Origin: Lentimicrobiaceae bacterium
GTDB taxonomy: Bacteria > Bacteroidota > Bacteroidia > Bacteroidales > P3
Direction: 5' to 3'
Assembly: GCA_022510485.1 (NCBI GenBank)
Contig: JAFLTI010000002.1
Span: forward strand, 38,287-102,286
Length of the DNA: 64,000 nucleotides
In this document: piece by piece, positions 1-64,000 of the stretch
Layout of the letters: each line of letters begins with the position of its first letter
How positions within the stretch are numbered: position 1 is the stretch's first letter
Notes under the pieces: model-generated
Database searches by the model: none
What the model saw: the letters and a program-made list of their open reading frames with translations, nothing else
What the model was told of the DNA's origin: nothing
Made by a program: the position numbers and the translations under genes

Positions 1-166
1 TGTCAGGGAAAGCTTCGGCAACGCCTTTACGAATGTACGCGACACGGTAACGAATACGGTAAGCAATGTCAGGGAAAGCTTCGGCAACGCCTTTACGAAT
101 GTACGCGACACGGTAACGAATACGGTAAGCAATGTCAGGGAAAGCTTCGGCAACGCCTTTACGAAT
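1..166 (+). repeat. 66-bp tandem repeat, 2.5 copies
   Basis: Identical 66-bp units start at 1, 67 and 133; the third matches for 34 bp and then diverges. The unit is a multiple of three and encodes a 22-residue repeat in the tail protein frame. The array probably continues upstream of the window. Exact identity between copies points to recent expansion or homogenisation. Confidence 0.95.
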
Positions 167-415
167 ACCGAAAGTATGTCGGATGGTTTTGGAGGTCTAC
201 AGAGAGAACAGGAAACTAGTGTATTTACGGATAATGGAGTCATGCAATTGCAACCAGCAACGCTAGAACAGAAAAAACACGAAAGACTTGCCGCCCTGCA
301 GTTTGCAAAATTTTGCGATAAGATGGAAATCATTTTGCCGCAAGGTACACCCCAAGAACATGTGGATATTTTGTTGAACGAACTGATGAGGAGGATAAAC
401 GATGCCGTGGAATAA
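2..415 (+). CDS. C-terminal end of a tape-measure-like phage tail protein (5' truncated by window)
   Basis: The frame starting at base 2 is open from the window edge to the TAA at 413-415, so the ATG at 176 is internal and the true start lies upstream. The visible N-terminal part is 2.5 copies of a 22-residue repeat (begins VRESFGNAFT), rich in T, N and V. It is followed by a roughly 80-residue non-repetitive tail ending in a charged helix. Its position just upstream of baseplate genes, and a repetitive fibrous segment, fit the end of a tape measure or a related tail protein. This is inference from position; no conserved domain is visible in the fragment. It overlaps the next gene by 14 bp, which suggests translational coupling. 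Confidence 0.6.
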   Translation, partial: VRESFGNAFTNVRDTVTNTVSNVRESFGNAFTNVRDTVTNTVSNVRESFGNAFTNTESMSDGFGGLQREQETSVFTDNGVMQLQPATLEQKKHERLAALQFAKFCDKMEIILPQGTPQEHVDILLNELMRRINDAVE

Positions 416-992
416 TGCTGTAAAATCCGAAAAGATCTCTTTCGACATAAAACATTTGCTAGAAAGTGTAAGCGGCTGCAAAGGTCTTGATTTTCCGATA
501 ACTTTGACGAGAGAGGCAAAGCATAACGGTACGGAATTGGCAGACAACGGCACCGTCTTGCGCAAAAAAGATCTGACAGGTTGTTATTACTTCATGCCTG
601 TAACCTTTTCGTATAACAGCAAGAGTTACGAGATCGACTGCGCGATGGTTCGGTTGAGATTAAAGAAAAACATTGTGCAGACTCCTTTATTGGGGCAAGG
701 CGGTATGGTAAAGGAAATGGTGGGAGTGCAAGACTTGGCAATTTCCATTACCGGATGTCTGATGGGAGAGAGAGGACAGTGGCCAGAAGATAGAATTAAT
801 GGACTACGGCAACTGTTTGAGACAAATGATTCGGTGGCATTAAAATGCGCCTTGACCGACTGCTTTTTCGATGCAGACGACAAAGTAGTGATTACCGATA
901 TGTGTTTTCCGCAGGGCGGACAAGTGGAAGACATTGTACCTGTAAATATTGAATGTGTGCAAGACAATATTTTTGAATTGACCCTTAATTAA
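402..992 (+). CDS. Phage tail protein of unknown function (DUF6046-like)
   Basis: This 196-residue protein sits between the tape-measure-like gene and the gpD-like hub gene, where phages often encode a tube-initiator or hub adaptor. The second half (about residues 95-196) is a predicted beta-rich module with a GVQDLAIS motif. It resembles the small DUF6046 proteins of Bacteroidota phages as I remember them, but I cannot confirm the family. The start overlaps the upstream gene by 14 bp and the stop lies 2 bp before the next ATG. No enzymatic motif is seen. Confidence 0.6.
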   Translation: MPWNNAVKSEKISFDIKHLLESVSGCKGLDFPITLTREAKHNGTELADNGTVLRKKDLTGCYYFMPVTFSYNSKSYEIDCAMVRLRLKKNIVQTPLLGQGGMVKEMVGVQDLAISITGCLMGERGQWPEDRINGLRQLFETNDSVALKCALTDCFFDADDKVVITDMCFPQGGQVEDIVPVNIECVQDNIFELTLN

Positions 993-994
993 CC

Positions 995-1750
995 ATGTTT
1001 GTACTGCAAAGCGAAATCAAGATAGGAGCCTTCCGGTTTGCGCGTATCGCGGAAGTGGAATTAATGCGGAGCGTTCATCATCTTTCAGCCACGGCAAGAA
1101 TCAGGATTCCGGCAAGTTCAGCCATTAAAGGCAATGAACATATTCTTAGCCAAAACGAAACTGCAAAAATTATAACGCTCGGTGACCCAGTAGAAATCCA
1201 CTTGGGTTATGGACGGGAAAGCAAGCTCGAATTTAAGGGATATGTGCGCAGGATTAATCTTACCGAGCCTTTGGAAATTGAGTGTGAGGATGAGCTTTAC
1301 AAAACTCGTTCCAAAACAGTAAGCTTTTCGGGTCAAGTGGTGCAATTGTCAGATTTGTTGCAAAATTGTGGGCTTTCGATAGGAGAAGCTGCCGAATTTG
1401 AATTGAAGAATTTTATTGCCGACAACGAACCTCTAAATGATGTGTTACAAAGGATATCCTCGGAGTATGGTTTAGATGTTTTCTTCGATTTGGATGGCAA
1501 AGTGTATGCGGTGTATCCAAGCCTATATCGAACCGATACCGTAAAGTATGGTTTGCGAAAGAATGTGATTCGGGTGGAAGAATCGGAACTGACCTCTTTT
1601 CTTGTTCCTTATATTGAGCCTTGTATGATAGCCGAAATAACAGATGATGCCTATTCGGAACGTAACGGTAAATTTTTCGTCGAAGCGGTAAAGACCACAT
1701 TTGGCTGTTATGGAGCCCGGCGAAGAATAAGCCTCGGAATAATGGTTTAA
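995..1750 (+). CDS. Contractile tail hub protein, phage late control gpD-like
   Basis: This 251-residue protein has features of the gpD/VgrG N-terminal hub fold. A segment around residues 65-90 reads like the first hub barrel (DPVEIHLGYG, then FKGYVRRINL). A middle domain follows (QLSDLLQNCG, LNDVLQRISS, YGLDVFFDLDGKVY), typical of gpD-like proteins. It is shorter than P2 gpD (about 390 aa) and ends in a beta strand (ARRRISLGIMV). It would form the trimeric hub carrying the gpV spike, which the next gene appears to encode. It is part of the uninterrupted tail operon. Confidence 0.7.
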   Translation: MFVLQSEIKIGAFRFARIAEVELMRSVHHLSATARIRIPASSAIKGNEHILSQNETAKIITLGDPVEIHLGYGRESKLEFKGYVRRINLTEPLEIECEDELYKTRSKTVSFSGQVVQLSDLLQNCGLSIGEAAEFELKNFIADNEPLNDVLQRISSEYGLDVFFDLDGKVYAVYPSLYRTDTVKYGLRKNVIRVEESELTSFLVPYIEPCMIAEITDDAYSERNGKFFVEAVKTTFGCYGARRRISLGIMV

Positions 1751-1765
1751 AACAAAAAAATAGTT

Positions 1766-2455
1766 ATGGAAAGTGTATTCAAATTTTGGAAAAACATAGA
1801 ACGGCAGACACGACAGATGCTTCCCGCTCAGGTATTTCCGGCTCAAGTAACGGAGGTAAACGAGGACATGCACACTTGCACCGTATTAGTCAACGACAAT
1901 GTAGAATTATACGATGTAAGGCTGTATTCGGTAACAGATAAGGATTTGAAAGGTTTTTGTCTTATACCGGCAAAAGACAGCATCGTACTGGTGGGGCGTG
2001 TCGCCAACAACAACGAACTCTTTGTTTGTTCGTTCAGCGTGGTTGACAAAGTGCTGGGAACGATAGGCGACAACGTTGCCGTGGCTATGGACAAAGAGTC
2101 GCTCACATATAAGTGCGACAAGACCGAAATAGAGGTCAAGTCGGCAGAACTGACTGCCAAGATAGATGGTGTGGAATTGGAGGTAAAGGGCAACAAGATC
2201 AAGGTCAAGGCAGACGAAATCGAATTAAATGGAGGCAATAACAATGGGCTGGCCAAGGTCGATGTCGTCAAATATAACCTTGATGAAATCGAGAAATATC
2301 TGACAGCGATGAATACGGCAATCTCAATGGGGTTTAACGGAGTGGGTTCCGGATTGACTGCCGCAGGTCCTGCCGGAGCAGGCGCGTATAATGGCGCAAT
2401 GGAGGGTCAGAATATTGTCTTTAAAGATATGGAAAACAAAAAGGTAAAACACTGA
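1766..2455 (+). CDS. Baseplate assembly / spike protein, gpV-like
   Basis: This protein has 229 residues. Residues about 20-95 form an OB-like beta barrel (FPAQVTEVN, HTCTVLVNDN, IVLVGRVANN). Residues about 105-155 are a run of short alternating strands (DNVAVAMD, KTEIEVKS, DGVELEVKGN, DEIELNGG) that reads as a trimeric beta-helical spike. The C-terminus is a Gly/Ala-rich segment. This layout matches the P2 gpV and Mu gp45 central spike that pierces the target outer membrane. No PAAR-like tip gene is seen nearby. The gene lies directly downstream of the hub gene. Confidence 0.7.
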   Translation: MESVFKFWKNIERQTRQMLPAQVFPAQVTEVNEDMHTCTVLVNDNVELYDVRLYSVTDKDLKGFCLIPAKDSIVLVGRVANNNELFVCSFSVVDKVLGTIGDNVAVAMDKESLTYKCDKTEIEVKSAELTAKIDGVELEVKGNKIKVKADEIELNGGNNNGLAKVDVVKYNLDEIEKYLTAMNTAISMGFNGVGSGLTAAGPAGAGAYNGAMEGQNIVFKDMENKKVKH

Positions 2456-2458
2456 ACC

Positions 2459-2752
2459 ATGACAGACATAAAACATACCGATAACGGCGATATCGATTTC
2501 ATCACAGGAGATCTTCGCTATGTAAACTCCGATTACCGGCACCAGCAAGACATTCTGCTTTCGCAGAAAGGCTATTATAAAGAACACCCTGAATTAGGTG
2601 TTGGTATAGGAGATTATCGCAACGAAACCGACCCTGAAGAGTTGTTACGCGCCATTAAGAAAGAATTTGTTGCCGACGGCATGAAAGTAAACAAAGTAAT
2701 ACTATCTGTCGATGGGCAAATAGAAACAGACGCCCGTTATGAAAACAATTAA
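2459..2752 (+). CDS. Baseplate wedge protein, gp25/gpW-like
   Basis: This 97-residue protein begins with a short strand-rich segment (DIDFITGDLRYV). It continues with LSQKGYYKEHPELGVGIGDY and ends with the helix-strand pattern of gp25/gpW lysozyme-like baseplate proteins. Family members connect the baseplate to the sheath and usually sit next to gpV and gpJ, as here. The 3' end overlaps the next gene by 14 bp. Confidence 0.65.
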   Translation: MTDIKHTDNGDIDFITGDLRYVNSDYRHQQDILLSQKGYYKEHPELGVGIGDYRNETDPEELLRAIKKEFVADGMKVNKVILSVDGQIETDARYENN

Positions 2753-3038
2753 GACGGAACCGAATCAAACCATCTATGACATCGCCGTGCAATACTACGG
2801 CACGTTGGACGGTGTGGAAGAATTGATGACTCTCAATCCGGACATCAAGAACGATACGAAGGCTCTTGTCGCCCTTGGCATCAATACTGCCAACCAAGAC
2901 CACGTATTTCGTTTCGACGTAGCCATTGCGCCCGGCTCAATATTGGTGTTTAACGAAACAAGCAAGACCATCGACAGCAGGGTAGTCAAAAAAATAGAAC
3001 AACCTATAACAACATATCAGATATGGCAAGAACGATAA
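2739..3038 (+). CDS. LysM-like tail protein (gpX / tube-adaptor type)
   Basis: The N-terminal 45 residues follow the LysM pattern: a QTIYDIAVQYYG segment, then a helix ending in a LMTLNPDIKN-like loop. Phage tail X and Pvc7-type proteins carry LysM modules that bind between tube, hub and baseplate, and the same role is inferred here. The protein is small (99 aa), with a C-terminal beta-rich half containing a PGSILVFNE turn. It overlaps both neighbours (14 bp and 16 bp). Confidence 0.6.
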   Translation: MKTIKTEPNQTIYDIAVQYYGTLDGVEELMTLNPDIKNDTKALVALGINTANQDHVFRFDVAIAPGSILVFNETSKTIDSRVVKKIEQPITTYQIWQER

Positions 3039-3862
3039 CGGAAATCAAAGACAGAATTAAAGAACGCCTCGATGGTCGATTGCCTGGATTGTCCACCAGC
3101 AAAGTGGGCGAATGGTCGCTATGGCAGTACGTGGTGGCGGTATCCATCCATTCTTTTGAGCTCATACTCGACCTGTTCCGCAAGGAAATAGACGAGCTTA
3201 CCGACAAAATCACGCCCGGCACTCTACGTTGGTATGCGGAGATGTGCAAGCGGTTCCACAATGGCGAAGACCTGCTTTTCGATGAAAAGACCGCCCTGTT
3301 ATATTACAAGAATCAGGACGAAAAGACCAACGAAATCATCAAGGTGGCGGCAGTAAGCGAGGTTACGGTGATTAACGCCGGAGTGTCGGAAACCAAACTG
3401 TTTATCAAGGTGGCAAAGGAGGAAGGCGGCAAGATTACCGAACTATCTGCCGATGAGAAATACAACTTCGTGAACTATATCGAAGCCATCAAATTCGCCG
3501 GATGCAAAACCGAGGTCATCAGCACCAAAGCCGATCAGATAAAATATGAAATGAGTGTATATCATGACCCCGCCATTGCACACGATAAAATCGAAAGAGG
3601 TGTTTTGGCGGCTCTTGAGGCCTACAAGACTTCGTTGGGCTTTGACGGCGTTCTGTATCGGCAGCAATTGATTGATGCCGTGATGGGCGTGGAGGGCGTT
3701 ACCACGGTCGATATGTACGCCCTGAAACACCACCGGTTCAAGGATTCCGAAGGTGTATGGCAGAATATCGAGACCCATGCTTCCTTGGATGCCGGGTATT
3801 TTGACTACTCCGATAAATGCAAACTGAAAGTCAATCCGATAAATGAATTGCTAAAAGCCTAA
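3023..3862 (+). CDS. Baseplate protein J-like
   Basis: This 279-residue protein occupies the gpJ position after the gp25- and LysM-like genes. An N-terminal helical region (residues 1-75) contains WSLWQYVVAV and a TDKITPGTLRWYAEM segment. A beta-rich middle and a C-terminal part follow (LGFDGVLYRQQLIDAVMGVEGVT), a pattern common in gpJ and gp47-like wedge proteins, where a strand precedes a VxGVxxV turn. It would form the baseplate wedge around the spike. The assignment rests on position and partial pattern. Confidence 0.65.
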   Translation: MARTITEIKDRIKERLDGRLPGLSTSKVGEWSLWQYVVAVSIHSFELILDLFRKEIDELTDKITPGTLRWYAEMCKRFHNGEDLLFDEKTALLYYKNQDEKTNEIIKVAAVSEVTVINAGVSETKLFIKVAKEEGGKITELSADEKYNFVNYIEAIKFAGCKTEVISTKADQIKYEMSVYHDPAIAHDKIERGVLAALEAYKTSLGFDGVLYRQQLIDAVMGVEGVTTVDMYALKHHRFKDSEGVWQNIETHASLDAGYFDYSDKCKLKVNPINELLKA

Positions 3863-3865
3863 GAC

Positions 3866-4345
3866 ATGGATATCGACATAAGACACCTTACCTATCAGTT
3901 ATTGCCGCCGCACAAACGGCAGCCGAACCGCACAAACTGGCTCATGGCGCTACTATCTCCATTGGCGGAACTATGGGATGAATTCTACACATGGCGTGCC
4001 AACAAGCGCATGATGGTTAACGTCAACAGCCAAGTACGTATACTGGAGGGCTATCTGCGCAAGAAGTACAAGCAGCCTTTCAACATCTATATCGAGAGTT
4101 ATAACGACGGCTTGCTGTGGATTCCGCTCAATTTGGAAGAAAGCGAGGAAATGCTACCAGCCATCGGATTGATAGCCGAAGGTGTTTTCCACAAGGAGAT
4201 TCCATTGCAGGACGAGGTGCGCATTTATTTCAACGGCGTGGACTTTAAGGTGTATATTCCCAAAGGGCTTGACCGCACACTTATCGCTGCCGAGATTGAG
4301 AAATACCGGCAGGCACTTGTCAAATATGAAATAATCGAAAAATAA
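3866..4345 (+). CDS. Tail protein in the gpI position
   Basis: This 159-residue protein begins 3 bp after gpJ. The N-terminus has an LLPPHKRQPNRTNWLMALLS segment followed by aromatic helices (LWDEFYTWRANK) and an RILEGYLRKKY stretch. In P2-like and Mu-like order this slot holds gpI, the wedge protein that links gpJ to the tail fibre. I see no stronger family signature. The C-terminal half is beta-rich and could contact the fibre encoded next. Confidence 0.5.
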   Translation: MDIDIRHLTYQLLPPHKRQPNRTNWLMALLSPLAELWDEFYTWRANKRMMVNVNSQVRILEGYLRKKYKQPFNIYIESYNDGLLWIPLNLEESEEMLPAIGLIAEGVFHKEIPLQDEVRIYFNGVDFKVYIPKGLDRTLIAAEIEKYRQALVKYEIIEK

Positions 4346-4355
4346 TACAAGCAAT

Positions 4356-6173
4356 ATGAAAGAACACATTCAAAAACCGGGAGTCCGCAAGTGGGCGGGC
4401 GAAGATCTGATAGAGCTGCAGGAAGAAACACTCTCTGCCCTGCAAGCGTTGGTGGAACCGTATGCCCCTTGCATCGTTCAAGGATGCGAAGTTACGCATG
4501 CAAATGGCGTTTATCAGGTTCAGCCTGGTATTGTCGCACTGAAAGGAAATAACGAAAACGGCAACGCCTGCACTAAGATAGTGCGGTTTGCTGGTTATAC
4601 CGGCGAAGTCTTGCCCATATATCTGACCATCAAGGTAACACCCTACATGCGCGTGTACGCTGATGAGGAGAACAAACCTATCGCTTACGAATACACCGCA
4701 GAACCGGACACCAATCAACCGGATGTGCCTTACCTGAAGATTGATGCCGATGGAGGCGAACGCCTTGTTGACACCATCGGCATCACCCAGAAACTCGACC
4801 GCGAAGGCGGTAATGCATCAAACGTGAAGGTGGCGTTCTCCACGTCCACCGCGCGCTCCAACATAACAACCGGCTCTACACTGAAAGAGACCTTCGGCAG
4901 GATAGCTCGGTGGTTTTCCGACCTCAAGACCCTTGCGTTCAAGGACAAGGTCTCCAAAACAGACCTCGACACCTCCCTGACAACCGAATTTAACAACAAG
5001 GTGGACAAGGTGAGCGGCAAAGGGCTGTCGACCAACGATTTCACCACCACCCTGAAAGACAAGCTCGAAAAAATCGCGCCCGGAGCAAACAATTACACCC
5101 ACCCGACAGGTTCAGGCAATAATCACATTCCAGCTGGAGGCTCAAGTGGACAATACCTCAAGTATTCTTCCGCCGGCACCGCAGCATGGGCAACCCCGAG
5201 CAGCAATGTAGCCTCTTCCTCCGCTGCAGGCTTCATGTCTGCCACCGACAAGAGTAAGCTTGACGGCATTGCCGAAGGCGCCAACAAGTACTCCCACCCG
5301 ACAGGTTCAGGCAATAATCACATTCCAGCTGGAGGCTCAAGTGGACAATACCTCAAGTATTCTTCCGCCGGCACCGCAGCATGGGCAACCCCGAGCAGCA
5401 ATGTAGCCTCTTCCTCCGCTGCAGGCTTCATGTCTGCCACCGACAAGAGTAAGCTTGACGGCATTGACTCCGGTGCGAACAACTACGCCCACCCCACAGG
5501 CTCGGGCAATAATCACATTCCAGCTGGAGGCTCAAGTGGGCAATACCTCAAGTACTCCTCCGCCGGCACCGCAGCATGGGCTATCCCAAGCAGCAATGTA
5601 GCCACTTCCTCCGCCGCAGGTTTCATGTCCGCCGCCGACAAGAGTAAGCTTGATGGCATTGACTCCGGTGCGAACAACTACGCCCACCCCACAGGCTCGG
5701 GCAATAATCATATTCCCTCCGGAGGCTCCTCCGGCCAATACCTCAAGTACTCCTCCGCCGGCTCCGCAGCATGGGCTACCCCCAGCAGCAATGTAGCCAC
5801 TTCCTCCGCCGCTGGCTTCATGTCTGCCACCGACAAGGGTAATCTCGATAATTTGTTCAAATTCCGTATCGTCGGATATTATACGCTTACTAAAACTGCT
5901 ACCGTCGGTAGTTATAGTGGTCTTGCAATTACCTGCAATAAAGTATCTACGCCGGTAGATCCCTGCTATAGCATCTCGTTGCCCACTGCCAATGGGTTTA
6001 GTGCAAGTAAGACGTATTGTTTGATCTGTTTTGCCGGATATGAGCATACGATAGAAGGGTATGACTCGTTTGTAAAAGGAGGCGGGTCATTTACTATAAT
6101 CTACAGAAACAGAGCCGGCACACCGACTCTATCTGATTATTCCCCTCGTATTGTAATCATTGAACTAAATTAG
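4356..6173 (+). CDS. Tail fibre / receptor-binding protein with four 65-residue repeats
   Basis: This protein has 605 residues. Residues 1-140 (WAGEDLIELQEETL...) look like a baseplate-attachment domain. Residues about 243-502 are four repeats of 65 aa with the motifs HPTGSGNNHIPAGGSSGQYL and AAGFMSATDKSKLDGI, typical of phage collar/fibre shaft repeats. Residues about 505-605 form a unique beta-rich C-terminus (FKFRIVGYYTLTK ... SPRIVIIELN), the likely receptor-binding tip. It is the last tail gene. No separate chaperone gene follows; the next gene is a lipoprotein with its own promoter. Confidence 0.8.
   Translation: MKEHIQKPGVRKWAGEDLIELQEETLSALQALVEPYAPCIVQGCEVTHANGVYQVQPGIVALKGNNENGNACTKIVRFAGYTGEVLPIYLTIKVTPYMRVYADEENKPIAYEYTAEPDTNQPDVPYLKIDADGGERLVDTIGITQKLDREGGNASNVKVAFSTSTARSNITTGSTLKETFGRIARWFSDLKTLAFKDKVSKTDLDTSLTTEFNNKVDKVSGKGLSTNDFTTTLKDKLEKIAPGANNYTHPTGSGNNHIPAGGSSGQYLKYSSAGTAAWATPSSNVASSSAAGFMSATDKSKLDGIAEGANKYSHPTGSGNNHIPAGGSSGQYLKYSSAGTAAWATPSSNVASSSAAGFMSATDKSKLDGIDSGANNYAHPTGSGNNHIPAGGSSGQYLKYSSAGTAAWAIPSSNVATSSAAGFMSAADKSKLDGIDSGANNYAHPTGSGNNHIPSGGSSGQYLKYSSAGSAAWATPSSNVATSSAAGFMSATDKGNLDNLFKFRIVGYYTLTKTATVGSYSGLAITCNKVSTPVDPCYSISLPTANGFSASKTYCLICFAGYEHTIEGYDSFVKGGGSFTIIYRNRAGTPTLSDYSPRIVIIELN
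5082..5861 (+). repeat. Four 195-bp in-frame repeats in the tail fibre gene
   Basis: Units start near 5082, 5277, 5472 and 5667, each 195 bp (65 codons). Copies 1 and 2 are identical over about 170 bp (5101-5270 against 5296-5465). Copies 3 and 4 have drifted, mostly at synonymous sites. This suggests recent duplication or gene conversion that could change shaft length. Confidence 0.9.
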
Positions 6174-6181
6174 TATCTTTG
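6150..6181 (+). promoter_or_regulatory. Promoter of the lipoprotein gene
   Basis: TATCTTTG at 6174-6181 matches the Bacteroidota -7 box TAnnTTTG, and ATTG at 6150-6153 stands 20 nt upstream as a TTTG-like -33 element. The -7 box begins right after the TAG stop of the fibre gene (6171-6173). The lipoprotein can therefore be transcribed independently of the tail operon. Confidence 0.7.
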
Positions 6182-6223
6182 CAGCCTAATCTTTTAACTT
6201 TTAACTATGAAAAACCTTTAACC

Positions 6224-6964
6224 ATGAAAAAGATCTTTTTCATCCTTGCTGTCGCCATTGTGGCGGTAGCCTGCAAAAAAGAGGAAAAGGAGCATGATAG
6301 TTCAGATATACTCATCTATGCCCTTTGTAAGATGGATATCAGTGGAAAACCTCAAGCCAAAGCATTCGATGTGGTAGGCGATAGTGTATCGGTGCATAAA
6401 CTATCGCGTTACATGAGTTTTTATACTGGAAATCTCGTTAATTATGGATGGGGCGATTTTATTATTAACACCCATCAAGAAATACTGTTTACGGATTATT
6501 TAACTAGATATTATCAACGCGATACCATCAACCACACCTTTTCCTTTACCAACGATGCTGTTATTTGTTGGATGGAGGAAAACGTGGTTGACGGGCAGTT
6601 GCGAGGAGGTAAAGATGGTACGGAATACCTCGGTTATGTGGTCTGCATGGAGGATTTTGTTTTCTGCGCAGCCTATGATGCTTGCGCTGAAAATGGAGTG
6701 GAGTGCGAAGCTGGCAAAGAATACTTTGATCCTGTAACAGCAACCCAAGCGGATTGGGGTGAGTTTATAGGATACCATTATGTCAGCTACGACACGCTGG
6801 GATATATTCCCAACAGCCAAATGCGTGCCAACCGTGCCCACCTCCAAGGTTTAATTGATGAACGCAAATATCAAGAAATGCTTGATTTCTTCAAGCGTGG
6901 CTACTGTATTTATACCTGCACCGGAGAGGAATACCGCGAACTGGTACGCTTAGGCTTGAATTAG
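6224..6964 (+). CDS. Lipoprotein of unknown function, probable phage-carried moron
   Basis: The ATG at 6224 is chosen over one at 6179 because it gives a clean signal peptide (MKKIFFILAVAIVAVACKK) with lipobox Cys18. The mature N-terminus CKKEEKE has a K followed by acidic residues, the kind of signal that routes lipoproteins to the cell surface in Bacteroidota. The mature 229 residues are rich in Tyr and Cys, with no recognised domain. It has its own promoter and a strong terminator, and sits between the phage tail genes and the chromosome. This suggests a lysogenic-conversion gene, for example for surface exclusion. That role is inference. Confidence 0.75.
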   Translation: MKKIFFILAVAIVAVACKKEEKEHDSSDILIYALCKMDISGKPQAKAFDVVGDSVSVHKLSRYMSFYTGNLVNYGWGDFIINTHQEILFTDYLTRYYQRDTINHTFSFTNDAVICWMEENVVDGQLRGGKDGTEYLGYVVCMEDFVFCAAYDACAENGVECEAGKEYFDPVTATQADWGEFIGYHYVSYDTLGYIPNSQMRANRAHLQGLIDERKYQEMLDFFKRGYCIYTCTGEEYRELVRLGLN

Positions 6965-6987
6965 TCTTGTTTTAAGAAGAAGAATAC

Positions 6988-7015
6988 AAAGCCTGCCGGA
7001 GAATCGGCAGGCTTT
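6988..7015 (+). terminator. Rho-independent terminator after the lipoprotein gene
   Basis: A perfect 11-bp stem, AAAGCCTGCCG / CGGCAGGCTTT, encloses a 6-nt loop. It lies 24 bp after the lipoprotein stop. The A-rich and T-rich stem ends let it work in both directions. Confidence 0.85.
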
Positions 7016-7069
7016 GTTGCTATCAGCAGACCATAAATCCACGACCCGCTTTAGCATAAGCTTAGGTTT

Positions 7070-7285
7070 TTACGAACGATGTTGTTTATTCCTATTCGAA
7101 GTGCTTGCTGTATCCGTATTGAGATACCGTAAAAACGTCCGGTAGGAGCATCCATATATAGGAAAAATATACTTTTTCCAAACCATACGATGACAGGAGT
7201 CATGGTATGGTTGGTAATATTTTCTATCGATTTCCTGCATCTTTTGGGCACGGAGAAGATACCCTTTATCATGTTTTTGTCTCAT
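7070..7285 (-). CDS. Small basic protein of unknown function
   Basis: This 71-residue protein is rich in Lys, Arg and Tyr. It has a helical N-terminal half (LLRAQKMQEIDRKYYQ) and a WKKYIFPIYG segment followed by SYRTFLRYLN, which could be a small helix-turn-helix-like unit. It recalls short proteins often found near Bacteroidales prophages, but I cannot name a family. An overlapping frame (7051-7272) is also open and less protein-like. No ribosome binding site is obvious, which is common in this phylum. Its place beside the tail cluster makes a phage origin plausible. Confidence 0.4.
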   Translation of the reverse strand: MRQKHDKGYLLRAQKMQEIDRKYYQPYHDSCHRMVWKKYIFPIYGCSYRTFLRYLNTDTASTSNRNKQHRS

Positions 7286-7289
7286 GACT

Positions 7290-7615
7290 ATAGATATTGA
7301 ATATTATACTTTTATAACCTCTTGTTACTTGAAATTCGCTTGTTGAAGCAATTAGGAGGCGGAAAAGATGCGTTTCGAAATGCGTTCATAGATTATGTAT
7401 TTTAATATATTCATATACTAGATTTCAGTATATAATTGTCGTTTCAGATAGCAAAAATCTAAATTGATTAGTTCTCAATAAAAAATAGTGACGATTTTCA
7501 ACAAAATTTAATGGAAAGAACGAAATACATGAACATACGAACAAGGTAAGAATACACAAAAAGTTGGCAAACCAATGTTAAGACAGAGGGGGGAAAAGAG
7601 TAAATACCAAATAAA
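7290..7615. other. AT-rich intergenic region with no recognised gene
   Basis: Between the small ORF and the gyrB terminator both strands are low in coding potential. I see no RNA gene, no clear attachment-site duplication and no promoter matching TAnnTTTG with a proper -33 element. It is the visible boundary between the phage-tail cluster and the housekeeping region. Confidence 0.6.
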
Positions 7616-7616
7616 A

Positions 7617-7637
7617 GGGGCACCGTAAAGATGCCCC
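7617..7637 (-). terminator. gyrB terminator
   Basis: Read on the minus strand, a GGGGCA stem, 9-nt loop and TGCCCC are followed by TTTTATTT. It lies about 45 nt beyond the gyrB stop. Confidence 0.8.
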
Positions 7638-7650
7638 TATATTTTCCTCT

Positions 7651-7669
7651 GGGCGGCAATTTGCCGCCC
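7651..7669. terminator. Second inverted repeat downstream of gyrB
   Basis: GGGCGGCAA and TTGCCGCCC form a near-perfect palindrome 11 bp after the gyrB stop. It has no T-run of its own, so it may stabilise the mRNA 3' end in tandem with the terminator at 7617-7637. Confidence 0.5.
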
Positions 7670-7680
7670 GAAATCATTTC

Positions 7681-9672
7681 TTATGCATCTATATTTGCAT
7701 AACGGGCATTCTGCTGGATAAATTCGCGGCGCGGTTCCACATCATCCCCCATCAACATGGAGAAAACGCGGTCGGCTTCGGTGGCGTTCTCAATGGTAAC
7801 CTGACGCAGGGTGCGCGTGGCAGGGTTCATAGTGGTGTTCCACAGTTGGTGGTCGTTCATTTCTCCCAAACCTTTGTAACGCTGCACCGAAATATTCTTT
7901 ACCTTGCCCGCCTCGCTCAGTTCTTCTACCAAGGCGGCGCGTTCTTCTTCTGTCCAGCAATAGCGTTCCACCTTGCCTTTCTTTACCATAAACAAAGGCG
8001 GCGTGGCGATATAAACGTAGCCTTGCTCTATCATTTCGCGCATATGGCGGAAGAAGAAAGTAAGGATCAAGGTTGTGATATGGCTTCCGTCAACATCGGC
8101 ATCGGTCATAATGATTACCTTGTGATAGCGGAGTTTTTCTAAATTGAGAGCCTTGCTGTCTTCTTCGGTTCCCAAGGTAACACCCAAGGCGGTGTAGATA
8201 TTTTTGATTTCTTCGCTTTCAAACACCTTGTGCTGCATGGCTTTTTCCACGTTCAGAATCTTACCGCGCAAGGGCAGAATAGCCTGAATCTTGCGGTCGC
8301 GACCCTGTTTGGCGGTTCCGCCTGCAGAATCCCCTTCGACGAGGAACAACTCACATACTTCGGGATTGCGTTCCGAACAGTCGGCAAGTTTGCCGGGCAG
8401 GCTTCCTCCCGAGAACACGCTCTTGCGCTGCACCAATTCGCGTGCCTTGCGTGCCGCATGTCGTGCCGTGGCAGCCAACACCACCTTTTCCACTATCATT
8501 TTGGCTTCCTTGGGGTGTTCTTCGAGAAAATACGCCAATTTTTCGCTTACTAACTGCGAAACCACCGACGAAACCTCGCTGTTGCCAAGCTTGGTCTTGG
8601 TCTGACCTTCAAACTGGGGTTCGGCAACCTTTACCGAAATAACCGCCGTAAGCCCTTCGCGGAAGTCATCGCCCTTGATTTCGATTTTCTGTTTGTCGAG
8701 CTTATCGAGCATACCCGATTTGCGGGCATAATCGCCCAACGTCTTGGTCAGCCCCAAGCGGAAACCGGTAAGGTGGGTACCCCCTTCTATGGTATTGATG
8801 TTGTTTACGTAAGAATGGATATTTTCGGAGAATCCATCGTTGTATTCCATCGACAGTTCTACGGGAATACCGTTCTTTTCGCCCTCGATGTAGATAGGAA
8901 CAGGCATCAAAACGGTACGGGTGGCATCCAGATAGGCGATAAAGTCTTTCAAACCTTCTGCCGAATAGAAGCTGTCCGTTTTATAGGTACCGTCTTCTTG
9001 TACCTGACGACGGTCGGTAAGGCTCAGACGAAGCCCCTTGTTCAAAAACGCCAATTCGCGCAGACGGGCTGCCAATACGTTGTAATCGTAAACGGTTACG
9101 GAAAATATTTCGGCATCGGGATGAAATGTTACCAAAGTTCCGCGGTCTTCGTTGGTTTCGCCCATCATTTTAACCGCATACAAAGGACGTCCCTTGGCAT
9201 ATTCCTGCACAAAATGCTTGCCTTCGCGGAAAACATCCACCCGCATATGGTCGGAAAGCGCGTTCACGCAAGAAACGCCCACCCCGTGCAAACCGCCGGA
9301 AACCTTGTAGGTACCTTTATCGAACTTACCCCCGGCGTGCAAAACGGTCATAACCACTTCCAGCGCGCTTTTCTTTTCTTTGGGGTGCATATCGGTAGGA
9401 ATACCGCGACCGTTGTCGCGAACCGAGATAGAATTATCTTCGTGAATGGTAACTTCCACATGGGTACAAAAACCCGCCAAAGCCTCGTCGATGGAGTTGT
9501 CTACCACTTCATATACCAAATGGTGCAGACCGCGCACGTTTACATCGCCTATATACATGGCGGGGCGTTTGCGAACCGCTTCCAACCCTTCCAAAACTTG
9601 GATATTCTGCGCGGTATAGGAGCCTTGTGTCTTTTCCGGACTTTCCACGTTATAGTTTTCCAACTCGCTCAT
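7681..9672 (-). CDS. gyrB: DNA gyrase subunit B
   Basis: This 663-residue protein is the ATPase subunit of the topoisomerase that introduces negative supercoils. The N-terminal GHKL ATPase domain shows YIGDVNVRGLHHLVYEVVDN (Mg/ATP Asn) and GLHGVGVSCVNALS. The TOPRIM domain shows EGDSAGGTAKQGRD and the DADVDGSHI metal site. The C-terminus has the QRYKGLGEMN signature. The length and the short linker fit GyrB rather than a ParE with extra insertions. The partner gyrA is not in the window. Its promoter (9703-9734) and terminators (7617-7669) bracket it as a single-gene unit. Confidence 0.93.
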   Translation of the reverse strand: MSELENYNVESPEKTQGSYTAQNIQVLEGLEAVRKRPAMYIGDVNVRGLHHLVYEVVDNSIDEALAGFCTHVEVTIHEDNSISVRDNGRGIPTDMHPKEKKSALEVVMTVLHAGGKFDKGTYKVSGGLHGVGVSCVNALSDHMRVDVFREGKHFVQEYAKGRPLYAVKMMGETNEDRGTLVTFHPDAEIFSVTVYDYNVLAARLRELAFLNKGLRLSLTDRRQVQEDGTYKTDSFYSAEGLKDFIAYLDATRTVLMPVPIYIEGEKNGIPVELSMEYNDGFSENIHSYVNNINTIEGGTHLTGFRLGLTKTLGDYARKSGMLDKLDKQKIEIKGDDFREGLTAVISVKVAEPQFEGQTKTKLGNSEVSSVVSQLVSEKLAYFLEEHPKEAKMIVEKVVLAATARHAARKARELVQRKSVFSGGSLPGKLADCSERNPEVCELFLVEGDSAGGTAKQGRDRKIQAILPLRGKILNVEKAMQHKVFESEEIKNIYTALGVTLGTEEDSKALNLEKLRYHKVIIMTDADVDGSHITTLILTFFFRHMREMIEQGYVYIATPPLFMVKKGKVERYCWTEEERAALVEELSEAGKVKNISVQRYKGLGEMNDHQLWNTTMNPATRTLRQVTIENATEADRVFSMLMGDDVEPRREFIQQNARYANIDA

Positions 9673-9702
9673 TTTTAATGTATTATAAATTCAACTATCC
9701 TA

Positions 9703-9734
9703 CAAAGATACGTTTTGCAACGCTCTTTTACAAG
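9703..9734 (-). promoter_or_regulatory. gyrB promoter
   Basis: On the minus strand the -7 box TATCTTTG (9703-9710) stands 20 nt downstream of CTTG (9731-9734), a one-mismatch -33 element. The -7 box ends 30 nt upstream of the gyrB ATG. Confidence 0.75.
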
Positions 9735-9777
9735 CCGTTTCCGCCGATTTTATCAACACTAAATAAGCAACAGGAAA

Positions 9778-11739
9778 TCAATCGAAAAACCGCCATGAGA
9801 TACCAAAACGGAAGCAGCGGTCAAGCAAGGGATAATGGGGTGTCTGTATATAGTTCCGTTTGAAAAGACCTTCGGCTATATTGATGCCTTTTACAAAGAA
9901 ATTGGCACGTTTTATCTGCATATTCAGAAAAACGTTCATAAAGAAGAAATTTCCCGTCTTTACCTCATCCTGCCAATAATAGCCCGCCAAAGACGGGTCA
10001 TAGGCATCGGCATAATAACTCGTGTTGTAGACAAATTCCAATCCTATCTGTATCTTGGCTATATTCTTGATGGGAATAATGCCGTAAAGGCTTTCCTGCA
10101 AGGCAAAGAGCGGCAGGTGCATATAGTCTTGATTTGAAACATAGGAAAACATCAGCAGGTTATCCAAGCCCACATATTTGCCGATATGCGCGTTCTTGCC
10201 CAACACGGCGTTCGCCACCCAAAACTTACCGTCAGCCGTTTGCGGACCGTCTTGTTTAAGAAATGTGTAATCGTTCAAACAGGATGCCTTAGCCCTCGCC
10301 CACCAACCTTTATATGCGAAATCGATCTGTATATTGGCTTCGGAACCATGCCGGACAGAAGCATCCCAATAATGGTGGTTGGAAAGATGATAGGAATACA
10401 GCAGGTCGGGCGTATATCGGTTCCAGCCCAAATGCAACCGGATTCCGTCCCGCTTTGAAAGCGTGCGTTCCCGGTCGTTCTTAAACAGATATTTGAGCCT
10501 TACCCATGCCGCCATATCGAAATTGTCGTATGAACCCAATGCCAAGTCTGCATAAGCGTCTAATACGATACGGTCAAAGAAATCGAACTGCAATTGCACG
10601 AAAGGATAGAACTGAACCCATTCCTCAAACTTCATTTGGTCGTGCCAGCGGATATACTCGTTCTTAATACCTGCCGCCCCCTTGAAGCGAAACCCGAATG
10701 GAATATATTCCATATCGGCACTGCTGTAAAACAGCCGGTTATTCATCTTCATCAGGTTCGTCTTGTCTAAACTTTCGTTGGGCGAAAGGAAAAAATCGGT
10801 ATAAAAGCCGTCGGCTGCGGTAGTTCTGTCGCGATAGCGCATATACTGGTCCTGCAAATCGAATTCGTGGGTCAGATAACCGAAACTCCGGTTGTTTTCG
10901 GCTATGGAATCCTTGCCGGTCTTGTAAAAATGATAGGATTGCTTGAAAAAATACCGGTTCTCGCGCCAGCGGTTGTTAGCCCATTCCATATAGACCGGCA
11001 TACGCAACCTGTTGTTGATGCTGTTATTGAAAAAAAGGGAATCGTATTTAAGCCCGCCGTTCTCCCCTACTGCCGCCACATTGTGGATATAGGCAAAGAC
11101 TATGCGGTATTTGGAATCAGGGGTGATATAATTGCCCGAAAAACGCACATTGTACTGGTTACTGTGGCTGTTGATATAGTTTCCGTAAGCGTCGTAGACC
11201 CTGAAATCCACTCCGAGGTTCAAGCCTCGTACTACATTTTGGTAGTAGGTTGCCTTAAAATAGTTTAGGTCCTTACCGAAATTATTGACGAAATACAGGC
11301 TTGTGTAAGGATTTTTGGTTTGATAGAAAGGGGTATTCTGCGGTGTATAGAACCACGAGGAAAACGGATTGGTGCGCAAGGTAAAGCCGGAAGATTGGCG
11401 CGGCATATACTCCAACAACTGGTCTGGCATTCCAAAATTACCCCTATTGGCGCGGAAATCGTTGTGCCTGTAGGCTTCATCGTAGACTTGAAAGCCATCT
11501 ATGGGATAGGTCATCGTATCGAACACCGGCAGACCGCTCTGCATAGGCAGGTCGTAAAAATAAACGGTTTCGCCCCGGCTTTTTGCCAAGCCTGCCAATT
11601 TAGCCCTGCGTATGGAATCCCGCCTTTGCTGGGGGCTAAGCGTAGATACCGGTTCTTCTCCCGAAACGGGTTCCTGCCCTAAGGCGGAGAAACTTGCCGT
11701 TAGAACCGCCACAAAAAACAGCCACCTGAACCCGCGCAT
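9778..11739 (-). CDS. Putative outer-membrane porin (Porin_10-like)
   Basis: This 653-residue protein has a signal peptide (WLFFVAVLTASFSALG) and then a short proline/serine-rich linker. A long beta-rich region follows, with alternating aromatic strands and a final FRFGISWRFFD that ends in an aromatic residue, as in a beta-barrel assembly signal. Conserved phrases such as NPYTSLYFVNNFGKDLN match the putative porin family common in Bacteroidales, which often sits beside trmB as here. It starts 4 bp after trmB. Substrate is unknown. Confidence 0.75.
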   Translation of the reverse strand: MRGFRWLFFVAVLTASFSALGQEPVSGEEPVSTLSPQQRRDSIRRAKLAGLAKSRGETVYFYDLPMQSGLPVFDTMTYPIDGFQVYDEAYRHNDFRANRGNFGMPDQLLEYMPRQSSGFTLRTNPFSSWFYTPQNTPFYQTKNPYTSLYFVNNFGKDLNYFKATYYQNVVRGLNLGVDFRVYDAYGNYINSHSNQYNVRFSGNYITPDSKYRIVFAYIHNVAAVGENGGLKYDSLFFNNSINNRLRMPVYMEWANNRWRENRYFFKQSYHFYKTGKDSIAENNRSFGYLTHEFDLQDQYMRYRDRTTAADGFYTDFFLSPNESLDKTNLMKMNNRLFYSSADMEYIPFGFRFKGAAGIKNEYIRWHDQMKFEEWVQFYPFVQLQFDFFDRIVLDAYADLALGSYDNFDMAAWVRLKYLFKNDRERTLSKRDGIRLHLGWNRYTPDLLYSYHLSNHHYWDASVRHGSEANIQIDFAYKGWWARAKASCLNDYTFLKQDGPQTADGKFWVANAVLGKNAHIGKYVGLDNLLMFSYVSNQDYMHLPLFALQESLYGIIPIKNIAKIQIGLEFVYNTSYYADAYDPSLAGYYWQDEVKTGNFFFMNVFLNMQIKRANFFVKGINIAEGLFKRNYIQTPHYPLLDRCFRFGISWRFFD

Positions 11740-11743
11740 GGAA

Positions 11744-12412
11744 TTACGTGAGTTTAAAACAGAGATATTTTATTTTCCTGCCTTCCGCCAACCAGCGTTT
11801 TTCGTAAGTGGTCTGCACCTGTGAAGCCTCTCCCGTGTCTTCTGTGCAAGCATATAGATCGGCGGTGTGGAAAATGATAGGGTAAGCGGCAGGAATCACC
11901 ACTTCGTTCAGGCAATATTCGTAAAGGTCGGTATCATCGGTTTTGAGATGCACCAAGCCTTTCCCTTCGGGAAAAATCTTGCGGTAACGGTCTAAAAAAG
12001 CGGGGGAACAAAGGCGTTTGTTGGGTTTTGAGGGTTGAGGGTCGGGAAAGGTAATCCATATCTCCGATACCTCTCCGGGAGCGAACACTCTATCGATGAA
12101 CTCGGCTCGGGTACGCACAAAAGCCACATTGACCATCTGGTCTTCGGTAGCCGTTTTGCAGCCTCGCCAAAGCCTTGCGCCCTTGATATCCAAGCCCACA
12201 AAATTCTTTTGGGGATTAAGTTTTGCCAAACCTACCGTGTAATCGCCTTTTCCGCAGCCTATTTCCAGCACTACCGGATTGGAATTTCCATAATAGGATT
12301 GCTGCCACTTACCCCATAAAGGAGCCTGCCACGGCTGTATCGTGGCAGGAAATTGAAAAAGGTTCTTAAAACCTAAATTCTCTTCAAATTTGGCTAATTT
12401 ATTCTTTCCCAA
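11744..12412 (-). CDS. trmB: tRNA (guanosine-46-N7)-methyltransferase
   Basis: This 222-residue protein is of the usual TrmB length and methylates G46 in the variable loop of tRNA using SAM. The SAM-binding motif I is VLEIGCGKGDY, followed by NFVGLDIKGARLWRG. The substrate-site motif TFPDPQPSKPNKRL is the TrmB hallmark (normally FPDPWPKKRH); the Trp is Gln here. It lies in a minus-strand run with the HU-SPOR gene upstream (6 bp) and the porin downstream (4 bp). Confidence 0.9.
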   Translation of the reverse strand: MGKNKLAKFEENLGFKNLFQFPATIQPWQAPLWGKWQQSYYGNSNPVVLEIGCGKGDYTVGLAKLNPQKNFVGLDIKGARLWRGCKTATEDQMVNVAFVRTRAEFIDRVFAPGEVSEIWITFPDPQPSKPNKRLCSPAFLDRYRKIFPEGKGLVHLKTDDTDLYEYCLNEVVIPAAYPIIFHTADLYACTEDTGEASQVQTTYEKRWLAEGRKIKYLCFKLT

Positions 12413-12418
12413 ACCGGT

Positions 12419-13714
12419 TTAGTTTGCAAAGATCCAACAATCCACATTCTTGTCACGGAAAGCCGCCCTTTGGTTGAGGGCTTCGTTCTTGTTTGCGCAA
12501 GTGCTTACACTTACATAGTACATATTTTTGGCTTCCAAATAGAGAATGGTTGCTTCATATCCGTTGGCGCGCATTTCCCGGCTCTTTTTGCGGGCATTGT
12601 CTTCTATGGCAAAACCGCCTACAATAAGGTAGAATTTACCGGCTACAGGTGTAAGTATATCCGGCTTTTGCGCAGGTGCGGGTTTGGTTGCCGGCTTTTC
12701 GGCGGGTTTGGCTGCCGGCTTGGAGGGCTTTTCGGCGGGCTTTGCAGGCTTAGCGGCAGGTTTTTCGGCGGGCTTGGTTGCCGGCTTGGGCTGTTCTTGC
12801 TTCTGCTGAGCCTTTGCCTGCGCTTCCTGTTTCTTTTTCTGTTCCTGTCCAGCCTTTACCTGACGGGCTATTTCCGCATTTTCTTCTTCCACCTTCCTGT
12901 CGTGTTCTGCGTCCTCTATCATCATATCCAAGTCTTCCTCAAGGGCATTCAAGGCTTCTTCCACCTTTTGTTCCATAGTCATTTCGGTGGTTCCGGGCTT
13001 AAAGACAGACACCACTTTTTCGCGTACCGGTTTAATGCCGAACAGAACAACTGCCATAATCACCACCACGCAAATAAGGATGAACCACCATTGGCTAAAA
13101 ATGGGTTCTTCCTCGCCGGGTCTGCGTACCGAAGGCGAAGCAGGCTTTTTCTTGGTATCTCCCAACAAAAGCCCTTTGCCCGAAGAAGTAGGCTGGGCAT
13201 TGGGTTGGGGGCGTTTTACCGGCGGATTCAAAGGACGGCGCTGGGGGCGCGGCCTTTCTTCATTAACCGGCATAATCGGTTTGGAAGCGGGAGCGGACAC
13301 AGGAGCCGGGGCAGGCTCAGGCATGGATATAGGCTCGGGGGCGGGAGCCGGGGCTTCCAATCCGAAATCCTGAACTTGAGCCGCGTTATTCTCCGCCATA
13401 GGTGTAAACACCACTTTTCCGCTCGATATATCGAATAAGCCGACATTTTCTATACGCACGTTTCCGTTTCCTTTCAAATCTTCTAAAATCTTGCGTACCC
13501 ACTTTTCTATCTCGGCTTTCGCATCATCTTCGCTCAAATTTTCCTCAAAAGCGATATAGTTCAGAAATGCCTTATCCACAGGAGGCTCTTCCTTAAACAG
13601 AATATGGTTCTTGCCTTCGTACGGCCCGTTATAGAAAACACCCAGCCCGGGTATGGCGGCTTCCTGCAAAGGTTGTTCACTCAAAAACTTCCTTAAATAT
13701 TCGGCAACGTTCAT
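12419..13714 (-). CDS. HU-CCDC81-like / SPOR-domain membrane protein
   Basis: This protein has 431 residues. Residues 1-115 resemble the CCDC81-type HU domain pair of Bacteroidota (VAEYLRKFL, IPGLGVFY, ENVGLFDI). Residues 120-205 are a proline-rich linker. Residues 209-227 are one membrane helix. Residues about 245-345 are a charged helical segment running into A/K/P repeats. Residues about 355-431 are a SPOR domain that binds denuded peptidoglycan at the septum. The predicted topology puts the HU-like part in the cytoplasm and SPOR in the periplasm. This suggests a link between division-site peptidoglycan and something bound inside, possibly DNA or protein. Confidence 0.8.
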   Translation of the reverse strand: MNVAEYLRKFLSEQPLQEAAIPGLGVFYNGPYEGKNHILFKEEPPVDKAFLNYIAFEENLSEDDAKAEIEKWVRKILEDLKGNGNVRIENVGLFDISSGKVVFTPMAENNAAQVQDFGLEAPAPAPEPISMPEPAPAPVSAPASKPIMPVNEERPRPQRRPLNPPVKRPQPNAQPTSSGKGLLLGDTKKKPASPSVRRPGEEEPIFSQWWFILICVVVIMAVVLFGIKPVREKVVSVFKPGTTEMTMEQKVEEALNALEEDLDMMIEDAEHDRKVEEENAEIARQVKAGQEQKKKQEAQAKAQQKQEQPKPATKPAEKPAAKPAKPAEKPSKPAAKPAEKPATKPAPAQKPDILTPVAGKFYLIVGGFAIEDNARKKSREMRANGYEATILYLEAKNMYYVSVSTCANKNEALNQRAAFRDKNVDCWIFAN

Positions 13715-13754
13715 CTTATTGTATTTTAAGGCGGTTAATTTTTCGTTTGCTTTA

Positions 13755-14369
13755 TTAAAACAGACCGTTTACCTGTGCGTCTACACGATCTATGATAGAA
13801 CCGAGGTCTTCGGGCTTATTCCTGAAATCGAGGTTGTTCACGTCTACCACCAACAGTTTACCTTGGGTGTAGTGCTCTATCCAAGATTCGTAGCGTTCAT
13901 TCAAACTTTTGAGATAGTCAAGACGTATGCTGCTTTCGTAATCCCTGCCCCTCAACTGAATCTGCTTTACCAAAGTGGAAACATCCGCCTTGAGGTAAAT
14001 CAGCAGGTCGGGAGGTTGCAAGAAACTCTGCATAAGTTCAAAGAGCGATACGTAATTTTCAAAGTCGCGGGTGGTCATCAAGCCCATCGCGTGCAGGTTA
14101 GGCGCAAAAATGTAGGCATCTTCGTAGATGGTGCGGTCTTGAATTACATTCTTGCCTTTCTTGCGGATATCGATTACCTGACGGAAACGACGGTTCAAGA
14201 AGAAAATCTGCAAATTGAACGACCAACGCCGCATATCTTCATAAAAACTGTTCAGATATGGATTGTCGTCTACTTCCTCATAAAGCGGCTTCCAACGGTA
14301 ATGCTTGGAAAGCAAGCCGGTAAGCGTGGTCTTTCCCGATCCGATATTGCCCGCTATGGCTATGTGCAT
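13755..14369 (-). CDS. Deoxynucleoside kinase family protein
   Basis: This 204-residue protein starts at the second of two adjacent Met codons, directly before HIAIAGNIGSGKTTL, the P-loop. Other motifs are the DRTIYEDAYIFA substrate segment (a DR(S/T)-type site) and RGRDYE, the LID region. These identify a dNK-type enzyme that phosphorylates deoxynucleosides for salvage. It heads a run with HU-SPOR, trmB and the porin. The candidate -7 box at 14400-14407 leaves a leader of about 24 nt. Confidence 0.85.
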   Translation of the reverse strand: MHIAIAGNIGSGKTTLTGLLSKHYRWKPLYEEVDDNPYLNSFYEDMRRWSFNLQIFFLNRRFRQVIDIRKKGKNVIQDRTIYEDAYIFAPNLHAMGLMTTRDFENYVSLFELMQSFLQPPDLLIYLKADVSTLVKQIQLRGRDYESSIRLDYLKSLNERYESWIEHYTQGKLLVVDVNNLDFRNKPEDLGSIIDRVDAQVNGLF

Positions 14370-14399
14370 CATGACGCTACGTCTTATATTGTGAACCGA

Positions 14400-14407
14400 C
14401 AAAGATA
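14400..14407 (-). promoter_or_regulatory. Candidate -7 box for the deoxynucleoside kinase run
   Basis: TATCTTTG read on the minus strand is a perfect TAnnTTTG match about 30 nt before the start codon. The expected -33 position shows no TTTG, so it may be weak or activator-dependent. Confidence 0.5.
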
Positions 14408-14419
14408 CGAAAACTTATC

Positions 14420-15100
14420 TTATTTCTTGGGATTTACCTTAATCAGTTCCACCTCGAAAATAAGGGTGGAACCGCCGGGAATCGGTCCGTTTCCGCCATC
14501 TCCGTAAGCCAAGTCGGAGGGAATGTAAAAAATGGTTTTGCCGCCTTCTTTCATCAACTGCAAACCTTCTGTCCAACCGGCTATAACTCCGTTGAGCGGA
14601 AAAGAAATAGGCTCACCGCGTTCTACCGAAGAATCGAATACGGTTCCGTCTAACAATTTACCTGTGTAATGAACCAAAACCTCATCGGTAGCCTTTGGCG
14701 ACGCACCCTTGCCCTTAACGAGTTCCTTGTACTGCAAGCCGCTTGCCGTTTGACGCACATCCTTGTCGTTTTGCAGGTTCTGAGCCAAAAACTCTTTACC
14801 CTTTACCTTGTTTTCGAGCGATTTTTCAGATGCCTGACGTTGCAAGCCCTGCTGCCATTCACCCAAAATACGCTGAACCTCCGAGGTCGAATAGCCGCTC
14901 TGCTTACCTTCGAGCGCGGTCTTTACTCCCTCTAAAAAACTTTCCGTTTCAAAACGGTAGGGTATGTCGTGCATATTACGTCCCATCGAAAATCCCACCA
15001 AATAGCTTACCGTGTCTTTTACTTCCATTGCATTTGCTTTAAGGTTAAAAAATCCTGCCATTATCAAGCCTATGGCAAAAGGCATACATATTCTTTTCAT
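14420..15100 (-). CDS. FKBP-type peptidyl-prolyl cis-trans isomerase
   Basis: This 226-residue protein has a signal peptide (residues 1-24, ending LKANA) and is therefore likely periplasmic or surface-associated. Residues 30-110 are the helical FKBP_N dimerisation domain found in FkpA/FklB-type proteins (VSYLVGFSMGRN). Residues about 125-226 are the FKBP domain with VLVHYTGKLLDGTVFDSS, VIAGWTEGLQ and FYIPSDLAYG. It would accelerate proline isomerisation in exported proteins. Confidence 0.88.
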   Translation of the reverse strand: MKRICMPFAIGLIMAGFFNLKANAMEVKDTVSYLVGFSMGRNMHDIPYRFETESFLEGVKTALEGKQSGYSTSEVQRILGEWQQGLQRQASEKSLENKVKGKEFLAQNLQNDKDVRQTASGLQYKELVKGKGASPKATDEVLVHYTGKLLDGTVFDSSVERGEPISFPLNGVIAGWTEGLQLMKEGGKTIFYIPSDLAYGDGGNGPIPGGSTLIFEVELIKVNPKK

Positions 15101-15115
15101 TTTCTTAGCGGTATT

Positions 15116-16009
15116 TTAACTAAAATCGTCTGCCACGAAGGTATGTTCGCGCAAAAGGCTGCTTAATTTCGGCTGGTAGTACGCCACTAAACCCTCCATA
15201 GGCGATTTCAGTATTTTGCCTACTTTTATTCCCTGCCCGCCGGCTACTTCGCGTAATATTTCCTGTGCAAAATAGGCTATAGAACCCACTAAATTAATGG
15301 GATATTCCAACGCCTTATCTCCGTAGGGAAGAACCTGCGTTTCAAAAAACGCCCCGAACTGCCGTTCCAAGATGCGCCGTATGTAGGGATGCGACATCCT
15401 GCCGTCTAAAAACACCGCCATCTCTCCCAAAAAGCGGGACACCTCCGCTCCGTGATAGACCATATCGATCACTTCATGCACGGGATAAGGACAGAGCGGT
15501 GCAAATTTTTCACGCAAATCCTGCGGCATTCCGCCCCGGAGATAATCGGCAAGAAAATGGAGACCGATACGCGCTCCGCTGCCCTCGTCGCCCAATATAT
15601 AGCCTAAGGAAAGCACCTCGGGATGAATCTGTTCTCCATCGTAAAAACAAGTGCTGGCACCTGTTCCCAATATGGCGACCATACCGGGCTCCTTACCGCA
15701 AAGTGCCACGGCTGCCCCTGTCAAATCGCTCTCTATTGAAATATCCGCTTTAGGAAAAAATTCGTCTAAAGCATTTTGCAAAACGCCCCGCTTGGCACTG
15801 TCGGCACAACCCGAACCATAAAAGAACAAATACTTTACCCGCATATTGTCGATAAACGGATAGAGGTCTTTTTCAAGGCAATCCTTTATGGCTTCCTCGC
15901 CGGTAAGATACGGATTGAGTCCGCCGGTAATAACCCGCTTCTCTTCTCCTTTTTCATTGAGGAAACACCATTCGGTCTTGGTGGCGCCGCTGTCTGCTAT
16001 TCCTATCAT
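15116..16009 (-). CDS. N-acetylglucosamine kinase-like ATPase (BadF/BadG family)
   Basis: The start at 16009 is preferred over the upstream ATG at 16081, because it puts MIGIADSGATKTEW, the ASKHA phosphate-1 motif, at the N-terminus. The protein has 297 residues. GTGASTCFYDG is the phosphate-2 loop and LGDEGSGARIGLHFL the typical BadF family segment. Relatives include eukaryotic and bacterial N-acetylglucosamine kinases, so an amino-sugar salvage kinase is likely. There are 72 bp between it and the prmC stop, and a TATATTCG box there might be a promoter. Confidence 0.75.
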   Translation of the reverse strand: MIGIADSGATKTEWCFLNEKGEEKRVITGGLNPYLTGEEAIKDCLEKDLYPFIDNMRVKYLFFYGSGCADSAKRGVLQNALDEFFPKADISIESDLTGAAVALCGKEPGMVAILGTGASTCFYDGEQIHPEVLSLGYILGDEGSGARIGLHFLADYLRGGMPQDLREKFAPLCPYPVHEVIDMVYHGAEVSRFLGEMAVFLDGRMSHPYIRRILERQFGAFFETQVLPYGDKALEYPINLVGSIAYFAQEILREVAGGQGIKVGKILKSPMEGLVAYYQPKLSSLLREHTFVADDFS

Positions 16010-16081
16010 CTTTTTTGAAATAATCTTGCGAATATACGTTTTTTTTGCGGTAGCCGGTGCCTCCGGCGGTTGTTTATGCAC

Positions 16082-16957
16082 TTAATCGGGGAATATGTTT
16101 TTGAAGCCCTTTATCATTCGGGGTTTATCGTGGAGGTCCTGCCGAATTTCTGTTTTAACAAATCCTTGTCTTTCAAACAATTGCTTTGTTTCGTCAGATA
16201 AGGCTTCGTTGATTTCCGCCATAAGGCTTGCGCCGGGTTGCAGATAAAGATTGGCGATAGCGGCGATACGGCGATAGAACAACAGAGGGTCGAGGTCTTC
16301 TACAAAGAGGGCGAGATGGGGTTCGTATTGCAGCACATTGGCCCGCATCAACGGCTTTTCAGACTGGCGCACATAGGGAGGGTTAGATATGATTAGATCG
16401 AAGGATTCTTTCTTGAGCGTTTCGGGAAAATTATTTTGTAATATGTCTTGCTGAAAAAACTTTACCGCCGTGCGGCATTTTTTATTGTTCCGTTCCGCCG
16501 TCTGCAATGCCTCACATGAAATGTCGCAAGCCCATACCTGTGCATCGAGGCGGGCTTGGGCGAGGGCAAGGGCTATGGCTCCGCTGCCGGTGCATAAGTC
16601 TAATATCGTGGGATTGGAAACATCGCGCAGACAATCGAGTGCCCAAAGCACAAGTTCTTCGGTTTCTCCGCGAGGAATAAGCACCGAGCGGTTTACCTCC
16701 AACTCCAAGTCGAGAAAATAGGCTTTTTGAAAAATATACTGAATCGGTTCGCCCTGTTGCAAGCGGACAAGCGTGCCTGCAAAACTTTCTTTTTCCTGTG
16801 CAGAAACGGAATCTTGAAGCCTTGCCGCAATCTGCACCCTGTCTTGCCTAAGAATCTCCTGCGCTGCCCAATAAAACAAGGCATCGGCTTCCCTTGAACC
16901 GTATTCCGCCGACAACACCTCCCTGAACTTGTTCCATATCTGCCTGAGCGGTTGCAT
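16082..16957 (-). CDS. prmC: Release factor glutamine methyltransferase
   Basis: This 291-residue protein methylates the Gln of the GGQ motif in RF1 and RF2. The N-terminal helical domain is followed by the SAM motif ILDLCTGSGAIALALA. The catalytic NPPYV tetrad (SNPPYVRQSE) is also present. It starts 4 bp after parC and probably shares its transcript. Confidence 0.9.
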   Translation of the reverse strand: MQPLRQIWNKFREVLSAEYGSREADALFYWAAQEILRQDRVQIAARLQDSVSAQEKESFAGTLVRLQQGEPIQYIFQKAYFLDLELEVNRSVLIPRGETEELVLWALDCLRDVSNPTILDLCTGSGAIALALAQARLDAQVWACDISCEALQTAERNNKKCRTAVKFFQQDILQNNFPETLKKESFDLIISNPPYVRQSEKPLMRANVLQYEPHLALFVEDLDPLLFYRRIAAIANLYLQPGASLMAEINEALSDETKQLFERQGFVKTEIRQDLHDKPRMIKGFKNIFPD

Positions 16958-16961
16958 AACA

Positions 16962-19547
16962 CTAAAACAAACTCAACTGTTCGTTAGGCTCTGCCTCTGT
17001 ATTCGTTGCCGGAAACATCGCAGCCTCCTCCGCTTCCTGTTGTTCAGCCTGTTCGTAATCCGGATCTTCCTGCAAGGGTTCCAGCCATTCCACTTTCTTG
17101 ATTGCATAGTTAGAAAGCCGCTTGCCTTTTGCCTTGAATCCTTTTACGGCGATAAACTCTACCGGGTCCACAATCAGGTCGTCTATTTCCTTTTTGTTCG
17201 CCTTGGAATCAAAGACTACCCGAAGTTGAGGAAATGCGTTGAGGCTTAAACTGATAAAACGGCTGGTTTCTTCTTCTACAAAACTTTGGCGTTTATCGCT
17301 TTCCTCTACCAAAAACCGCTTGATGTACCAATAGCCCGATTTGTTCTCACGATACACTGCCGTAATGACCCTTTGCGGATAGTGCTTGGCTATCTGTATC
17401 ATGTCTTCTTCAAAATGATTGCCCAAATCGAAGCTCATCAGGCGGTAAGCCCCTGTTTCCATAAGCGTGAGGATACGGTCTTCGCCCTTAAACTCGCCCA
17501 AATACTGACCGCGTTCCTCTACATTGAGGCGTTTTACCGTTTCATCGTACCAGATTTTGCGCGCTCCGAGCGTGGAGACCCCTGCATCCTTGAGTTCGAT
17601 ACGTTTTACGGCATTGCGCGAAAGGATATTTCCCATACTGCCGCGACCCTTTACCGCAAGTTCCTTGAAATCGTAGTCGAAAACCAATTTTTTCAGTTTG
17701 GGTTTGAATCGCAGCTGCACTCTCACCACTTCGGCTTCCCCATTCGGATTTGCCGTAAAATAAAGTACCTGCGAACCCTTAGTGCCTTTGGTAAGGTCGT
17801 AATCTTTGTCGCGGGTAATACCGCCCACAGCAAAACGCTTGGCATAGGCTATGCCATCTTTTCCGTCGCTGTAAACCATGTTGTAGATGGTGCGTTCATC
17901 GTTGCGCTTGAACACGCCGGCATAGATTATATCTTCTCCAACAAACACCTTTTCGCCCACCTTTACCACCTTGAAGATACCGTTTCGGCGAAAAACGATA
18001 ATATCGTCTATATCGGAACACTCGCAAACGTATTCGTCTTTTTTCAGACCTGTACCGATAAAGCCCTCCGCACGGTTCACATAGAGTTTTTCGTTGGTGG
18101 CGGCAACCATGTTTGCCTGTATATTTTCAAAATTGCGCAATTCCGTCTTACGCTCGCGGCCTGCTCCGTATTTTTTCTTAATGTTCTGAAAGTAAGCAAT
18201 CGTATAGTCGACGATATGATTCAGGTGGTTCTGCACTTCTTGCATGTTACATTCCACATCTTCAATCTTTTCGTCGGCTTTCTTAATGTCGAACTTAGAA
18301 ATCTTGCGCACAGGCTTTTCCACCAGTTTCATCACATCTTCGTCGCTCACCTTGCGCTTTAACCGCTTTTCAAAGGGTTTGAAGGCGTTGCGGATAGACG
18401 TAAGCTGATCTTCCCACTTGCGGTTGTCTTTTTCTAACAGACGGTAGATACGTTCTTCAAAGAATATCTTTTCGAGCGAGGTGTAGTACCATTCGTCTTT
18501 GAGTTCGGCAAGCCGTATCTCAAGTTCCTTACACAGTAAGTTCTTGGTATTTTCGGTCGATATCCTCAGCATTTCCTTTACTCCCAAGAAATAGGGTTTC
18601 TTTTCGGAAATCACACAGGCATTGGGAGAAACAGACATTTCGCATTGGGTAAAGGCATACAGTGCGTCGATAGTGGTGTCAGGAGAGACACCGGGCTGGA
18701 GGTGAACCAAAATCTCCGCTTTTTCAGCCGTATTGTCTTCTACTTTGCGGATTTTTATCTTACCTCTGTTTCCTGCTTTCAAGATACTCTCTATCAACGA
18801 AGACGTAGTGCAACCGTAGGGTATTTCCTGAATAACGAGCGTTTTTTTGTCTATCTGGCCTATCTTGGCGCGAACCCTTACCTTGCCGCCGCGCAGACCG
18901 TCGTTGTAGTTCGCTACATCCATGCTTCCGCCGGTCGGGAAATCGGGATACAGCTCAAAGTCCTGCCCGCGCAGCACCTTTATCGAAGCGTCGATAATTT
19001 CGTTGAAATTATGCGGCAACACCTTGCACGCCAAACCCACCGCAATACCGTCCGCACCTTGAAAAAGCAAGAGGGGAAACTTAACGGGGAGCGCCACAGG
19101 CTCCTGATTTCTGCCGTCGTAAGAGGGTTTCCATTCGGTGGTTTTGGGATTGAACACCACATCGAGGGCGAATTTCGACAAACGAGCCTCGATATAACGC
19201 GGAGCGGCTGCCGAATCTCCGGTAAGGATATTTCCCCAGTTTCCCTGACAGTCTATGAGCAGGTCTTTCTGCCCCAACTGAACCAAGGCATCGCCGATAG
19301 AAGCATCGCCGTGAGGGTGATATTTCATCGTATTGCCCACTACATTGGCAACCTTGTTGTAACGTCCGTCTTCCAACTCGCGCATGGAATGGAGAATACG
19401 CCGCTGCACCGGTTTAAGACCGTCTGCCAATTCGGGCACGGCACGTTCCAGAATCACATACGAGGCGTAATCCAAATACCAATTCTTAAACAAGCCGGAA
19501 ATGGACATAATCCGCCCGGCATCTCCTTCCTCTCTAATTTCAGACAT
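16962..19547 (-). CDS. parC: DNA topoisomerase IV subunit A
   Basis: This 861-residue protein carries the breakage-reunion domain with GLKPVQRRILHSM, the quinolone-region segment YHPHGDASIGDALV and the catalytic Tyr in APRYIEARLSK. The C-terminal portion lacks the GyrA box QRRGGKG and has weak beta-pinwheel blades, so ParC is preferred over GyrA. The tail is acidic and glutamine-rich (residues about 830-861). parE is not in the window. It lies between the BatA-like gene (3 bp) and prmC (4 bp). Confidence 0.85.
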   Translation of the reverse strand: MSEIREEGDAGRIMSISGLFKNWYLDYASYVILERAVPELADGLKPVQRRILHSMRELEDGRYNKVANVVGNTMKYHPHGDASIGDALVQLGQKDLLIDCQGNWGNILTGDSAAAPRYIEARLSKFALDVVFNPKTTEWKPSYDGRNQEPVALPVKFPLLLFQGADGIAVGLACKVLPHNFNEIIDASIKVLRGQDFELYPDFPTGGSMDVANYNDGLRGGKVRVRAKIGQIDKKTLVIQEIPYGCTTSSLIESILKAGNRGKIKIRKVEDNTAEKAEILVHLQPGVSPDTTIDALYAFTQCEMSVSPNACVISEKKPYFLGVKEMLRISTENTKNLLCKELEIRLAELKDEWYYTSLEKIFFEERIYRLLEKDNRKWEDQLTSIRNAFKPFEKRLKRKVSDEDVMKLVEKPVRKISKFDIKKADEKIEDVECNMQEVQNHLNHIVDYTIAYFQNIKKKYGAGRERKTELRNFENIQANMVAATNEKLYVNRAEGFIGTGLKKDEYVCECSDIDDIIVFRRNGIFKVVKVGEKVFVGEDIIYAGVFKRNDERTIYNMVYSDGKDGIAYAKRFAVGGITRDKDYDLTKGTKGSQVLYFTANPNGEAEVVRVQLRFKPKLKKLVFDYDFKELAVKGRGSMGNILSRNAVKRIELKDAGVSTLGARKIWYDETVKRLNVEERGQYLGEFKGEDRILTLMETGAYRLMSFDLGNHFEEDMIQIAKHYPQRVITAVYRENKSGYWYIKRFLVEESDKRQSFVEEETSRFISLSLNAFPQLRVVFDSKANKKEIDDLIVDPVEFIAVKGFKAKGKRLSNYAIKKVEWLEPLQEDPDYEQAEQQEAEEAAMFPATNTEAEPNEQLSLF

Positions 19548-19550
19548 CGG

Positions 19551-21671
19551 TTAATCTTTTTTAGCAGTTTCGTACAAAGGATTCCTTTTTATACTGCCAC
19601 GTAAAAACAAGGTTTCCACAAGGGCGAAAACCAACGCGAAAATAAGGAAAACTTTCCACAACTCCCGTCCCCGGTTCATACGTTCCACGCTTTTGGCAAG
19701 GTCTATTTTATCGGGATTCATCACAAAGCCGTTCTTTATATGCAGGGCGCGCAGGCTTTCGCGCAGGGCGGCTTCGGTCATACACTCCTTTTCGGATTCG
19801 GAGCGGTTGTAATTGAATGAAAGCGGAATATTTAGCGTTTTTCGGTCGGTTAAGAGGTAATTGCCTGCCTCTACAGCCGTTCCCTGTAAAAAGAAAGCCG
19901 TTTCGGAGCCTGTACGCCGCAAGGAGGGAATCAAGTCGAAATCCGTTTTAGCTGTTGAAACGATATGGTAAACCTCTCCACCGGCGCTTTCGGGAAACAA
20001 TGCCGAGGGAAAATAGATGCCTTCCTCACCCGAAGCGATATGGTATATTTCGGTTGCTCCGCCCCGATACAATGCCATATTGAGCAAAGCCACCACAAAG
20101 GTGTAATGTTCTCCAAAGTCGGTAAATTCTTTGTTTAAGGGGGATGCCAAAAGGTAAAGGAATCCTTTTCCGGCATGATAAAGCTGCAAGAAACCGACAT
20201 CCGAAGTTTGAGTTTCTTCGCTGAACCCCATTAAATTACGCATGGAAACACGGGCAGAGGTAGGCAGGGGATAACGCGCATGGGTAAGCGGTAAAGATGC
20301 GTTGGCTGCCGAAGAGGAAAACGCCAGCGCAAAAACAGGGTGTTCGGCGGCTATCCGTTTTACGGACAAATCTTCTTGAACAAACGGGGCGCGTGTGCTG
20401 CCTATCAGTTTAAGGCACAGACTTTGGTCGGGTATAAAATCAGGCTGGCCTGCGGGCGGGGCGGCGGGTATGGCAAAAAGACTTCCGCCGCGCTGCACAA
20501 ACTGTTCCAATTCGCCTGTCAATGCCGAGGGATAATCGTACAGGGCATCCACTACAATCAGGTCTGCCGCCTTAAGGATTCCGTAGTCGATATTGCCTGT
20601 GGAAAAAAGTCGGTAATCAAAGGATGAATCTTGGGCAAAAACCTTAAAAACGGCAGCGGAAGGCTCTTTTTCGTACAAATGAAAAACCTTGATTTGAGGT
20701 GGAACCTGTAAACTGAAATACAAGCGGTTGTCGAACTGCATGGGATAATCGGCTATCTCCACGAAGCCTTGCAGATTGCCGCTCTTTTCGATATGCAAGG
20801 GCAGCAGCATCTCTTTGCGCTCGCCTGCTTCCAAATCCACAGGATAAGCGCCCACCTGACTTTCGCCCACAAACAAACGCAATGGCAACTGCCACTGTTC
20901 CTTATCGGAACGGTTCTGCAAGAAAACCCGCAAAGGCACATCCCTGCCCGCCTGCAAGACCGGAGTATCCAAACTTGCCGAATCAAGGCTCACATTGATA
21001 TAGTCCTCTCCCCTTACCGGAACGAACACCTGCACCGAAAGCGTATCTTGAGCTGCCCTTAGGTCAAAACCTGTTTTCTGAAAATCGGAAACATAATAGC
21101 AAAGACGATTTCCGGCTGCTACTCCGGCTTGATTAAACAAAACCCTTTGCCGTTCCTGAACCTCGCTCAAGGAGCGGGGTATGGCGCAATAGTCTATCTG
21201 ATCCAATTTTTCTAAAATCCGTGCCGGCGGAAAGAATGCCTGATCCTCGCCCTTGAATTCGTTGGTAAGGAAGTGCACGGAAGCATCGGCAGGAAAAACT
21301 CGGAGTATGCGGCGCACCTGTTCTTTGGCTTTTTCGAGCAAGACGGAACGCTCCGCCGGTGCCTGCATCGAAAAAGAATTATCCATATAGATACTTACCC
21401 TTGAATACTTACCCGCCACCACCGTATCTTTAGGAGGCAGATACGGCTGGGCAAAGGCTAAAACAAGACACAGCACCGTAAGGATACGGGCGGCAAGCAC
21501 GGCATATTCGCGCAGGCGGGCGTTGCGTTTTTGTTGGGTATTTATCTGCTGCAACAGGCGCACATTCGAAAAATACACCCGCTTGTATCGTTGCAAACGA
21601 AAAAGATGCACGATTACGGGAATCAGTGCGGCAAAGAGGAAATACAGACCGAAAGGATTGACAAACTGCAT
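19551..21671 (-). CDS. BatA-like membrane protein with von Willebrand A-like domain
   Basis: The ATG at 21671 is chosen because it begins MQFVNPFGLYFLFAALIPV, the first helix of the BatA N-terminal double-membrane domain; upstream residues have no membrane character. The protein has 706 residues. The second membrane segment lies near residues 55-80. A VWA-like segment follows with the MIDAS pattern DNSFSMQ (DxSxS). The rest is a long periplasmic beta-rich region and a C-terminal helix (VFLIFALVFALVETLFLRG). Such proteins are widespread in Bacteroidota but poorly defined. It precedes parC by 3 bp. Confidence 0.75.
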   Translation of the reverse strand: MQFVNPFGLYFLFAALIPVIVHLFRLQRYKRVYFSNVRLLQQINTQQKRNARLREYAVLAARILTVLCLVLAFAQPYLPPKDTVVAGKYSRVSIYMDNSFSMQAPAERSVLLEKAKEQVRRILRVFPADASVHFLTNEFKGEDQAFFPPARILEKLDQIDYCAIPRSLSEVQERQRVLFNQAGVAAGNRLCYYVSDFQKTGFDLRAAQDTLSVQVFVPVRGEDYINVSLDSASLDTPVLQAGRDVPLRVFLQNRSDKEQWQLPLRLFVGESQVGAYPVDLEAGERKEMLLPLHIEKSGNLQGFVEIADYPMQFDNRLYFSLQVPPQIKVFHLYEKEPSAAVFKVFAQDSSFDYRLFSTGNIDYGILKAADLIVVDALYDYPSALTGELEQFVQRGGSLFAIPAAPPAGQPDFIPDQSLCLKLIGSTRAPFVQEDLSVKRIAAEHPVFALAFSSSAANASLPLTHARYPLPTSARVSMRNLMGFSEETQTSDVGFLQLYHAGKGFLYLLASPLNKEFTDFGEHYTFVVALLNMALYRGGATEIYHIASGEEGIYFPSALFPESAGGEVYHIVSTAKTDFDLIPSLRRTGSETAFFLQGTAVEAGNYLLTDRKTLNIPLSFNYNRSESEKECMTEAALRESLRALHIKNGFVMNPDKIDLAKSVERMNRGRELWKVFLIFALVFALVETLFLRGSIKRNPLYETAKKD

Positions 21672-21681
21672 AAGTGGTAGG

Positions 21682-21709
21682 CAAAAGTAAAAAAAATCCA
21701 ATATCTTTG
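21682..21709. promoter_or_regulatory. Divergent -7 boxes between the BatA-like and M23 genes
   Basis: TACTTTTG (minus strand, 21682-21689) faces the BatA-like gene and TATCTTTG (plus strand, 21702-21709) faces the M23 peptidase gene. Both match TAnnTTTG. Neither has a clear TTTG at -33. The minus box lies only about 10 nt from the BatA-like ATG, giving a nearly leaderless transcript. Confidence 0.55.
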
Positions 21710-21734
21710 TTTTTTGTGTGTAATACCGCAGGAA

Positions 21735-22631
21735 TTGAGAAGAACTAAAACACTCAGAAAAATCTGGAAACATGCCTTTACGAATGTGAGGCATAAATAC
21801 CGCTTGTCGATAACCGACGAAAATTTTCACGAAAAGTTTTCGTTCCGCTTATCCAGCCTCAACTTTTGGACTGCCGTTTCCCTATGCAGTATCATCCTCA
21901 TAGCCCTTACCGTTATTATCGTGGTGTTCACCCCCGTGCGCCGCTTTATTCCCGGCTACGTAAAGAAAGACTTGATGGAACAGGCTGTAATTGACCGTAT
22001 GCGCCTTGATTCCATTCAGTTGCAGTTAGAAACGCAGGGCTTGATGCTGCGCACCCTCAACGCCGTGCTTACCGGCGACATTCCTATGGAAGACAGCAAG
22101 ATAATACGCGATTCCCTGCTCGACTACAGCAATATCGAATACCATATCAGCTTAGCGGATTCCCTTTTGCGGCTCGAAATAGAACGTGCCGACAAATACA
22201 CCCTCGACTTTGACGGCGTGCAGATGAACGGCAGCGATCCTAAACGCGCCGGCTTTGCAAACAATATCTTGTTTTACAAACCCGCAGAAGGTAGGGTCTA
22301 TAAAAAATTCGACCACCAGACAAGGCATTACGGCATTGATATCGAAGTAGATCCCAACAGTGTAATCAAATCTGTGTTAGACGGTTCGGTAGTGCTTACC
22401 ACTTGGAGCCCTGAACGAGGGCACATTATGGTTATAGAACACGACGACAAAGTTATTTCTATTTACGAGGCGGCAGCCGCGCTCTTTAAGCGCACAGGCG
22501 AATTTGTGCGGGCTGGCGAAGCCATCGGTATTGCCGGGCAATCGGTCTTTAACGGTCAGGTTATACACCTTCACTTTGAACTATGGTATAACGGAACGCC
22601 CGTAGATCCCGAAAAACATTTGACTTTATGA
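21735..22631 (+). CDS. M23 family metallopeptidase (membrane-anchored)
   Basis: About 298 residues. A short basic N-terminus is followed by a membrane helix (FWTAVSLCSIILIALTVIIV) and a coiled region. The C-terminal LytM/M23 domain has both zinc motifs, HYGIDIEV (HxxxD) and HLHFEL (HxH). It probably cleaves peptidoglycan cross-links. The start is uncertain. The frame is open from 21714 but has no ATG near the expected N-terminus; TTG at 21735 is used here, and TTG 21714 or GTG 21786 are alternatives. Its TGA overlaps the dxr ATG by 4 bp. Confidence 0.75.
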   Translation: MRRTKTLRKIWKHAFTNVRHKYRLSITDENFHEKFSFRLSSLNFWTAVSLCSIILIALTVIIVVFTPVRRFIPGYVKKDLMEQAVIDRMRLDSIQLQLETQGLMLRTLNAVLTGDIPMEDSKIIRDSLLDYSNIEYHISLADSLLRLEIERADKYTLDFDGVQMNGSDPKRAGFANNILFYKPAEGRVYKKFDHQTRHYGIDIEVDPNSVIKSVLDGSVVLTTWSPERGHIMVIEHDDKVISIYEAAAALFKRTGEFVRAGEAIGIAGQSVFNGQVIHLHFELWYNGTPVDPEKHLTL

Positions 22632-23782
22632 GCAAGACCGAACGTATCGCGGTTTTAGGTTCCACCGGCTCTATCGGAACGCAGACGCTCGATGTAGTCA
22701 GGGCATATCCCGACAGATTCTCCATTGAAATACTTACGGCATGGAACCAAGCCGACCTCTTGATTGAACAGGCTTTGGAATTTATGCCGAATATGGTGGT
22801 AATCGGCAACGATGCCCATTATGAAAAGGTAAAGGAGGCTCTATCGAATACCGATGTAAAGGTTTTTGCCGGTATGTCTTCGGTGGCGGATGCCGCTTGT
22901 TGCAGCACAGTGGATACCGTTGTTACCGCCCTGCTGGGGGCGGCAGGCCTGCGCCCCACCGTAAGCGCGATACAGGCAGGTAAAAAAATTGCCCTCGCCA
23001 ATAAAGAAACCTTGGTTTCGGGCGGAGAATTGGTTTGCCGCTTAGCGAGGGAAAACAAAGTGCCTATCCTGCCCATAGATTCTGAACATTCCGCCATTTT
23101 TCAGTGCTTGGCGGGCGAAGCGGGCAACAAGGTAGAAAAGATTTTCCTTACCGGTTCGGGCGGTCCCTTTCGCGGACAGAAAACAGCCCAACTACAAGAC
23201 GTAAAGCCGCACCAAGCCTTGAAGCACCCCACTTGGCACATGGGCAAGAAAATCTCTACGGATTCTGCCACCCTGATGAACAAGGGCTTGGAGATGATCG
23301 AGGCGCACTGGCTTTTCGGAATTTCGCCCGCCGACATAGAAGTGGTGATACATCCCGAAAGCATTATCCATTCTATGGTATCTTTTGCCGACGGTTCGGT
23401 CAAGGCTCAGCTGGGCTTACCGGATATGCGCCTGCCTATACAGTACGCGCTCACTTTTCCGCAAAGGCTCCCTATGGATTTACCACGTCTGGATTTGACC
23501 GCCCTTGGTTCACTGCATTTTGAAAAGCCCGACACCGATACTTTCCGCTGTCTTGCCCTTGCCTACCGGGCTATCGGAAAGGGGGGCAATATGCCCTGCA
23601 TTATGAACGCCGCCAACGAAGTGGCGGTGCAGGCTTTTTTAGAGGAACGCATCTCCTTTACCGCCATTGCCGATCTTATTGAAAAAGCTATGGATAATGT
23701 GGCATTCATTGCCTCTCCCAACTTAGAACAATTAGAAGAAACCGACCGCGAAAGCCGGCGTTTCTGTATGGAAAAATTATAA
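22628..23782 (+). CDS. dxr: 1-deoxy-D-xylulose 5-phosphate reductoisomerase
   Basis: This 384-residue protein is the usual DXR length and catalyses the NADPH-dependent second step of the MEP isoprenoid pathway. It has the NADPH motif VLGSTGSIGTQTLDV and the metal/substrate motif PIDSEHSAIFQCL. NKGLEMIEAHWLF and the HPESIIHSMV loop are also present. Its start overlaps the M23 stop and rseP follows after 3 bp, so the three genes form one operon. Confidence 0.95.
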   Translation: MSKTERIAVLGSTGSIGTQTLDVVRAYPDRFSIEILTAWNQADLLIEQALEFMPNMVVIGNDAHYEKVKEALSNTDVKVFAGMSSVADAACCSTVDTVVTALLGAAGLRPTVSAIQAGKKIALANKETLVSGGELVCRLARENKVPILPIDSEHSAIFQCLAGEAGNKVEKIFLTGSGGPFRGQKTAQLQDVKPHQALKHPTWHMGKKISTDSATLMNKGLEMIEAHWLFGISPADIEVVIHPESIIHSMVSFADGSVKAQLGLPDMRLPIQYALTFPQRLPMDLPRLDLTALGSLHFEKPDTDTFRCLALAYRAIGKGGNMPCIMNAANEVAVQAFLEERISFTAIADLIEKAMDNVAFIASPNLEQLEETDRESRRFCMEKL

Positions 23783-23785
23783 CCG

Positions 23786-25102
23786 ATGAACATCGTCGTT
23801 ATGGTCGGGCAATTGGTGCTCGGTCTGTCCGTTTTAGTTTTCGTACACGAATTGGGGCATTACTTAGCCGCCCGCATCTTCGGCATACGGGTAGATAAAT
23901 TCTATCTTTTTTTTGATGTGGGCGGCTTTAAGCTGCTGCATTTCCGTATCGGAGAAACCGAATACGGCATAGGCTGGCTGCCCTTGGGCGGATACTGCAA
24001 GATTGCCGGAATGATAGACGAGTCGATGGACAGGGATGCGCTCAAAAAGGCTCCGCAAGCGTGGGAATACCGCAGCAAGGCGCCATGGAAACGCTTTATC
24101 GTCATCACCGCCGGAGTGTTTATGAACCTCATTACGGGCATCCTTATTTTTTCGGGCATACTGCTCTACAACCAAAAAACTTATCTGCCCACGCAGGAAG
24201 TAAACAAAGCCGGTATCTACGCCTACCCCGCCGCCCGCGCCTTGGGCTTTCAATCGGGCGACCGCATTATCGGAACTAAGAAAAAAGCACCGCAACGTTT
24301 TTCGGATGCCATTCCCAATAGCCTGCTCTTAGGCGGTAAACTAAACGTGTTGCGCAACGGAAAGCTCCTCTCGATAGAGATTCCTGCCGATACTTACAAA
24401 CGGCTTGCCGCCGATTCTTCGGGATTTCCCTTTATCGATATAACCAACTATCCTGTTTATGTAGATACGGTGATACCGGGCTATCCTGCCTACCGGGCAG
24501 GCTTGAGCAAAGGCGACCTCATCTTGGCTGTGAACCAAATCGAAACTCCTGTTTTCGGGGCGTTCAAAGAAACCTTGGCTCAATACAGAAACGACAGCAT
24601 AAAACTAAGCGTTTTACGTGGAACGGACACGGTATGCCTGCAACTCAAGGCAGACACCAATGGCACTATAGGCTTCTTATGCAGTCTACCCTTTCAGACC
24701 AAAAGGTATTCGTTTGCCTCCGCGCTCCGTTACGGCACGGTGGATGCCTTGGATATGCTCTGGACCAATATCCGAGGCTTAGGCAAGATAGTGCGTGGAC
24801 AGGAAAAGGCGAGCGAGAGCATTTCGGGTCCTATCGGCATTGCCACCATTTACGGTTCCGTATGGAATTGGGTACGCTTTTGGTATATTACCGGAATGTT
24901 GTCGCTTGTGCTTGCATTTATGAATATCCTGCCCATTCCCGGCTTAGACGGCGGACACATGATATTTACCCTCTACGAAATGATTACGCGGCAAAAGGTA
25001 AGCGACCAAGTGCTTGAAAAAGCCCAAATGATAGGTATGGCGATTCTCTTCGCGCTGATTATCCTCGTTTTTGCCAACGATATTTTCAAGCTCTTCCGAT
25101 AA
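23786..25102 (+). CDS. rseP: RIP metalloprotease RseP
   Basis: This 438-residue site-2 protease has the zinc motif VHELGHYLAAR in the first membrane helix and a second metal/active motif NILPIPGLDGGHM near the C-terminus. One or two PDZ-like segments lie between (GYPAYRAGLSKGDLI). It is expected to cleave membrane-bound anti-sigma factors or signal-peptide remnants in the inner membrane. It is the last gene of the M23-dxr-rseP run. Confidence 0.92.
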   Translation: MNIVVMVGQLVLGLSVLVFVHELGHYLAARIFGIRVDKFYLFFDVGGFKLLHFRIGETEYGIGWLPLGGYCKIAGMIDESMDRDALKKAPQAWEYRSKAPWKRFIVITAGVFMNLITGILIFSGILLYNQKTYLPTQEVNKAGIYAYPAARALGFQSGDRIIGTKKKAPQRFSDAIPNSLLLGGKLNVLRNGKLLSIEIPADTYKRLAADSSGFPFIDITNYPVYVDTVIPGYPAYRAGLSKGDLILAVNQIETPVFGAFKETLAQYRNDSIKLSVLRGTDTVCLQLKADTNGTIGFLCSLPFQTKRYSFASALRYGTVDALDMLWTNIRGLGKIVRGQEKASESISGPIGIATIYGSVWNWVRFWYITGMLSLVLAFMNILPIPGLDGGHMIFTLYEMITRQKVSDQVLEKAQMIGMAILFALIILVFANDIFKLFR

Positions 25103-25111
25103 ATCGGTGCG

Positions 25112-26542
25112 CTATTCGGGCTTAATCCGGTTTTCTTTCTGCGGATTTTTATCCTGAAGCGTTTCCTGTTTTGATTTTTCCGCTTTGGCAATCTGTTCTT
25201 TGCGTTTTCTCTGCAAGAACATATAGGGAGAGCGTGCGTAAGGCATCTCGTCTTCTGCATCTTCTTTATCGCCATAGCGTTCCACATCGTGCATAAAGAT
25301 GCTCTCTGTCGAATCGGTATTGGAACCCAACATACGCTCAAAAGCATGGCGTACAAAGCGGGACTTGTCTACCAGCAGAATCATAAGCGAAACGAACAGA
25401 ATCGAAAACAGGATTACCGAATAGGTAACATTTTTAATAAACTCTCCGCCGGCAACGTCTGCCGCAACAGGAAGTTCCGCCAATACTGCAGCGGCAAGCC
25501 CTTTGGGAACCATCATCGAAATTACCGTCTTATCGAAAGGACCCGCCGTCTTAGGCGAGAAAAAGCGGGCGGCAAGAACCCTGCCGAAAAACAAGACGAA
25601 AGTTATAATCAAGCCAGTAAGAATGGAGCGCACATCGGAAAATTCGATAGAAATACCGATATAGACAAAAAAGAAAGTTTTGAGCAGAAACACGATTTCG
25701 CCAAAAAATACCATTTCGGTCTTGTTCAACTGATGCCCCGCTCCCCCCATTACCTTAATAAGTATCTTGTTCTTTATCGTGTCGATATTCGCCATCGTGA
25801 TACCGAACACCAAAGATGCGATAGCTCCGCTATAACCCAACAGATTCGCCACTCCATAGATAACGAACACGAATGCCGGCGTGGTAAAGATAGAGTTCTG
25901 CAACTTGCGTATACGGGTAAGGAGGCGCGACCACACCAAAGCTCCGGCAAAACCCAACATACCCGCCAATACAAAAGAAGAAAGGATGTTGCCCACAATC
26001 GAGCCTACCTGTAGTTTGCCCATTTCCATAGCGTGCAGGAAAGAGAGGGTAAACACGATACACAACACATCGGTGGCAGCCGATTCCAGCACCAGCACCG
26101 TGCGCGATTCTTCGCCCATATCCAAAATCCTTACCAAAGGTATGACCACTGCCGAAGAGGTACCGCCCAAAATAGCTCCTAACGTAAGGGCACCCAGCAG
26201 TTCCAATCCAAACAGCACACCGATGCAGGTAACCAAAGCCATCGAAAGGAAAAAGCAGAAAAGGGTCAGCTGCATGGTGCTTTTCCATGCCGACTGCATT
26301 ACCTTAAGCGAAAGCGAGGTTCCGCCTTCAAAAAGAATGACCACAAGGGTAATGGCAACAAAAACAGGACCGCCAACCCCCATGTTCTCGGTGCGGATAA
26401 GATGCAGAACCGGCCCCACAAGCAAACCTATGAGGATAAGCAGCAACACATCGGGAATCTTCTTGCGGTTATACATAGAAGCGAACAGATGCGCTGCAAA
26501 AACCAACACACCGAAAAAAACCAATGCGAGATCTACATTCAT
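25112..26542 (-). CDS. Cation:proton antiporter (NhaP/CPA1-like)
   Basis: The ATG at 26542 is taken so that MNVDLALVFFGVLVFAAHLF forms the first membrane helix. The protein has 476 residues and about a dozen hydrophobic segments, the last ending near residue 395. A charged cytoplasmic tail follows, rich in Lys and Glu. Motifs include FEGGTSLSL and AATDVLCIVFTLS, typical of the Na+/H+ exchanger family. It would exchange Na+ or K+ for H+. It follows manA on the minus strand with a 14-bp gap. Convergent rseP ends 9 bp away. Confidence 0.78.
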   Translation of the reverse strand: MNVDLALVFFGVLVFAAHLFASMYNRKKIPDVLLLILIGLLVGPVLHLIRTENMGVGGPVFVAITLVVILFEGGTSLSLKVMQSAWKSTMQLTLFCFFLSMALVTCIGVLFGLELLGALTLGAILGGTSSAVVIPLVRILDMGEESRTVLVLESAATDVLCIVFTLSFLHAMEMGKLQVGSIVGNILSSFVLAGMLGFAGALVWSRLLTRIRKLQNSIFTTPAFVFVIYGVANLLGYSGAIASLVFGITMANIDTIKNKILIKVMGGAGHQLNKTEMVFFGEIVFLLKTFFFVYIGISIEFSDVRSILTGLIITFVLFFGRVLAARFFSPKTAGPFDKTVISMMVPKGLAAAVLAELPVAADVAGGEFIKNVTYSVILFSILFVSLMILLVDKSRFVRHAFERMLGSNTDSTESIFMHDVERYGDKEDAEDEMPYARSPYMFLQRKRKEQIAKAEKSKQETLQDKNPQKENRIKPE

Positions 26543-26556
26543 GACCTTTACTTTTT

Positions 26557-27573
26557 CTATTCCGACAAATAGGTTTCCAACAATTCCATTCCGCAGGTAT
26601 CGGGAAACAGATCCACAATATTGCAACAGGCAGGAACCAATACCAATTCACCTTGTTTTATTTCCACAGCTTTTCCGTCGGCTTTGAGCACGCCGCCGCC
26701 TGCACTGCAAAGATAAACAACAAACGAATCCGTACCCGTAAAATCTTTTTCCACTCCTTGGTTCAGAGGCAGGTAATTGACCCTGAAACGAGGCGTATCT
26801 ATCATAAGGTTGCTCGTATTGAGCACCCTGCCGTAAGGCATTTTACCGGCTTGTTCCATCGGCTGCCTGCCTTGAACGCCATCGCCGAAATTCAAGGCTT
26901 TCAAAGCCTGTTCTATATGCAACTCTCTGGGTTTTCCGTCTGACCCCATACGGTTCCAATCGTAAATACGGTAAGTTATATCGCTGCTCTGCTGTATTTC
27001 CGCCAACAAAATGCCGGAACGGAGCGCATGAACCGTACCCGCCGGAATATGGAACAAATCTCCCCTGTTAACTTCTTCCTGATTCAGTATATCTTCTATC
27101 CTGCCCTCCTTGAGCGCCTTGAGATATTTCATTTGGTTCACGCCCGGCTTGAATCCGCACACTAAGCGCGCACCTAATTCCGCCTGACGGATAAACCACA
27201 TTTCGTCTTTGCCTAAACCTTCTTCGCGTTCCATAGCCAACTCATTGTCGGGATGTACCTGTACCGACAAATCCGCCGTGGCATCTATCCATTTGAAAAG
27301 CAAAGGAAACTGCAAGCCAAAACGCCTATAAATATCCTCGCCCACCAAATCGCCCATATACACTTCTACCAACTCTACCAAATTATTGCCTTCCAAAAAG
27401 CCGTTCGCCACCACCGATTCTTCGCCCTCCAGACCCGAAAGCATCCAAGCTTCGCCGCAATTGGGCATATTTCCGTAATCCAATCCCAACACTCGCTTTA
27501 TGGAATCTCCGCCCCATACCTTGGATTTGAATATCGGGATAAACTTAAGCGGATATAAAGTTCTTTCTTCCAT
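26557..27573 (-). CDS. manA: Mannose-6-phosphate isomerase (type I, short form)
   Basis: The start at 27573 gives a 338-residue protein. It interconverts mannose 6-phosphate and fructose 6-phosphate. Zinc-site motifs are SVQVHPDNELA (QxHP) and KDEMWFI, and the FHIPAGTVHAL segment is also typical. The ATG at 27573 lies 1 bp after the folA stop codon, so the two are probably co-transcribed. It may supply mannose derivatives for surface glycans. Confidence 0.9.
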   Translation of the reverse strand: MEERTLYPLKFIPIFKSKVWGGDSIKRVLGLDYGNMPNCGEAWMLSGLEGEESVVANGFLEGNNLVELVEVYMGDLVGEDIYRRFGLQFPLLFKWIDATADLSVQVHPDNELAMEREEGLGKDEMWFIRQAELGARLVCGFKPGVNQMKYLKALKEGRIEDILNQEEVNRGDLFHIPAGTVHALRSGILLAEIQQSSDITYRIYDWNRMGSDGKPRELHIEQALKALNFGDGVQGRQPMEQAGKMPYGRVLNTSNLMIDTPRFRVNYLPLNQGVEKDFTGTDSFVVYLCSAGGGVLKADGKAVEIKQGELVLVPACCNIVDLFPDTCGMELLETYLSE

Positions 27574-27574
27574 T

Positions 27575-28099
27575 TTAGTTGTTTTGAGTTCTGCGTACAT
27601 ACACCGCATAACGGTATTCCAAGCCCGAGGCGGAGTCCGTCTGCCACGCTCCGGCATTATCCAACGCCCATTCGGTACGGTCTAATTCCGGAAAGAAAGT
27701 ATCGGCGTCAAACGACTGTTTAAGTTCGGTTATATAAGCCTTTTGGCAGTATGGCAGGAACATCCTGAAAACTTGCCCGCCGCCTATCACAAAGGATTCT
27801 CCGCTTAAAGGCAGGGCGGCAAGGGCTTCTTCCACACTCCGCACCGTTTTTACGTTTTCCGCATCGTAGTTGGCTTGCCGGCTCAACACCAGATGAAAAC
27901 GATTGGGCAAGGGACGGCGCGGAAAAGATTCATAGGTTTTGCTGCCCATCAGAATGGTATGCCCTGTGGTGAGTGCCTTAAAATATTTCAGGTCGTCGGA
28001 AAGATGCCACAACAACTTATTGTCTTTGCCTATGGCTCCATTGGCGGCGATAGCCACCACCAGACTGAGCATAGGGTTTTGTGTATCGGGAGCTGCCAT
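27575..28099 (-). CDS. folA: Dihydrofolate reductase
   Basis: This 174-residue protein reduces dihydrofolate with NADPH. Motifs present are VAIAANGAIGKDNKLLWHL (folate/NADPH floor), LMGSKTYESFPRRPLPNR and VIGGGQVFRMFLPY. The first Met (28099) and Met10 are both possible starts. The ATG overlaps the stop of the PNGase-like gene by 1 bp (TAATG), which suggests coupled translation. Confidence 0.93.
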   Translation of the reverse strand: MAAPDTQNPMLSLVVAIAANGAIGKDNKLLWHLSDDLKYFKALTTGHTILMGSKTYESFPRRPLPNRFHLVLSRQANYDAENVKTVRSVEEALAALPLSGESFVIGGGQVFRMFLPYCQKAYITELKQSFDADTFFPELDRTEWALDNAGAWQTDSASGLEYRYAVYVRRTQNN

Positions 28100-30408
28100 T
28101 AGCGTATGATTATTTTTTGAACACCGTTCTTATGCAAGGTCTGTATGCGCAACACATAGAAACCGGCAGGCAAATCGCGCACATCAATGGCTTGGGCATT
28201 AAGTTCTTCCGCATTGTTGAACACACGGCTCCGCAATACCTCTCCGTTCATATTGAACAGTTGCAGGCTGCCGCGCCCGGTCTGTTCTCCTGTCTGCACA
28301 AAAAAGCGCTCGGAAACCGGATTGGGATAAACTGAAAATGCCAGTTCCTCACGCCCGGCAATCTGTTCGTTGGCCACATCCGGCAAGGAATCGTACATTC
28401 GGTTGTAATACGCAATAATGTAAGAAGCGATATAGTACTGGGGATTATAGGTATCCATACAGTCGCCGCAAGTAACGCCGCTCACACAGTCGGGATTATT
28501 CGGATGGCAACGGTCTACGTAATCTTCCTGCAAAATGAAACGCATTTCCATTTCCTTGCTGCCCAACTGCGCCGCCAGATTGTAGTTATAACCCGGCGCT
28601 ATCGCCCCCGGACACCAGCCCGCACGATTGTATGCCCAAGTTCCGCGCTGCCCGGTGCAGCCGTCGGGATTAGGATTGCATTTCATCCAAGGAGAGTGGG
28701 AAAACGAACTCTGATTTACATAAATCGTGTGATGCGCCTCGTAAAATTCGGCAGCGTTGCCCGTATTGTTGGAGCCCCAGCCGTGCCCGGTGGTAACTAC
28801 CTTGAGGTTCAGTGCCGCCGCTCCCACAGGAGTTTGCACCAACAAAGTATCCATCGGTTGCAGCCTTGCCGGATCGCCAAAGGGAAAATTGCCGTTCCAC
28901 AACGGAATGATACCGCTGTAGAGGTATTGCGGCATACCTTTTACAAACTCAAAATCGAGCGTGATGTCGTAACCTCCCGAACCCCAAGTATCGATAAACA
29001 TCCGCATAGGCACTTCACCTTGCAGCCAAGAGGAAAAATCGCTCACATCCAATTCGTGGCTGCAAGGCACCCCGTAGGCGGTAGTATAGCGTATAATCTC
29101 GCGCCATTGACCGTCGGGCGTCTGCATTTCCACCCATGCCACCCTGTCCCAATCATCACAACCGCCATCTATCTGCGGGCACTGCATATCCAATTTGGCA
29201 ACAATGCGCTGATAACTGCCCACATGCTGCGGAAACACAAAAACCCCGCCATTGGTACGTCCCGGCTCCGGAAAATTAATCAACATATGTTCAAACGCCC
29301 GAACCGTTCTCGATTGGCTAATACTATCCACCCTTATCCGGCGCGTAAAGGAGGTGTCTTTGCCATTGCTTGCCGATGCGTAGAAGTGAACGGTAAAATC
29401 GCCATAATGTCCCGGTATGAAATCGAAACGTGCGGTATTGTCTTTGGTATTCCAATACGATAGCGCGTTCTGACCTTCCACTTCTATCCGGAGGTCGGTA
29501 ATATGGCTAAAGGATGTGCCTATCTCCGCCCTTGCCCACAGCGGATAAACGAGGGTGTCCGAGGGCATGGCTATAATTTCGGATTCCACCAAAGGCGTAG
29601 AAAGGCTTAGGCTGTACAACAAAGGATTTTCTACCTGCACGCCGAATACGTGACGAACCGGATAAAATTCACTGTTTCCCTCCTGCACGGCTTCTATCAC
29701 CACTTGTTCTTCCGTACCGTCGGAAATCAAGAAAAAGCTATTGCCGTTGCTTTCCAATATACCGGCTGAACCCGAAATCACCGAAAATTTTACCGGCAGC
29801 TGCGAAGATGCCGTAGCCTTGAGAGGAACCGTATCTAAGGAAGATACCAAAACAGGCAAAGAGTCTACATACAAACGTTGGTTAGTGCGCAGGTCTTCTG
29901 CCGACAAATCTTCTAAAACCCGCAATTCGGCGGTCTGTATCGCACGGTTCCATGTGTTGGTATTGTCTATATACACGATTTTTACAAAACGCCCCTTTAC
30001 CGCCCCGAAAGACAGATCCTGCACGGAAACATTCGAAACATCTTGCCAAAAAATCCTGCCGATTGCCTGTGCATCGCCCCAATCCGTTGTGTCGTTAGAA
30101 ACATATAGGGCGTAGTCTTGCAGTTTATCGCTGCTGTTTTGGGCATTGCAGCGGTAGCGGACACCGCACACCTTATGTTCCTTGCCTAAATCGAGAACCA
30201 ATATAGCCGGCAACGGCAATCTCTGTCCTGTATTTACTGCCCACCATGTGGTGGTGTCGCCGTCAAAGGCATTCTGCACCGGATCAGCCGCCGTCTGACT
30301 GTTTATCGAAAGTACCGTATAGGTTTCGGGGGCTATTTCCGTTACCTGCGCCCAAAGACCGCCGCAGAGCAACACCCCTGCCAAAACCGAAAAAAATTTT
30401 GCTTTCAT
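28099..30408 (-). CDS. Secreted PNGase F-like peptide-N-glycosidase with discoidin domain and T9SS sorting domain
   Basis: The ATG at 30408 gives a signal peptide (KFFSVLAGVLLCGGLWAQ). The protein has 769 residues. Residues about 20-150 are an F5/8 type C (discoidin) domain. Residues about 150-355 are beta-rich, Ig-like. Residues about 360-640 resemble the PNGase F N- and C-domains, with the GGCDDWDRVAWVEM motif around the catalytic Asp. The last 75 residues are a T9SS type A sorting domain (FSVYPNPVSERFF ... QKIIIR). It probably removes N-glycans from host or dietary glycoproteins at the cell surface. It is followed by folA and manA. Confidence 0.85.
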   Translation of the reverse strand: MKAKFFSVLAGVLLCGGLWAQVTEIAPETYTVLSINSQTAADPVQNAFDGDTTTWWAVNTGQRLPLPAILVLDLGKEHKVCGVRYRCNAQNSSDKLQDYALYVSNDTTDWGDAQAIGRIFWQDVSNVSVQDLSFGAVKGRFVKIVYIDNTNTWNRAIQTAELRVLEDLSAEDLRTNQRLYVDSLPVLVSSLDTVPLKATASSQLPVKFSVISGSAGILESNGNSFFLISDGTEEQVVIEAVQEGNSEFYPVRHVFGVQVENPLLYSLSLSTPLVESEIIAMPSDTLVYPLWARAEIGTSFSHITDLRIEVEGQNALSYWNTKDNTARFDFIPGHYGDFTVHFYASASNGKDTSFTRRIRVDSISQSRTVRAFEHMLINFPEPGRTNGGVFVFPQHVGSYQRIVAKLDMQCPQIDGGCDDWDRVAWVEMQTPDGQWREIIRYTTAYGVPCSHELDVSDFSSWLQGEVPMRMFIDTWGSGGYDITLDFEFVKGMPQYLYSGIIPLWNGNFPFGDPARLQPMDTLLVQTPVGAAALNLKVVTTGHGWGSNNTGNAAEFYEAHHTIYVNQSSFSHSPWMKCNPNPDGCTGQRGTWAYNRAGWCPGAIAPGYNYNLAAQLGSKEMEMRFILQEDYVDRCHPNNPDCVSGVTCGDCMDTYNPQYYIASYIIAYYNRMYDSLPDVANEQIAGREELAFSVYPNPVSERFFVQTGEQTGRGSLQLFNMNGEVLRSRVFNNAEELNAQAIDVRDLPAGFYVLRIQTLHKNGVQKIIIR

Positions 30409-30433
30409 ATACTTATAAGCTAAAAGAGCGAAG

Positions 30434-31402
30434 TTACGAAATCGAAGAAGCCGTTTCCGGCTCGATGGGTTCAAAATTGATCCGTTCCTTTTCTATCACC
30501 AAGGGGCGTTTGCGCACCTGTGTGTGTACGGCTCCCACGTATTCTCCCACAATGCCGATAAAAATAAGCTGCACGGCAGAAAAGAAGAACAGACCGATAA
30601 CCAAGGGTGCCTGTCCTGCCGAAAATGAATGCCAGTATATAAGCTTATACACCAAATAGAACAAAGCCACCAAAGCGCTCAGTATCGCCACGCCGAAGCC
30701 CAAAAAACAAGCAAGGCGCAAGGGTACTTTTGAATAATTTACAAAGCCCAGCATCGCCATATCGTAGAGCGTGTAGAAATTGTTTTTGGTACGCCCATGT
30801 TCGCGACGAGGCTGCACAAAGTTTACCGTAGCTATATCAAAACCAAGTTCCGACACAAGACCTCGAAAATACGGATAAGGATCGTCTATCTGGCGCAATA
30901 CATCCACAAACTTTTTGTCGTATAGTCCGAATCCAGTAAAGTTCTTTACCTGCTCCACTTCCGACATTTTGGCAATCAGGTTGTAGAATAGTTTGCGAAT
31001 GGCAAACATCAAGCGGTTTTCCTTACTTTGGTTCTTTACGGCTATCACCACCTTATGCCCTTCTTCCCAACGGGCAATCAGTTCGGGAATTTTTTCGGGC
31101 GGATCCTGCAAATCAGAACACATGGAAATCACTGCATCTCCGTAACACTGGCGGATTCCGTGAAAGGGCGAGCGGATATGCCCGAAATTCCGCGCGTTGA
31201 CGATACAACGGATATGGGAATCTTTTTCTATTTCCTTGCGGATTAACGCAACGGTATTGTCTTTGGAGGCATTGTCGATAAAGATATGCTCGTAGTCGTA
31301 TTGCGGCAGGCTCTGCATTACCTTACGAATCCTATCGCAAAGGATTGCCACGTTTTCTTCTTCGTTATAACAAGCTGTTATAATGGAAATCTTCTTTTTC
31401 AT
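30434..31402 (-). CDS. Family 2 glycosyltransferase (GtrB/ArnC-like polyprenyl-phosphate type)
   Basis: This protein has 322 residues. The N-terminal GT-A domain (residues 1-225) starts KKISIITACYNEEENV and has the CSDLQDPPEKIP segment typical of the DPM1/GtrB group. Two membrane helices follow at about residues 232-260 and 268-292. Such enzymes load a sugar onto undecaprenyl phosphate. As the last sugar gene of the operon, it may transfer the modified hexose made by the upstream enzymes. Confidence 0.82.
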   Translation of the reverse strand: MKKKISIITACYNEEENVAILCDRIRKVMQSLPQYDYEHIFIDNASKDNTVALIRKEIEKDSHIRCIVNARNFGHIRSPFHGIRQCYGDAVISMCSDLQDPPEKIPELIARWEEGHKVVIAVKNQSKENRLMFAIRKLFYNLIAKMSEVEQVKNFTGFGLYDKKFVDVLRQIDDPYPYFRGLVSELGFDIATVNFVQPRREHGRTKNNFYTLYDMAMLGFVNYSKVPLRLACFLGFGVAILSALVALFYLVYKLIYWHSFSAGQAPLVIGLFFFSAVQLIFIGIVGEYVGAVHTQVRKRPLVIEKERINFEPIEPETASSIS

Positions 31403-31428
31403 ATCCCTAATATCTTATCGGAACCCGC

Positions 31429-32082
31429 TTACAAAAGTTCCCTGTAATCCGATACAATAAAATCCGCACCGCTGTCAACAGCAAATGTTTCTCCGCCATA
31501 ACCGCCCGTAAACGCAAGCGTGCACATTCCCGCGTAGCGACCCGCCTCTATATCGGGCAGGGTATCTCCCACCATAACCGCCTGAGAGGGGTCGATATTG
31601 AACATACGAACCATAGCTTTGAGAACCTCAGGTTTAGGCAGATGATCTCCCTCAAAATCGGGAGTTCCCACAAAGAAAAAGTGGTCGCTTATTCCTAAGG
31701 TTGTCAAAACCTCATAGGTAGGTTTCTTAGGCTTGTTGGTAGCCACATACAGCGTTTTGCCCTGTTCCCGAAGTGTATCTAAAAACTTGAGCACACCGGG
31801 AAACAGCACGGTCTGGCGGTATTTTCCTGCCGCATAAAACGCTCGAAAAGTTTGAGCCACCGTTTGCCGTTGTGCCGAATCAAGTTGAGGCGAAATCGCG
31901 GAGATGATATCCGGCAAGAGCGGTCCGATGCGCAATTTGGAGGCATCGTATTCCCAACCTAAACTCTGGTAAGCCTGTTCTATACTGCCCAAAACATCTG
32001 CCTTGGAATCAGCCAAAGTGCCGTCCAAATCAAAAAAGAAATGATTGAGCCTATACAGTTCGGCTTTCTTATCCGCTTGCAT
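31429..32082 (-). CDS. HAD-superfamily phosphatase (phosphoglycolate phosphatase-like)
   Basis: This 217-residue protein has HAD motif I FFDLDGTLADSKAD, motif II around VATNKPKKP, and motif III/IV VMVGDTLPDIEAG, with a helical cap between. It would dephosphorylate a small phosphate ester. In this operon it could release a phosphate from a sugar intermediate, but the substrate cannot be read from the sequence. Confidence 0.8.
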   Translation of the reverse strand: MQADKKAELYRLNHFFFDLDGTLADSKADVLGSIEQAYQSLGWEYDASKLRIGPLLPDIISAISPQLDSAQRQTVAQTFRAFYAAGKYRQTVLFPGVLKFLDTLREQGKTLYVATNKPKKPTYEVLTTLGISDHFFFVGTPDFEGDHLPKPEVLKAMVRMFNIDPSQAVMVGDTLPDIEAGRYAGMCTLAFTGGYGGETFAVDSGADFIVSDYRELL

Positions 32083-32091
32083 AAAATACCC

Positions 32092-32907
32092 CTACTTATA
32101 TTGACCGCCAGCTGCTTCTATCAATTTATCGTAACGCGATTGAAGCATGGCGATACGCTGGGAATCTTCCTCATAAATCATCTTATAAAATTCCCGTTTA
32201 TTCTTTAGCCACATCAGTTCAAAACCGACCGCTTTAAGAATGCCCTTATCCGCACCCTCCGATACTGCACCCGGCAGTTGAAAAAGTACCTTGCGGGTTT
32301 CATAACGGTCTAAAGTTCCTTTGGGTAAACGATTAAAAAACTCTATGGATGCTGCCGAAACACCACCGCCTATCACACATTCCTTATTATGTTTCTTAGC
32401 TTCAACACATAATTCTTCCGCTATCTTGAAAACAGGTTCAGAGTTTATATCTTCCCGTGTCAAACCCATCGAACCGGTCATATCCACACGCCCTAAAACA
32501 ATCCCCTTAAGTTCTTCTACTCCGGGAATCTTCATCATATCGGCAAAATTCTTGTATCCCGTATAGGTTTCCACATTGATAAGAAAATCCACTTCATCCC
32601 ATTCATCTTTTGGATAAACCATATGAGTGGCAGCCAAATATTTCTTAAGGGCATACGGAGTTTCTATCATCGGAGCCACAATGCGGGTAACGCCAATGGA
32701 ACGGGCATCGTACATATCGCGGATTGCCTCGCAACCACCTATTTTGATAGTCAAATCCAAGCCTGCCTTGGTTACCACCTCTTTCAAGCGCAAGGCTTCT
32801 TCCATGCGGGTTCCCTCAGCTTCAAATTCTGCTTTTACCCCTATCACATAGTGATTTTCTTTAAGGTCTTTAAGTTGGTCAACCATTCGCTGTTCCAACG
32901 CATTCAT
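32092..32907 (-). CDS. HpcH/HpaI-type aldolase / citrate-lyase-beta-like protein
   Basis: This 271-residue TIM-barrel protein has the metal-site Glu in FLINVETYTG and an Asp in LGRVDMTGSMGL, as in class II HpcH/HpaI aldolases. The phrase IGGCEAIRDMYDA is also typical. It would cleave or form a C-C bond with a 2-oxo acid such as pyruvate. It stands 4 bp after the ThDP-enzyme gene, so the two probably act on connected carbon-carbon chemistry. Confidence 0.78.
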   Translation of the reverse strand: MNALEQRMVDQLKDLKENHYVIGVKAEFEAEGTRMEEALRLKEVVTKAGLDLTIKIGGCEAIRDMYDARSIGVTRIVAPMIETPYALKKYLAATHMVYPKDEWDEVDFLINVETYTGYKNFADMMKIPGVEELKGIVLGRVDMTGSMGLTREDINSEPVFKIAEELCVEAKKHNKECVIGGGVSAASIEFFNRLPKGTLDRYETRKVLFQLPGAVSEGADKGILKAVGFELMWLKNKREFYKMIYEEDSQRIAMLQSRYDKLIEAAGGQYK

Positions 32908-32911
32908 AATA

Positions 32912-34705
32912 CTATTCGTTTATAGGATTGATAATCATGTTTTGCAAAAACTCTTCACGAGGCAAGAACGGATACAAGTCTTCGAGCGGCTTCGACACCA
33001 TTTTTCCGTCGGACTTGCGAACCGAAGATGTTTTGGGTTGAAAGATATAATTATGCGGCAACATCACCTCACATACCATAGGTTTATCTATGGCACACAT
33101 TTCCTGTATCTTTTTATTCACATCTTCATTGCGCTCAATCCGCATGGGTACAAAACCGAACGATTCCGCCAATTTCATAAAATCGGGAAATACCACACCC
33201 GAATCAGAATCTATACCGATATGCCGCCCCTCAAAAAAGTTGTTTTGAGTCTGACGAATCGAGATATATCCTCCATTATTGAGAATTACCAATTTCAAAT
33301 TTATCTTGTTGGCTATTGCTGTACTCAATTCCTGTATATTCATCATCAGACTGCCTTCCCCTCCCAAACAAACGTGCATACTGCCCGGTGTAGCCAGCGC
33401 CGCTCCAATAGCTGCAGGTAGGTCATAACCCATAGCTGCACAACCCGAATTCCAAAACCAACGCTGTCCTTGTTTTACCTTAACCGCCTGAAAACCGATT
33501 ACACACGCACTTCCGTTGGCAGTTGCCACTACTGCATTTTTAGGTAAGGTTCGACTGAGAGCATCTACAAAATAATAGGGATTCACCATACCCGGCTTTT
33601 CAAATTCAGGCAACACAACTGGATATTTTATTTTTCGTTCTAAAGCCCACAAAAGCCATTCATCATATTTCTTACGCGGTGTATAATTCAAGAGCGCGTC
33701 AAAAAAGGCGGAGGCATCTGCTTCTATGGCAAGATAGGATTGAACTGTTGGCTTTTGCATTTCTGCCTTATCAACGTCAATGCAAACCAATTTGCCACCG
33801 CGGGCAAAATACTCGTAATTATAGCTCGTCTGCCGAATATTGTTGCGCGAGCCCACACTTAAAACCAAATCTGCGTTTTGTAAAGCGAAATTACCGCTAC
33901 GGCTACCCAAGGTACCGATACGCCCAACAAAACAAGGATGTTCCTCATAAAGCATATCCATGCCGTTGAATGTACCCAAAGCGGGAATTGGCATTTTTTG
34001 CAAAAACGCATACATCTTTTCTTGCGCACCGCTTATTCGGATACCGTTCCCTGCTATCAACACGGGGCGTTCACAAGAATCCAGCAAGTCAAAGAGTTTC
34101 TGCATCTGCGCCGAATCCGGTTGTTTTCGTTGCGGTTCATCCACTTCGGGCTTTTCCCTATCCAACGCCGCCTCATCCACCAATGCCCCCTGTATATCCA
34201 TAGGCACATCGATCCATACCGGACCGGGTCTACCCGATAAGGCGGTATGCACTGCCTCGTCTAAGATACGGCGTACATCCTCTACCTTTCGGATTTGCGC
34301 CGCATACTTTACCAAAGGCTTCACTACCGAAATAATATCCACCTCTTGGTCTCCAAGTTGCCGCAATGGCAATTCAGGACAAGCCGCAATGGTAGTAGAC
34401 TGTTTTACCTGACCCGAAATATAGAGCACGGGAACCGAATCCGTCCATTGCCCCATTACGCCGGTAAGCGTGTTCAATCCTCCGGGACCTGTAGTGATAT
34501 TGACCACGCCCAAAGGTTTTCCAGCACGCACATAGCCCTCCGCCGCAATGGCACAAGCCTGTTCGTGATGACAGCAGGTATAGGCAATTCCACTCTGATA
34601 CACGGCATCGTTCAAGTGCATGGCACCGCCTCCGGTAATCATAAACACCCGTTCCACACCATAAACTTCTTTCAGTCTTCTGAATATATAATCGCTCGCT
34701 CTCAT
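32912..34705 (-). CDS. Thiamine diphosphate-dependent enzyme (acetolactate synthase-like / YerE-like)
   Basis: The start at 34705 overlaps the upstream stop by 4 bp. The protein has 597 residues with the three domains of the acetohydroxyacid synthase fold. The catalytic Glu lies in CCHHEQACAIAAEGY, and the cofactor motif is GGEGSLMMN followed by LNNGGY. The usual GDG is GEG here. In the CDP-hexose gene context it may be a YerE-like enzyme that adds an acetyl group from pyruvate to a 4-keto sugar. True branched-chain amino-acid synthesis is less likely, because no ilv partner is present. Confidence 0.75.
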   Translation of the reverse strand: MRASDYIFRRLKEVYGVERVFMITGGGAMHLNDAVYQSGIAYTCCHHEQACAIAAEGYVRAGKPLGVVNITTGPGGLNTLTGVMGQWTDSVPVLYISGQVKQSTTIAACPELPLRQLGDQEVDIISVVKPLVKYAAQIRKVEDVRRILDEAVHTALSGRPGPVWIDVPMDIQGALVDEAALDREKPEVDEPQRKQPDSAQMQKLFDLLDSCERPVLIAGNGIRISGAQEKMYAFLQKMPIPALGTFNGMDMLYEEHPCFVGRIGTLGSRSGNFALQNADLVLSVGSRNNIRQTSYNYEYFARGGKLVCIDVDKAEMQKPTVQSYLAIEADASAFFDALLNYTPRKKYDEWLLWALERKIKYPVVLPEFEKPGMVNPYYFVDALSRTLPKNAVVATANGSACVIGFQAVKVKQGQRWFWNSGCAAMGYDLPAAIGAALATPGSMHVCLGGEGSLMMNIQELSTAIANKINLKLVILNNGGYISIRQTQNNFFEGRHIGIDSDSGVVFPDFMKLAESFGFVPMRIERNEDVNKKIQEMCAIDKPMVCEVMLPHNYIFQPKTSSVRKSDGKMVSKPLEDLYPFLPREEFLQNMIINPINE

Positions 34706-35592
34706 TTGTCGTACAATAAACAATTTCGGTTCAAGGTATCTTTTATAGAACCATACCATGAATACAATTCTTCAAGGGCTTTTTGCATAGGGGTAAAGTG
34801 CAGGACTGCGCCCATCTCCTCCCGCAAACGCGCATTGCTGCCCGTATAAGGCAAGCCCATTCCGTCAGTCCCCACCTTCATAGGCAAATCTTTGCCCGAT
34901 AATTTGATTACCTTCCTGCCCAAATCAAGCAAGGAAGAAACTTCATCAGGCGTAATATTATAGGCTCGATACCGAGGTTTATTTTCGATAAACCAAGCCA
35001 GAATCGATGCCAAATCAGGGGCGTACAGATAGCTGAAATCCCTGTCCTGCCTCAACGTTACCGGCAAATCGAACAAGGTTTTGCAAATGGCGTTCGATAT
35101 AAACCGAATCGCATAGTCTTCGTATTTGCCAAAGATGCCGAAGATGCGTAAATCCACTATGTCTTCGGGGCAATGTTCCATATACCTACCGCAAACATAT
35201 TTGTTGTAGCCGTGTTCGTCGATGGGTATATGCTGCCCAAAATAATCCTCGCTCATCATCGGCATATAATGCCGCATATCATAAATCGCACCTGAACCGA
35301 GATTGAGAATCCGACCGCAACGGTCTGCGTGACGCAAAAGATTAAAGAAAATCCGATTGTTCGTATAAAACAGATTCGTTAAGTCGGGTGCGTTTCTATG
35401 TCCGGGCTTTACCGCCGCATGAATTACGGCATCAAAGCGATGTAAACTAAAATAACTGTCGGTGCTTTCAGTATCCGCCAAATCCAGCTCCGCGTGCGAG
35501 GGGGCATACAACTCGTATGTTTGGGAAAGAACGCTTTCCTTAATATTCTTTCCTATAAAGCCGCTTCCGCCGGTAAGCAGTATCTTTTTCAT
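34702..35592 (-). CDS. NAD-dependent epimerase/dehydratase family protein
   Basis: This 296-residue Rossmann protein has ILLTGGSGFIGKNI as the NAD(P)-binding motif. At the catalytic site, where SDR-extended proteins have YxxxK, this one reads EHGYNKY (His127, Lys131), so the Tyr appears to be His. It overlaps rfbG and the ThDP gene by 4 bp each. It would act as reductase or epimerase on the 4-keto sugar, analogous to YerF, but the role is inferred from context. Confidence 0.75.
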   Translation of the reverse strand: MKKILLTGGSGFIGKNIKESVLSQTYELYAPSHAELDLADTESTDSYFSLHRFDAVIHAAVKPGHRNAPDLTNLFYTNNRIFFNLLRHADRCGRILNLGSGAIYDMRHYMPMMSEDYFGQHIPIDEHGYNKYVCGRYMEHCPEDIVDLRIFGIFGKYEDYAIRFISNAICKTLFDLPVTLRQDRDFSYLYAPDLASILAWFIENKPRYRAYNITPDEVSSLLDLGRKVIKLSGKDLPMKVGTDGMGLPYTGSNARLREEMGAVLHFTPMQKALEELYSWYGSIKDTLNRNCLLYDK

Positions 35593-36656
35593 TGCCCGAT
35601 GTATTGCTCTATCTGTTCAACGCAAAGCGCGTAAACATCCGTATCGCGGTAACGCTTGTACCAATCTACCGTCAGGGCTATGGTTTGTTCCATATCCAAA
35701 CGAGGTCTCCACCCCAAGCCAAAACGAGCCTTGCTGATATCAAGCATCAACAGATTGGCTTCATGCACGGCATCCGGATCAGAAAGATCTTGCAGACTGC
35801 CTTGTCCGTAGGCTTTTACCACAGCTTGCGCCACTTCCCATACAGGAGTTATGCCCGAAGTTTCAGGACCGAAATTCCAGCCCTCGCAATAGGCGGTCGG
35901 TTCTTCCCACATTTTTTTTGCCAACAGCAGATAGCCGCTCAAAGGCTCAAGCACATGCTGCCACGGACGAACCGCCTTGGGGCTTCGGATTCCTATCGGA
36001 TTGCCGGATTCCAAGGCTCGTATGCAGTCGGGCAGTATTCGGTCTTGCGCCCAATCGCCACCTCCTATTACATTGCCGGCACGTGCGCTGGCAACGCTCT
36101 TGCCGTGCTTAGCATATTGCGCCGGATTAAAGAAACTGCGCCTCCAGCTGCTGATGGCTATTTCTGCCGCACCCTTGCTGCTGCTGTAAGGGTCGTAACC
36201 GCCCATAGGTTCATTTTCGCGATACGCCCAAATCTGCTCCTTGTTTTCGTAGCATTTATCGGTGGTTATCATTACCGCTACTTTGACGCCGGGTGTGGCA
36301 CGCACCGCTTCCAGCACATGGATAGAGCCCATCACGTTAGTCTGATAGGTTTCTACCGGTATCTGATAAGAGAGCCTTACCAAAGGCTGGGCGGCAAGAT
36401 GAAATACGATTTCAGGCTTATATTCGGCAAATACGGCTTTAACCTTTTCGGCATCGCGTATATCCACGCGCAAATCCGCCTTAATCTTACCGCCTATGCC
36501 CGAAAGCACGTAGTTGTCACGCTCGGAATAAGGATCCAGCGCCATACCGACTACCTCCGCGCCCATTCGGTGCAGCCAAATCGCGAGCCAACTGCCCTTA
36601 AAGCCCGTATGTCCTGTAATCAGAACTCTTTTGTTTTTGTAAAAGTTGTCAAACAT
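35589..36656 (-). CDS. rfbG: CDP-glucose 4,6-dehydratase
   Basis: This 355-residue protein converts CDP-glucose to CDP-4-keto-6-deoxyglucose. It has the NAD motif LITGHTGFKGSWLA and the catalytic YDPYSSSKGAAE (YxxxK). Its place next to rfbF and rfbH makes this the CDP-specific enzyme rather than a dTDP homologue. It follows rfbF by 30 bp and overlaps the next gene. Confidence 0.92.
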   Translation of the reverse strand: MFDNFYKNKRVLITGHTGFKGSWLAIWLHRMGAEVVGMALDPYSERDNYVLSGIGGKIKADLRVDIRDAEKVKAVFAEYKPEIVFHLAAQPLVRLSYQIPVETYQTNVMGSIHVLEAVRATPGVKVAVMITTDKCYENKEQIWAYRENEPMGGYDPYSSSKGAAEIAISSWRRSFFNPAQYAKHGKSVASARAGNVIGGGDWAQDRILPDCIRALESGNPIGIRSPKAVRPWQHVLEPLSGYLLLAKKMWEEPTAYCEGWNFGPETSGITPVWEVAQAVVKAYGQGSLQDLSDPDAVHEANLLMLDISKARFGLGWRPRLDMEQTIALTVDWYKRYRDTDVYALCVEQIEQYIGQ

Positions 36657-36686
36657 CGCTTCCGTTTCCGCAAAGTTTTGTTGCCT

Positions 36687-37469
36687 CTACTTCCAAATAC
36701 GCCAAGGAGCTTGGTTTTTCTCCCACATTTCTTCCAATTCGCGTTTTTCGCGCTGGGTATCCATCGGTCTCCAGAATCCATAATGGCGAAAAGCCACCAA
36801 TTCGCCCTCGGCTGCCAAGGTTTCGAGCGGCTTGCGCTCCCAAATGGTATCGTCTCCGTCTATATAATCTAACACTTCGGGTTCAAGCACAAAAAAGCCT
36901 CCGTTTATCCAACTCAAGTCGCCCTTTGGCTTTTCTTGAAAGGAAAAAACCTTTACCTCATCCTGTTCGTTAAACTTGATGGCACCGAAGCGACCCGAAG
37001 GCTGCACTACGGTAACGGTTGCCTTTTTCTTTTGTTCCTTGTGGAACGCAAGCAGGGCGTTCACGTCTATATCCGCCACTCCGTCGCCATAGGTCATCAT
37101 AAACGGTTCTCCGGGATTAAGATAATCCTTGATACGCTTGATGCGACCGCCGGTCATTGTGTTCAAACCGGTATCCACCAAGGTTACTTTCCAAGGTTCA
37201 GCCTGAGAATGGTGTATCTGCATGCTGTTATCCCGCAAGTCTATGGTGAGGTCTGCCTGTTGCAGAAAATAGTTGGCAAAATACTGCTTGATCATATTTG
37301 CCTTATAACCACAACAAACAATAAACTCATTGATACCGTAGTGCGAATAAATCTTCATAATATGCCACAACATCGGTTTTCCGCCGATTTCAACCATCGG
37401 TTTGGGACGTATATCGGTTTCTTCCGAAAGCCGGGTTCCGAAACCTCCTGCCAAAAGCACTACTTTCAT
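36687..37469 (-). CDS. rfbF: Glucose-1-phosphate cytidylyltransferase
   Basis: The ATG at 37469 gives a 260-residue protein beginning MKVVLLAGGFGTRLSEETD, the nucleotidyltransferase signature. The TDIRPKPMVEIGGKPMLWHI segment is typical of RfbF. It makes CDP-glucose from glucose 1-phosphate and CTP, the entry to CDP-deoxyhexoses. The frame is open far upstream, but those residues have no family similarity and overlap rfbH. Confidence 0.93.
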   Translation of the reverse strand: MKVVLLAGGFGTRLSEETDIRPKPMVEIGGKPMLWHIMKIYSHYGINEFIVCCGYKANMIKQYFANYFLQQADLTIDLRDNSMQIHHSQAEPWKVTLVDTGLNTMTGGRIKRIKDYLNPGEPFMMTYGDGVADIDVNALLAFHKEQKKKATVTVVQPSGRFGAIKFNEQDEVKVFSFQEKPKGDLSWINGGFFVLEPEVLDYIDGDDTIWERKPLETLAAEGELVAFRHYGFWRPMDTQREKRELEEMWEKNQAPWRIWK

Positions 37470-37492
37470 AGCTTTTCTGTTTTTAGGCAATT

Positions 37493-38833
37493 CTATTCCA
37501 AACCTTTTTCTTTCAAAAAGGCGTGGATTTGATTGAACGAATATTCGATTTGAGCGGCGGTCAAGCCGGGATATGTACCCAAGAAAAACGTGCGTTCCAT
37601 AATGGCATCCGTATTTTCGAGATTGCCTACGATACGTTTTTCCACCTGTAGATATGCCGGTTGCTTTACCATATTGCCGGCAAAAAGGTTGCGGGTCTCT
37701 ACCCCCATACGGCTCAGATAGTCGGTAAACTCCGTGCGGGTAAAGCCGGCATTCTCCCTTACCGTAACCGGATAGGCAAACCATGCCGGATCGGAACCGG
37801 GCTCCGCCACCGGCAGGATAAAGAATTTTTCGAGCGGCTTGAAGCCTTTTTCCCATGCGAGGAAATTTTCTTTACGCTTTTCTACAAAAGAGGGCAGCTT
37901 GTCCATCTGCGCACTTCCGATAGCCGCCTGCATATCGGTCATCTTAAGGTTGTATCCGATATGGGAATACACGTATTTGTGGTCGTAACCCAAGGGAAGT
38001 TCGCCGTATTGCTTGGTATAGCGGCAGCCGCAACGGTTGTTTTGACCGCCCTCACAAGAACAGTCGCGCCCCCAGTCGCGAAAAGAGCGCACCGCCTTGG
38101 CAATAAGCGGGTCGTTGGTGCAGACCATGCCGCCCTCGCCGGTAGTGATATGGTGAGCCGGATAAAAGGAGAAAGTGGAAACATGCCCGAAAGTACCCGC
38201 TTTTTTGCCTTTGTAGGTGGAACCGAGCGCGTCGCAACAGTCTTCAACCACCCACAGGTTATATTCTTGAGCAAGTTTCATCACCTCTTCCAGACAGAAC
38301 GGATTACCCAAGGTATGCGCCAGCATGATGGCGCGGGTATCGGCGGTTATGGCGTGGCGAGCCTGCTCTATAAGCATATTGTAGTTGCCCGGCTCCACAT
38401 CCACAAATACCGGAACAAGTCCGTTCTGGATAATCGGGTTTACGGTAGTGGGGAATCCTGCCGCCACTGTAATTACCTCATTGCCTTTTTTAAGGCGTTT
38501 GGAACCGAACAGAGGACTAGTAAGGGCTGTAAGAGCCAGCAGGTTGGCGGAAGAACCCGAATTAACGGCAAAAGCGTGTTCCAAACCTATGTATGCCTTG
38601 AACTTATCGGTAAACTCCTTGGCATACCTGCCTTCGGTAAGCCAAAAATCCAAGGAGGAATCCACCAGATTTACAATTTCGTTCTGATCGAACACCCTCC
38701 CTGCATACCGGACCTCTTGCTTCTGCCCCGCCTTAACCGCAGGCTTTTTACCGAACTGCACCTTGTAGTATTCGGCGGTAAGCCGCTTTATCTCCTCCCG
38801 CAATTCATCGGCGGTCTGAACCTTCTTTGCCAT
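37493..38833 (-). CDS. rfbH: CDP-4-keto-6-deoxy-D-glucose 3-dehydrase (E1)
   Basis: This 446-residue PMP-dependent [2Fe-2S] enzyme removes the C3 oxygen to start 3,6-dideoxyhexose formation. The PLP-fold motif FSFYPAHHITTGEGG has His where aminotransferases have Lys. The iron-sulfur cysteines are Cys200, Cys258, Cys260 and Cys268, and the spacing C-x57-C-x-C-x7-C matches the E1 pattern. Its reductase partner (E3) is not in the window. It starts 20 bp after fabD and heads the sugar genes. Confidence 0.93.
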   Translation of the reverse strand: MAKKVQTADELREEIKRLTAEYYKVQFGKKPAVKAGQKQEVRYAGRVFDQNEIVNLVDSSLDFWLTEGRYAKEFTDKFKAYIGLEHAFAVNSGSSANLLALTALTSPLFGSKRLKKGNEVITVAAGFPTTVNPIIQNGLVPVFVDVEPGNYNMLIEQARHAITADTRAIMLAHTLGNPFCLEEVMKLAQEYNLWVVEDCCDALGSTYKGKKAGTFGHVSTFSFYPAHHITTGEGGMVCTNDPLIAKAVRSFRDWGRDCSCEGGQNNRCGCRYTKQYGELPLGYDHKYVYSHIGYNLKMTDMQAAIGSAQMDKLPSFVEKRKENFLAWEKGFKPLEKFFILPVAEPGSDPAWFAYPVTVRENAGFTRTEFTDYLSRMGVETRNLFAGNMVKQPAYLQVEKRIVGNLENTDAIMERTFFLGTYPGLTAAQIEYSFNQIHAFLKEKGLE

Positions 38834-38853
38834 TGTTCCAACTATTCGGATTG

Positions 38854-39735
38854 TTATTCGGCACCCATTACTTCAACGCCCTGCGCAATCTTGGCTATCA
38901 TACCCTGCAAGGTCTTTCCGGGTCCCACTTCGATAAAGCGGGCAGCTCCGTCGGCATGTATATTCTGCACTATCTGAGTCCAACGAACCGGAGAGGTAAG
39001 CTGAGCTATCAAATTCTGTTTAATCTTTTCGGGATCGGTGTAAGGCTTGGCATCCACATCCTGATAAACAGGGCAGATGGGCGTGTTGAACTTAGTGGAT
39101 TCGATAGCCGCCGAAAGTTCCACGCGAGCCGGTTCCATCAAAGGAGAGTGGAAAGCCCCTCCCACCTTGAGCGGCAAAGCCCGCTTGGCTCCTGCCTCCT
39201 TGCATTTCTGACAAGCTTCCTCTATCCCTTTCATACTGCCCGAAATAACCAGCTGACCGGGATTGTTGTAGTTTGCAGCCACCACCACTTCGCCCGAAAT
39301 GCCGGCGCATATTTCCTCTACCTTTTCATCGGGAAGCCCCAAGATAGCCGCCATTGTGGAGGGATTCATCTCGCAGGCTTTCTGCATCGCGTTGGCACGT
39401 TTAGACACCAATACCAGCGCATCTTCAAAGTTCAAGGCTTTATTGGCAACCAAAGCCGAAAATTCGCCCAAGGAGTGACCCGCCACCATATCCGGCTTAA
39501 AATCAGGCAGGCAAGCCGCCCAAATTACCGAATGAAGGAACACGGCAGGCTGCGTAACCTTGGTCTGCTTCAAATCTTCATCGCTGCCTCCAAACATAAT
39601 GTCGGTAATCTTAAAGCCAAGGATACTGTCGGCTTTTTCAAACATTTCCTTTGCCTGAGGATATTTTTCGTACAGGTCCTTACCCATACCCGAAAATTGC
39701 GCTCCCTGACCGGGAAAAACATAAGCAGTCTTCAT
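38854..39735 (-). CDS. fabD: Malonyl-CoA:ACP transacylase
   Basis: The ATG at 39735 is chosen because it gives KTAYVFPGQGAQFSGMG at the N-terminus and has AGGAGA 5 nt upstream. The protein has 293 residues. It loads malonyl groups onto ACP for fatty-acid synthesis; the catalytic Ser is in VAGHSLGEFSAL. A strong promoter (39763-39794) precedes it. The sugar operon may be read from the same promoter, since rfbH starts 20 bp after its stop. Confidence 0.93.
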   Translation of the reverse strand: MKTAYVFPGQGAQFSGMGKDLYEKYPQAKEMFEKADSILGFKITDIMFGGSDEDLKQTKVTQPAVFLHSVIWAACLPDFKPDMVAGHSLGEFSALVANKALNFEDALVLVSKRANAMQKACEMNPSTMAAILGLPDEKVEEICAGISGEVVVAANYNNPGQLVISGSMKGIEEACQKCKEAGAKRALPLKVGGAFHSPLMEPARVELSAAIESTKFNTPICPVYQDVDAKPYTDPEKIKQNLIAQLTSPVRWTQIVQNIHADGAARFIEVGPGKTLQGMIAKIAQGVEVMGAE

Positions 39736-39762
39736 CTTTATCTCCTTTATCAGATTAACTTG

Positions 39763-39794
39763 CAAAGATACAAAAGTCGAGCGCAGAAGCCAAA
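39763..39794 (-). promoter_or_regulatory. fabD promoter (and likely of the downstream sugar genes)
   Basis: On the minus strand TTTG (39791-39794), a 20-nt spacer and TATCTTTG (39763-39770) match both Bacteroidota promoter elements exactly. The -7 box ends 27 nt before the fabD ATG. No terminator is seen between fabD and rfbH. Confidence 0.85.
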
Positions 39795-39819
39795 CGCATA
39801 ACCCAAACTTACTTGGGTT

Positions 39820-41427
39820 TCAACTCCTTTCCTGTATAAAGAACAAATGGAAAACGGAGCCCTCTTTAGGCTCGCTTTCAACCCACACCCTTCCGCCATG
39901 CTGCTTCATAATGGAAGCTACATAACTCAAGCCTAATCCAAAGCCCTTTACATCGTGCAGGTTACCGGTAGGAACCCGGTAAAGTTTATCGAAAATCTTT
40001 TTTTGGTTTGCCTTGGCAATGCCGATACCGTTGTCTTTGACATCCACTATGACACCCCCCTCGGCATTATGTGTAAAGATTTCTATAACAGGCTTTTCTG
40101 TGCAATACTTATTGGCGTTGTCTATCAAGTTGGAAATAATATGCACAATATGGGTGCGGTCGCCGGTAACCGTATCGTTCTGAGCCTCCAAATGCGTTAT
40201 GATACGTCCGTTCTTGTGCATTACCTGAAAACCGGTATTGTTGACCGCCTCCTCTATCGCCTTGTGCAGCGAAAATTCCGTCTTGTTCAGGAAATAATCG
40301 CCTTTCTCCATCTTTGAAATCTGAATAATCTGACCGCTGAGGGATTGCAGGCGTTGGTTTTCGTGACGGATAATCCTCAACAGGTCTTTAAGGCCCTCCT
40401 GATCGTAGTGCATATCGGGGTCGTCTAAAGACTCGCATACCAAAGCGATGGTGCTCACAGGGGTCTTTATCTCGTGGGTAACGTGGTTGATGAAATCGCT
40501 CTTCATCTCGGTAAGCTTCTTCTGCCTCCAGATTGCCACCACCGTATAAACAAACACATATATTAATAAAACGAACAGCACGACAGAAGCCACCACCAAA
40601 TACCACATCTGGGTAAAGATAAAGGCGAGGCGGTTGGGAAAATACAGCAACAGATACGTAGGATAATCGGTTGGTTGAGAGGGAAACAAACGGTATATGA
40701 GCCGACTTTGCACAAGTTCAATCCCGTATTTTCCTGTTTTCTGCAAAAGAATCTTGGAACTGTAACTGCTGTAAACACCCCATTCGCAAGCCGTGTTCAG
40801 ATTATGGGCAAGCAATGCCGCCGTAATCATGGAATCCAATTCCTTAGGCTGAATCTGCGCCCCTACCTCCCTTTCGGGAGCCTGACTCAAGGAGAAACGC
40901 AACATCTCGTTGAGCACCCGCCGGGCATACATCAAATCGTTGCGCTTTTGCAGGAGCCGGGCGTAAACCTGCTCTATCTCCCTACGCAAGGTATCGGGTA
41001 TATATCCCGCTTCCGCCTCTGCCTGCATAAAACTGCCGCTAAGGGCAACGCCGTTTACCGTATCGCTCCATTCCATACTCCTTATCCTCTCCCCCACCAA
41101 AGAATAGCTGCCGTCTTCTTTCCACACCAAACCGCAGTATTCGTGCAACACCTCAGGATAAGCGTAGCGCAAAGCCGCTATGCGTTCATCGGTCGAGTCT
41201 AACTCTCCGTCTAATTTCCGCAAGTTCTGAACCCGCAAGAATCGGGCTGAAGCACCGCCTTTGTCTAAGGCAGCGATTACTTCTTCCATAGCCGCATGTG
41301 CCGAATGGTTTATAAAATCCTCCCCTATGGCGAAAATGCGCCTAGTCCAATAGAACTGCACCGACAGCAATCCCACAAGGGAAAGCGTCATAGCAAACGA
41401 GATAAGAAGAAGTCTTTGTTTTTTCAT
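39820..41427 (-). CDS. Sensor histidine kinase (orphan)
   Basis: This protein has 535 residues. A membrane helix near residues 7-27 and a second near 275-297 enclose a periplasmic sensor region of about 250 residues. The kinase core has HVTHEIKTPVSTIAL (phosphorylated His), NLIDNANKY (N box), DNGIGIAKAN (G1) and FGLGLSYV (G2). No HAMP domain is evident. No response regulator is adjacent, so its partner must be encoded elsewhere. It follows lysC by 12 bp. Confidence 0.85.
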   Translation of the reverse strand: MKKQRLLLISFAMTLSLVGLLSVQFYWTRRIFAIGEDFINHSAHAAMEEVIAALDKGGASARFLRVQNLRKLDGELDSTDERIAALRYAYPEVLHEYCGLVWKEDGSYSLVGERIRSMEWSDTVNGVALSGSFMQAEAEAGYIPDTLRREIEQVYARLLQKRNDLMYARRVLNEMLRFSLSQAPEREVGAQIQPKELDSMITAALLAHNLNTACEWGVYSSYSSKILLQKTGKYGIELVQSRLIYRLFPSQPTDYPTYLLLYFPNRLAFIFTQMWYLVVASVVLFVLLIYVFVYTVVAIWRQKKLTEMKSDFINHVTHEIKTPVSTIALVCESLDDPDMHYDQEGLKDLLRIIRHENQRLQSLSGQIIQISKMEKGDYFLNKTEFSLHKAIEEAVNNTGFQVMHKNGRIITHLEAQNDTVTGDRTHIVHIISNLIDNANKYCTEKPVIEIFTHNAEGGVIVDVKDNGIGIAKANQKKIFDKLYRVPTGNLHDVKGFGLGLSYVASIMKQHGGRVWVESEPKEGSVFHLFFIQERS

Positions 41428-41439
41428 GCGGTATTGCCG

Positions 41440-42708
41440 CTACGGTTTAAGTACCAGCTGCACTGCCTGACGGCTGCGTTGTTCAAGCATCACCTGAAAA
41501 TCGCCCACGATGCGGTCTATCACTTCCTGTGTATAATGGCGGATAGTAACCAATTTCAAGTTGCCGTTATAGCGGCAGTCGTAACGGCTCGAAAGCGTTT
41601 CGATAACCGCAGGCACATTGCCTTTGTCGCCGTCTAAGCATACCGAAAAGCTCAATGCCGAATTCTGCATCATGTTTACTTTCAAGCCATACTTTACAAA
41701 ACATTCAAATATCTCGGAAAGATTGTGTTCGTCTACAAACGAAAAGTCTTTGGGATAAATCGACAGCAGAATCTGATTGTTCTTAACGATATACGAAGGA
41801 ATCTTGCTGTTGGGAACATTGTCCAGACCCACCCACGTGCCGGGTGCTTCCACATCCACAAAAGAACGCACATTCAAAGGAATATGCTTGTTCTGCAAGG
41901 GTTTTATCGTTTTGGGGTGAATGATGCTGGCTCCGTAATAAGCCAGTTCCGTAGCATCGAGATACGAGATATAGTCTAACTTTTCGGTATGATGAAAATA
42001 TTTTGGATCGGCATTCAACACACCCGGAACGTCTTTCCATATCGTGATTCTTTCCGCATCGAGGCAATAGGCGAACACCGCCGCCGAATAATCGGAGCCC
42101 TCGCGGCCGAGCGTTACCGTATCGCCCGCTTCGTTGCAGGCAATAAAGCCCTGCGTTATGACAATCTGAACCTGCTCGTCAATACTGTTTGCCACCGCCT
42201 CGCGAATACGGCTTTCGGTAGTTTCCCAAACGATTTTTCCTTCGCGGAAACGACCGTCGGTCAACAACAGTTTGCTGGCATCCAACTCGTTGTTGTATAT
42301 GCCCACTTCGCTCAGATAAGCAGACACCACGCAGGTAGACAGGCGTTCTCCGTAAGAAACCACGCGGTCGTAGGCTTGGTCGTAAGGAAATTGGTCTATG
42401 CCGCTCAATTTGCCGTAAAGTTCTTCAAACAGCGTACGCACTTTAGAAAACACCGTATGGGAAGCCTTGGGAAACAAATCGTGCAGTATCTGGATATGGC
42501 TCGCCATCAAGTCTTTGAAAAGTCCGTCACGATTGTCCCGATGATGATAAAAGGCATCTAAAACAGCTTCTAAAGCATTGGTGGTCTTGCCCATTGCAGA
42601 TATAATCACGCAAACGGAACCATGCACCTGCGTATTGAGTATATCCGCCACATTTCTCACGGCATCGGCATTCTTTACCGATGCTCCTCCGAATTTATAT
42701 ACTTCCAT
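41440..42708 (-). CDS. lysC: Aspartate kinase
   Basis: This 422-residue monofunctional aspartokinase has MEVYKFGGASVKN at the start (KFGG motif), TLGREGSDYSA in the catalytic core, and C-terminal ACT-like regulatory segments. It makes aspartyl phosphate for lysine, threonine, methionine and diaminopimelate. No homoserine dehydrogenase is fused. It sits between aroC (38 bp) and the kinase gene. Confidence 0.9.
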   Translation of the reverse strand: MEVYKFGGASVKNADAVRNVADILNTQVHGSVCVIISAMGKTTNALEAVLDAFYHHRDNRDGLFKDLMASHIQILHDLFPKASHTVFSKVRTLFEELYGKLSGIDQFPYDQAYDRVVSYGERLSTCVVSAYLSEVGIYNNELDASKLLLTDGRFREGKIVWETTESRIREAVANSIDEQVQIVITQGFIACNEAGDTVTLGREGSDYSAAVFAYCLDAERITIWKDVPGVLNADPKYFHHTEKLDYISYLDATELAYYGASIIHPKTIKPLQNKHIPLNVRSFVDVEAPGTWVGLDNVPNSKIPSYIVKNNQILLSIYPKDFSFVDEHNLSEIFECFVKYGLKVNMMQNSALSFSVCLDGDKGNVPAVIETLSSRYDCRYNGNLKLVTIRHYTQEVIDRIVGDFQVMLEQRSRQAVQLVLKP

Positions 42709-42746
42709 TTTTCTTTTATATCTTTTTGTCTATAATTTTTCCGAAA

Positions 42747-43805
42747 TCAGCGTTTGGAACACCTTGCCAACAACATAAAATCCGCAACACAAAGGGCGGT
42801 CATAGCTTCTACCACGCTTACCGCTCGTGGAACGCAGCACACATCGTGCCTGCCCGAAATTTCCATACGGTGCAGCTTGCCGTCTTCGCCCAACAAATCC
42901 TGTTCCTGCGCAATGCTCGGTATGGGTTTGAACGCCACGCGGAAATACAGGGGCTCTCCGGTGGAGATTCCGCCCCGCACGCCTCCGCAAAGGTTTTCTT
43001 CGGTTGTGCCGTCGCTGCGCCAACGGTCGTTGTGCTGACTTCCTTTCATACGCGAAGCCTCAAAACCGCAGCCTATTTCAAATCCACGCGCCGCATTGAT
43101 GCCCATCATGGCATACGCCAAACGCGCACTCAGTTTGTCGTAAGCAGGTTCTCCCCAGCCTGCGGGAATCCCTGTAACGATACAGGAAACCACGCCGCCT
43201 ACGCTGTCTTTTTGTTCGCGTGTTTCCTTAAGCAGTTTCTGTATGGCTAAATCGGTAGCCTTGTGCGGGCATCGGCTCGCGAAAGACGGTGCTTCCGCAA
43301 CGCTTATCGACGAACCGTCGGGAATACTTATGTTGCCTATGCTCAGCGTATATGCGTTTACCTGCACATCTTGCGTATAGAGCAGCATTTTGGCAAAGGC
43401 ACCGCCTACCACGCGCACCACCGTCTCGCGAGCCGATGCCCTGCCTCCGCCTTGGGCATCGCGGATACCGTATTTGCGAAAGTAGGTGTCGTCGGCGTGG
43501 GAAGGGCGGAACATCTGTTCCAAGGCTTGGTAGTCGGCACTATGGGCATCTTGATTGCGGATGATGAAGCCGATAGGCGTTCCTGTGCTTTTGCCTTGAT
43601 GAACTCCCGAAAGTATCTCTATCCGGTCGCTTTCCTGTCTGCCGCTGCCCACTTTTTGCGAGGGGCGGCGGTTGCGCAAGTCGGTCTGCAACAAATCCAT
43701 ATCGATGGGCACGCCCGCAGGGAAACCGTCTATCATACCGCCTACCGCCGCTCCGTGCGACTCGCCGAAACTACTCAATCTCAATATTCTGCCAAAAGTA
43801 TTCAT
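42747..43805 (-). CDS. aroC: Chorismate synthase
   Basis: This 352-residue FMN-dependent enzyme performs the last step of the shikimate pathway. Signatures are SFGESHGAAVGGMIDG near the start, GGGRASARETVVRVVGG and the NDRWRSDGTTEENLCGG segment. The length is normal. It starts 4 bp after the murF-alr fusion. Confidence 0.95.
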   Translation of the reverse strand: MNTFGRILRLSSFGESHGAAVGGMIDGFPAGVPIDMDLLQTDLRNRRPSQKVGSGRQESDRIEILSGVHQGKSTGTPIGFIIRNQDAHSADYQALEQMFRPSHADDTYFRKYGIRDAQGGGRASARETVVRVVGGAFAKMLLYTQDVQVNAYTLSIGNISIPDGSSISVAEAPSFASRCPHKATDLAIQKLLKETREQKDSVGGVVSCIVTGIPAGWGEPAYDKLSARLAYAMMGINAARGFEIGCGFEASRMKGSQHNDRWRSDGTTEENLCGGVRGGISTGEPLYFRVAFKPIPSIAQEQDLLGEDGKLHRMEISGRHDVCCVPRAVSVVEAMTALCVADFMLLARCSKR

Positions 43806-43809
43806 AACT

Positions 43810-46326
43810 TTATTCTCTGTAGTAAATACGTTTTACCCTTTGCGAAACGCCGGTCAATATCTCGTATGGAATCGTATCGAGGGCTTCTGCCAGAACCGAA
43901 ATGGGATTTTCCTTACCGAACACGATTACCTCATCCTTTTCGGCTATGTCCGTGCCTGTAATATCTATCATACACATATCCATACACACGCTTCCGATAA
44001 TGGGCACAAGATGACCTTTTGCCCACACCTTGCCCTTGCCGTTGCCCAGATGACGGTTCAATCCGTCGGCATACCCTATACCGATAACGCCTACCTTGGT
44101 TTCCCTCTCCGCCACAAAACGCCGCCCGTAACCCACCGCATCGCCGGCGGGAACAGTACGCACCTGAGAAACCACCGTTTTAAGCGTACTCACCGTTTCA
44201 AGGCAAGCCTGCATCTTATCGTCGGTACCTACGCCATAAGCCCCTATGCCTAAACGCACCATATCGAACTGGTATTCGGGAAAACGAAAGATGCCTGCCG
44301 TATTTAAGCAATGGCGCAATATCTTGTAGGGAAACGCGCTTACGATACGCTCGCTCCATTGGGCATAGCGTTCCAGCTGCGCTTGGGTATAATTATCCAT
44401 TTCGGGCATATCCGCCGTAGCCAAGTGTGTAAACACCGACTGTAGCTTGCAGCGTGGCTCAGCCTGCAATGCCGCTATCAAAGCCGAAAGATCCGCTTCT
44501 TCAAACCCCATTCGGTGCATACCCGTATCTAAACCGATATGTATTCTCACGCTGTCTTTTCCGTCAATGCCCATACCGTTCATACAGGAGCGCAAGGATT
44601 CGAGCGTGCGGAAATTATAGATAACCGGTTCTATGCCGTAGCGCAAAACCGTTTCCATACCTTCTTCTTCGGGGTTCATACACATAATGGGCAGATTGAT
44701 GCCGTTGTTGCGCAGGGAAACCGCCTCGTCGGGATATGCCACCGTTACATAGTCTACGTGATTGTAGACCAAAGTTCCGGCAATTTCGTGGCTGCCGCTG
44801 CCGTAAGAAAAAGCCTTGCCCATTACCATAAGTTTGGTCTGCGGCTTGAGCAGGCTTCTGAAAAAGTTGATATTATGCACCAATGCGGTAAGGTTCACCT
44901 CCAAAACGGTTTGGTGTACCTTGCGTTGCAGCCGGGATGCAATCCTTTCAAAACTGAATATACGTGCGCCCTTGAGCAAGACTGCCTTTCCGTAATACTG
45001 TTCTAAGGAAAACGCGGCAAGAAAAGAATCCGTATCGGGATAGAGGCGGGCGTTGAGGCGTGAAAACGCGCCTTTCTGCCTTTGCATAGCCGGGCCTATT
45101 CCCACCATTTCGTCAACGCCCTTAGCCCCAAGTACCTCCGCCACTTCGCGGTAAAGTTCTTCTTCGGAACGTCCCGATTGCAGTATATCCGACAGAATCA
45201 CACACTTGGAGCGCGCGCCTGCATTCTGGCACAAAAAGTCTAAGGCAACGCAAAACGAATTGAAATCGGAATTATACACATCGTTTACCACAAAGCCGTT
45301 GCCCACTCCCTCCTTCATTTCCATACGCATTTCCACTGCCGGAAGATGCGCCATCAAAGGAGCGATGGTGCTGTTGTCGTAGCCCAAGAGCAACATCGCC
45401 AGCCAGCAATGAATGGCATTTTCAACAGATGCCTTGTCGGAAAAAGGTATTTCAATGGCTATTTCATCCTGTCCGTATCGGGCGCGGAGGCGCGTTCCTC
45501 CGTTTTCACGTATCAATTCCAAAACGCGCAAATCGGCATCCGTAGCCGCTTTGGTAGTCCACGTAGCCTTGCGTAGCCTGTCTGAAAGAATGCCTTGTTC
45601 GGTTTGCCGTGCTACCTGTTCGCCTATTTCCGTATAATCGGCGCAATACAGAAGGGTCTGCGCCTGTTTGAAAAGCCGGAGCTTTTCGGCAATCTTGGCT
45701 TTTGTGCCGGTAAACCCGGCATCGTGGGCAGATCCTATATTGGTAAAGATACCGAAAACAGGACAAATCATCTCAGCCAAGATTTCCATTTCGCCCGCTT
45801 GGGAAACCCCCGCCTCAAAAACAGCCGCCTCGTGTTCGGGCTGCATCTGCAATACCGACAAAGGCACACCGATTTGCGAATTGTAGCTTTGCGGACTTCT
45901 TACAACGTGCTTAGAAGCACCGAGCAAGAAAGAAAGCCATTCTTTGACTATCGTTTTACCGTTGCTTCCTGTAATGGCGATAACCGGAATGTTGAACTTT
46001 TTACGATGTGCGGCAGCCAAAGTTTGTAATGCGGTCAGGGTATCGGGCACCTGTATGAAAAAGGCATCCGGCATAGAAGCGTATTCCGCCCTGTTTTCGC
46101 TTATCAAGAAGAAACGGACACCGCTTTGATACATACTGCGGATATATTCATGCCCGTTTCCCTTGCGGGTAACCAAGGCAACGAACATACGCCCCTGCCC
46201 TCTGCCGGCAATGCGGCTGTCGGTAACGATGCGTTCTACCGAAATATTTTCGGCAGGCAACGCGGGCAGGCACTTGCCACCAACGGCATCCACTATCTCA
46301 CGCACGTACAGGCTGGCAGTCTTCAT
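43810..46326 (-). CDS. Bifunctional MurF ligase / alanine racemase
   Basis: This 838-residue protein is a natural fusion. The N-terminal half (about 1-460) is MurF, adding D-Ala-D-Ala to UDP-MurNAc-tripeptide, with ATP loop ITGSNGKTIVKEW. The C-terminal half (about 470-838) is a PLP alanine racemase with the Lys motif LMVMGKAFSYGSG and GIGYADGLNRH. The fusion places supply and use of D-Ala in one protein and is characteristic of Bacteroidota. It lies in the recA-to-lysC run. Confidence 0.92.
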   Translation of the reverse strand: MKTASLYVREIVDAVGGKCLPALPAENISVERIVTDSRIAGRGQGRMFVALVTRKGNGHEYIRSMYQSGVRFFLISENRAEYASMPDAFFIQVPDTLTALQTLAAAHRKKFNIPVIAITGSNGKTIVKEWLSFLLGASKHVVRSPQSYNSQIGVPLSVLQMQPEHEAAVFEAGVSQAGEMEILAEMICPVFGIFTNIGSAHDAGFTGTKAKIAEKLRLFKQAQTLLYCADYTEIGEQVARQTEQGILSDRLRKATWTTKAATDADLRVLELIRENGGTRLRARYGQDEIAIEIPFSDKASVENAIHCWLAMLLLGYDNSTIAPLMAHLPAVEMRMEMKEGVGNGFVVNDVYNSDFNSFCVALDFLCQNAGARSKCVILSDILQSGRSEEELYREVAEVLGAKGVDEMVGIGPAMQRQKGAFSRLNARLYPDTDSFLAAFSLEQYYGKAVLLKGARIFSFERIASRLQRKVHQTVLEVNLTALVHNINFFRSLLKPQTKLMVMGKAFSYGSGSHEIAGTLVYNHVDYVTVAYPDEAVSLRNNGINLPIMCMNPEEEGMETVLRYGIEPVIYNFRTLESLRSCMNGMGIDGKDSVRIHIGLDTGMHRMGFEEADLSALIAALQAEPRCKLQSVFTHLATADMPEMDNYTQAQLERYAQWSERIVSAFPYKILRHCLNTAGIFRFPEYQFDMVRLGIGAYGVGTDDKMQACLETVSTLKTVVSQVRTVPAGDAVGYGRRFVAERETKVGVIGIGYADGLNRHLGNGKGKVWAKGHLVPIIGSVCMDMCMIDITGTDIAEKDEVIVFGKENPISVLAEALDTIPYEILTGVSQRVKRIYYRE

Positions 46327-46344
46327 CGGCTATCGGTTTTTATC

Positions 46345-47448
46345 TCAGTTTTCTTCGTGACCGTCTCTCTTATACGAAGCGGCGTGGTAACCCAAAGGAT
46401 TCTCGTTGAGTTTGGCATTCTGCTGACGGGCTGCCACTATATCTACCGCCGTGCACAGCGCACGGAAAAGCGAGCGGAAGGCTTCTTCGGCATTGCCGCT
46501 GCCAAATACGGTTTCTATATGCACTATCGGAAGCCCCGCCGTATAGTAGCAGCAGTCTTCTTTGGGGCAGGCGTCAAAAACCTTTTCCATCTGTTCTTTG
46601 TACATACACAGCACCGCATCGAAAGCGTAACGGTCGGGCTTTACAAAGAACTCTTTAGACGCATAGGGACCGAACACCGGGATTCCCTCCTCAAAAAGAC
46701 GGGTTACCAAAGGCTTGAGCACGTTTGTATCTATAGGCGAATCGGCGCAGAGCACGGCAATACGGGGCGTAGTAATGGAAAAATCGGACTGCAGAACGGC
46801 ATACAATGCCCTTAAACGCTGTTCGATACGTTGTGTATCGAGATAGGTGGCAAGATCCTGACGGCTCGCGGTGGTTAAAAAATTAAGGCGCATCGAGCGA
46901 GCCAGCAACATGCGGAAAGGATTGGCGTGAAACACTTCTGCCACTGCCACAGCCTGATTCTTGAAATCGGCGTGCTTTTGGCGCACTTTGGTTTCATCAA
47001 GCGGCAGAGAAACCAAGGCGTGCAGATGCCCTTCGGCAAGATGCCGGATACCTGCCTGCAAAGGCAACAAGGCATCTTCGGTTTCTTCCGAAGCGGTCTG
47101 CAATACCTGCACATTCCTGCCCTTTATATCCTGTATCTGTTGCTGAGCCACGACCTTGAGGTCTTCCCTGCCTGCTTTTTCCGCCGCTTGCAACAAGTCT
47201 TTTGGCGAACCGTAAACAAAGGGCAGCACGCTGTCGAATATGGAATTATCAAAGAACAAGCGTGCCATTGCACCGTAGTTCAAGGATGAACCGTCGCCGG
47301 GGGTAATTCCCACGCGCAAACGGGAACTTTCCGATGGGCGTTTAACAGGCACCTCCTGCGGCTGCGGAGCTTCGGTCTGTTGCGCCGGTTCCTGCGCGCT
47401 GCCTTTTAATATGGGTCGGCTTATATTTCTGTTTCGAGATTTTTCCAT
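46345..47448 (-). CDS. Divergent PdxA-like protein, probably not a normal dehydrogenase
   Basis: This 367-residue protein keeps the PdxA outline: RVGITPGDGSSLNYGAM (PdxA usually has MGDPAGIGPE), VFGPYASKEFF, a DAVLCMYKEQ segment and a GLPIVHIETVFGSG end. The metal ligand His in MYHDQ is Lys here, and the GHTE-type His motif near the middle reads KNQAVA. A proline/glutamine-rich N-terminal extension of about 40 residues is also unusual. The protein therefore probably lost the 4-phosphohydroxythreonine dehydrogenase activity. It may have a new role. Confidence 0.6.
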   Translation of the reverse strand: MEKSRNRNISRPILKGSAQEPAQQTEAPQPQEVPVKRPSESSRLRVGITPGDGSSLNYGAMARLFFDNSIFDSVLPFVYGSPKDLLQAAEKAGREDLKVVAQQQIQDIKGRNVQVLQTASEETEDALLPLQAGIRHLAEGHLHALVSLPLDETKVRQKHADFKNQAVAVAEVFHANPFRMLLARSMRLNFLTTASRQDLATYLDTQRIEQRLRALYAVLQSDFSITTPRIAVLCADSPIDTNVLKPLVTRLFEEGIPVFGPYASKEFFVKPDRYAFDAVLCMYKEQMEKVFDACPKEDCCYYTAGLPIVHIETVFGSGNAEEAFRSLFRALCTAVDIVAARQQNAKLNENPLGYHAASYKRDGHEEN

Positions 47449-47460
47449 ACTTGTTCTGTC

Positions 47461-48873
47461 TTAAATTTTATCCAATCGGGAGCAGGCTTCTAAAAACCGT
47501 ACCATCAGGCGTACTCCAAAACCTGTGGCACCCGGACCGCGATAGGCATCGCGTTTATGCAGAAATTCCACGCCCGCCACATCTAAATGCACAAAAGGCG
47601 CATCGGTAAAATGCCCCACGAACTTGGCTGCCGTAATCATGCCTGCCGACGCTCCTTTGGCGCAGTTCTTCAAATCGGCAACTTCCGACTCCAATTCCTT
47701 TTCGTATTCTTTCCACATCGGAAAAAAACAAAGCCTCTCGTGGGTACGTTCTCCGTTTTCCATCAACATCGGAACATAACGCTCTGCCCTTTCCTGCATG
47801 GCAACGATTCCTTCGCTTCCCAAGGCGCGGGATGCCGCCCCTGTCAAGGTAGCCATACTTACCACCAAGGCAGGCTTCAGATTTTTCTGCGCGTATGCCA
47901 CCGCGTCAGCCAAAAGCAGGCGACCTTCGGCATCGGTATTGGTAATTTCTACCGTTGTTCCGTTATACATCTTAATTACATCGCCGCAAACCAAGGCATT
48001 GCCGTTAAGACGGTTATCGGTAGCGGGCAGCAGGGCTATCACATGAAGAGGCAACTTCATCTGCGCCACACAGCGCACAATGGACATCGCCAAGGCAGCC
48101 CCCGCCATATCGGTCTTCATATCCTCCATAAAGTTGCCGGTCTTGATGTTCATGCCACCGGCATCAAACACCACGCCCTTGCCTACCAATACAATCGGTT
48201 TCTTGTTCTTGGGCTTGGGCGGCAGATACTCCATTTGGGTAAAGGAGGGTTCGTCCACGCTTCCTTTATTCACGCCCAGCAAACCTCCCATTCCCATCTT
48301 TTGCAAATCTGCCTTAGACCACGACTTCACCGCCACGCCCATCTTGCCGGCATCCTGCTTTGCCCATTTTGCCAAACCCTCGGCATTCAGGGCTGTAAAA
48401 GGCAAATCGACCAAGTATTTGCAACGGTTCACTTCATCGCAGAGCAGCTTAACCCGCCCCATTTCCTTTTGCACGGAAGCGGCAGCCTTAAGACTGATTG
48501 CCACGCCCTGTGCCTTTTCGGTCTTGAACTCGTCAAATACATAAGACGACAGATACAAGGCTTCCATAAAAGCCAATATCTCGTCTGCATTGCGCCACGC
48601 GCTGCCGTCTACCTCAATCCTGCCAATCTTTTCCTTGCGTAAAACCGACCATATCTGCGCTGCCGTACGGCGAATCTTTTCTAAGCGTTCCGCCTCCTCT
48701 TTGATTTTTTGCGGCTCAAACACCACCACCCGACATTGAGGGTAAGGCAAGAGGCAATAGTCCGCTTCTTTCCGGGCTTTCTCGCCCACATAGCGCGCCT
48801 CCTCGACATTCATTCCCGGCAAAGCCTTCTTTGCAGCAACCAAATAGATTATCGCCGATTTTTTCTTTTCCAT
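47461..48873 (-). CDS. Leucyl aminopeptidase (M17 family)
   Basis: This 470-residue protein has the M17 metal and catalytic signatures VGKGVVFDAGGMNIK, MKTDMAGAAL and NTDAEGRLLLADAV. It removes N-terminal residues from peptides in the cytoplasm and needs two divalent metals. It stands 6 bp after the small cysteine protein and 12 bp before the PdxA-like gene. Confidence 0.9.
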   Translation of the reverse strand: MEKKKSAIIYLVAAKKALPGMNVEEARYVGEKARKEADYCLLPYPQCRVVVFEPQKIKEEAERLEKIRRTAAQIWSVLRKEKIGRIEVDGSAWRNADEILAFMEALYLSSYVFDEFKTEKAQGVAISLKAAASVQKEMGRVKLLCDEVNRCKYLVDLPFTALNAEGLAKWAKQDAGKMGVAVKSWSKADLQKMGMGGLLGVNKGSVDEPSFTQMEYLPPKPKNKKPIVLVGKGVVFDAGGMNIKTGNFMEDMKTDMAGAALAMSIVRCVAQMKLPLHVIALLPATDNRLNGNALVCGDVIKMYNGTTVEITNTDAEGRLLLADAVAYAQKNLKPALVVSMATLTGAASRALGSEGIVAMQERAERYVPMLMENGERTHERLCFFPMWKEYEKELESEVADLKNCAKGASAGMITAAKFVGHFTDAPFVHLDVAGVEFLHKRDAYRGPGATGFGVRLMVRFLEACSRLDKI

Positions 48874-48879
48874 CTCAAA

Positions 48880-49128
48880 CTACTTTTCGTCTGCCATCGT
48901 AACCGCCTTGGCAAGCCGCGTTGCCGTATTGCCGTGATGCAGTTCGTAATGGGGGCAGTCTTCGTGTTTTCCCACCTCGGCACACGAACCGCAAGCCTCC
49001 GCACCGCCGTTCTCGCGCATCGCGCAACGGTGCGAAAACTCGCCGTTTTTCTTCAGCCATACCCTCACGCCCAATCCGGCAACGCACAATGCCACCAAAA
49101 CAAGCGTCAACAATAGCAGTTTCAACAT
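48880..49128 (-). CDS. Small single-pass membrane protein with cysteine cluster
   Basis: This protein has 82 residues. One membrane helix (residues 2-22) is followed by a short cytoplasmic or periplasmic tail with Cys35, Cys46, Cys49 and Cys58, and several His. A C46-x2-C49 pair suggests metal or iron-sulfur binding, but no family is recognised. Its stop and start abut recA (3 bp) and the aminopeptidase (6 bp), so it is a real gene in the recA transcript. Confidence 0.65.
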   Translation of the reverse strand: MLKLLLLTLVLVALCVAGLGVRVWLKKNGEFSHRCAMRENGGAEACGSCAEVGKHEDCPHYELHHGNTATRLAKAVTMADEK

Positions 49129-49131
49129 CTC

Positions 49132-50202
49132 CTATTCTTCACCTTCGGTAAATTCGGGCTCTCCGCCATTTTCTTTGGCACGCAAGGCGGCACGTACTTT
49201 GGCTTCTAATTCTTCGCTCAATTCGGGATTGTCCGCCAAAAGCTGCTTTACCGCATCACGCCCCTGTCCCAATTTGGTATCGTTGTAACTGAACCACGAA
49301 CCGCTCTTTTTGAGCACCGAAAGGTCCACACCCAAGTCGATAATCTCTCCTATCTTGGATATACCCTGTCCGTAAAGCAAATCGAACTCCGCCTGACGGA
49401 AAGGAGGCGAAACCTTATTCTTTACCACCTTTACCTTTACGCGGTTTCCCACCACATTGTCGCCCTCCTTAATCTGCGATATACGGCGTATATCAAGACG
49501 AACCGAAGCATAGAACTTAAGCGCGTTACCGCCGGTGGTGGTTTCGGGATTTCCGAACATAACCCCGATTTTTTCACGCAGCTGGTTGATGAAAATACAA
49601 CAGCAACCGGTTTTGCTGATAGTGGAGGTTAGCTTGCGCAACGCCTGCGACATAAGGCGGGCATGAAGCCCCATTTTGGAATCGCCCATCTCGCCTTCGA
49701 TTTCGCTGCGGGGGGTAAGTGCCGCCACCGAGTCGATAACGATAATGTCTATCGCCCCGGAACGAATCAGGTTGTCGGCGATTTCAAGCGCCTGTTCGCC
49801 GTTGTCGGGCTGTGCCACCAACAAATCGTTGGTGTTTACTCCCAATTTTTGAGCGTATGCAGGGTCAAAGGCGTGTTCAGCATCGATAAATGCCGCGATA
49901 CCGCCCTTTTTCTGAGATTCGGCGATAGCGTGAATAGCCAATGTAGTTTTACCCGAAGATTCGGGACCGTATATTTCTATGATCCTGCCCTTGGGGAATC
50001 CGCCCACTCCGAGCGCGTTGTCAACCCCAATGGACCCGGTAGAAATAACCTCTACGTTCTCTATCATCGGATTATCGCCCAATTTCATCACCGCTCCTTT
50101 GCCATAGGATTTTTCAATCTTGTCGAGCGTGAGTTGAAGCGCTTTCAGTTTTTCTGTGTTTACAGAAGGTCTTGCCTCCTCTTTTTCCTCTTTTTTTGCC
50201 AT
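49132..50202 (-). CDS. recA: Recombinase RecA
   Basis: This 356-residue RecA has Walker [12 protein letters not shown], Walker [13 protein letters not shown], the L2-like [10 protein letters not shown] segment and an acidic tail ([13 protein letters not shown]). It forms ATP-dependent filaments for homologous recombination and induces the SOS response. It heads a compact run of eight genes ending with the histidine kinase. Confidence 0.97.
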
Positions 50203-50231
50203 ATCGCGTATATTTTTCAGTTTTCAGAACC

Positions 50232-50239
50232 CAAAATTA
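50232..50239 (-). promoter_or_regulatory. recA -7 box
   Basis: TAATTTTG on the minus strand fits TAnnTTTG, ending 29 nt upstream of the recA ATG. The -33 region is a T-run rather than TTTG. No inverted LexA-type box was recognised next to it. Confidence 0.5.
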
Positions 50240-50288
50240 CGGCATTCTTTTGTTAAAAAAACCTAATATTTTCTTAAAAAACACCTGC

Positions 50289-50990
50289 CTAAAATTCGAG
50301 CGTTTCATTCAGGAATTTATTGAAAGGAACGGCTGCCACCAAGCCTTTCAGCAAGTTTTTGGCAAAATCGGGCGCGTTCACTTCCTTGTCGCTTATGTGC
50401 CGCGAGATAAAATAGTGGCGGTATTTTAACAATTCCATATCGGGAAAGTCCTTGTCGTATCCCCTCGGCGCCACTTTCAAACGCATGCTTTCGTCCATTT
50501 TTCCTCCATACACTTTCTTTATATCCGGTGAACGGAGTATGTTCCAAAGGGTCTGCGATTGAAAATAGATGCCGTCGCGCACCTTTTTCTGCTTGTCTGA
50601 CGGAAGCCCGTAAACCCCGGCTCCAAACATACATTGCCCCGGTTCCAAGTGGATATAATAGCCCGAACACGAGCCGTGCCGCCCCTCCTTAGAAAGGAAA
50701 GTGCCGATATATCCTTTGTATGGCCGCTTGTCAGAAGAAAAACGGGTGTCCCGATAGATACGGTAGGTGCTTTTCTTGGGATCCACCAAAGCCATATCCT
50801 TGTCGTATTTTACAAGGTGCTCCAGCAGCCAAGTCATAAAAGTTTCTACCTGCGCCTTTACTTGCAGGTATTCTGCCTTGTGTGCATTGAACCAGTCCCG
50901 GTCGTTGTTCTTTGACAAGGCTTTTAAGAAATCCAAGACCCCTGCCAAACCGGGTATCTCCGCATTGCTCGTGTTTTCTTTCTTTTTCAT
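50289..50990 (-). CDS. DUF2461 family protein
   Basis: This 233-residue protein matches the DUF2461 pattern: FLKALSKNNDRDWFNAHKAEYL at the N-terminus, then IYRDTRFSSDKRPYKGYIG and the GYYIHLEPGQCMFGAGVYGL segment. The function of the family is not established. It follows the O-methyltransferase gene by 9 bp. Confidence 0.8.
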   Translation of the reverse strand: MKKKENTSNAEIPGLAGVLDFLKALSKNNDRDWFNAHKAEYLQVKAQVETFMTWLLEHLVKYDKDMALVDPKKSTYRIYRDTRFSSDKRPYKGYIGTFLSKEGRHGSCSGYYIHLEPGQCMFGAGVYGLPSDKQKKVRDGIYFQSQTLWNILRSPDIKKVYGGKMDESMRLKVAPRGYDKDFPDMELLKYRHYFISRHISDKEVNAPDFAKNLLKGLVAAVPFNKFLNETLEF

Positions 50991-50999
50991 CTCGGCTTT

Positions 51000-51650
51000 T
51001 TATTTTTTCCTTACCAACATCAAACCGTCGCGTACCGGCAAAAGCAGGTTCTCCACCTCCGGATCTTCCTGCACCGCCCGATTGAAACCGCGCACCGAAA
51101 GCGTGTCTTTGTCGTGGCAGGCAGGGTCGTACACCTTGCCGTTCCACAACACATTGTCTGCCAACAGCCAGCCTCCCGGTGCAAGAAGGGTTTTCAAAAG
51201 CGGATAATAGTTCCGATAATTGGCTTTGTCGGCATCCAAAAACACAAAATCGAAACCTCCTGCCTGCAATCCGGGCAGAATCAGTTCGGCTTCTCCCATA
51301 CGCAGGTCTATCTTATGCGCCACCTGCGCTTTTTCAAACGCCTGCAAGATACGTTCCCTCAATTCTTCGTTGTGCTCTATGGTAAGAATCCTGCCGTCCT
51401 CCGGCAAGGCTCTTGCCATACAGATAGCGGAATATCCGGTATAGGTTCCCACTTCAAGCACCCGCTTGGGACGTATCATACGGCAAAGCATTTCGAGCAA
51501 CCTGCCCTGATAAGAACCCGAAATCATACGCGGACAAAGCACATTCACGTAGGTATCGCGTTCTAATGCCTGCAAAATGGAATCGGCGGGCGTAGTATGA
51601 CCGCTCGCATATTCCATCAAGGCTTCGGGCAAAAGGCAGTCGCTTTCCAT
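51000..51650 (-). CDS. O-methyltransferase, class I SAM-dependent
   Basis: This 216-residue protein has SAM motif VLEVGTYTGYSAICMA, then DGRILTIEHNEELR and DFVFLDADKANYRNYYP, which matches the metal-dependent caffeoyl-CoA/catechol O-methyltransferase group. A substrate such as a catechol or hydroxylated small molecule is plausible but not known. It starts 4 bp after sdaA. Confidence 0.82.
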   Translation of the reverse strand: MESDCLLPEALMEYASGHTTPADSILQALERDTYVNVLCPRMISGSYQGRLLEMLCRMIRPKRVLEVGTYTGYSAICMARALPEDGRILTIEHNEELRERILQAFEKAQVAHKIDLRMGEAELILPGLQAGGFDFVFLDADKANYRNYYPLLKTLLAPGGWLLADNVLWNGKVYDPACHDKDTLSVRGFNRAVQEDPEVENLLLPVRDGLMLVRKK

Positions 51651-51654
51651 AACA

Positions 51655-52890
51655 CTAATCTTCGTCAGGGTTCATCAAGGCAAGCCCACCCATACTGGTT
51701 TCTTTATAAAGGGCGGGCAAGTCATGCCCAGTCTGCTTCATCACTTTTACCACCTCGTCAAAACTTACCCGGTGGTGACCATCGGAGAGAGCCGCATACA
51801 CATTGGTATCGAAAGCCCTTACTGCGGCAAAGGCGCAACGCTCTATGCAGGGAATCTGCACCAAACCGCACATCGGATCGCAGGTAAGCCCCAAATGGTG
51901 TTCCAAACCCATCTCCGCCGCATATTCGGTTTGGTAGATAGTGCCTCCGAATATCTGGTTGGCTGCCGCACTCGCCATAGAGCAAGCCACGCCGATTTCT
52001 CCCTGACAGCCCACCTCCGCCCCCGAAATAGAAGCGTTGGTCTTTACGATATTGGCTATCAGACCTGCCGTTGCCAAGCCTTTAAGTATGCGTTCTTCGG
52101 TTATGTTGTAGTTTTTATGGCTATGGTAGAGCACCGCCGGTATTACTGCCGCCGAGCCACAGGTAGGCGCGGTAACGATAGCACCCCCACCCGCGTTTTC
52201 TTCTGCCACTGCAAGGGCATAACTGAAGATAAGCCCCCTTGTCCTGAGCGAGCGGTCGTAGCCCTGCGCCTTGATGTTGTATTGAATCGCCTTGCGTTGC
52301 AGGTGCAGACCTCCGGGCAACATTCCTTCGTGCTTCAAGCCGTTTTCCACGCTTTCTTTCATACACTTCCACACCATAGCAAGATAGTCCATATAACCCG
52401 GCTTCTCGTGCAGGTCTACATATTCCCACAGCATACGTCCGTTTTTACGGCACCATTGCAGTATATCCTGCATCGTAGAAAGTTCGTAGATATCCTCGTT
52501 TGAAAAAGGGCTGCCCTCTTCTAAAAATATTCCGTCGGAACCTTTTTCGCGTATATCCCCTCCGCCTATACTGAATACCGTCCACTCGCCCAAAAGTTTT
52601 TCATCCGCATCAAAGGCTTGAAAAAGCATACCGTTGGGATGTTCGGGCAGATAGATTTCGGGATATTCGTACAGAGTGGTCCTGTCTTCTCCCAATTCAT
52701 GCAAAAGGGTCTCGTTTGTAAGGTGTCCCTTGCCGGTGGCACCCAAACTTCCGTAAAGATTGACCCGATAGTGCGCCGCGTCAGGATACCGTTTGCCAAA
52801 AATATGAGCCGCCCGCATGGGACCCATAGTATGGCTGCTCGATGGTCCGTTCCCGATTTTGTATATCTGACAGATGCTTTTCATTGGCAT
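51655..52890 (-). CDS. sdaA: L-serine ammonia-lyase (iron-sulfur type)
   Basis: This 411-residue single-chain enzyme deaminates L-serine to pyruvate. Motifs are GPSSSHTMGPMRAA at the N-terminus and GLTCDPMCGLVQIPCIERCA, which holds the cysteines for a [4Fe-4S] cluster. It begins an operon with the methyltransferase and DUF2461. Its upstream neighbour diverges across a 60-bp gap that includes a palindrome. Confidence 0.9.
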   Translation of the reverse strand: MPMKSICQIYKIGNGPSSSHTMGPMRAAHIFGKRYPDAAHYRVNLYGSLGATGKGHLTNETLLHELGEDRTTLYEYPEIYLPEHPNGMLFQAFDADEKLLGEWTVFSIGGGDIREKGSDGIFLEEGSPFSNEDIYELSTMQDILQWCRKNGRMLWEYVDLHEKPGYMDYLAMVWKCMKESVENGLKHEGMLPGGLHLQRKAIQYNIKAQGYDRSLRTRGLIFSYALAVAEENAGGGAIVTAPTCGSAAVIPAVLYHSHKNYNITEERILKGLATAGLIANIVKTNASISGAEVGCQGEIGVACSMASAAANQIFGGTIYQTEYAAEMGLEHHLGLTCDPMCGLVQIPCIERCAFAAVRAFDTNVYAALSDGHHRVSFDEVVKVMKQTGHDLPALYKETSMGGLALMNPDED

Positions 52891-52929
52891 TGAAATAACC
52901 TGCTAATTTACGAAATTTCAGCTTTTCGT

Positions 52930-52949
52930 ATCTTAGCCGTCGCTAAGAT
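52930..52949. promoter_or_regulatory. Perfect palindrome directly before the chorismatase-like start codon
   Basis: ATCTTAGC and GCTAAGAT (8 bp each) flank the 4-bp loop CGTC, one base before the ATG at 52951. It overlaps TATCTTAG (52929-52936), a one-mismatch -7 box for the plus-strand gene. It could be an operator for the divergent pair or an RNA hairpin blocking the start codon. Confidence 0.6.
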
Positions 52950-52950
52950 T

Positions 52951-54060
52951 ATGATACGGAAATTTTATCACGCATATTTTTCCCAAGCCGGAATGGGGCT
53001 TGACGCGGCGGAAGAAGGCTTGCTTGCTTGTCTTAAAGAGATGAAAGGCAACAAAATGAGCCCTATCAAGATTTATATCGCCTTGGCTGCCGTTCCCCCA
53101 CAGGGATTGGCTGTATATCAACAAAAGTTAATCAAGGCGGTAGAAAATGCCCTGCCCGGCAAAACGCCCGTCATTACTGCCGTAGTGCAGCCTCCGGCAG
53201 ACAACAGCCCGCTCTTGGCGGAAATATGGAATGTTTCTGAAAACACCGTCTGCCGCTTTCTTTCGTTTGAAAACCTACCCTACGTTTTAGTTAATCATCA
53301 AGGCTTTACCGAACTTTGGAGCTCAGGCTTCGTTGCCGGTTCTGCCGAAAAGGCTTTTGAACCTTTAGACAGGCTGCTGAAGCATTTGAACTTTACCTAC
53401 GACGAGATTTTCAGGCAATGGAACTATGTAGGCAATATCTTGGAAGAAAATACCATAGAGGGTAAAACCGTTCAGAACTACCAATACTTTAACGATATAC
53501 GCGCGCTCTATTACCAAAACAAGCAAGACAGGGAGCAATATCCTGCCGCTACCGGCATCGGTATGGGCACGGCAGGAATCTGCATTGATTTTGTGGCAGT
53601 CAAACAAAAATCGCCCCATGTTCTGCGCAATCTGCCTATAAGAAGCGGAGTTCAGAAAGACGCCTATCGTTATCGGGATAATGTTTTGGTGGGTGAGAGC
53701 GTGGTGCTGGCAACCAAAAACGCTCCCTTGTTTGAGCGCGGCAGAAGCCTGTTAACTGAAGAGGGCGGTATCGCCATGATTTCGGGAACGGCATCCATCA
53801 AGGGGGAAGAAACCGTAGACTTGCACGATATTCGCAAGCAGACTCAGAATACGCTACGCTTTATTGGCGATTTATTGGAAAACGAGCCTGACGCCCGGTG
53901 CCGCCGCGCCCGCCTTTATGTAAAAAGGGATCAGAACCCGCAAGATGCTGTAAAAATATTCAGGCAGGCTTACCCTGAAGATTGTGTTTGCACGGCTGTG
54001 TACGCCGATATTTGCCGGGACAACCTCCTGATAGAAATCGAAACGGACTGGGACTTATAG
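52951..54060 (+). CDS. Chorismatase-like protein (FkbO/Hyg5-type fold)
   Basis: This 369-residue protein shows features of chorismatases: WNYVGNILE and YQYFNDIRALYY in the middle, PAATGIGMGTAGICIDF, and ISGTASIKGEETVDLHDI before a QTQNTL segment. These enzymes hydrolyse or rearrange chorismate to dihydroxybenzoate or hydroxybenzoates; the C-terminal part resembles the RidA fold. No obvious pathway partners flank it, so its product is unknown. It ends overlapping the tgt stop by 6 bp, tail to tail. Confidence 0.65.
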   Translation: MIRKFYHAYFSQAGMGLDAAEEGLLACLKEMKGNKMSPIKIYIALAAVPPQGLAVYQQKLIKAVENALPGKTPVITAVVQPPADNSPLLAEIWNVSENTVCRFLSFENLPYVLVNHQGFTELWSSGFVAGSAEKAFEPLDRLLKHLNFTYDEIFRQWNYVGNILEENTIEGKTVQNYQYFNDIRALYYQNKQDREQYPAATGIGMGTAGICIDFVAVKQKSPHVLRNLPIRSGVQKDAYRYRDNVLVGESVVLATKNAPLFERGRSLLTEEGGIAMISGTASIKGEETVDLHDIRKQTQNTLRFIGDLLENEPDARCRRARLYVKRDQNPQDAVKIFRQAYPEDCVCTAVYADICRDNLLIEIETDWDL

Positions 54061-55191
54061 CCGCTGCATTACCTGCGGTACCATCGTATTTTTCCACGAC
54101 AGATAATCGCCGGCGAGGATATGTTCACGCGCCTGACCTACCAGCCAAAGGTAAAAAGCGAGGTTGTGCAGACTGGCTATCATAGCGGCAAGATGCTCCT
54201 GAGCGTGGAAAAGGTGGCGCAGGTATGCCTTTGTGTAGAGTGTGTCCACGTAACTGGCTCCGTCTTCTTCAATAGGCGAAAAATCATCCGCCCACTTTTT
54301 GTTCTTCATATTGAGGATGCCGTTTTTGGTAAACAGCATCGCATTGCGCCCGTTTCGGGTCGGCATCACGCAATCGAACATATCCACCCCTTGGGCTATG
54401 CCCTCCAAGATGTTTTCGGGAGTTCCTACGCCCATCAGATAGCGGGGTTTATCTTGGGGCAATATATCGCAGACTAATTCGGTAAGCTCGTACATAATTT
54501 CTTTGGGTTCCCCTACCGAAAGACCGCCTATGGCGCAACCGCCCGCCACGTCTACCGAGGCTGCCTTTTCTGCCGAGATCTTGCGTAAATCGGAATAGAC
54601 ACTACCCTGCACAATGGGAAACAATGCCTGAGTGTAGCCATACAGAGGCTCCGTTTCGGTAAAGCGTTTTACGCAGCGGTCCAACCACTTATGGGTCATT
54701 TCCATAGACTTTTTGGCATAGCCGTATTCGCAAGGGTAAGGCGTACATTCGTCAAAAGCCATCATAATGTCCGCCCCGATGCTGCGTTCTATATCCATTA
54801 CCTTTTCGGGCGTAAACAGATGTTTTGAACCGTCTATGTGGGAGCGGAACTCCACGCCTTCTTCGGCATTTATCTTGCGCGTGCCCGAAAGGGAATACAC
54901 CTGAAAACCGCCACTATCGGTAAGCATGGGGCGGTTCCACGCATTGAACTTCTGTATTCCTCCCGCTTTCTTAATAATGTCTAAACCGGGACGGAGATAG
55001 AGATGATAGGTGTTTCCCAAAATAATCTGCGCCTTTACATCCTTTACCAAATCCACCGCCTGCACTGCCTTTACCGAACCTACCGTGCCAACGGGCATAA
55101 AAATGGGGGTCTGTATCTTACCGTGCCCGGTAGTGATCTCGCCTGCCCGCGCCTTGCTGCGGCTGTCTTTTGCCTGAAGCTCAAACTGCAT
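54055..55191 (-). CDS. tgt: Queuine/preQ1 tRNA-ribosyltransferase
   Basis: The ATG at 55191 gives a 378-residue protein. It exchanges the wobble guanine of GUN tRNAs for preQ1. Motifs include ILGNTYHLYLRPG, MLTDSGGFQVYSL (catalytic Asp) and MPTRNGRNAMLFT. The C-terminal zinc site of E. coli Tgt (C-x-C-x2-C ... H) is not recognisable: the segment reads SYVDTLYTKAYLRHLF, and only the His (SLHNLAFYL) remains. This may be a lineage variant. A promoter lies at 55215-55246. Confidence 0.9.
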   Translation of the reverse strand: MQFELQAKDSRSKARAGEITTGHGKIQTPIFMPVGTVGSVKAVQAVDLVKDVKAQIILGNTYHLYLRPGLDIIKKAGGIQKFNAWNRPMLTDSGGFQVYSLSGTRKINAEEGVEFRSHIDGSKHLFTPEKVMDIERSIGADIMMAFDECTPYPCEYGYAKKSMEMTHKWLDRCVKRFTETEPLYGYTQALFPIVQGSVYSDLRKISAEKAASVDVAGGCAIGGLSVGEPKEIMYELTELVCDILPQDKPRYLMGVGTPENILEGIAQGVDMFDCVMPTRNGRNAMLFTKNGILNMKNKKWADDFSPIEEDGASYVDTLYTKAYLRHLFHAQEHLAAMIASLHNLAFYLWLVGQAREHILAGDYLSWKNTMVPQVMQRL

Positions 55192-55214
55192 ATCTGCTTG
55201 TCTTTTACAAGGTG

Positions 55215-55246
55215 TAAAGATAGTTTTCCGACTGAGATTTGCCAAA
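55215..55246 (-). promoter_or_regulatory. tgt promoter
   Basis: On the minus strand TTTG (55243-55246) stands 20 nt upstream of TATCTTTA (55215-55222), one mismatch from TAnnTTTG. The -7 element ends 23 nt before the tgt ATG. Confidence 0.65.
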
Positions 55247-55270
55247 CACGGCAATATCAAAACTTTCGCG

Positions 55271-55278
55271 TACCTTTG
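55271..55278 (+). promoter_or_regulatory. -7 box of the glycosyltransferase operon
   Basis: TACCTTTG matches TAnnTTTG exactly and lies 6 nt before the ATG at 55285, implying a very short leader. No TTTG is seen 20 nt upstream. Confidence 0.55.
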
Positions 55279-55284
55279 CGGGTT

Positions 55285-56454
55285 ATGGATTTCTACTATC
55301 AACTTGATATATGGGAATGGCTGCTTTCGGCAGGCCTGCTGATAACGGCGGTACTTTTTGTACGCTTCTATCTATGTGCTTATGTGGCTGTTGCCCGATT
55401 CATCCCGCCAGTACCGCAAAACGAAAAGAAACCGGTGTCGGTAATCCTTTCGGGAAAGAACCAGTACGAAAAGCTCAAAAAGAACCTCACGTTTTGGTTA
55501 GAACAGAAATACCCTGACTTTGAGGTAATCGTGGTTTATGAGAACACCGACGAAGATGTTGCCGGGCTGCTTCGGGAGTTTGCCCGCCGCTACGATAAAT
55601 TAAAGTTAATCAACGCCAATCAAAGCATCAACTTTTTCGATGAACAAAAATTTTCGCTCTCGATTGGGGTTAAATCGGCACTCAACGAATACGTTATACT
55701 TTCCGACCCTCGTTTCCGCCCCACCGGAGAACACTGCATCGACTATATACAGGCGGCTTTCACGCCCAAAACCAAGGTCGTTATCGGGCATCCCGTCTAC
55801 ACCGAGAAAAAAGGCGGAATCTGCTCATTCCTCAACTACCGTTTGGTAGAAACCGCCATGCAATACATAGGTTTTGCCATTAAGGGAAAACCCTTTGCGG
55901 GACATCACGCCTTGATTGCCTATCGCAAGGACTTCTTTTTGGAACATCAAGGTTATTCCGACATCTACGCCCTTAATTCCGGTATGTTTGACCGCATATT
56001 GCCGCATATCGGCAAAGACGATGTGGTAAGCGTGCAATTAGCACCCGAATCGGAGGTGCGTTATACCGACAGATTCGATTTGGCTTCGGTTTTACGGTTT
56101 GAACGTCAATACCTAAACACCCTCTATAGTGAGCCTTCTTCCGTAAAGCGGGAAGTGCACATTTACCGCTGGCTTGCTCCCATCTTTTACCTGTTCTTGG
56201 CTGGCGGCGTGGCTTATTTCTGCTACCGATTCCTGCAAGGAGCCTACCCTCAGTTCCCCTTATGGTTCGTGGTATTTGCCGGTATCGTGCTGATTAAATT
56301 CTTTCTACAGAGTATTTTTATGCAGAGGGCGGCAAACGCCTTGCGGGCAGGTCTGCTTTGGATCTGCCTGCCCTTGTATGCAATTTTATATCTACCTTTG
56401 CAATTAGCGCTTGTTTTTGGCAAGCAACGGGGTAAACATCGCCTCGGCATTTAA
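55285..56454 (+). CDS. Membrane-associated family 2 glycosyltransferase
   Basis: The ATG at 55285 is chosen because the -7 box sits just before it and the N-terminus becomes a membrane helix (DIWEWLLSAGLLITAVLFVR). The protein has 389 residues. A GT-A domain follows (PVSVILSGKNQYEKL, with a DEDVAGLLREF acidic region), and two or three C-terminal helices end near residue 375. It is probably an inner-membrane enzyme adding a sugar to a lipid-linked or membrane glycan. It heads a plus-strand run with LptFG, GH3 and DivIC. Confidence 0.75.
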   Translation: MDFYYQLDIWEWLLSAGLLITAVLFVRFYLCAYVAVARFIPPVPQNEKKPVSVILSGKNQYEKLKKNLTFWLEQKYPDFEVIVVYENTDEDVAGLLREFARRYDKLKLINANQSINFFDEQKFSLSIGVKSALNEYVILSDPRFRPTGEHCIDYIQAAFTPKTKVVIGHPVYTEKKGGICSFLNYRLVETAMQYIGFAIKGKPFAGHHALIAYRKDFFLEHQGYSDIYALNSGMFDRILPHIGKDDVVSVQLAPESEVRYTDRFDLASVLRFERQYLNTLYSEPSSVKREVHIYRWLAPIFYLFLAGGVAYFCYRFLQGAYPQFPLWFVVFAGIVLIKFFLQSIFMQRAANALRAGLLWICLPLYAILYLPLQLALVFGKQRGKHRLGI

Positions 56455-56467
56455 CCCACCCTTGCAG

Positions 56468-57544
56468 ATGCGTAAAATAGATTGGTATATCATACGGAAG
56501 TTCTTAGGCTCCTTTTTTGCTTCTATCGGACTTATCATCACAATTGTGGTGGTTTTCGACATTTCCGAAAAGTTAGACAGTTTCTTAGAGAAGAACGCGC
56601 CGCTCAAGGCTATCATATTCGACTATTACGTGAACTTTATTCCGTATTTCGTCAATATGTTCAGCTCGCTGTTCATCTTTATCGCCGTTATTTTCTTTAC
56701 CTCCCGCATGGCGCAGAACACCGAAATCGTACCCATCTTGAACTCAGGCATAAGCTATCGGAGGCTTATGGTTCCCTATATCATCTGCGCCCTCTTGATC
56801 GGTTCGCTCAACTTAGTGCTGGCAAATTTTGTAATACCCAACGTAAACAAAGACCGCATAGCGTTTGAGCGCCTGTACGTAAAGAAGCCCTACCACAACT
56901 CCAATTCCAATATCCATATACAGTTCGACAGCAATACCTACTACTATGTGGAAAGTTTCGACAACTATTCCGACATAGGCTATCGCTTTACCCGCGAAAA
57001 GATTGAAAACAACCGTCTGCTGGAAAAACTGAGCGCGCGCAACATACGCTTTGACTCGGCAAAACAAACGTGGCGGCTCACCGATTATGTGAACCGGGTG
57101 CTTACCGAAACAGGAGAAGAAGTGGAATCGGGCTACCGCACGGAAATGGCAATGGATATACGCCCCTTGGATTTTGCCGCAGACTATATAAAGGTAGACG
57201 AACAGGATTTTGCGGAGCTGAATAAGCTGATAAGGAAAGAAAGGTTGCGTGGCAGCAATTTGGTAATCTATTACCGTTATGAACGCCTGCAACGCTTCTT
57301 GCATCCGCTTTCCGCCCTGATACTAACCTTGATGGGGCTTTCACTCTCGTCTAACAAGACCCGGCGCGGCATCGGCAAGAACCTTGCCCTTGGTATCGCC
57401 TTAGCTTTTACTTTTATCCTTTTTATGCAGATGTCAAAGGTGTTCGCCACTTCGGGAAGCATGCCTGTCTGGGCAGCGGCATTCCTACCCATCGTAATTT
57501 ATGGGTGCATCACGGCATATCTGATTAGAATCGCTCCCAAATAA
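56468..57544 (+). CDS. LptF/LptG family permease
   Basis: The ATG at 56468 gives MRKIDWYIIRKFLGSFFASI, the first helix. The protein has 358 residues, three helices at the N-terminus, a periplasmic beta-jellyroll region and three C-terminal helices (LILTLMGLSLSS ... FILFMQMSKVFA). These permeases, as a dimer with LptB, extract lipopolysaccharide from the inner membrane. It follows the glycosyltransferase by 13 bp. The second subunit gene is not in the window. Confidence 0.88.
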   Translation: MRKIDWYIIRKFLGSFFASIGLIITIVVVFDISEKLDSFLEKNAPLKAIIFDYYVNFIPYFVNMFSSLFIFIAVIFFTSRMAQNTEIVPILNSGISYRRLMVPYIICALLIGSLNLVLANFVIPNVNKDRIAFERLYVKKPYHNSNSNIHIQFDSNTYYYVESFDNYSDIGYRFTREKIENNRLLEKLSARNIRFDSAKQTWRLTDYVNRVLTETGEEVESGYRTEMAMDIRPLDFAADYIKVDEQDFAELNKLIRKERLRGSNLVIYYRYERLQRFLHPLSALILTLMGLSLSSNKTRRGIGKNLALGIALAFTFILFMQMSKVFATSGSMPVWAAAFLPIVIYGCITAYLIRIAPK

Positions 57545-57551
57545 GAAAACG

Positions 57552-59066
57552 ATGGCTCTTTTCGATTCCTTTTATCTGTGCTTTATGCGCAAACGCTTAC
57601 GGGAGATAGACGGTTTTGCCGTCAACGCGGAAGAGGTTCAACAGAATCAATTGTCGAATTTACTTACCCAAAGCATACATACCGAATACGGAAAAAAATA
57701 CGGTTTTGAGCATATCCGTTCTGCCGAACAGTTCCGTCAAAACGTGCCTGTGGTTTCTTATCAAGAGCTGAAGCCCTATGTGGAACGGCTTATGGCAGGA
57801 GAAAACAAGCTGCTTTGGAACGACGAAATAAAGTTTTTCTCCAAGTCGTCGGGCACTACCGGTTCACAGAGCAAATATATTCCGGTGAGCCGTCAGGCTC
57901 TTAAAGATTGCCATTACAAAGGCGGGCGCGATATGTTGGCGCTCTATATGCGGGAAAATCCCAAGAGCGGTCTATTTGCCGGAAAAAACATATCGATGGG
58001 CGGCAGCCTACATTCTTGGAAAGACAATCCCGATATCTGCTGCGGCGATGTGTCTGCCATCATCACCTCTCAACTGCCCTGCTGGGCGGAAATTTTCCGC
58101 ACTCCCAAGCGGAAGATAGCCCTGATGGAAGAATGGGAAAGCAAGTTGCAGCAAATGGCGCAAGCCACGCTGCATCAAAACATCCGGAGCCTTTTGGGTG
58201 TGCCTTCTTGGAGTATGCTGCTGCTCGAAAAGGTGCTTGAACTTTCTAAAAAAGATTCCTTGCACGAGGTGTGGCCCAACTTTGAGGTGTTTATACACGG
58301 CGGGGTAAGTTTTGTACCCTATGCCCAGCCCATCAAGAAGCTTTTGGGCGAGGATTGCCGGTTTTGGGAAACCTACAACGCTTCGGAGGGATTCTTCGGC
58401 ATTCAATACGGCAACGGCAGCGACATGCTGCTGATGCTGGATTACGGGGTCTATTACGAGTTTATGCCGATGAAAGAAATCGGAAAACCTCATCCCAAAA
58501 CGCTCGGTATCGGAGAGGTGGAAACCGGAAAGCAATACGCGCTCGTTATATCCACCAATGCCGGCTTGTGGCGGTATCTGATCGGCGATACGGTGGTGTT
58601 TACCTCAACAAAACCTTACCTGTTTAAGGTGAACGGTCGCACAACGCATTTCATCAACACTTTCGGCGAAGAACTGATTGTAGACAACGCCGACCACGCG
58701 CTTGCCGCAGCCTGTGCCGAAACCAAAGCCGAAATCAACGAATACACGGTGGCTCCCGTATTTTTAGATGCCGACAACTGCGCCCATCATCAATGGCTCG
58801 TTGAGTTTAAGCAACACCCGGCGAATATTGCCGCATTTGCCGATATTTTAGATCACAAGCTAAAGGAACTCAATTCTGATTACGATGCCAAGCGTTACAA
58901 CAATATGATCCTGAAGATGCCCGAAATCGTTTCGCTGCCGGAGGGTACGTTTTACTCTTGGCTCAAATCGAAGGGCAAATTGGGCGGTCAGCACAAGGTT
59001 CCCCGCCTGAGCAACGACAGGCAGTATGCCGACGAAATTCTTAACTTCGCACATCGAAAAGCATGA
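57552..59066 (+). CDS. GH3 family (auxin-responsive promoter-like) acyl-adenylating protein
   Basis: This 504-residue protein has the ATP/AMP motif FSKSSGTTGSQSKYIPVS and a YNASEGFFGIQ segment, plus YRLIGDTV-like residues (WRYLIGDTVVFTS). These are GH3 hallmarks. Plant members conjugate amino acids to hormones; bacterial members are poorly defined and likely form amides or adenylate carboxylic acids. It lies 7 bp after the LptF/G gene. Confidence 0.82.
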   Translation: MALFDSFYLCFMRKRLREIDGFAVNAEEVQQNQLSNLLTQSIHTEYGKKYGFEHIRSAEQFRQNVPVVSYQELKPYVERLMAGENKLLWNDEIKFFSKSSGTTGSQSKYIPVSRQALKDCHYKGGRDMLALYMRENPKSGLFAGKNISMGGSLHSWKDNPDICCGDVSAIITSQLPCWAEIFRTPKRKIALMEEWESKLQQMAQATLHQNIRSLLGVPSWSMLLLEKVLELSKKDSLHEVWPNFEVFIHGGVSFVPYAQPIKKLLGEDCRFWETYNASEGFFGIQYGNGSDMLLMLDYGVYYEFMPMKEIGKPHPKTLGIGEVETGKQYALVISTNAGLWRYLIGDTVVFTSTKPYLFKVNGRTTHFINTFGEELIVDNADHALAAACAETKAEINEYTVAPVFLDADNCAHHQWLVEFKQHPANIAAFADILDHKLKELNSDYDAKRYNNMILKMPEIVSLPEGTFYSWLKSKGKLGGQHKVPRLSNDRQYADEILNFAHRKA

Positions 59067-59389
59067 GCCTGCGTACAGCCTACATAAAAGTATCAGACGC
59101 CGTCGTGCGTTTTTGGAAAAGTCCTTACCGCAACTATGCGCTTGTTACGCTATTGTTCCTGCTTTGGATATTCTTTCTTTCGCCCAACACGGTGCAGGAT
59201 CAAATCCGCACCCACCGCGAACTGCGCGAACTCAAACGCCGCCGCGATTTTTACCAAAAGGAGATAGAAAAGAACGAGCAAGCCATACAAAAATTCAAAT
59301 CCGACCTCGACTTCGTTGAAACCTACGGCAGAGAAAACTACCTGATGAAAAAAGACAACGAAGACATTTTTCTGTTTGAGGAGGAGTAA
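59063..59389 (+). CDS. Septum formation initiator family protein (DivIC/FtsB-like)
   Basis: This 108-residue bitopic protein has a short basic N-terminus, one membrane helix (LVTLLFLLWIFFLS), a coiled-coil segment (REL...RRRDFYQKEIEKNEQ) and a YGRENYLMKKDNED end typical of DivIC. It would be part of the divisome. It overlaps the GH3 stop by 4 bp and ends the operon. Confidence 0.85.
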   Translation: MSLRTAYIKVSDAVVRFWKSPYRNYALVTLLFLLWIFFLSPNTVQDQIRTHRELRELKRRRDFYQKEIEKNEQAIQKFKSDLDFVETYGRENYLMKKDNEDIFLFEEE

Positions 59390-59467
59390 AAATCTTACAT
59401 ATTTCCTGTCTCCCATTATTTTACATTTATTAGGTTGCTGTCCATGGAAACGTCTTTTCTAAATGTT

Positions 59468-59800
59468 TTATAATCCTGCAACAGCACCCACTACAAGTAA
59501 TACACTATACACAATTTCTAGGAAAAGTCCTGATACGAATGACCTCCAAAACCAAGTTTGTGTTCCACTGGCAGCGTTCTCAGTTTCAGCATAATTTCCG
59601 GCAGATCATAGTCTATCAACTTCAGAGACATAGACAATAGCAAACGGCAGGCAACAGAACATGGCACTCAAGATTGCCAATACCAAAAAGTTACTTGATT
59701 TAGGTGTTGATGGGACATAGGCTCCATTACCATTATTTTCATAATTAATGTGGGGATTTATATACTTAATTACGCCAAATGTAGATAGAGGCTTTTTCAA
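59468..59800 (-). pseudogene. CD225/dispanin-family gene interrupted by an in-frame TGA
   Basis: The frame from 59800 encodes a short variable N-terminus, then the first hydrophobic segment NFLVLAILSAMFCCLPFAIV, a CD225 motif. It stops at TGA (59606-59608) just after VSEVDRL. Read through, the same frame continues with SAGNYAETENAAS and a second helix (SFVSGLFLEIVYSVLLVV), stopping at TAA 59468-59470. Family members usually have Trp (TGG) where the TGA lies. Normal stops elsewhere in this genome use TGA, so this is a nonsense mutation. The loop also seems to lack about three residues. Confidence 0.75.
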
Positions 59801-60205
59801 TTACAAATTGTGCTTTGACTATTCTTCACTTTTAAGTAGTATAAGCATTTTTGGACATATCTAGATTTCCATCAATTGGCATTGATAATCACTAAAATTT
59901 TCCAATACAACTACATCCTTTTCATGGTTATAGTATCTCACTAAAAAATACCCATATCCTATCAAAGGATAGGCATACAACATCGCCTAGCTTAAATTTG
60001 AACCTATTTGCAGCAATTTTTAGCACAAATTTAGTTATTCTGTACTTGAATGGAAAACAACGAATCTTTCCCAATGTATTCCTTCAAGTTTTAGAAATGT
60101 CTGTTATTTATCTAAAAATAAGATTTTTAGAATGGTTATTTATGTGGTTATAATTAAATTTAATATTTTGCAAACATCAACAAGTAACCAATTATTCCTT
60201 ACACA
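59801..60205. other. AT-rich region with a possible gene remnant
   Basis: No intact gene was found. On the minus strand a GTG at about 60032-60034 opens a short frame (KFKLGDVVCLSFD) that stops, and a shifted frame continues with YFLVRYYNHEKDVVVLENFSDYQ to a stop near 59861. This may be a frameshifted remnant of a small protein. A hairpin CCTATC/GATAGG is present near 59957-59972. The rest is low complexity. Confidence 0.4.
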
Positions 60206-60919
60206 ATGGAAACACTGCTTATCTGCCTATACGTTGCCATAGTTATAATGATTGCTGCCCTTTTTGCCGGATTGATTGACACTACATCTATCTATTGTAA
60301 ATCCAGAAGACAGGTCGCAGCATATCTCGGAATACCGCTTGCGTTATGTTTTCTTGTGTCTCGCCCAATATCGGAAGAGGTTGAATTTGATAAACGTAAA
60401 CAGAGATTTGTCGAAAACTATGCAAGAGAAATAACAGGTGGTACTTCCTACAATAATGGGAATCAACAAGCCTCATCCGAAATGAAGTCCAAAAGGAAGG
60501 AGGTCTTTCCGATAGGTCAGACCGTAAGGACGGATTACTTTTCCTACACGGTAAGAAATTTCTCATTCAGGAAATCTTTCGGGGACGGTCGATATGGTTT
60601 TAGCTCTACCGCCGATGGCATTTATCTTATCGTAAGCATCTCTATAAAGAATCTGAGCGATGCACCGTGCAGGTTTCCCTTTAACGATTTTTACGTTACG
60701 GACAAAAACGGAGGGTGGTACACATTCCAAGACTATAAGACTTCTCTATTCCGCAGCGATGAGGCAGGCATTGATGACTGGGATTTTGACAAATTCAACG
60801 GGACGAGGATGTTTCAACCGAATGTCCCTACAAGAGACTGCATGCTGTTTGAAATTCCTCAAAGAGAGGTATATTACCTGAACTTTAGGGAGAGCTCAAC
60901 AGCTATTATTCTTGAATAA
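60206..60919 (+). CDS. DUF4352-containing membrane protein
   Basis: This protein has 237 residues. Two hydrophobic segments at the N-terminus (residues 3-25 and about 41-55) are followed by a charged linker. A beta-sandwich module follows: IGQTVRTDYFSYTV, then GIYLIVSISIKNLSD (the DUF4352 core strand) and MFEIPQ-like strands. DUF4352 proteins are often extracytoplasmic sensors or immunoglobulin-like modules. It has codon use similar to its neighbours but lies in a zone of decayed mobile genes. The -7 region is unclear. Confidence 0.65.
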   Translation: METLLICLYVAIVIMIAALFAGLIDTTSIYCKSRRQVAAYLGIPLALCFLVSRPISEEVEFDKRKQRFVENYAREITGGTSYNNGNQQASSEMKSKRKEVFPIGQTVRTDYFSYTVRNFSFRKSFGDGRYGFSSTADGIYLIVSISIKNLSDAPCRFPFNDFYVTDKNGGWYTFQDYKTSLFRSDEAGIDDWDFDKFNGTRMFQPNVPTRDCMLFEIPQREVYYLNFRESSTAIILE

Positions 60920-60920
60920 G

Positions 60921-61289
60921 TTAGTTCTTTCTCGGGTCGAACTTAACAGCCTTGTCTATCCAGCTGTCGGACTCTTCCTCGATTTTCAATTTTTCGTGTT
61001 TCTATTCAAATGCCCATTGCGCGAAATTCAACGCCACATGGGGATGAACCCATATCTCCCCTGCCTTGTTTTTGGGTTCGACCAATTCGCTCCCATCAAG
61101 TTTCAGTTCTTTCGACAGAAGCGCATGGAACCTTTCCGTCTTGTGGAGTTCCATGTAGTCTTGTAAATCCTTGTCGCAGGCCATGCACATAGCAGTAACG
61201 TCAAAGTAATCGTCGGACTTCCTCTGTCGGATACCTGCATCTAACAATTTACGCATGGTAAATAATGTTTTCGGTTTTCTAACAGGCAT
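60921..61289 (-). pseudogene. KilA-N domain gene with in-frame TAG
   Basis: The frame from 61289 encodes YFDVTAMCMACDKDL, a KilA-N-like region with HKTERFHALLSKEL and VHPHVALNFAQWAFE, then TAG (61002-61004). The same frame continues with KHEKLKIEEESDSWIDKAV... to TAA at 60921-60923. KilA-N domains come from phage antirepressors, so this is probably a phage gene remnant with an additional internal deletion, because the usual residues after NFAQW are missing. The gene start overlaps the transposase remnant. Confidence 0.7.
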
Positions 61290-62007
61290 AAGTAAGGTTT
61301 TTAAGTCTGATGTAATGGGTATTGCTCAGGAACAGTACAAAACTATTTCGCGGCTCTAAGTTATGGGTATTATACCGAAATGCACCCTCGCACAAATACC
61401 TTTGCAGGTATTGTGCGAGACATGGTGATATATCCCGATGATTCTCCGCTTCAACGTAGCCCAGAAACTTTCGATTCCGTTTGTTGTAACCTCTCCCGAA
61501 ACGTATTGCTTCTGTTTGTGTTCAACATATGAATGATTGTATTTCCTGTTCAGATTTCCATAATTCCACTCATCACTGAAAATCGTACTTCCCGCCTGTA
61601 TCGTCTTGTTTATTTCCTTTCTCAATGTCTTCGCCTTGGTGTCCTCAACGACTTTTACGACAACCATTCTGTCCTGCTGAAGCATATCGAAAACGGGAGT
61701 CTTGTCCTTGAAAGAGCGCCCCTGCGAATTTTCGACCTTTTTATCCCAGTGGCGGTTTGTGTTCTTGCCATCCCAAAAGATTTCGTCTATCTGGACTGTG
61801 CCGTCAAGTTTCGTGTCATTCATGTCCCCGACACACTTGCGCCTACGGTGGAGCATGTTCCATGCAATCTTCTAGTTACGCTTATATCCTTGCTCAACTG
61901 ATCGGATAATATGCCCTTTCGGTGGTGCATCTTCCTTTCGAGATAGCGCAGACATGCATCCTCGTCCTTAAAGACGCCCCCTTCAGGGTATCGAACAACA
62001 TTAACAT
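61279..62007 (-). pseudogene. IS1595-family transposase, decayed by frameshifts
   Basis: The best frame (61356-61856) has the ISXO2-type DDE core: VQIDEIFWDGKN, FKDKTPVFDML, SDEWNYGNLNRKY, VSGEVTTNGIESFWATLKRRIIGIYHH. Upstream, another frame continues with FKDEDACLRYLERKM and GILSDQLSKDISVT, then rejoins by one lost base at AWNMLHRRRKC. The N-terminal zinc ribbon is missing. Downstream a third frame gives EGAFRYNTHNLEPRNSFVLF and ends near 61279. At least two frameshifts and a deletion show that it is dead. Confidence 0.8.
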
Positions 62008-62103
62008 ATTACTATATTTATACGTTTTTATAAAAATATAGTAATAATTTATAACAAAAATAAGTATTTTGTTATTATTGTTTATTTAAGCCCCTTCATA
62101 ATA

Positions 62104-62610
62104 TTAAACGAACCACCATATTATTATTGCAATGAAAGCCATTACAATTATAATTGAAACAATACATCCCAATGTAGATCCAATTGTGTTACCCATTCGA
62201 TCTCCTAAATTACGATTAAATGAAACTTTGAAGTCATCACCTTTTTTTGCAACGTTAGAGTACACCTCATGTTTGTTAATATTTATCTCGCCTGGAATAT
62301 TCACAACAGGTGGCGTAGGGATATGAGGTGATGGATAAGACTCAGACGGTGGATCTATTGTAGATTGCGAATTAAAATAACTCATCCATGGCAAACATAT
62401 ATTGCCAATCTTTACAATATCCCCATGGTGCAATGTCTGTCTGTGATTTACTTTGCGACCATTAACGTATGAACCGTTAGTACTTGTATCAACTATTTCA
62501 TATGCACCATTGTCATGACGAATGAGTTGACAATGATACCTTGAGACATAAACGTCATCATCTATAACCTTATCATTATCAGCAGCTCTTCCTACTTTTA
62601 TAACTTTCAT
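62104..62610 (-). CDS. FHA-domain protein with C-terminal membrane helix
   Basis: The ATG at 62610 gives a 168-residue protein. The FHA domain covers residues about 1-80 (VIKVGRAADNDKVIDDDVYVSRYHCQL, then VDTSTNGSYVNGRK), which binds phosphothreonine peptides. A proline/serine-rich linker and a C-terminal membrane helix (VSIIIVMAFIAIIIWW) follow. The topology suggests a cytoplasmic FHA anchored at the inner membrane. No kinase is adjacent within the window. It follows the secreted protein on the same strand with a 60-bp gap holding a hairpin. Confidence 0.8.
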   Translation of the reverse strand: MKVIKVGRAADNDKVIDDDVYVSRYHCQLIRHDNGAYEIVDTSTNGSYVNGRKVNHRQTLHHGDIVKIGNICLPWMSYFNSQSTIDPPSESYPSPHIPTPPVVNIPGEININKHEVYSNVAKKGDDFKVSFNRNLGDRMGNTIGSTLGCIVSIIIVMAFIAIIIWWFV

Positions 62611-62628
62611 ATAACAAATGATTTTATA

Positions 62629-62660
62629 GCCGGTATGAACAAACAATTGTCCATACCGGC
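62629..62660 (-). terminator. Hairpin between the secreted protein and FHA gene
   Basis: On the minus strand, GCCGGTATG and CATACCGGC (9 bp) enclose a 14-nt loop, followed by TATAAAATC without a proper U-run. It may partly terminate transcription or protect the upstream message. Confidence 0.5.
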
Positions 62661-62670
62661 CAAGTATATA

Positions 62671-63822
62671 TTATTCGATTTTAGTACTATTAGGTATGAC
62701 TTCAATCTTATTGATAACATATATGCCTTTTGTTGCATCATATTCCAGATAGATTCGCTTTTGCGTATAATCGCTATACGTCTCACTTTGATATCTTTGG
62801 TTAACAATATACACTAACGAATTCCAATCCGAATTTAAGACTTCAAAATTATCAACAGTCATACTCAATACTGAACCTCTGAGCAAATCCAGATATTGGC
62901 GGACTGATTCTCTTTTTATTTTTTCTGTTCCATCTTTCAATAGAAAAGACACTTCAACATGACTATCTGTTGAAACAAACATATTCTCGATGACTGTTCG
63001 TTGTTCTGCTTCTTGAGAACTTACGTATATAGCGAGCTGTTTAGCCAAGTCTTTGACAACAGTTCGTGCATTATTGCTACGCATTTCTTCCGTATCATCA
63101 ATAGTTAAAGCCACCGTATCTACTACATTTGCCAGCCCAATAGATGTACTTTCTGTTGTATCGGTTACAACTTTCTGTCCCTGTGTCTTATTTTCCCTGT
63201 CTGGTTTAACTACAGGAATCTCGGTAGGCATAGAAACAGAAGAAATCAGTGTAAGCTTTTTTACGCCATAGCCTTTTAATCCGTTACCTTGCACTTTAAC
63301 TCCTTTTATAATCTTTGGCTCAACCTGTACCTCCCACGTAAATGTAGTTGTATAACGAACATCACTCTTTTTGTCTTTTGTTACTGTATGCGTTTTAAAG
63401 GATACCGGGACCATAAGGGTTGTTGAATCTATCTGACCTTGTTTTTTCCCCGCTTCAACAGTTTTATAAGAAATCCCATCTATGAAGATTCCCTCATAAT
63501 CCAGCGCCGTTGGTATATTAGATTTATCGCACAATTTTTCAAAAATATCTTTTAACGAATGTGATTTAGGTTTCAAGACAAAATCGATCGAATCTTCATG
63601 ATATAAAAACTGTTGATTTTCTTTCAGTTTATCAAAATCTTTAACTTTCGATTCATTTCGATCTTTCAAACGGCGCTGCATCTTATCCAATAATTCTTTC
63701 TGGTGCTTTTCAACAGCGACCTTTGCCAAATCAATCGGATTGTCACTACGAATATCTGGCTGAGCAATCACCAACATACTGAGACTAAGCATCAGCATGA
63801 TAATTAACATTTTTCGAAACAT
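62671..63822 (-). CDS. Secreted protein of unknown function
   Basis: This 383-residue protein has a signal peptide (MLIIMLMLSLSMLVIAQ, cleavage near residue 20). Residues 25-75 form a basic helical segment. Residues about 80-205 are a beta-rich domain, ending VKVQGNGLKGYG. Residues about 220-260 are a Thr/Glu-rich linker. The C-terminal part (about 265-380, including NARTVVKDLAKQLA and YLDLLRG) might be an NTF2-like fold. No family was recognised. It lies between SUMF1- and FHA-type genes, so it may act with them outside the inner membrane. Confidence 0.7.
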   Translation of the reverse strand: MFRKMLIIMLMLSLSMLVIAQPDIRSDNPIDLAKVAVEKHQKELLDKMQRRLKDRNESKVKDFDKLKENQQFLYHEDSIDFVLKPKSHSLKDIFEKLCDKSNIPTALDYEGIFIDGISYKTVEAGKKQGQIDSTTLMVPVSFKTHTVTKDKKSDVRYTTTFTWEVQVEPKIIKGVKVQGNGLKGYGVKKLTLISSVSMPTEIPVVKPDRENKTQGQKVVTDTTESTSIGLANVVDTVALTIDDTEEMRSNNARTVVKDLAKQLAIYVSSQEAEQRTVIENMFVSTDSHVEVSFLLKDGTEKIKRESVRQYLDLLRGSVLSMTVDNFEVLNSDWNSLVYIVNQRYQSETYSDYTQKRIYLEYDATKGIYVINKIEVIPNSTKIE

Positions 63823-63851
63823 TTTTGTAAACTTTTAATTTAAAATATTGA

Positions 63852-63998
63852 TTATTGATTTATTACAAGCCTAAATCCGATATACGAACGCGCCTCATTA
63901 TCGCATTCCCGATAAAAAACCGTAACATAGTCTTTATTTTCATCATTAAAACTACCTCCTCTTACCACATGTTTTGGTTCATCTTGGGCAAAATTGGG
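63852..63998 (-). CDS. C-terminal end of a SUMF1/FGE-sulfatase-domain protein (cut by window edge)
   Basis: The minus-strand frame reading into 63998 encodes 48 residues with HVVRGGSFNDE, a Cys/Arg-rich segment and the terminal IGFRLVINQ. VRGGSF and GFRLV are the closing signature of formylglycine-generating-enzyme-like (SUMF1) domains, which in bacteria include many non-sulfatase proteins. The stop is TAA at 63852-63854. It lies 29 bp upstream of the secreted-protein start, so it belongs to the same transcript. Confidence 0.75.
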   Translation of the reverse strand, partial: PNFAQDEPKHVVRGGSFNDENKDYVTVFYRECDNEARSYIGFRLVINQ

Positions 63999-64000
63999 GC

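What the first reader, a model, noticed from the sequence alone, without database searches (positions are those of the whole stretch)
62104..63998. Undescribed FHA, secreted-protein and SUMF1 module
A cytoplasmic FHA-membrane protein, an unknown exported protein and a SUMF1-domain protein are adjacent on one strand with small gaps. FHA implies phosphothreonine signalling and SUMF1 may be a surface or cargo domain, so these genes may form a membrane-spanning signalling or defence unit. The kinase is not in view.
Basis: partly seen in the sequence, partly recalled or inferred. Interest (0 to 1): 0.65.

Follow-up and report, generated by a model that had tools for sequence, protein, structure and literature searches.

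The report
Membrane phosphosignalling operon, Bacteroidales secretion-linked
The three genes are the tail of a ten-gene operon in which a kinase that reaches through the inner membrane probably passes outside signals to phosphate-reading proteins, and in related gut bacteria the same operon surrounds genes resembling a protein-secretion machine so far described only in Gram-positive bacteria.

Summary
An FHA membrane protein, a signal-peptide protein and a SUMF1/FGE protein lie co-directionally with 24-29 bp gaps. Sequence beyond the window corrects the reading: the "SUMF1 protein" is a 602-aa Ser/Thr kinase with one membrane helix and an FGE ectodomain lacking the FGE cysteine motif. Joining two contigs by an exact 55-bp end overlap gives a ten-gene operon: Zn-ribbon-FHA, vWA-TM-FHA, two small proteins, PP2C-TM, FHA-TM, soluble kinase, kinase-TM-FGE, exported NTF2-like protein, FHA-TM.

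It most likely works like the PpkA/PppA/Fha threonine-phosphorylation relay of T6SS; the kinase's closest solved relative is PpkA. Of 21 such kinases with a readable neighbour, 19 are followed by an exported protein (background 22%).

Six of 12 family genomes with this kinase class also carry an EccC/EssC-like FHA-ATPase with WXG100-fold proteins, some fused to toxin-like domains (0 of 178 genomes without the kinase). That is T7SS-like, and I found no report of it in Bacteroidota. The window's genome lacks this module, so its output is unknown. Defence is unsupported. This is a new variant of a known kind.

The parts
62104..62646 (-). FHA-TM protein (FHA_a); likely true start 62610 (168 aa). 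Cytoplasmic FHA with the R / S-R-x-H / N-G residues that bind pThr in known FHA domains, C-terminal TM helix
   Evidence: full-length orthologues next to FHA/STK clusters in L021 (64% id) and L022 (45% id)
62671..63822 (-). Exported protein (EXP), signal peptide, C-terminal domain (res. 244-383) predicted NTF2-like; proposed periplasmic partner of the kinase ectodomain
   Evidence: six homologues; model; C-terminal domain pLDDT ~85, N-terminal half unreliable; NTF2-fold matches
63852..64000 (-). C-terminal end of the PpkA-like Ser/Thr kinase - TM - FGE/SUMF1 protein (602 aa; gene continues to window-equivalent 65660, = G000:C12:103946)
61356..61856 (-). IS1595-family transposase, partial (flank, not part of the operon)
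   Evidence: NF033547, profile positions 43-199 of 215

Best explanation
The finding is the 3' end of a ten-gene, horizontally acquired operon encoding a membrane-spanning threonine-phosphorylation relay that works like the PpkA/PppA/Fha pathway of type VI secretion. Proposed working: the exported NTF2-like protein and the FGE ectodomain form the periplasmic sensing side of the transmembrane kinase. When engaged, the kinase (with the second, soluble kinase) phosphorylates threonines on partner membrane proteins. The FHA heads of FHA-TM, vWA-TM-FHA, Zn-ribbon-FHA and FHA_a then bind these, assembling a complex at the inner membrane, and the membrane-anchored PP2C resets it. In relatives with a T7SS-like module, the phosphorylated complex would recruit a soluble FHA-FtsK ATPase that handles WXG100-type substrates. 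In this genome that module is absent and the output is not identified. Shown: gene order, domains, conserved catalytic motifs, synteny, kinase/exported-partner pairing, co-occurrence with the ATPase. Inferred: topology, sensing, phosphorylation targets, assembly, recruitment.
For: Operon: ten co-directional genes with gaps of at most ~65 bp or overlaps, assembled across an exact 55-bp contig-end overlap. Intact motifs: kinase HRDIKPDN/DFG and HLDIKSNN/DLG; PP2C DGMGGH, GDSR, SDGL, DNIT; FHA GR, SRxH, NG. Kinase closest solved structure is PpkA, E=1.8e-42. TM helices in kinase, PP2C, FHA-TM, vWA-FHA homologue, FHA_a. Same gene order in G180/L014 (kinase-FGE 60%, STK 74%, PP2C 54%) and L021 (67%, 77%, 77%). 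Of 21 PpkA-like TM kinases with a readable downstream neighbour, 19 precede an exported protein, against 68/312 background ORFs. FGE-kinase + EXP pair in 6 of 7 FGE-kinase loci examined. FHA-FtsK in 6 of 12 family genomes with this kinase at E<=1e-150 and in 0 of 178 others. Precedent: periplasmic RtkS binds the PpkA ectodomain and drives Fha phosphorylation (PMC6082577).
Against: No biochemical data. G000 has no FHA-FtsK, no detectable WXG100 and no detectable T6SS sheath, so the relay's output there is unknown and it could be a non-functional remnant. The N-terminal half of EXP has no reliable model. The cytoplasmic/periplasmic sides are inferred from one hydropathy-predicted TM and domain types, not measured.
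Confidence: 0.6

Rival explanations
1. Phosphorylation-based toxin-antitoxin / anti-phage unit of the KKP or Stk2 type: two kinases are toxic when the PP2C phosphatase is inhibited by phage.
For: Two kinases and one PP2C in the operon; KKP is a phosphatase gene followed by two kinase genes with anti-phage function (PMC11341870); the locus is AT-rich and patchily distributed; PADLOC kinase profiles match.
Against: PADLOC hits are generic kinase-domain matches (PD-T4-6, mad6). PP2C is separated from the kinases by an FHA-TM gene and neither kinase carries the CSD or FHA fusion used to define KKP. KKP has no counterpart to the vWA-TM-FHA, exported partner and extra FHA membrane proteins. Relatives embed a secretion-like module, not defence genes.
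Confidence: 0.15
2. Remnant of a T7SS-like locus: the secretion module was lost and the regulatory shell is decaying.
For: Matching flanking order in T7-plus loci such as L141/L142, with the module located between STK and STK-FGE; IS1595 and KilA-N-like fragments next to the operon.
Against: All ten genes are intact, and the kinase, PP2C and FHA motifs are conserved. The module-less form recurs as a supported clade of three separate species (window, L014, L021; UFBoot 97) with 54-77% identity for kinases and PP2C, which implies long selection. The tree does not resolve loss versus gain.
Confidence: 0.15
3. The FGE ectodomain is a diversified ligand-binding (C-type-lectin-like) domain of the TvpA kind, and the locus is a surface-recognition system.
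For: Closest solved structure to the FGE domain is Treponema denticola variable protein 1, E=3.7e-23.
Against: No reverse transcriptase among the operon proteins scanned. The domain is on a transmembrane kinase with the FGE part predicted periplasmic, not on an outer-surface lipoprotein.
Confidence: 0.05
4. Ordinary sulfatase-maturation gene beside unrelated genes.
For: Pfam name FGE-sulfatase; the genome has other FGE-family genes.
Against: The region aligned to the 'GGSFLCHesYC' cysteine motif of bacterial FGE reads 'GGSFNDENKDY', and the domain is fused to a TM kinase with conserved neighbours.
Confidence: 0.01

Closest known systems
PpkA/PppA/Fha threonine-phosphorylation pathway of T6SS (with periplasmic activators TagR or RtkS)
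   Same: TM kinase whose kinase domain is closest to PpkA, PP2C phosphatase, FHA protein(s), and an exported protein encoded beside the kinase, as RtkS is encoded beside fha/pppA and binds the PpkA ectodomain (PMC6082577)
   Different: No T6SS genes in the operon and no sheath gene found in the genome; FGE ectodomain; second soluble kinase; vWA-TM-FHA and several FHA-TM proteins; EXP was not compared directly with RtkS or TagR
T7SSc-T7SSj subtypes of Bacillota/Actinomycetota (Garrett, Higginson & Palmer 2024, PMC11217815)
   Same: Several subtypes encode a TM kinase, PPM phosphatase, FHA or vWA proteins with an FtsK-like ATPase and WXG100 proteins (compare the T7-plus relatives L141-L147 of this operon)
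   Different: Those systems are reported only in Gram-positive phyla with membrane-bound ATPases; the Bacteroidales ATPase has no TM segment by hydropathy; the window's genome has no such ATPase and no detectable WXG100
KKP kinase-kinase-phosphatase module (PMC11341870)
   Same: Two Ser/Thr kinases plus PP2C
   Different: No CSD/FHA fusion on the kinases, different gene order, extra membrane and exported partners
TerY-P (vWA-PP2C-kinase) triad
   Same: vWA, PP2C and kinase in one operon (recalled from the literature, not tested)
   Different: Here the vWA protein has a signal peptide, a TM and an FHA domain

Membership tests
PpkA/PppA/Fha threonine-phosphorylation pathway | PpkA-like Ser/Thr kinase with one TM and an extracytoplasmic domain | tested here: met
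   (side of the membrane inferred)
PpkA/PppA/Fha threonine-phosphorylation pathway | PP2C phosphatase encoded with the kinase | tested here: met
   Stp1/IreP family NF033484, 249.7 bits, above cut-off 230
PpkA/PppA/Fha threonine-phosphorylation pathway | FHA protein with intact pThr-binding residues | tested here: met
PpkA/PppA/Fha threonine-phosphorylation pathway | Encoded within a T6SS cluster | tested here: not met
   No T6SS gene in the operon; no VipB/TssC in the genome (a divergent Bacteroidetes T6SS could be missed)
Type VII secretion system (window genome) | EccC/EssC ATPase | tested here: not met
   Only FHA-domain matches, all in this locus
Type VII secretion system (window genome) | WXG100 protein | tested here: not met
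   Neither the A5 profile nor PF06013 finds one; the Bacteroidales WXG-type proteins themselves score below the PF06013 cut-off, so the Pfam test alone is weak
Type VII secretion system (T7-plus relatives) | ATPase related to EccC/EssC rather than DNA FtsK | tested here: met
   Best PDB hits EccC5, 4nh0 and YukB above FtsK; best NCBIfam hits EccCa, EssC, EccCb, all below equivalog cut-offs
Type VII secretion system (T7-plus relatives) | ATPase membrane-bound | tested here: not met
   No TM segment by hydropathy in the two tested
Type VII secretion system (T7-plus relatives) | WXG100-fold protein beside the ATPase | tested here: met
   AF2 hairpin pLDDT 86.7 with the conserved W in the turn; Foldseek ranks 1-46 are nearly all Esx/WXG100 structures, best E=3.3e-3; Pfam/NCBIfam only E ~1e-3 and below cut-off
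Type VII secretion system (T7-plus relatives) | Secretion of WXG100 proteins | not testable with these tools
   needs experiment
Type VII secretion system (T7-plus relatives) | YukD/EsaB ubiquitin-like protein | not tested
   no specific search made
KKP kinase-kinase-phosphatase | PP2C gene followed directly by two kinase genes, with CSD/FHA-fused kinase | tested here: not met
   PP2C - FHA-TM - STK - STK-TM-FGE; no CSD or FHA on either kinase
Formylglycine-generating enzyme | C-terminal cysteine motif of the active site | tested here: not met
   GGSFNDENKDY in place of GGSFLCHesYC

The most novel reading that the evidence does not exclude
The operon is the control shell of a type VII-like protein secretion system in Gram-negative Bacteroidales: a soluble FHA-FtsK ATPase is recruited to a phosphorylated inner-membrane complex to export WXG-domain toxin-like proteins, and this genome carries a form of the shell without, or freed from, the secretion module.
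Probability: 0.45. Interest if true: 0.85.

Novelty: new variant of a known kind. Interest (0 to 1): 0.62.

Why it matters
A kinase-phosphatase-FHA relay with a paired exported partner is a recurring control design for secretion machines. Finding it in Bacteroidales, in half the examined genomes wrapped around or accompanied by an EccC-like ATPase and WXG100-fold proteins with toxin-like domains, suggests that type VII-like systems extend to a diderm phylum where the 2024 survey of T7SS subtypes lists none. It also gives a testable rule: each transmembrane kinase is followed by its own exported partner. The window's module-less form offers a natural comparison for separating the relay from secretion.

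Tried and rejected
Single-sequence search for EXP across 190 family genomes found only G000 and three others. A profile search across 393 genomes of the order added only two weak hits near the signal-peptide end, ignored. The Pfam, NCBIfam and PADLOC scans gave no family for EXP; LmuC at E=0.002 over 49 residues was discounted. The EXP profile matched no solved structure convincingly. The STK+PP2C tree does not resolve gain versus loss of the secretion module. Literature searches for T7SS/WXG100 with Bacteroidota, Bacteroidales or related phyla found no description; the library lacks most subscription journals and all preprints, so absence is not proof. I recalled that TagR may carry a SUMF1-type domain but found no paper in the library to confirm it, so it is not used as evidence.

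Full report
Observation. The window lies in contig C12 of a 1.96 Mb, 66-contig genome, so I took the contig to its end. The third protein is a 602-aa Ser/Thr kinase with one TM helix (residues ~338-356) and a C-terminal FGE/SUMF1 domain. In the cysteine-motif region of bacterial FGE the alignment reads GGSFNDENKDY against GGSFLCHesYC, so it is unlikely to be a formylglycine-generating enzyme; a binding or sensing role is the better guess.

The whole operon. Beyond the window, on the same strand, follow a soluble kinase (282 aa), an FHA-TM-coiled-coil protein (331 aa), a PP2C phosphatase with TM (413 aa; Stp1/IreP model above its cut-off), a Zn-ribbon-like TM protein (164 aa), a four-helix membrane protein (124 aa) and the FHA end of a truncated gene. 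A homologue from genome G180 located the rest of that gene on contig C34. The ends of C34 and C12 share an exact 55-bp overlap, which restores a 528-residue frame (the true start is probably a little further in): signal peptide, vWA, TM, FHA, preceded by a Zn-ribbon-FHA protein (213 aa). All ten genes are co-directional with small gaps or overlaps. The join is computational and was not checked against reads. Catalytic and phosphothreonine-binding motifs are intact in both kinases, PP2C and the FHA domains checked. GC is 28-43% across the island against about 48% for the rest of the window, with an IS1595 and a KilA-N-like fragment on one side and ssb/topB-like genes on the other (recognised by eye): probably an acquired island.

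Conservation. It is found together in G180 (L014), G182 (L016) and the roe-deer cecum MAG RGIG4115 (L021). L014 and L021 keep the operon in the same order (small proteins differ), with kinase-FGE 60-67%, STK 74-77% and PP2C 54-77% identical over the aligned parts. The FGE-kinase and EXP are adjacent in six loci; in a seventh, more divergent FGE-kinase (L155) the next gene is a different exported protein.

A pairing rule. In the loci gathered, 22 PpkA-like TM kinases were found; 21 have a readable downstream gene and 19 of these are followed by a protein with a signal-peptide-like start, against 68 of 312 ORFs overall. One of the two exceptions (L147) is probably a start-site artefact, since an exported BACON-like gene overlaps there. 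Loci are related, so this is not a strict probability. FGE-kinases go mostly with EXP; the other ectodomain type often goes with a BACON-like protein. EXP's C-terminal domain models as NTF2-like, but its N-terminal half is unreliable.

Link to a T7SS-like module. Two named ruminant MAG loci (L022, L023) put the same kind of cluster beside a ~1100-aa FHA-FtsK protein and small helical proteins. A family-wide search found full-length FHA-FtsK in six of 190 genomes. All six belong to the 12 genomes with this kinase class at E<=1e-150; none of the other 178 has it. In five of the six the ATPase lies directly after the STK gene of such a cluster; in G060 it stands apart. In G110 (L141/L142) the order is ZnFHA, vWA-FHA, FHA, PP2C, FHA-TM, STK, [FHA-FtsK, WXG100a, LXG-like, WXG100c, two WXG100b], FHA-Zn, FHA, STK-FGE, EXP. 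The bracketed module sits between the two kinase genes that overlap directly in the window. The ATPase resembles T7SS ATPases (EccC5, YukB) more than DNA FtsK, but has no TM segment. WXG100a models as a helical hairpin with the invariant tryptophan in the turn and matches Esx structures. One WXG100b paralogue carries a Pfam papain-fold toxin domain (PF15644, E=8.3e-18) followed by a small gene that could be its immunity gene; a protein in a divergent cluster (L152) has a lipase-like domain just below the cut-off. Secretion itself is untested.

What the window genome has. No FHA-FtsK, no WXG100 by two profiles (weak tests) and no T6SS sheath. The window, L014 and L021 form a supported clade (UFBoot 97), but loss or gain of the module is not resolved. 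Across a phylum sample of 395 genomes only one, divergent, ATPase was found, so the module is rare outside this family.

Mechanism and comparison. The kinase domain is closest to PpkA among solved structures. In T6SS, PpkA phosphorylates partners read by Fha, PppA reverses it, and periplasmic RtkS binds the PpkA ectodomain and is needed for proper Fha phosphorylation (PMC6082577); in Acidovorax the outer-membrane protein TssW acts through PpkA and Fha (PMC12607579). I therefore propose the same logic here: EXP plus the FGE domain as the sensing side, the two kinases as writers, the FHA proteins as readers, PP2C as eraser. It works like the PpkA pathway but is not filed as a member, because there is no T6SS. 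T7SS subtypes with kinases, phosphatases, FHA and vWA proteins are described only for Bacillota and Actinomycetota (PMC11217815); I found no Bacteroidota report in the held library. Defence of the KKP type is possible but lacks its defining features (PMC11341870).

Noticed in passing
L141:17847-19205 and 19211-19450: WXG100-type N-terminus fused to a papain-fold toxin domain (PF15644), followed by a 79-aa gene that looks like an immunity partner.
   Followed up: partly
L145:14198-15076; L152:5031-5951: WXG-type proteins whose C-termini contain an H-D-x-C-Y motif with nearby cysteines, resembling phospholipase A2; seen by eye, no Pfam hit for the first, the second not scanned.
   Followed up: no
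L152, L157, L159: Second, divergent subtype with an FHA-less FtsK/EccC-like ATPase (889-985 aa) and WXG-type small proteins in other Bacteroidales, one outside this family.
   Followed up: partly
L015:9728-13136; L016:6085-9320: A caspase-domain (Peptidase_C14) exported protein lies near EXP in two genomes of another genus.
   Followed up: no
L016:4994-5599: FHA domain fused to a CD225 (interferon-induced transmembrane-like) domain.
   Followed up: no
L022:6554-8833; L143:15108-17933: FHA-TM proteins with subtilase-like (S8) domains in the same clusters.
   Followed up: no
61002-61289 and 61356-61856: KilA-N-like fragment (by eye) and partial IS1595 transposase at the island's 3' border.
   Followed up: partly
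G000:C34 end / G000:C12 end (L167, L009): Exact 55-bp end overlap shows that the two contigs are probably adjacent in the genome.
   Followed up: yes
60206-60919: Membrane-anchored DUF4352 protein beside the island.
   Followed up: no
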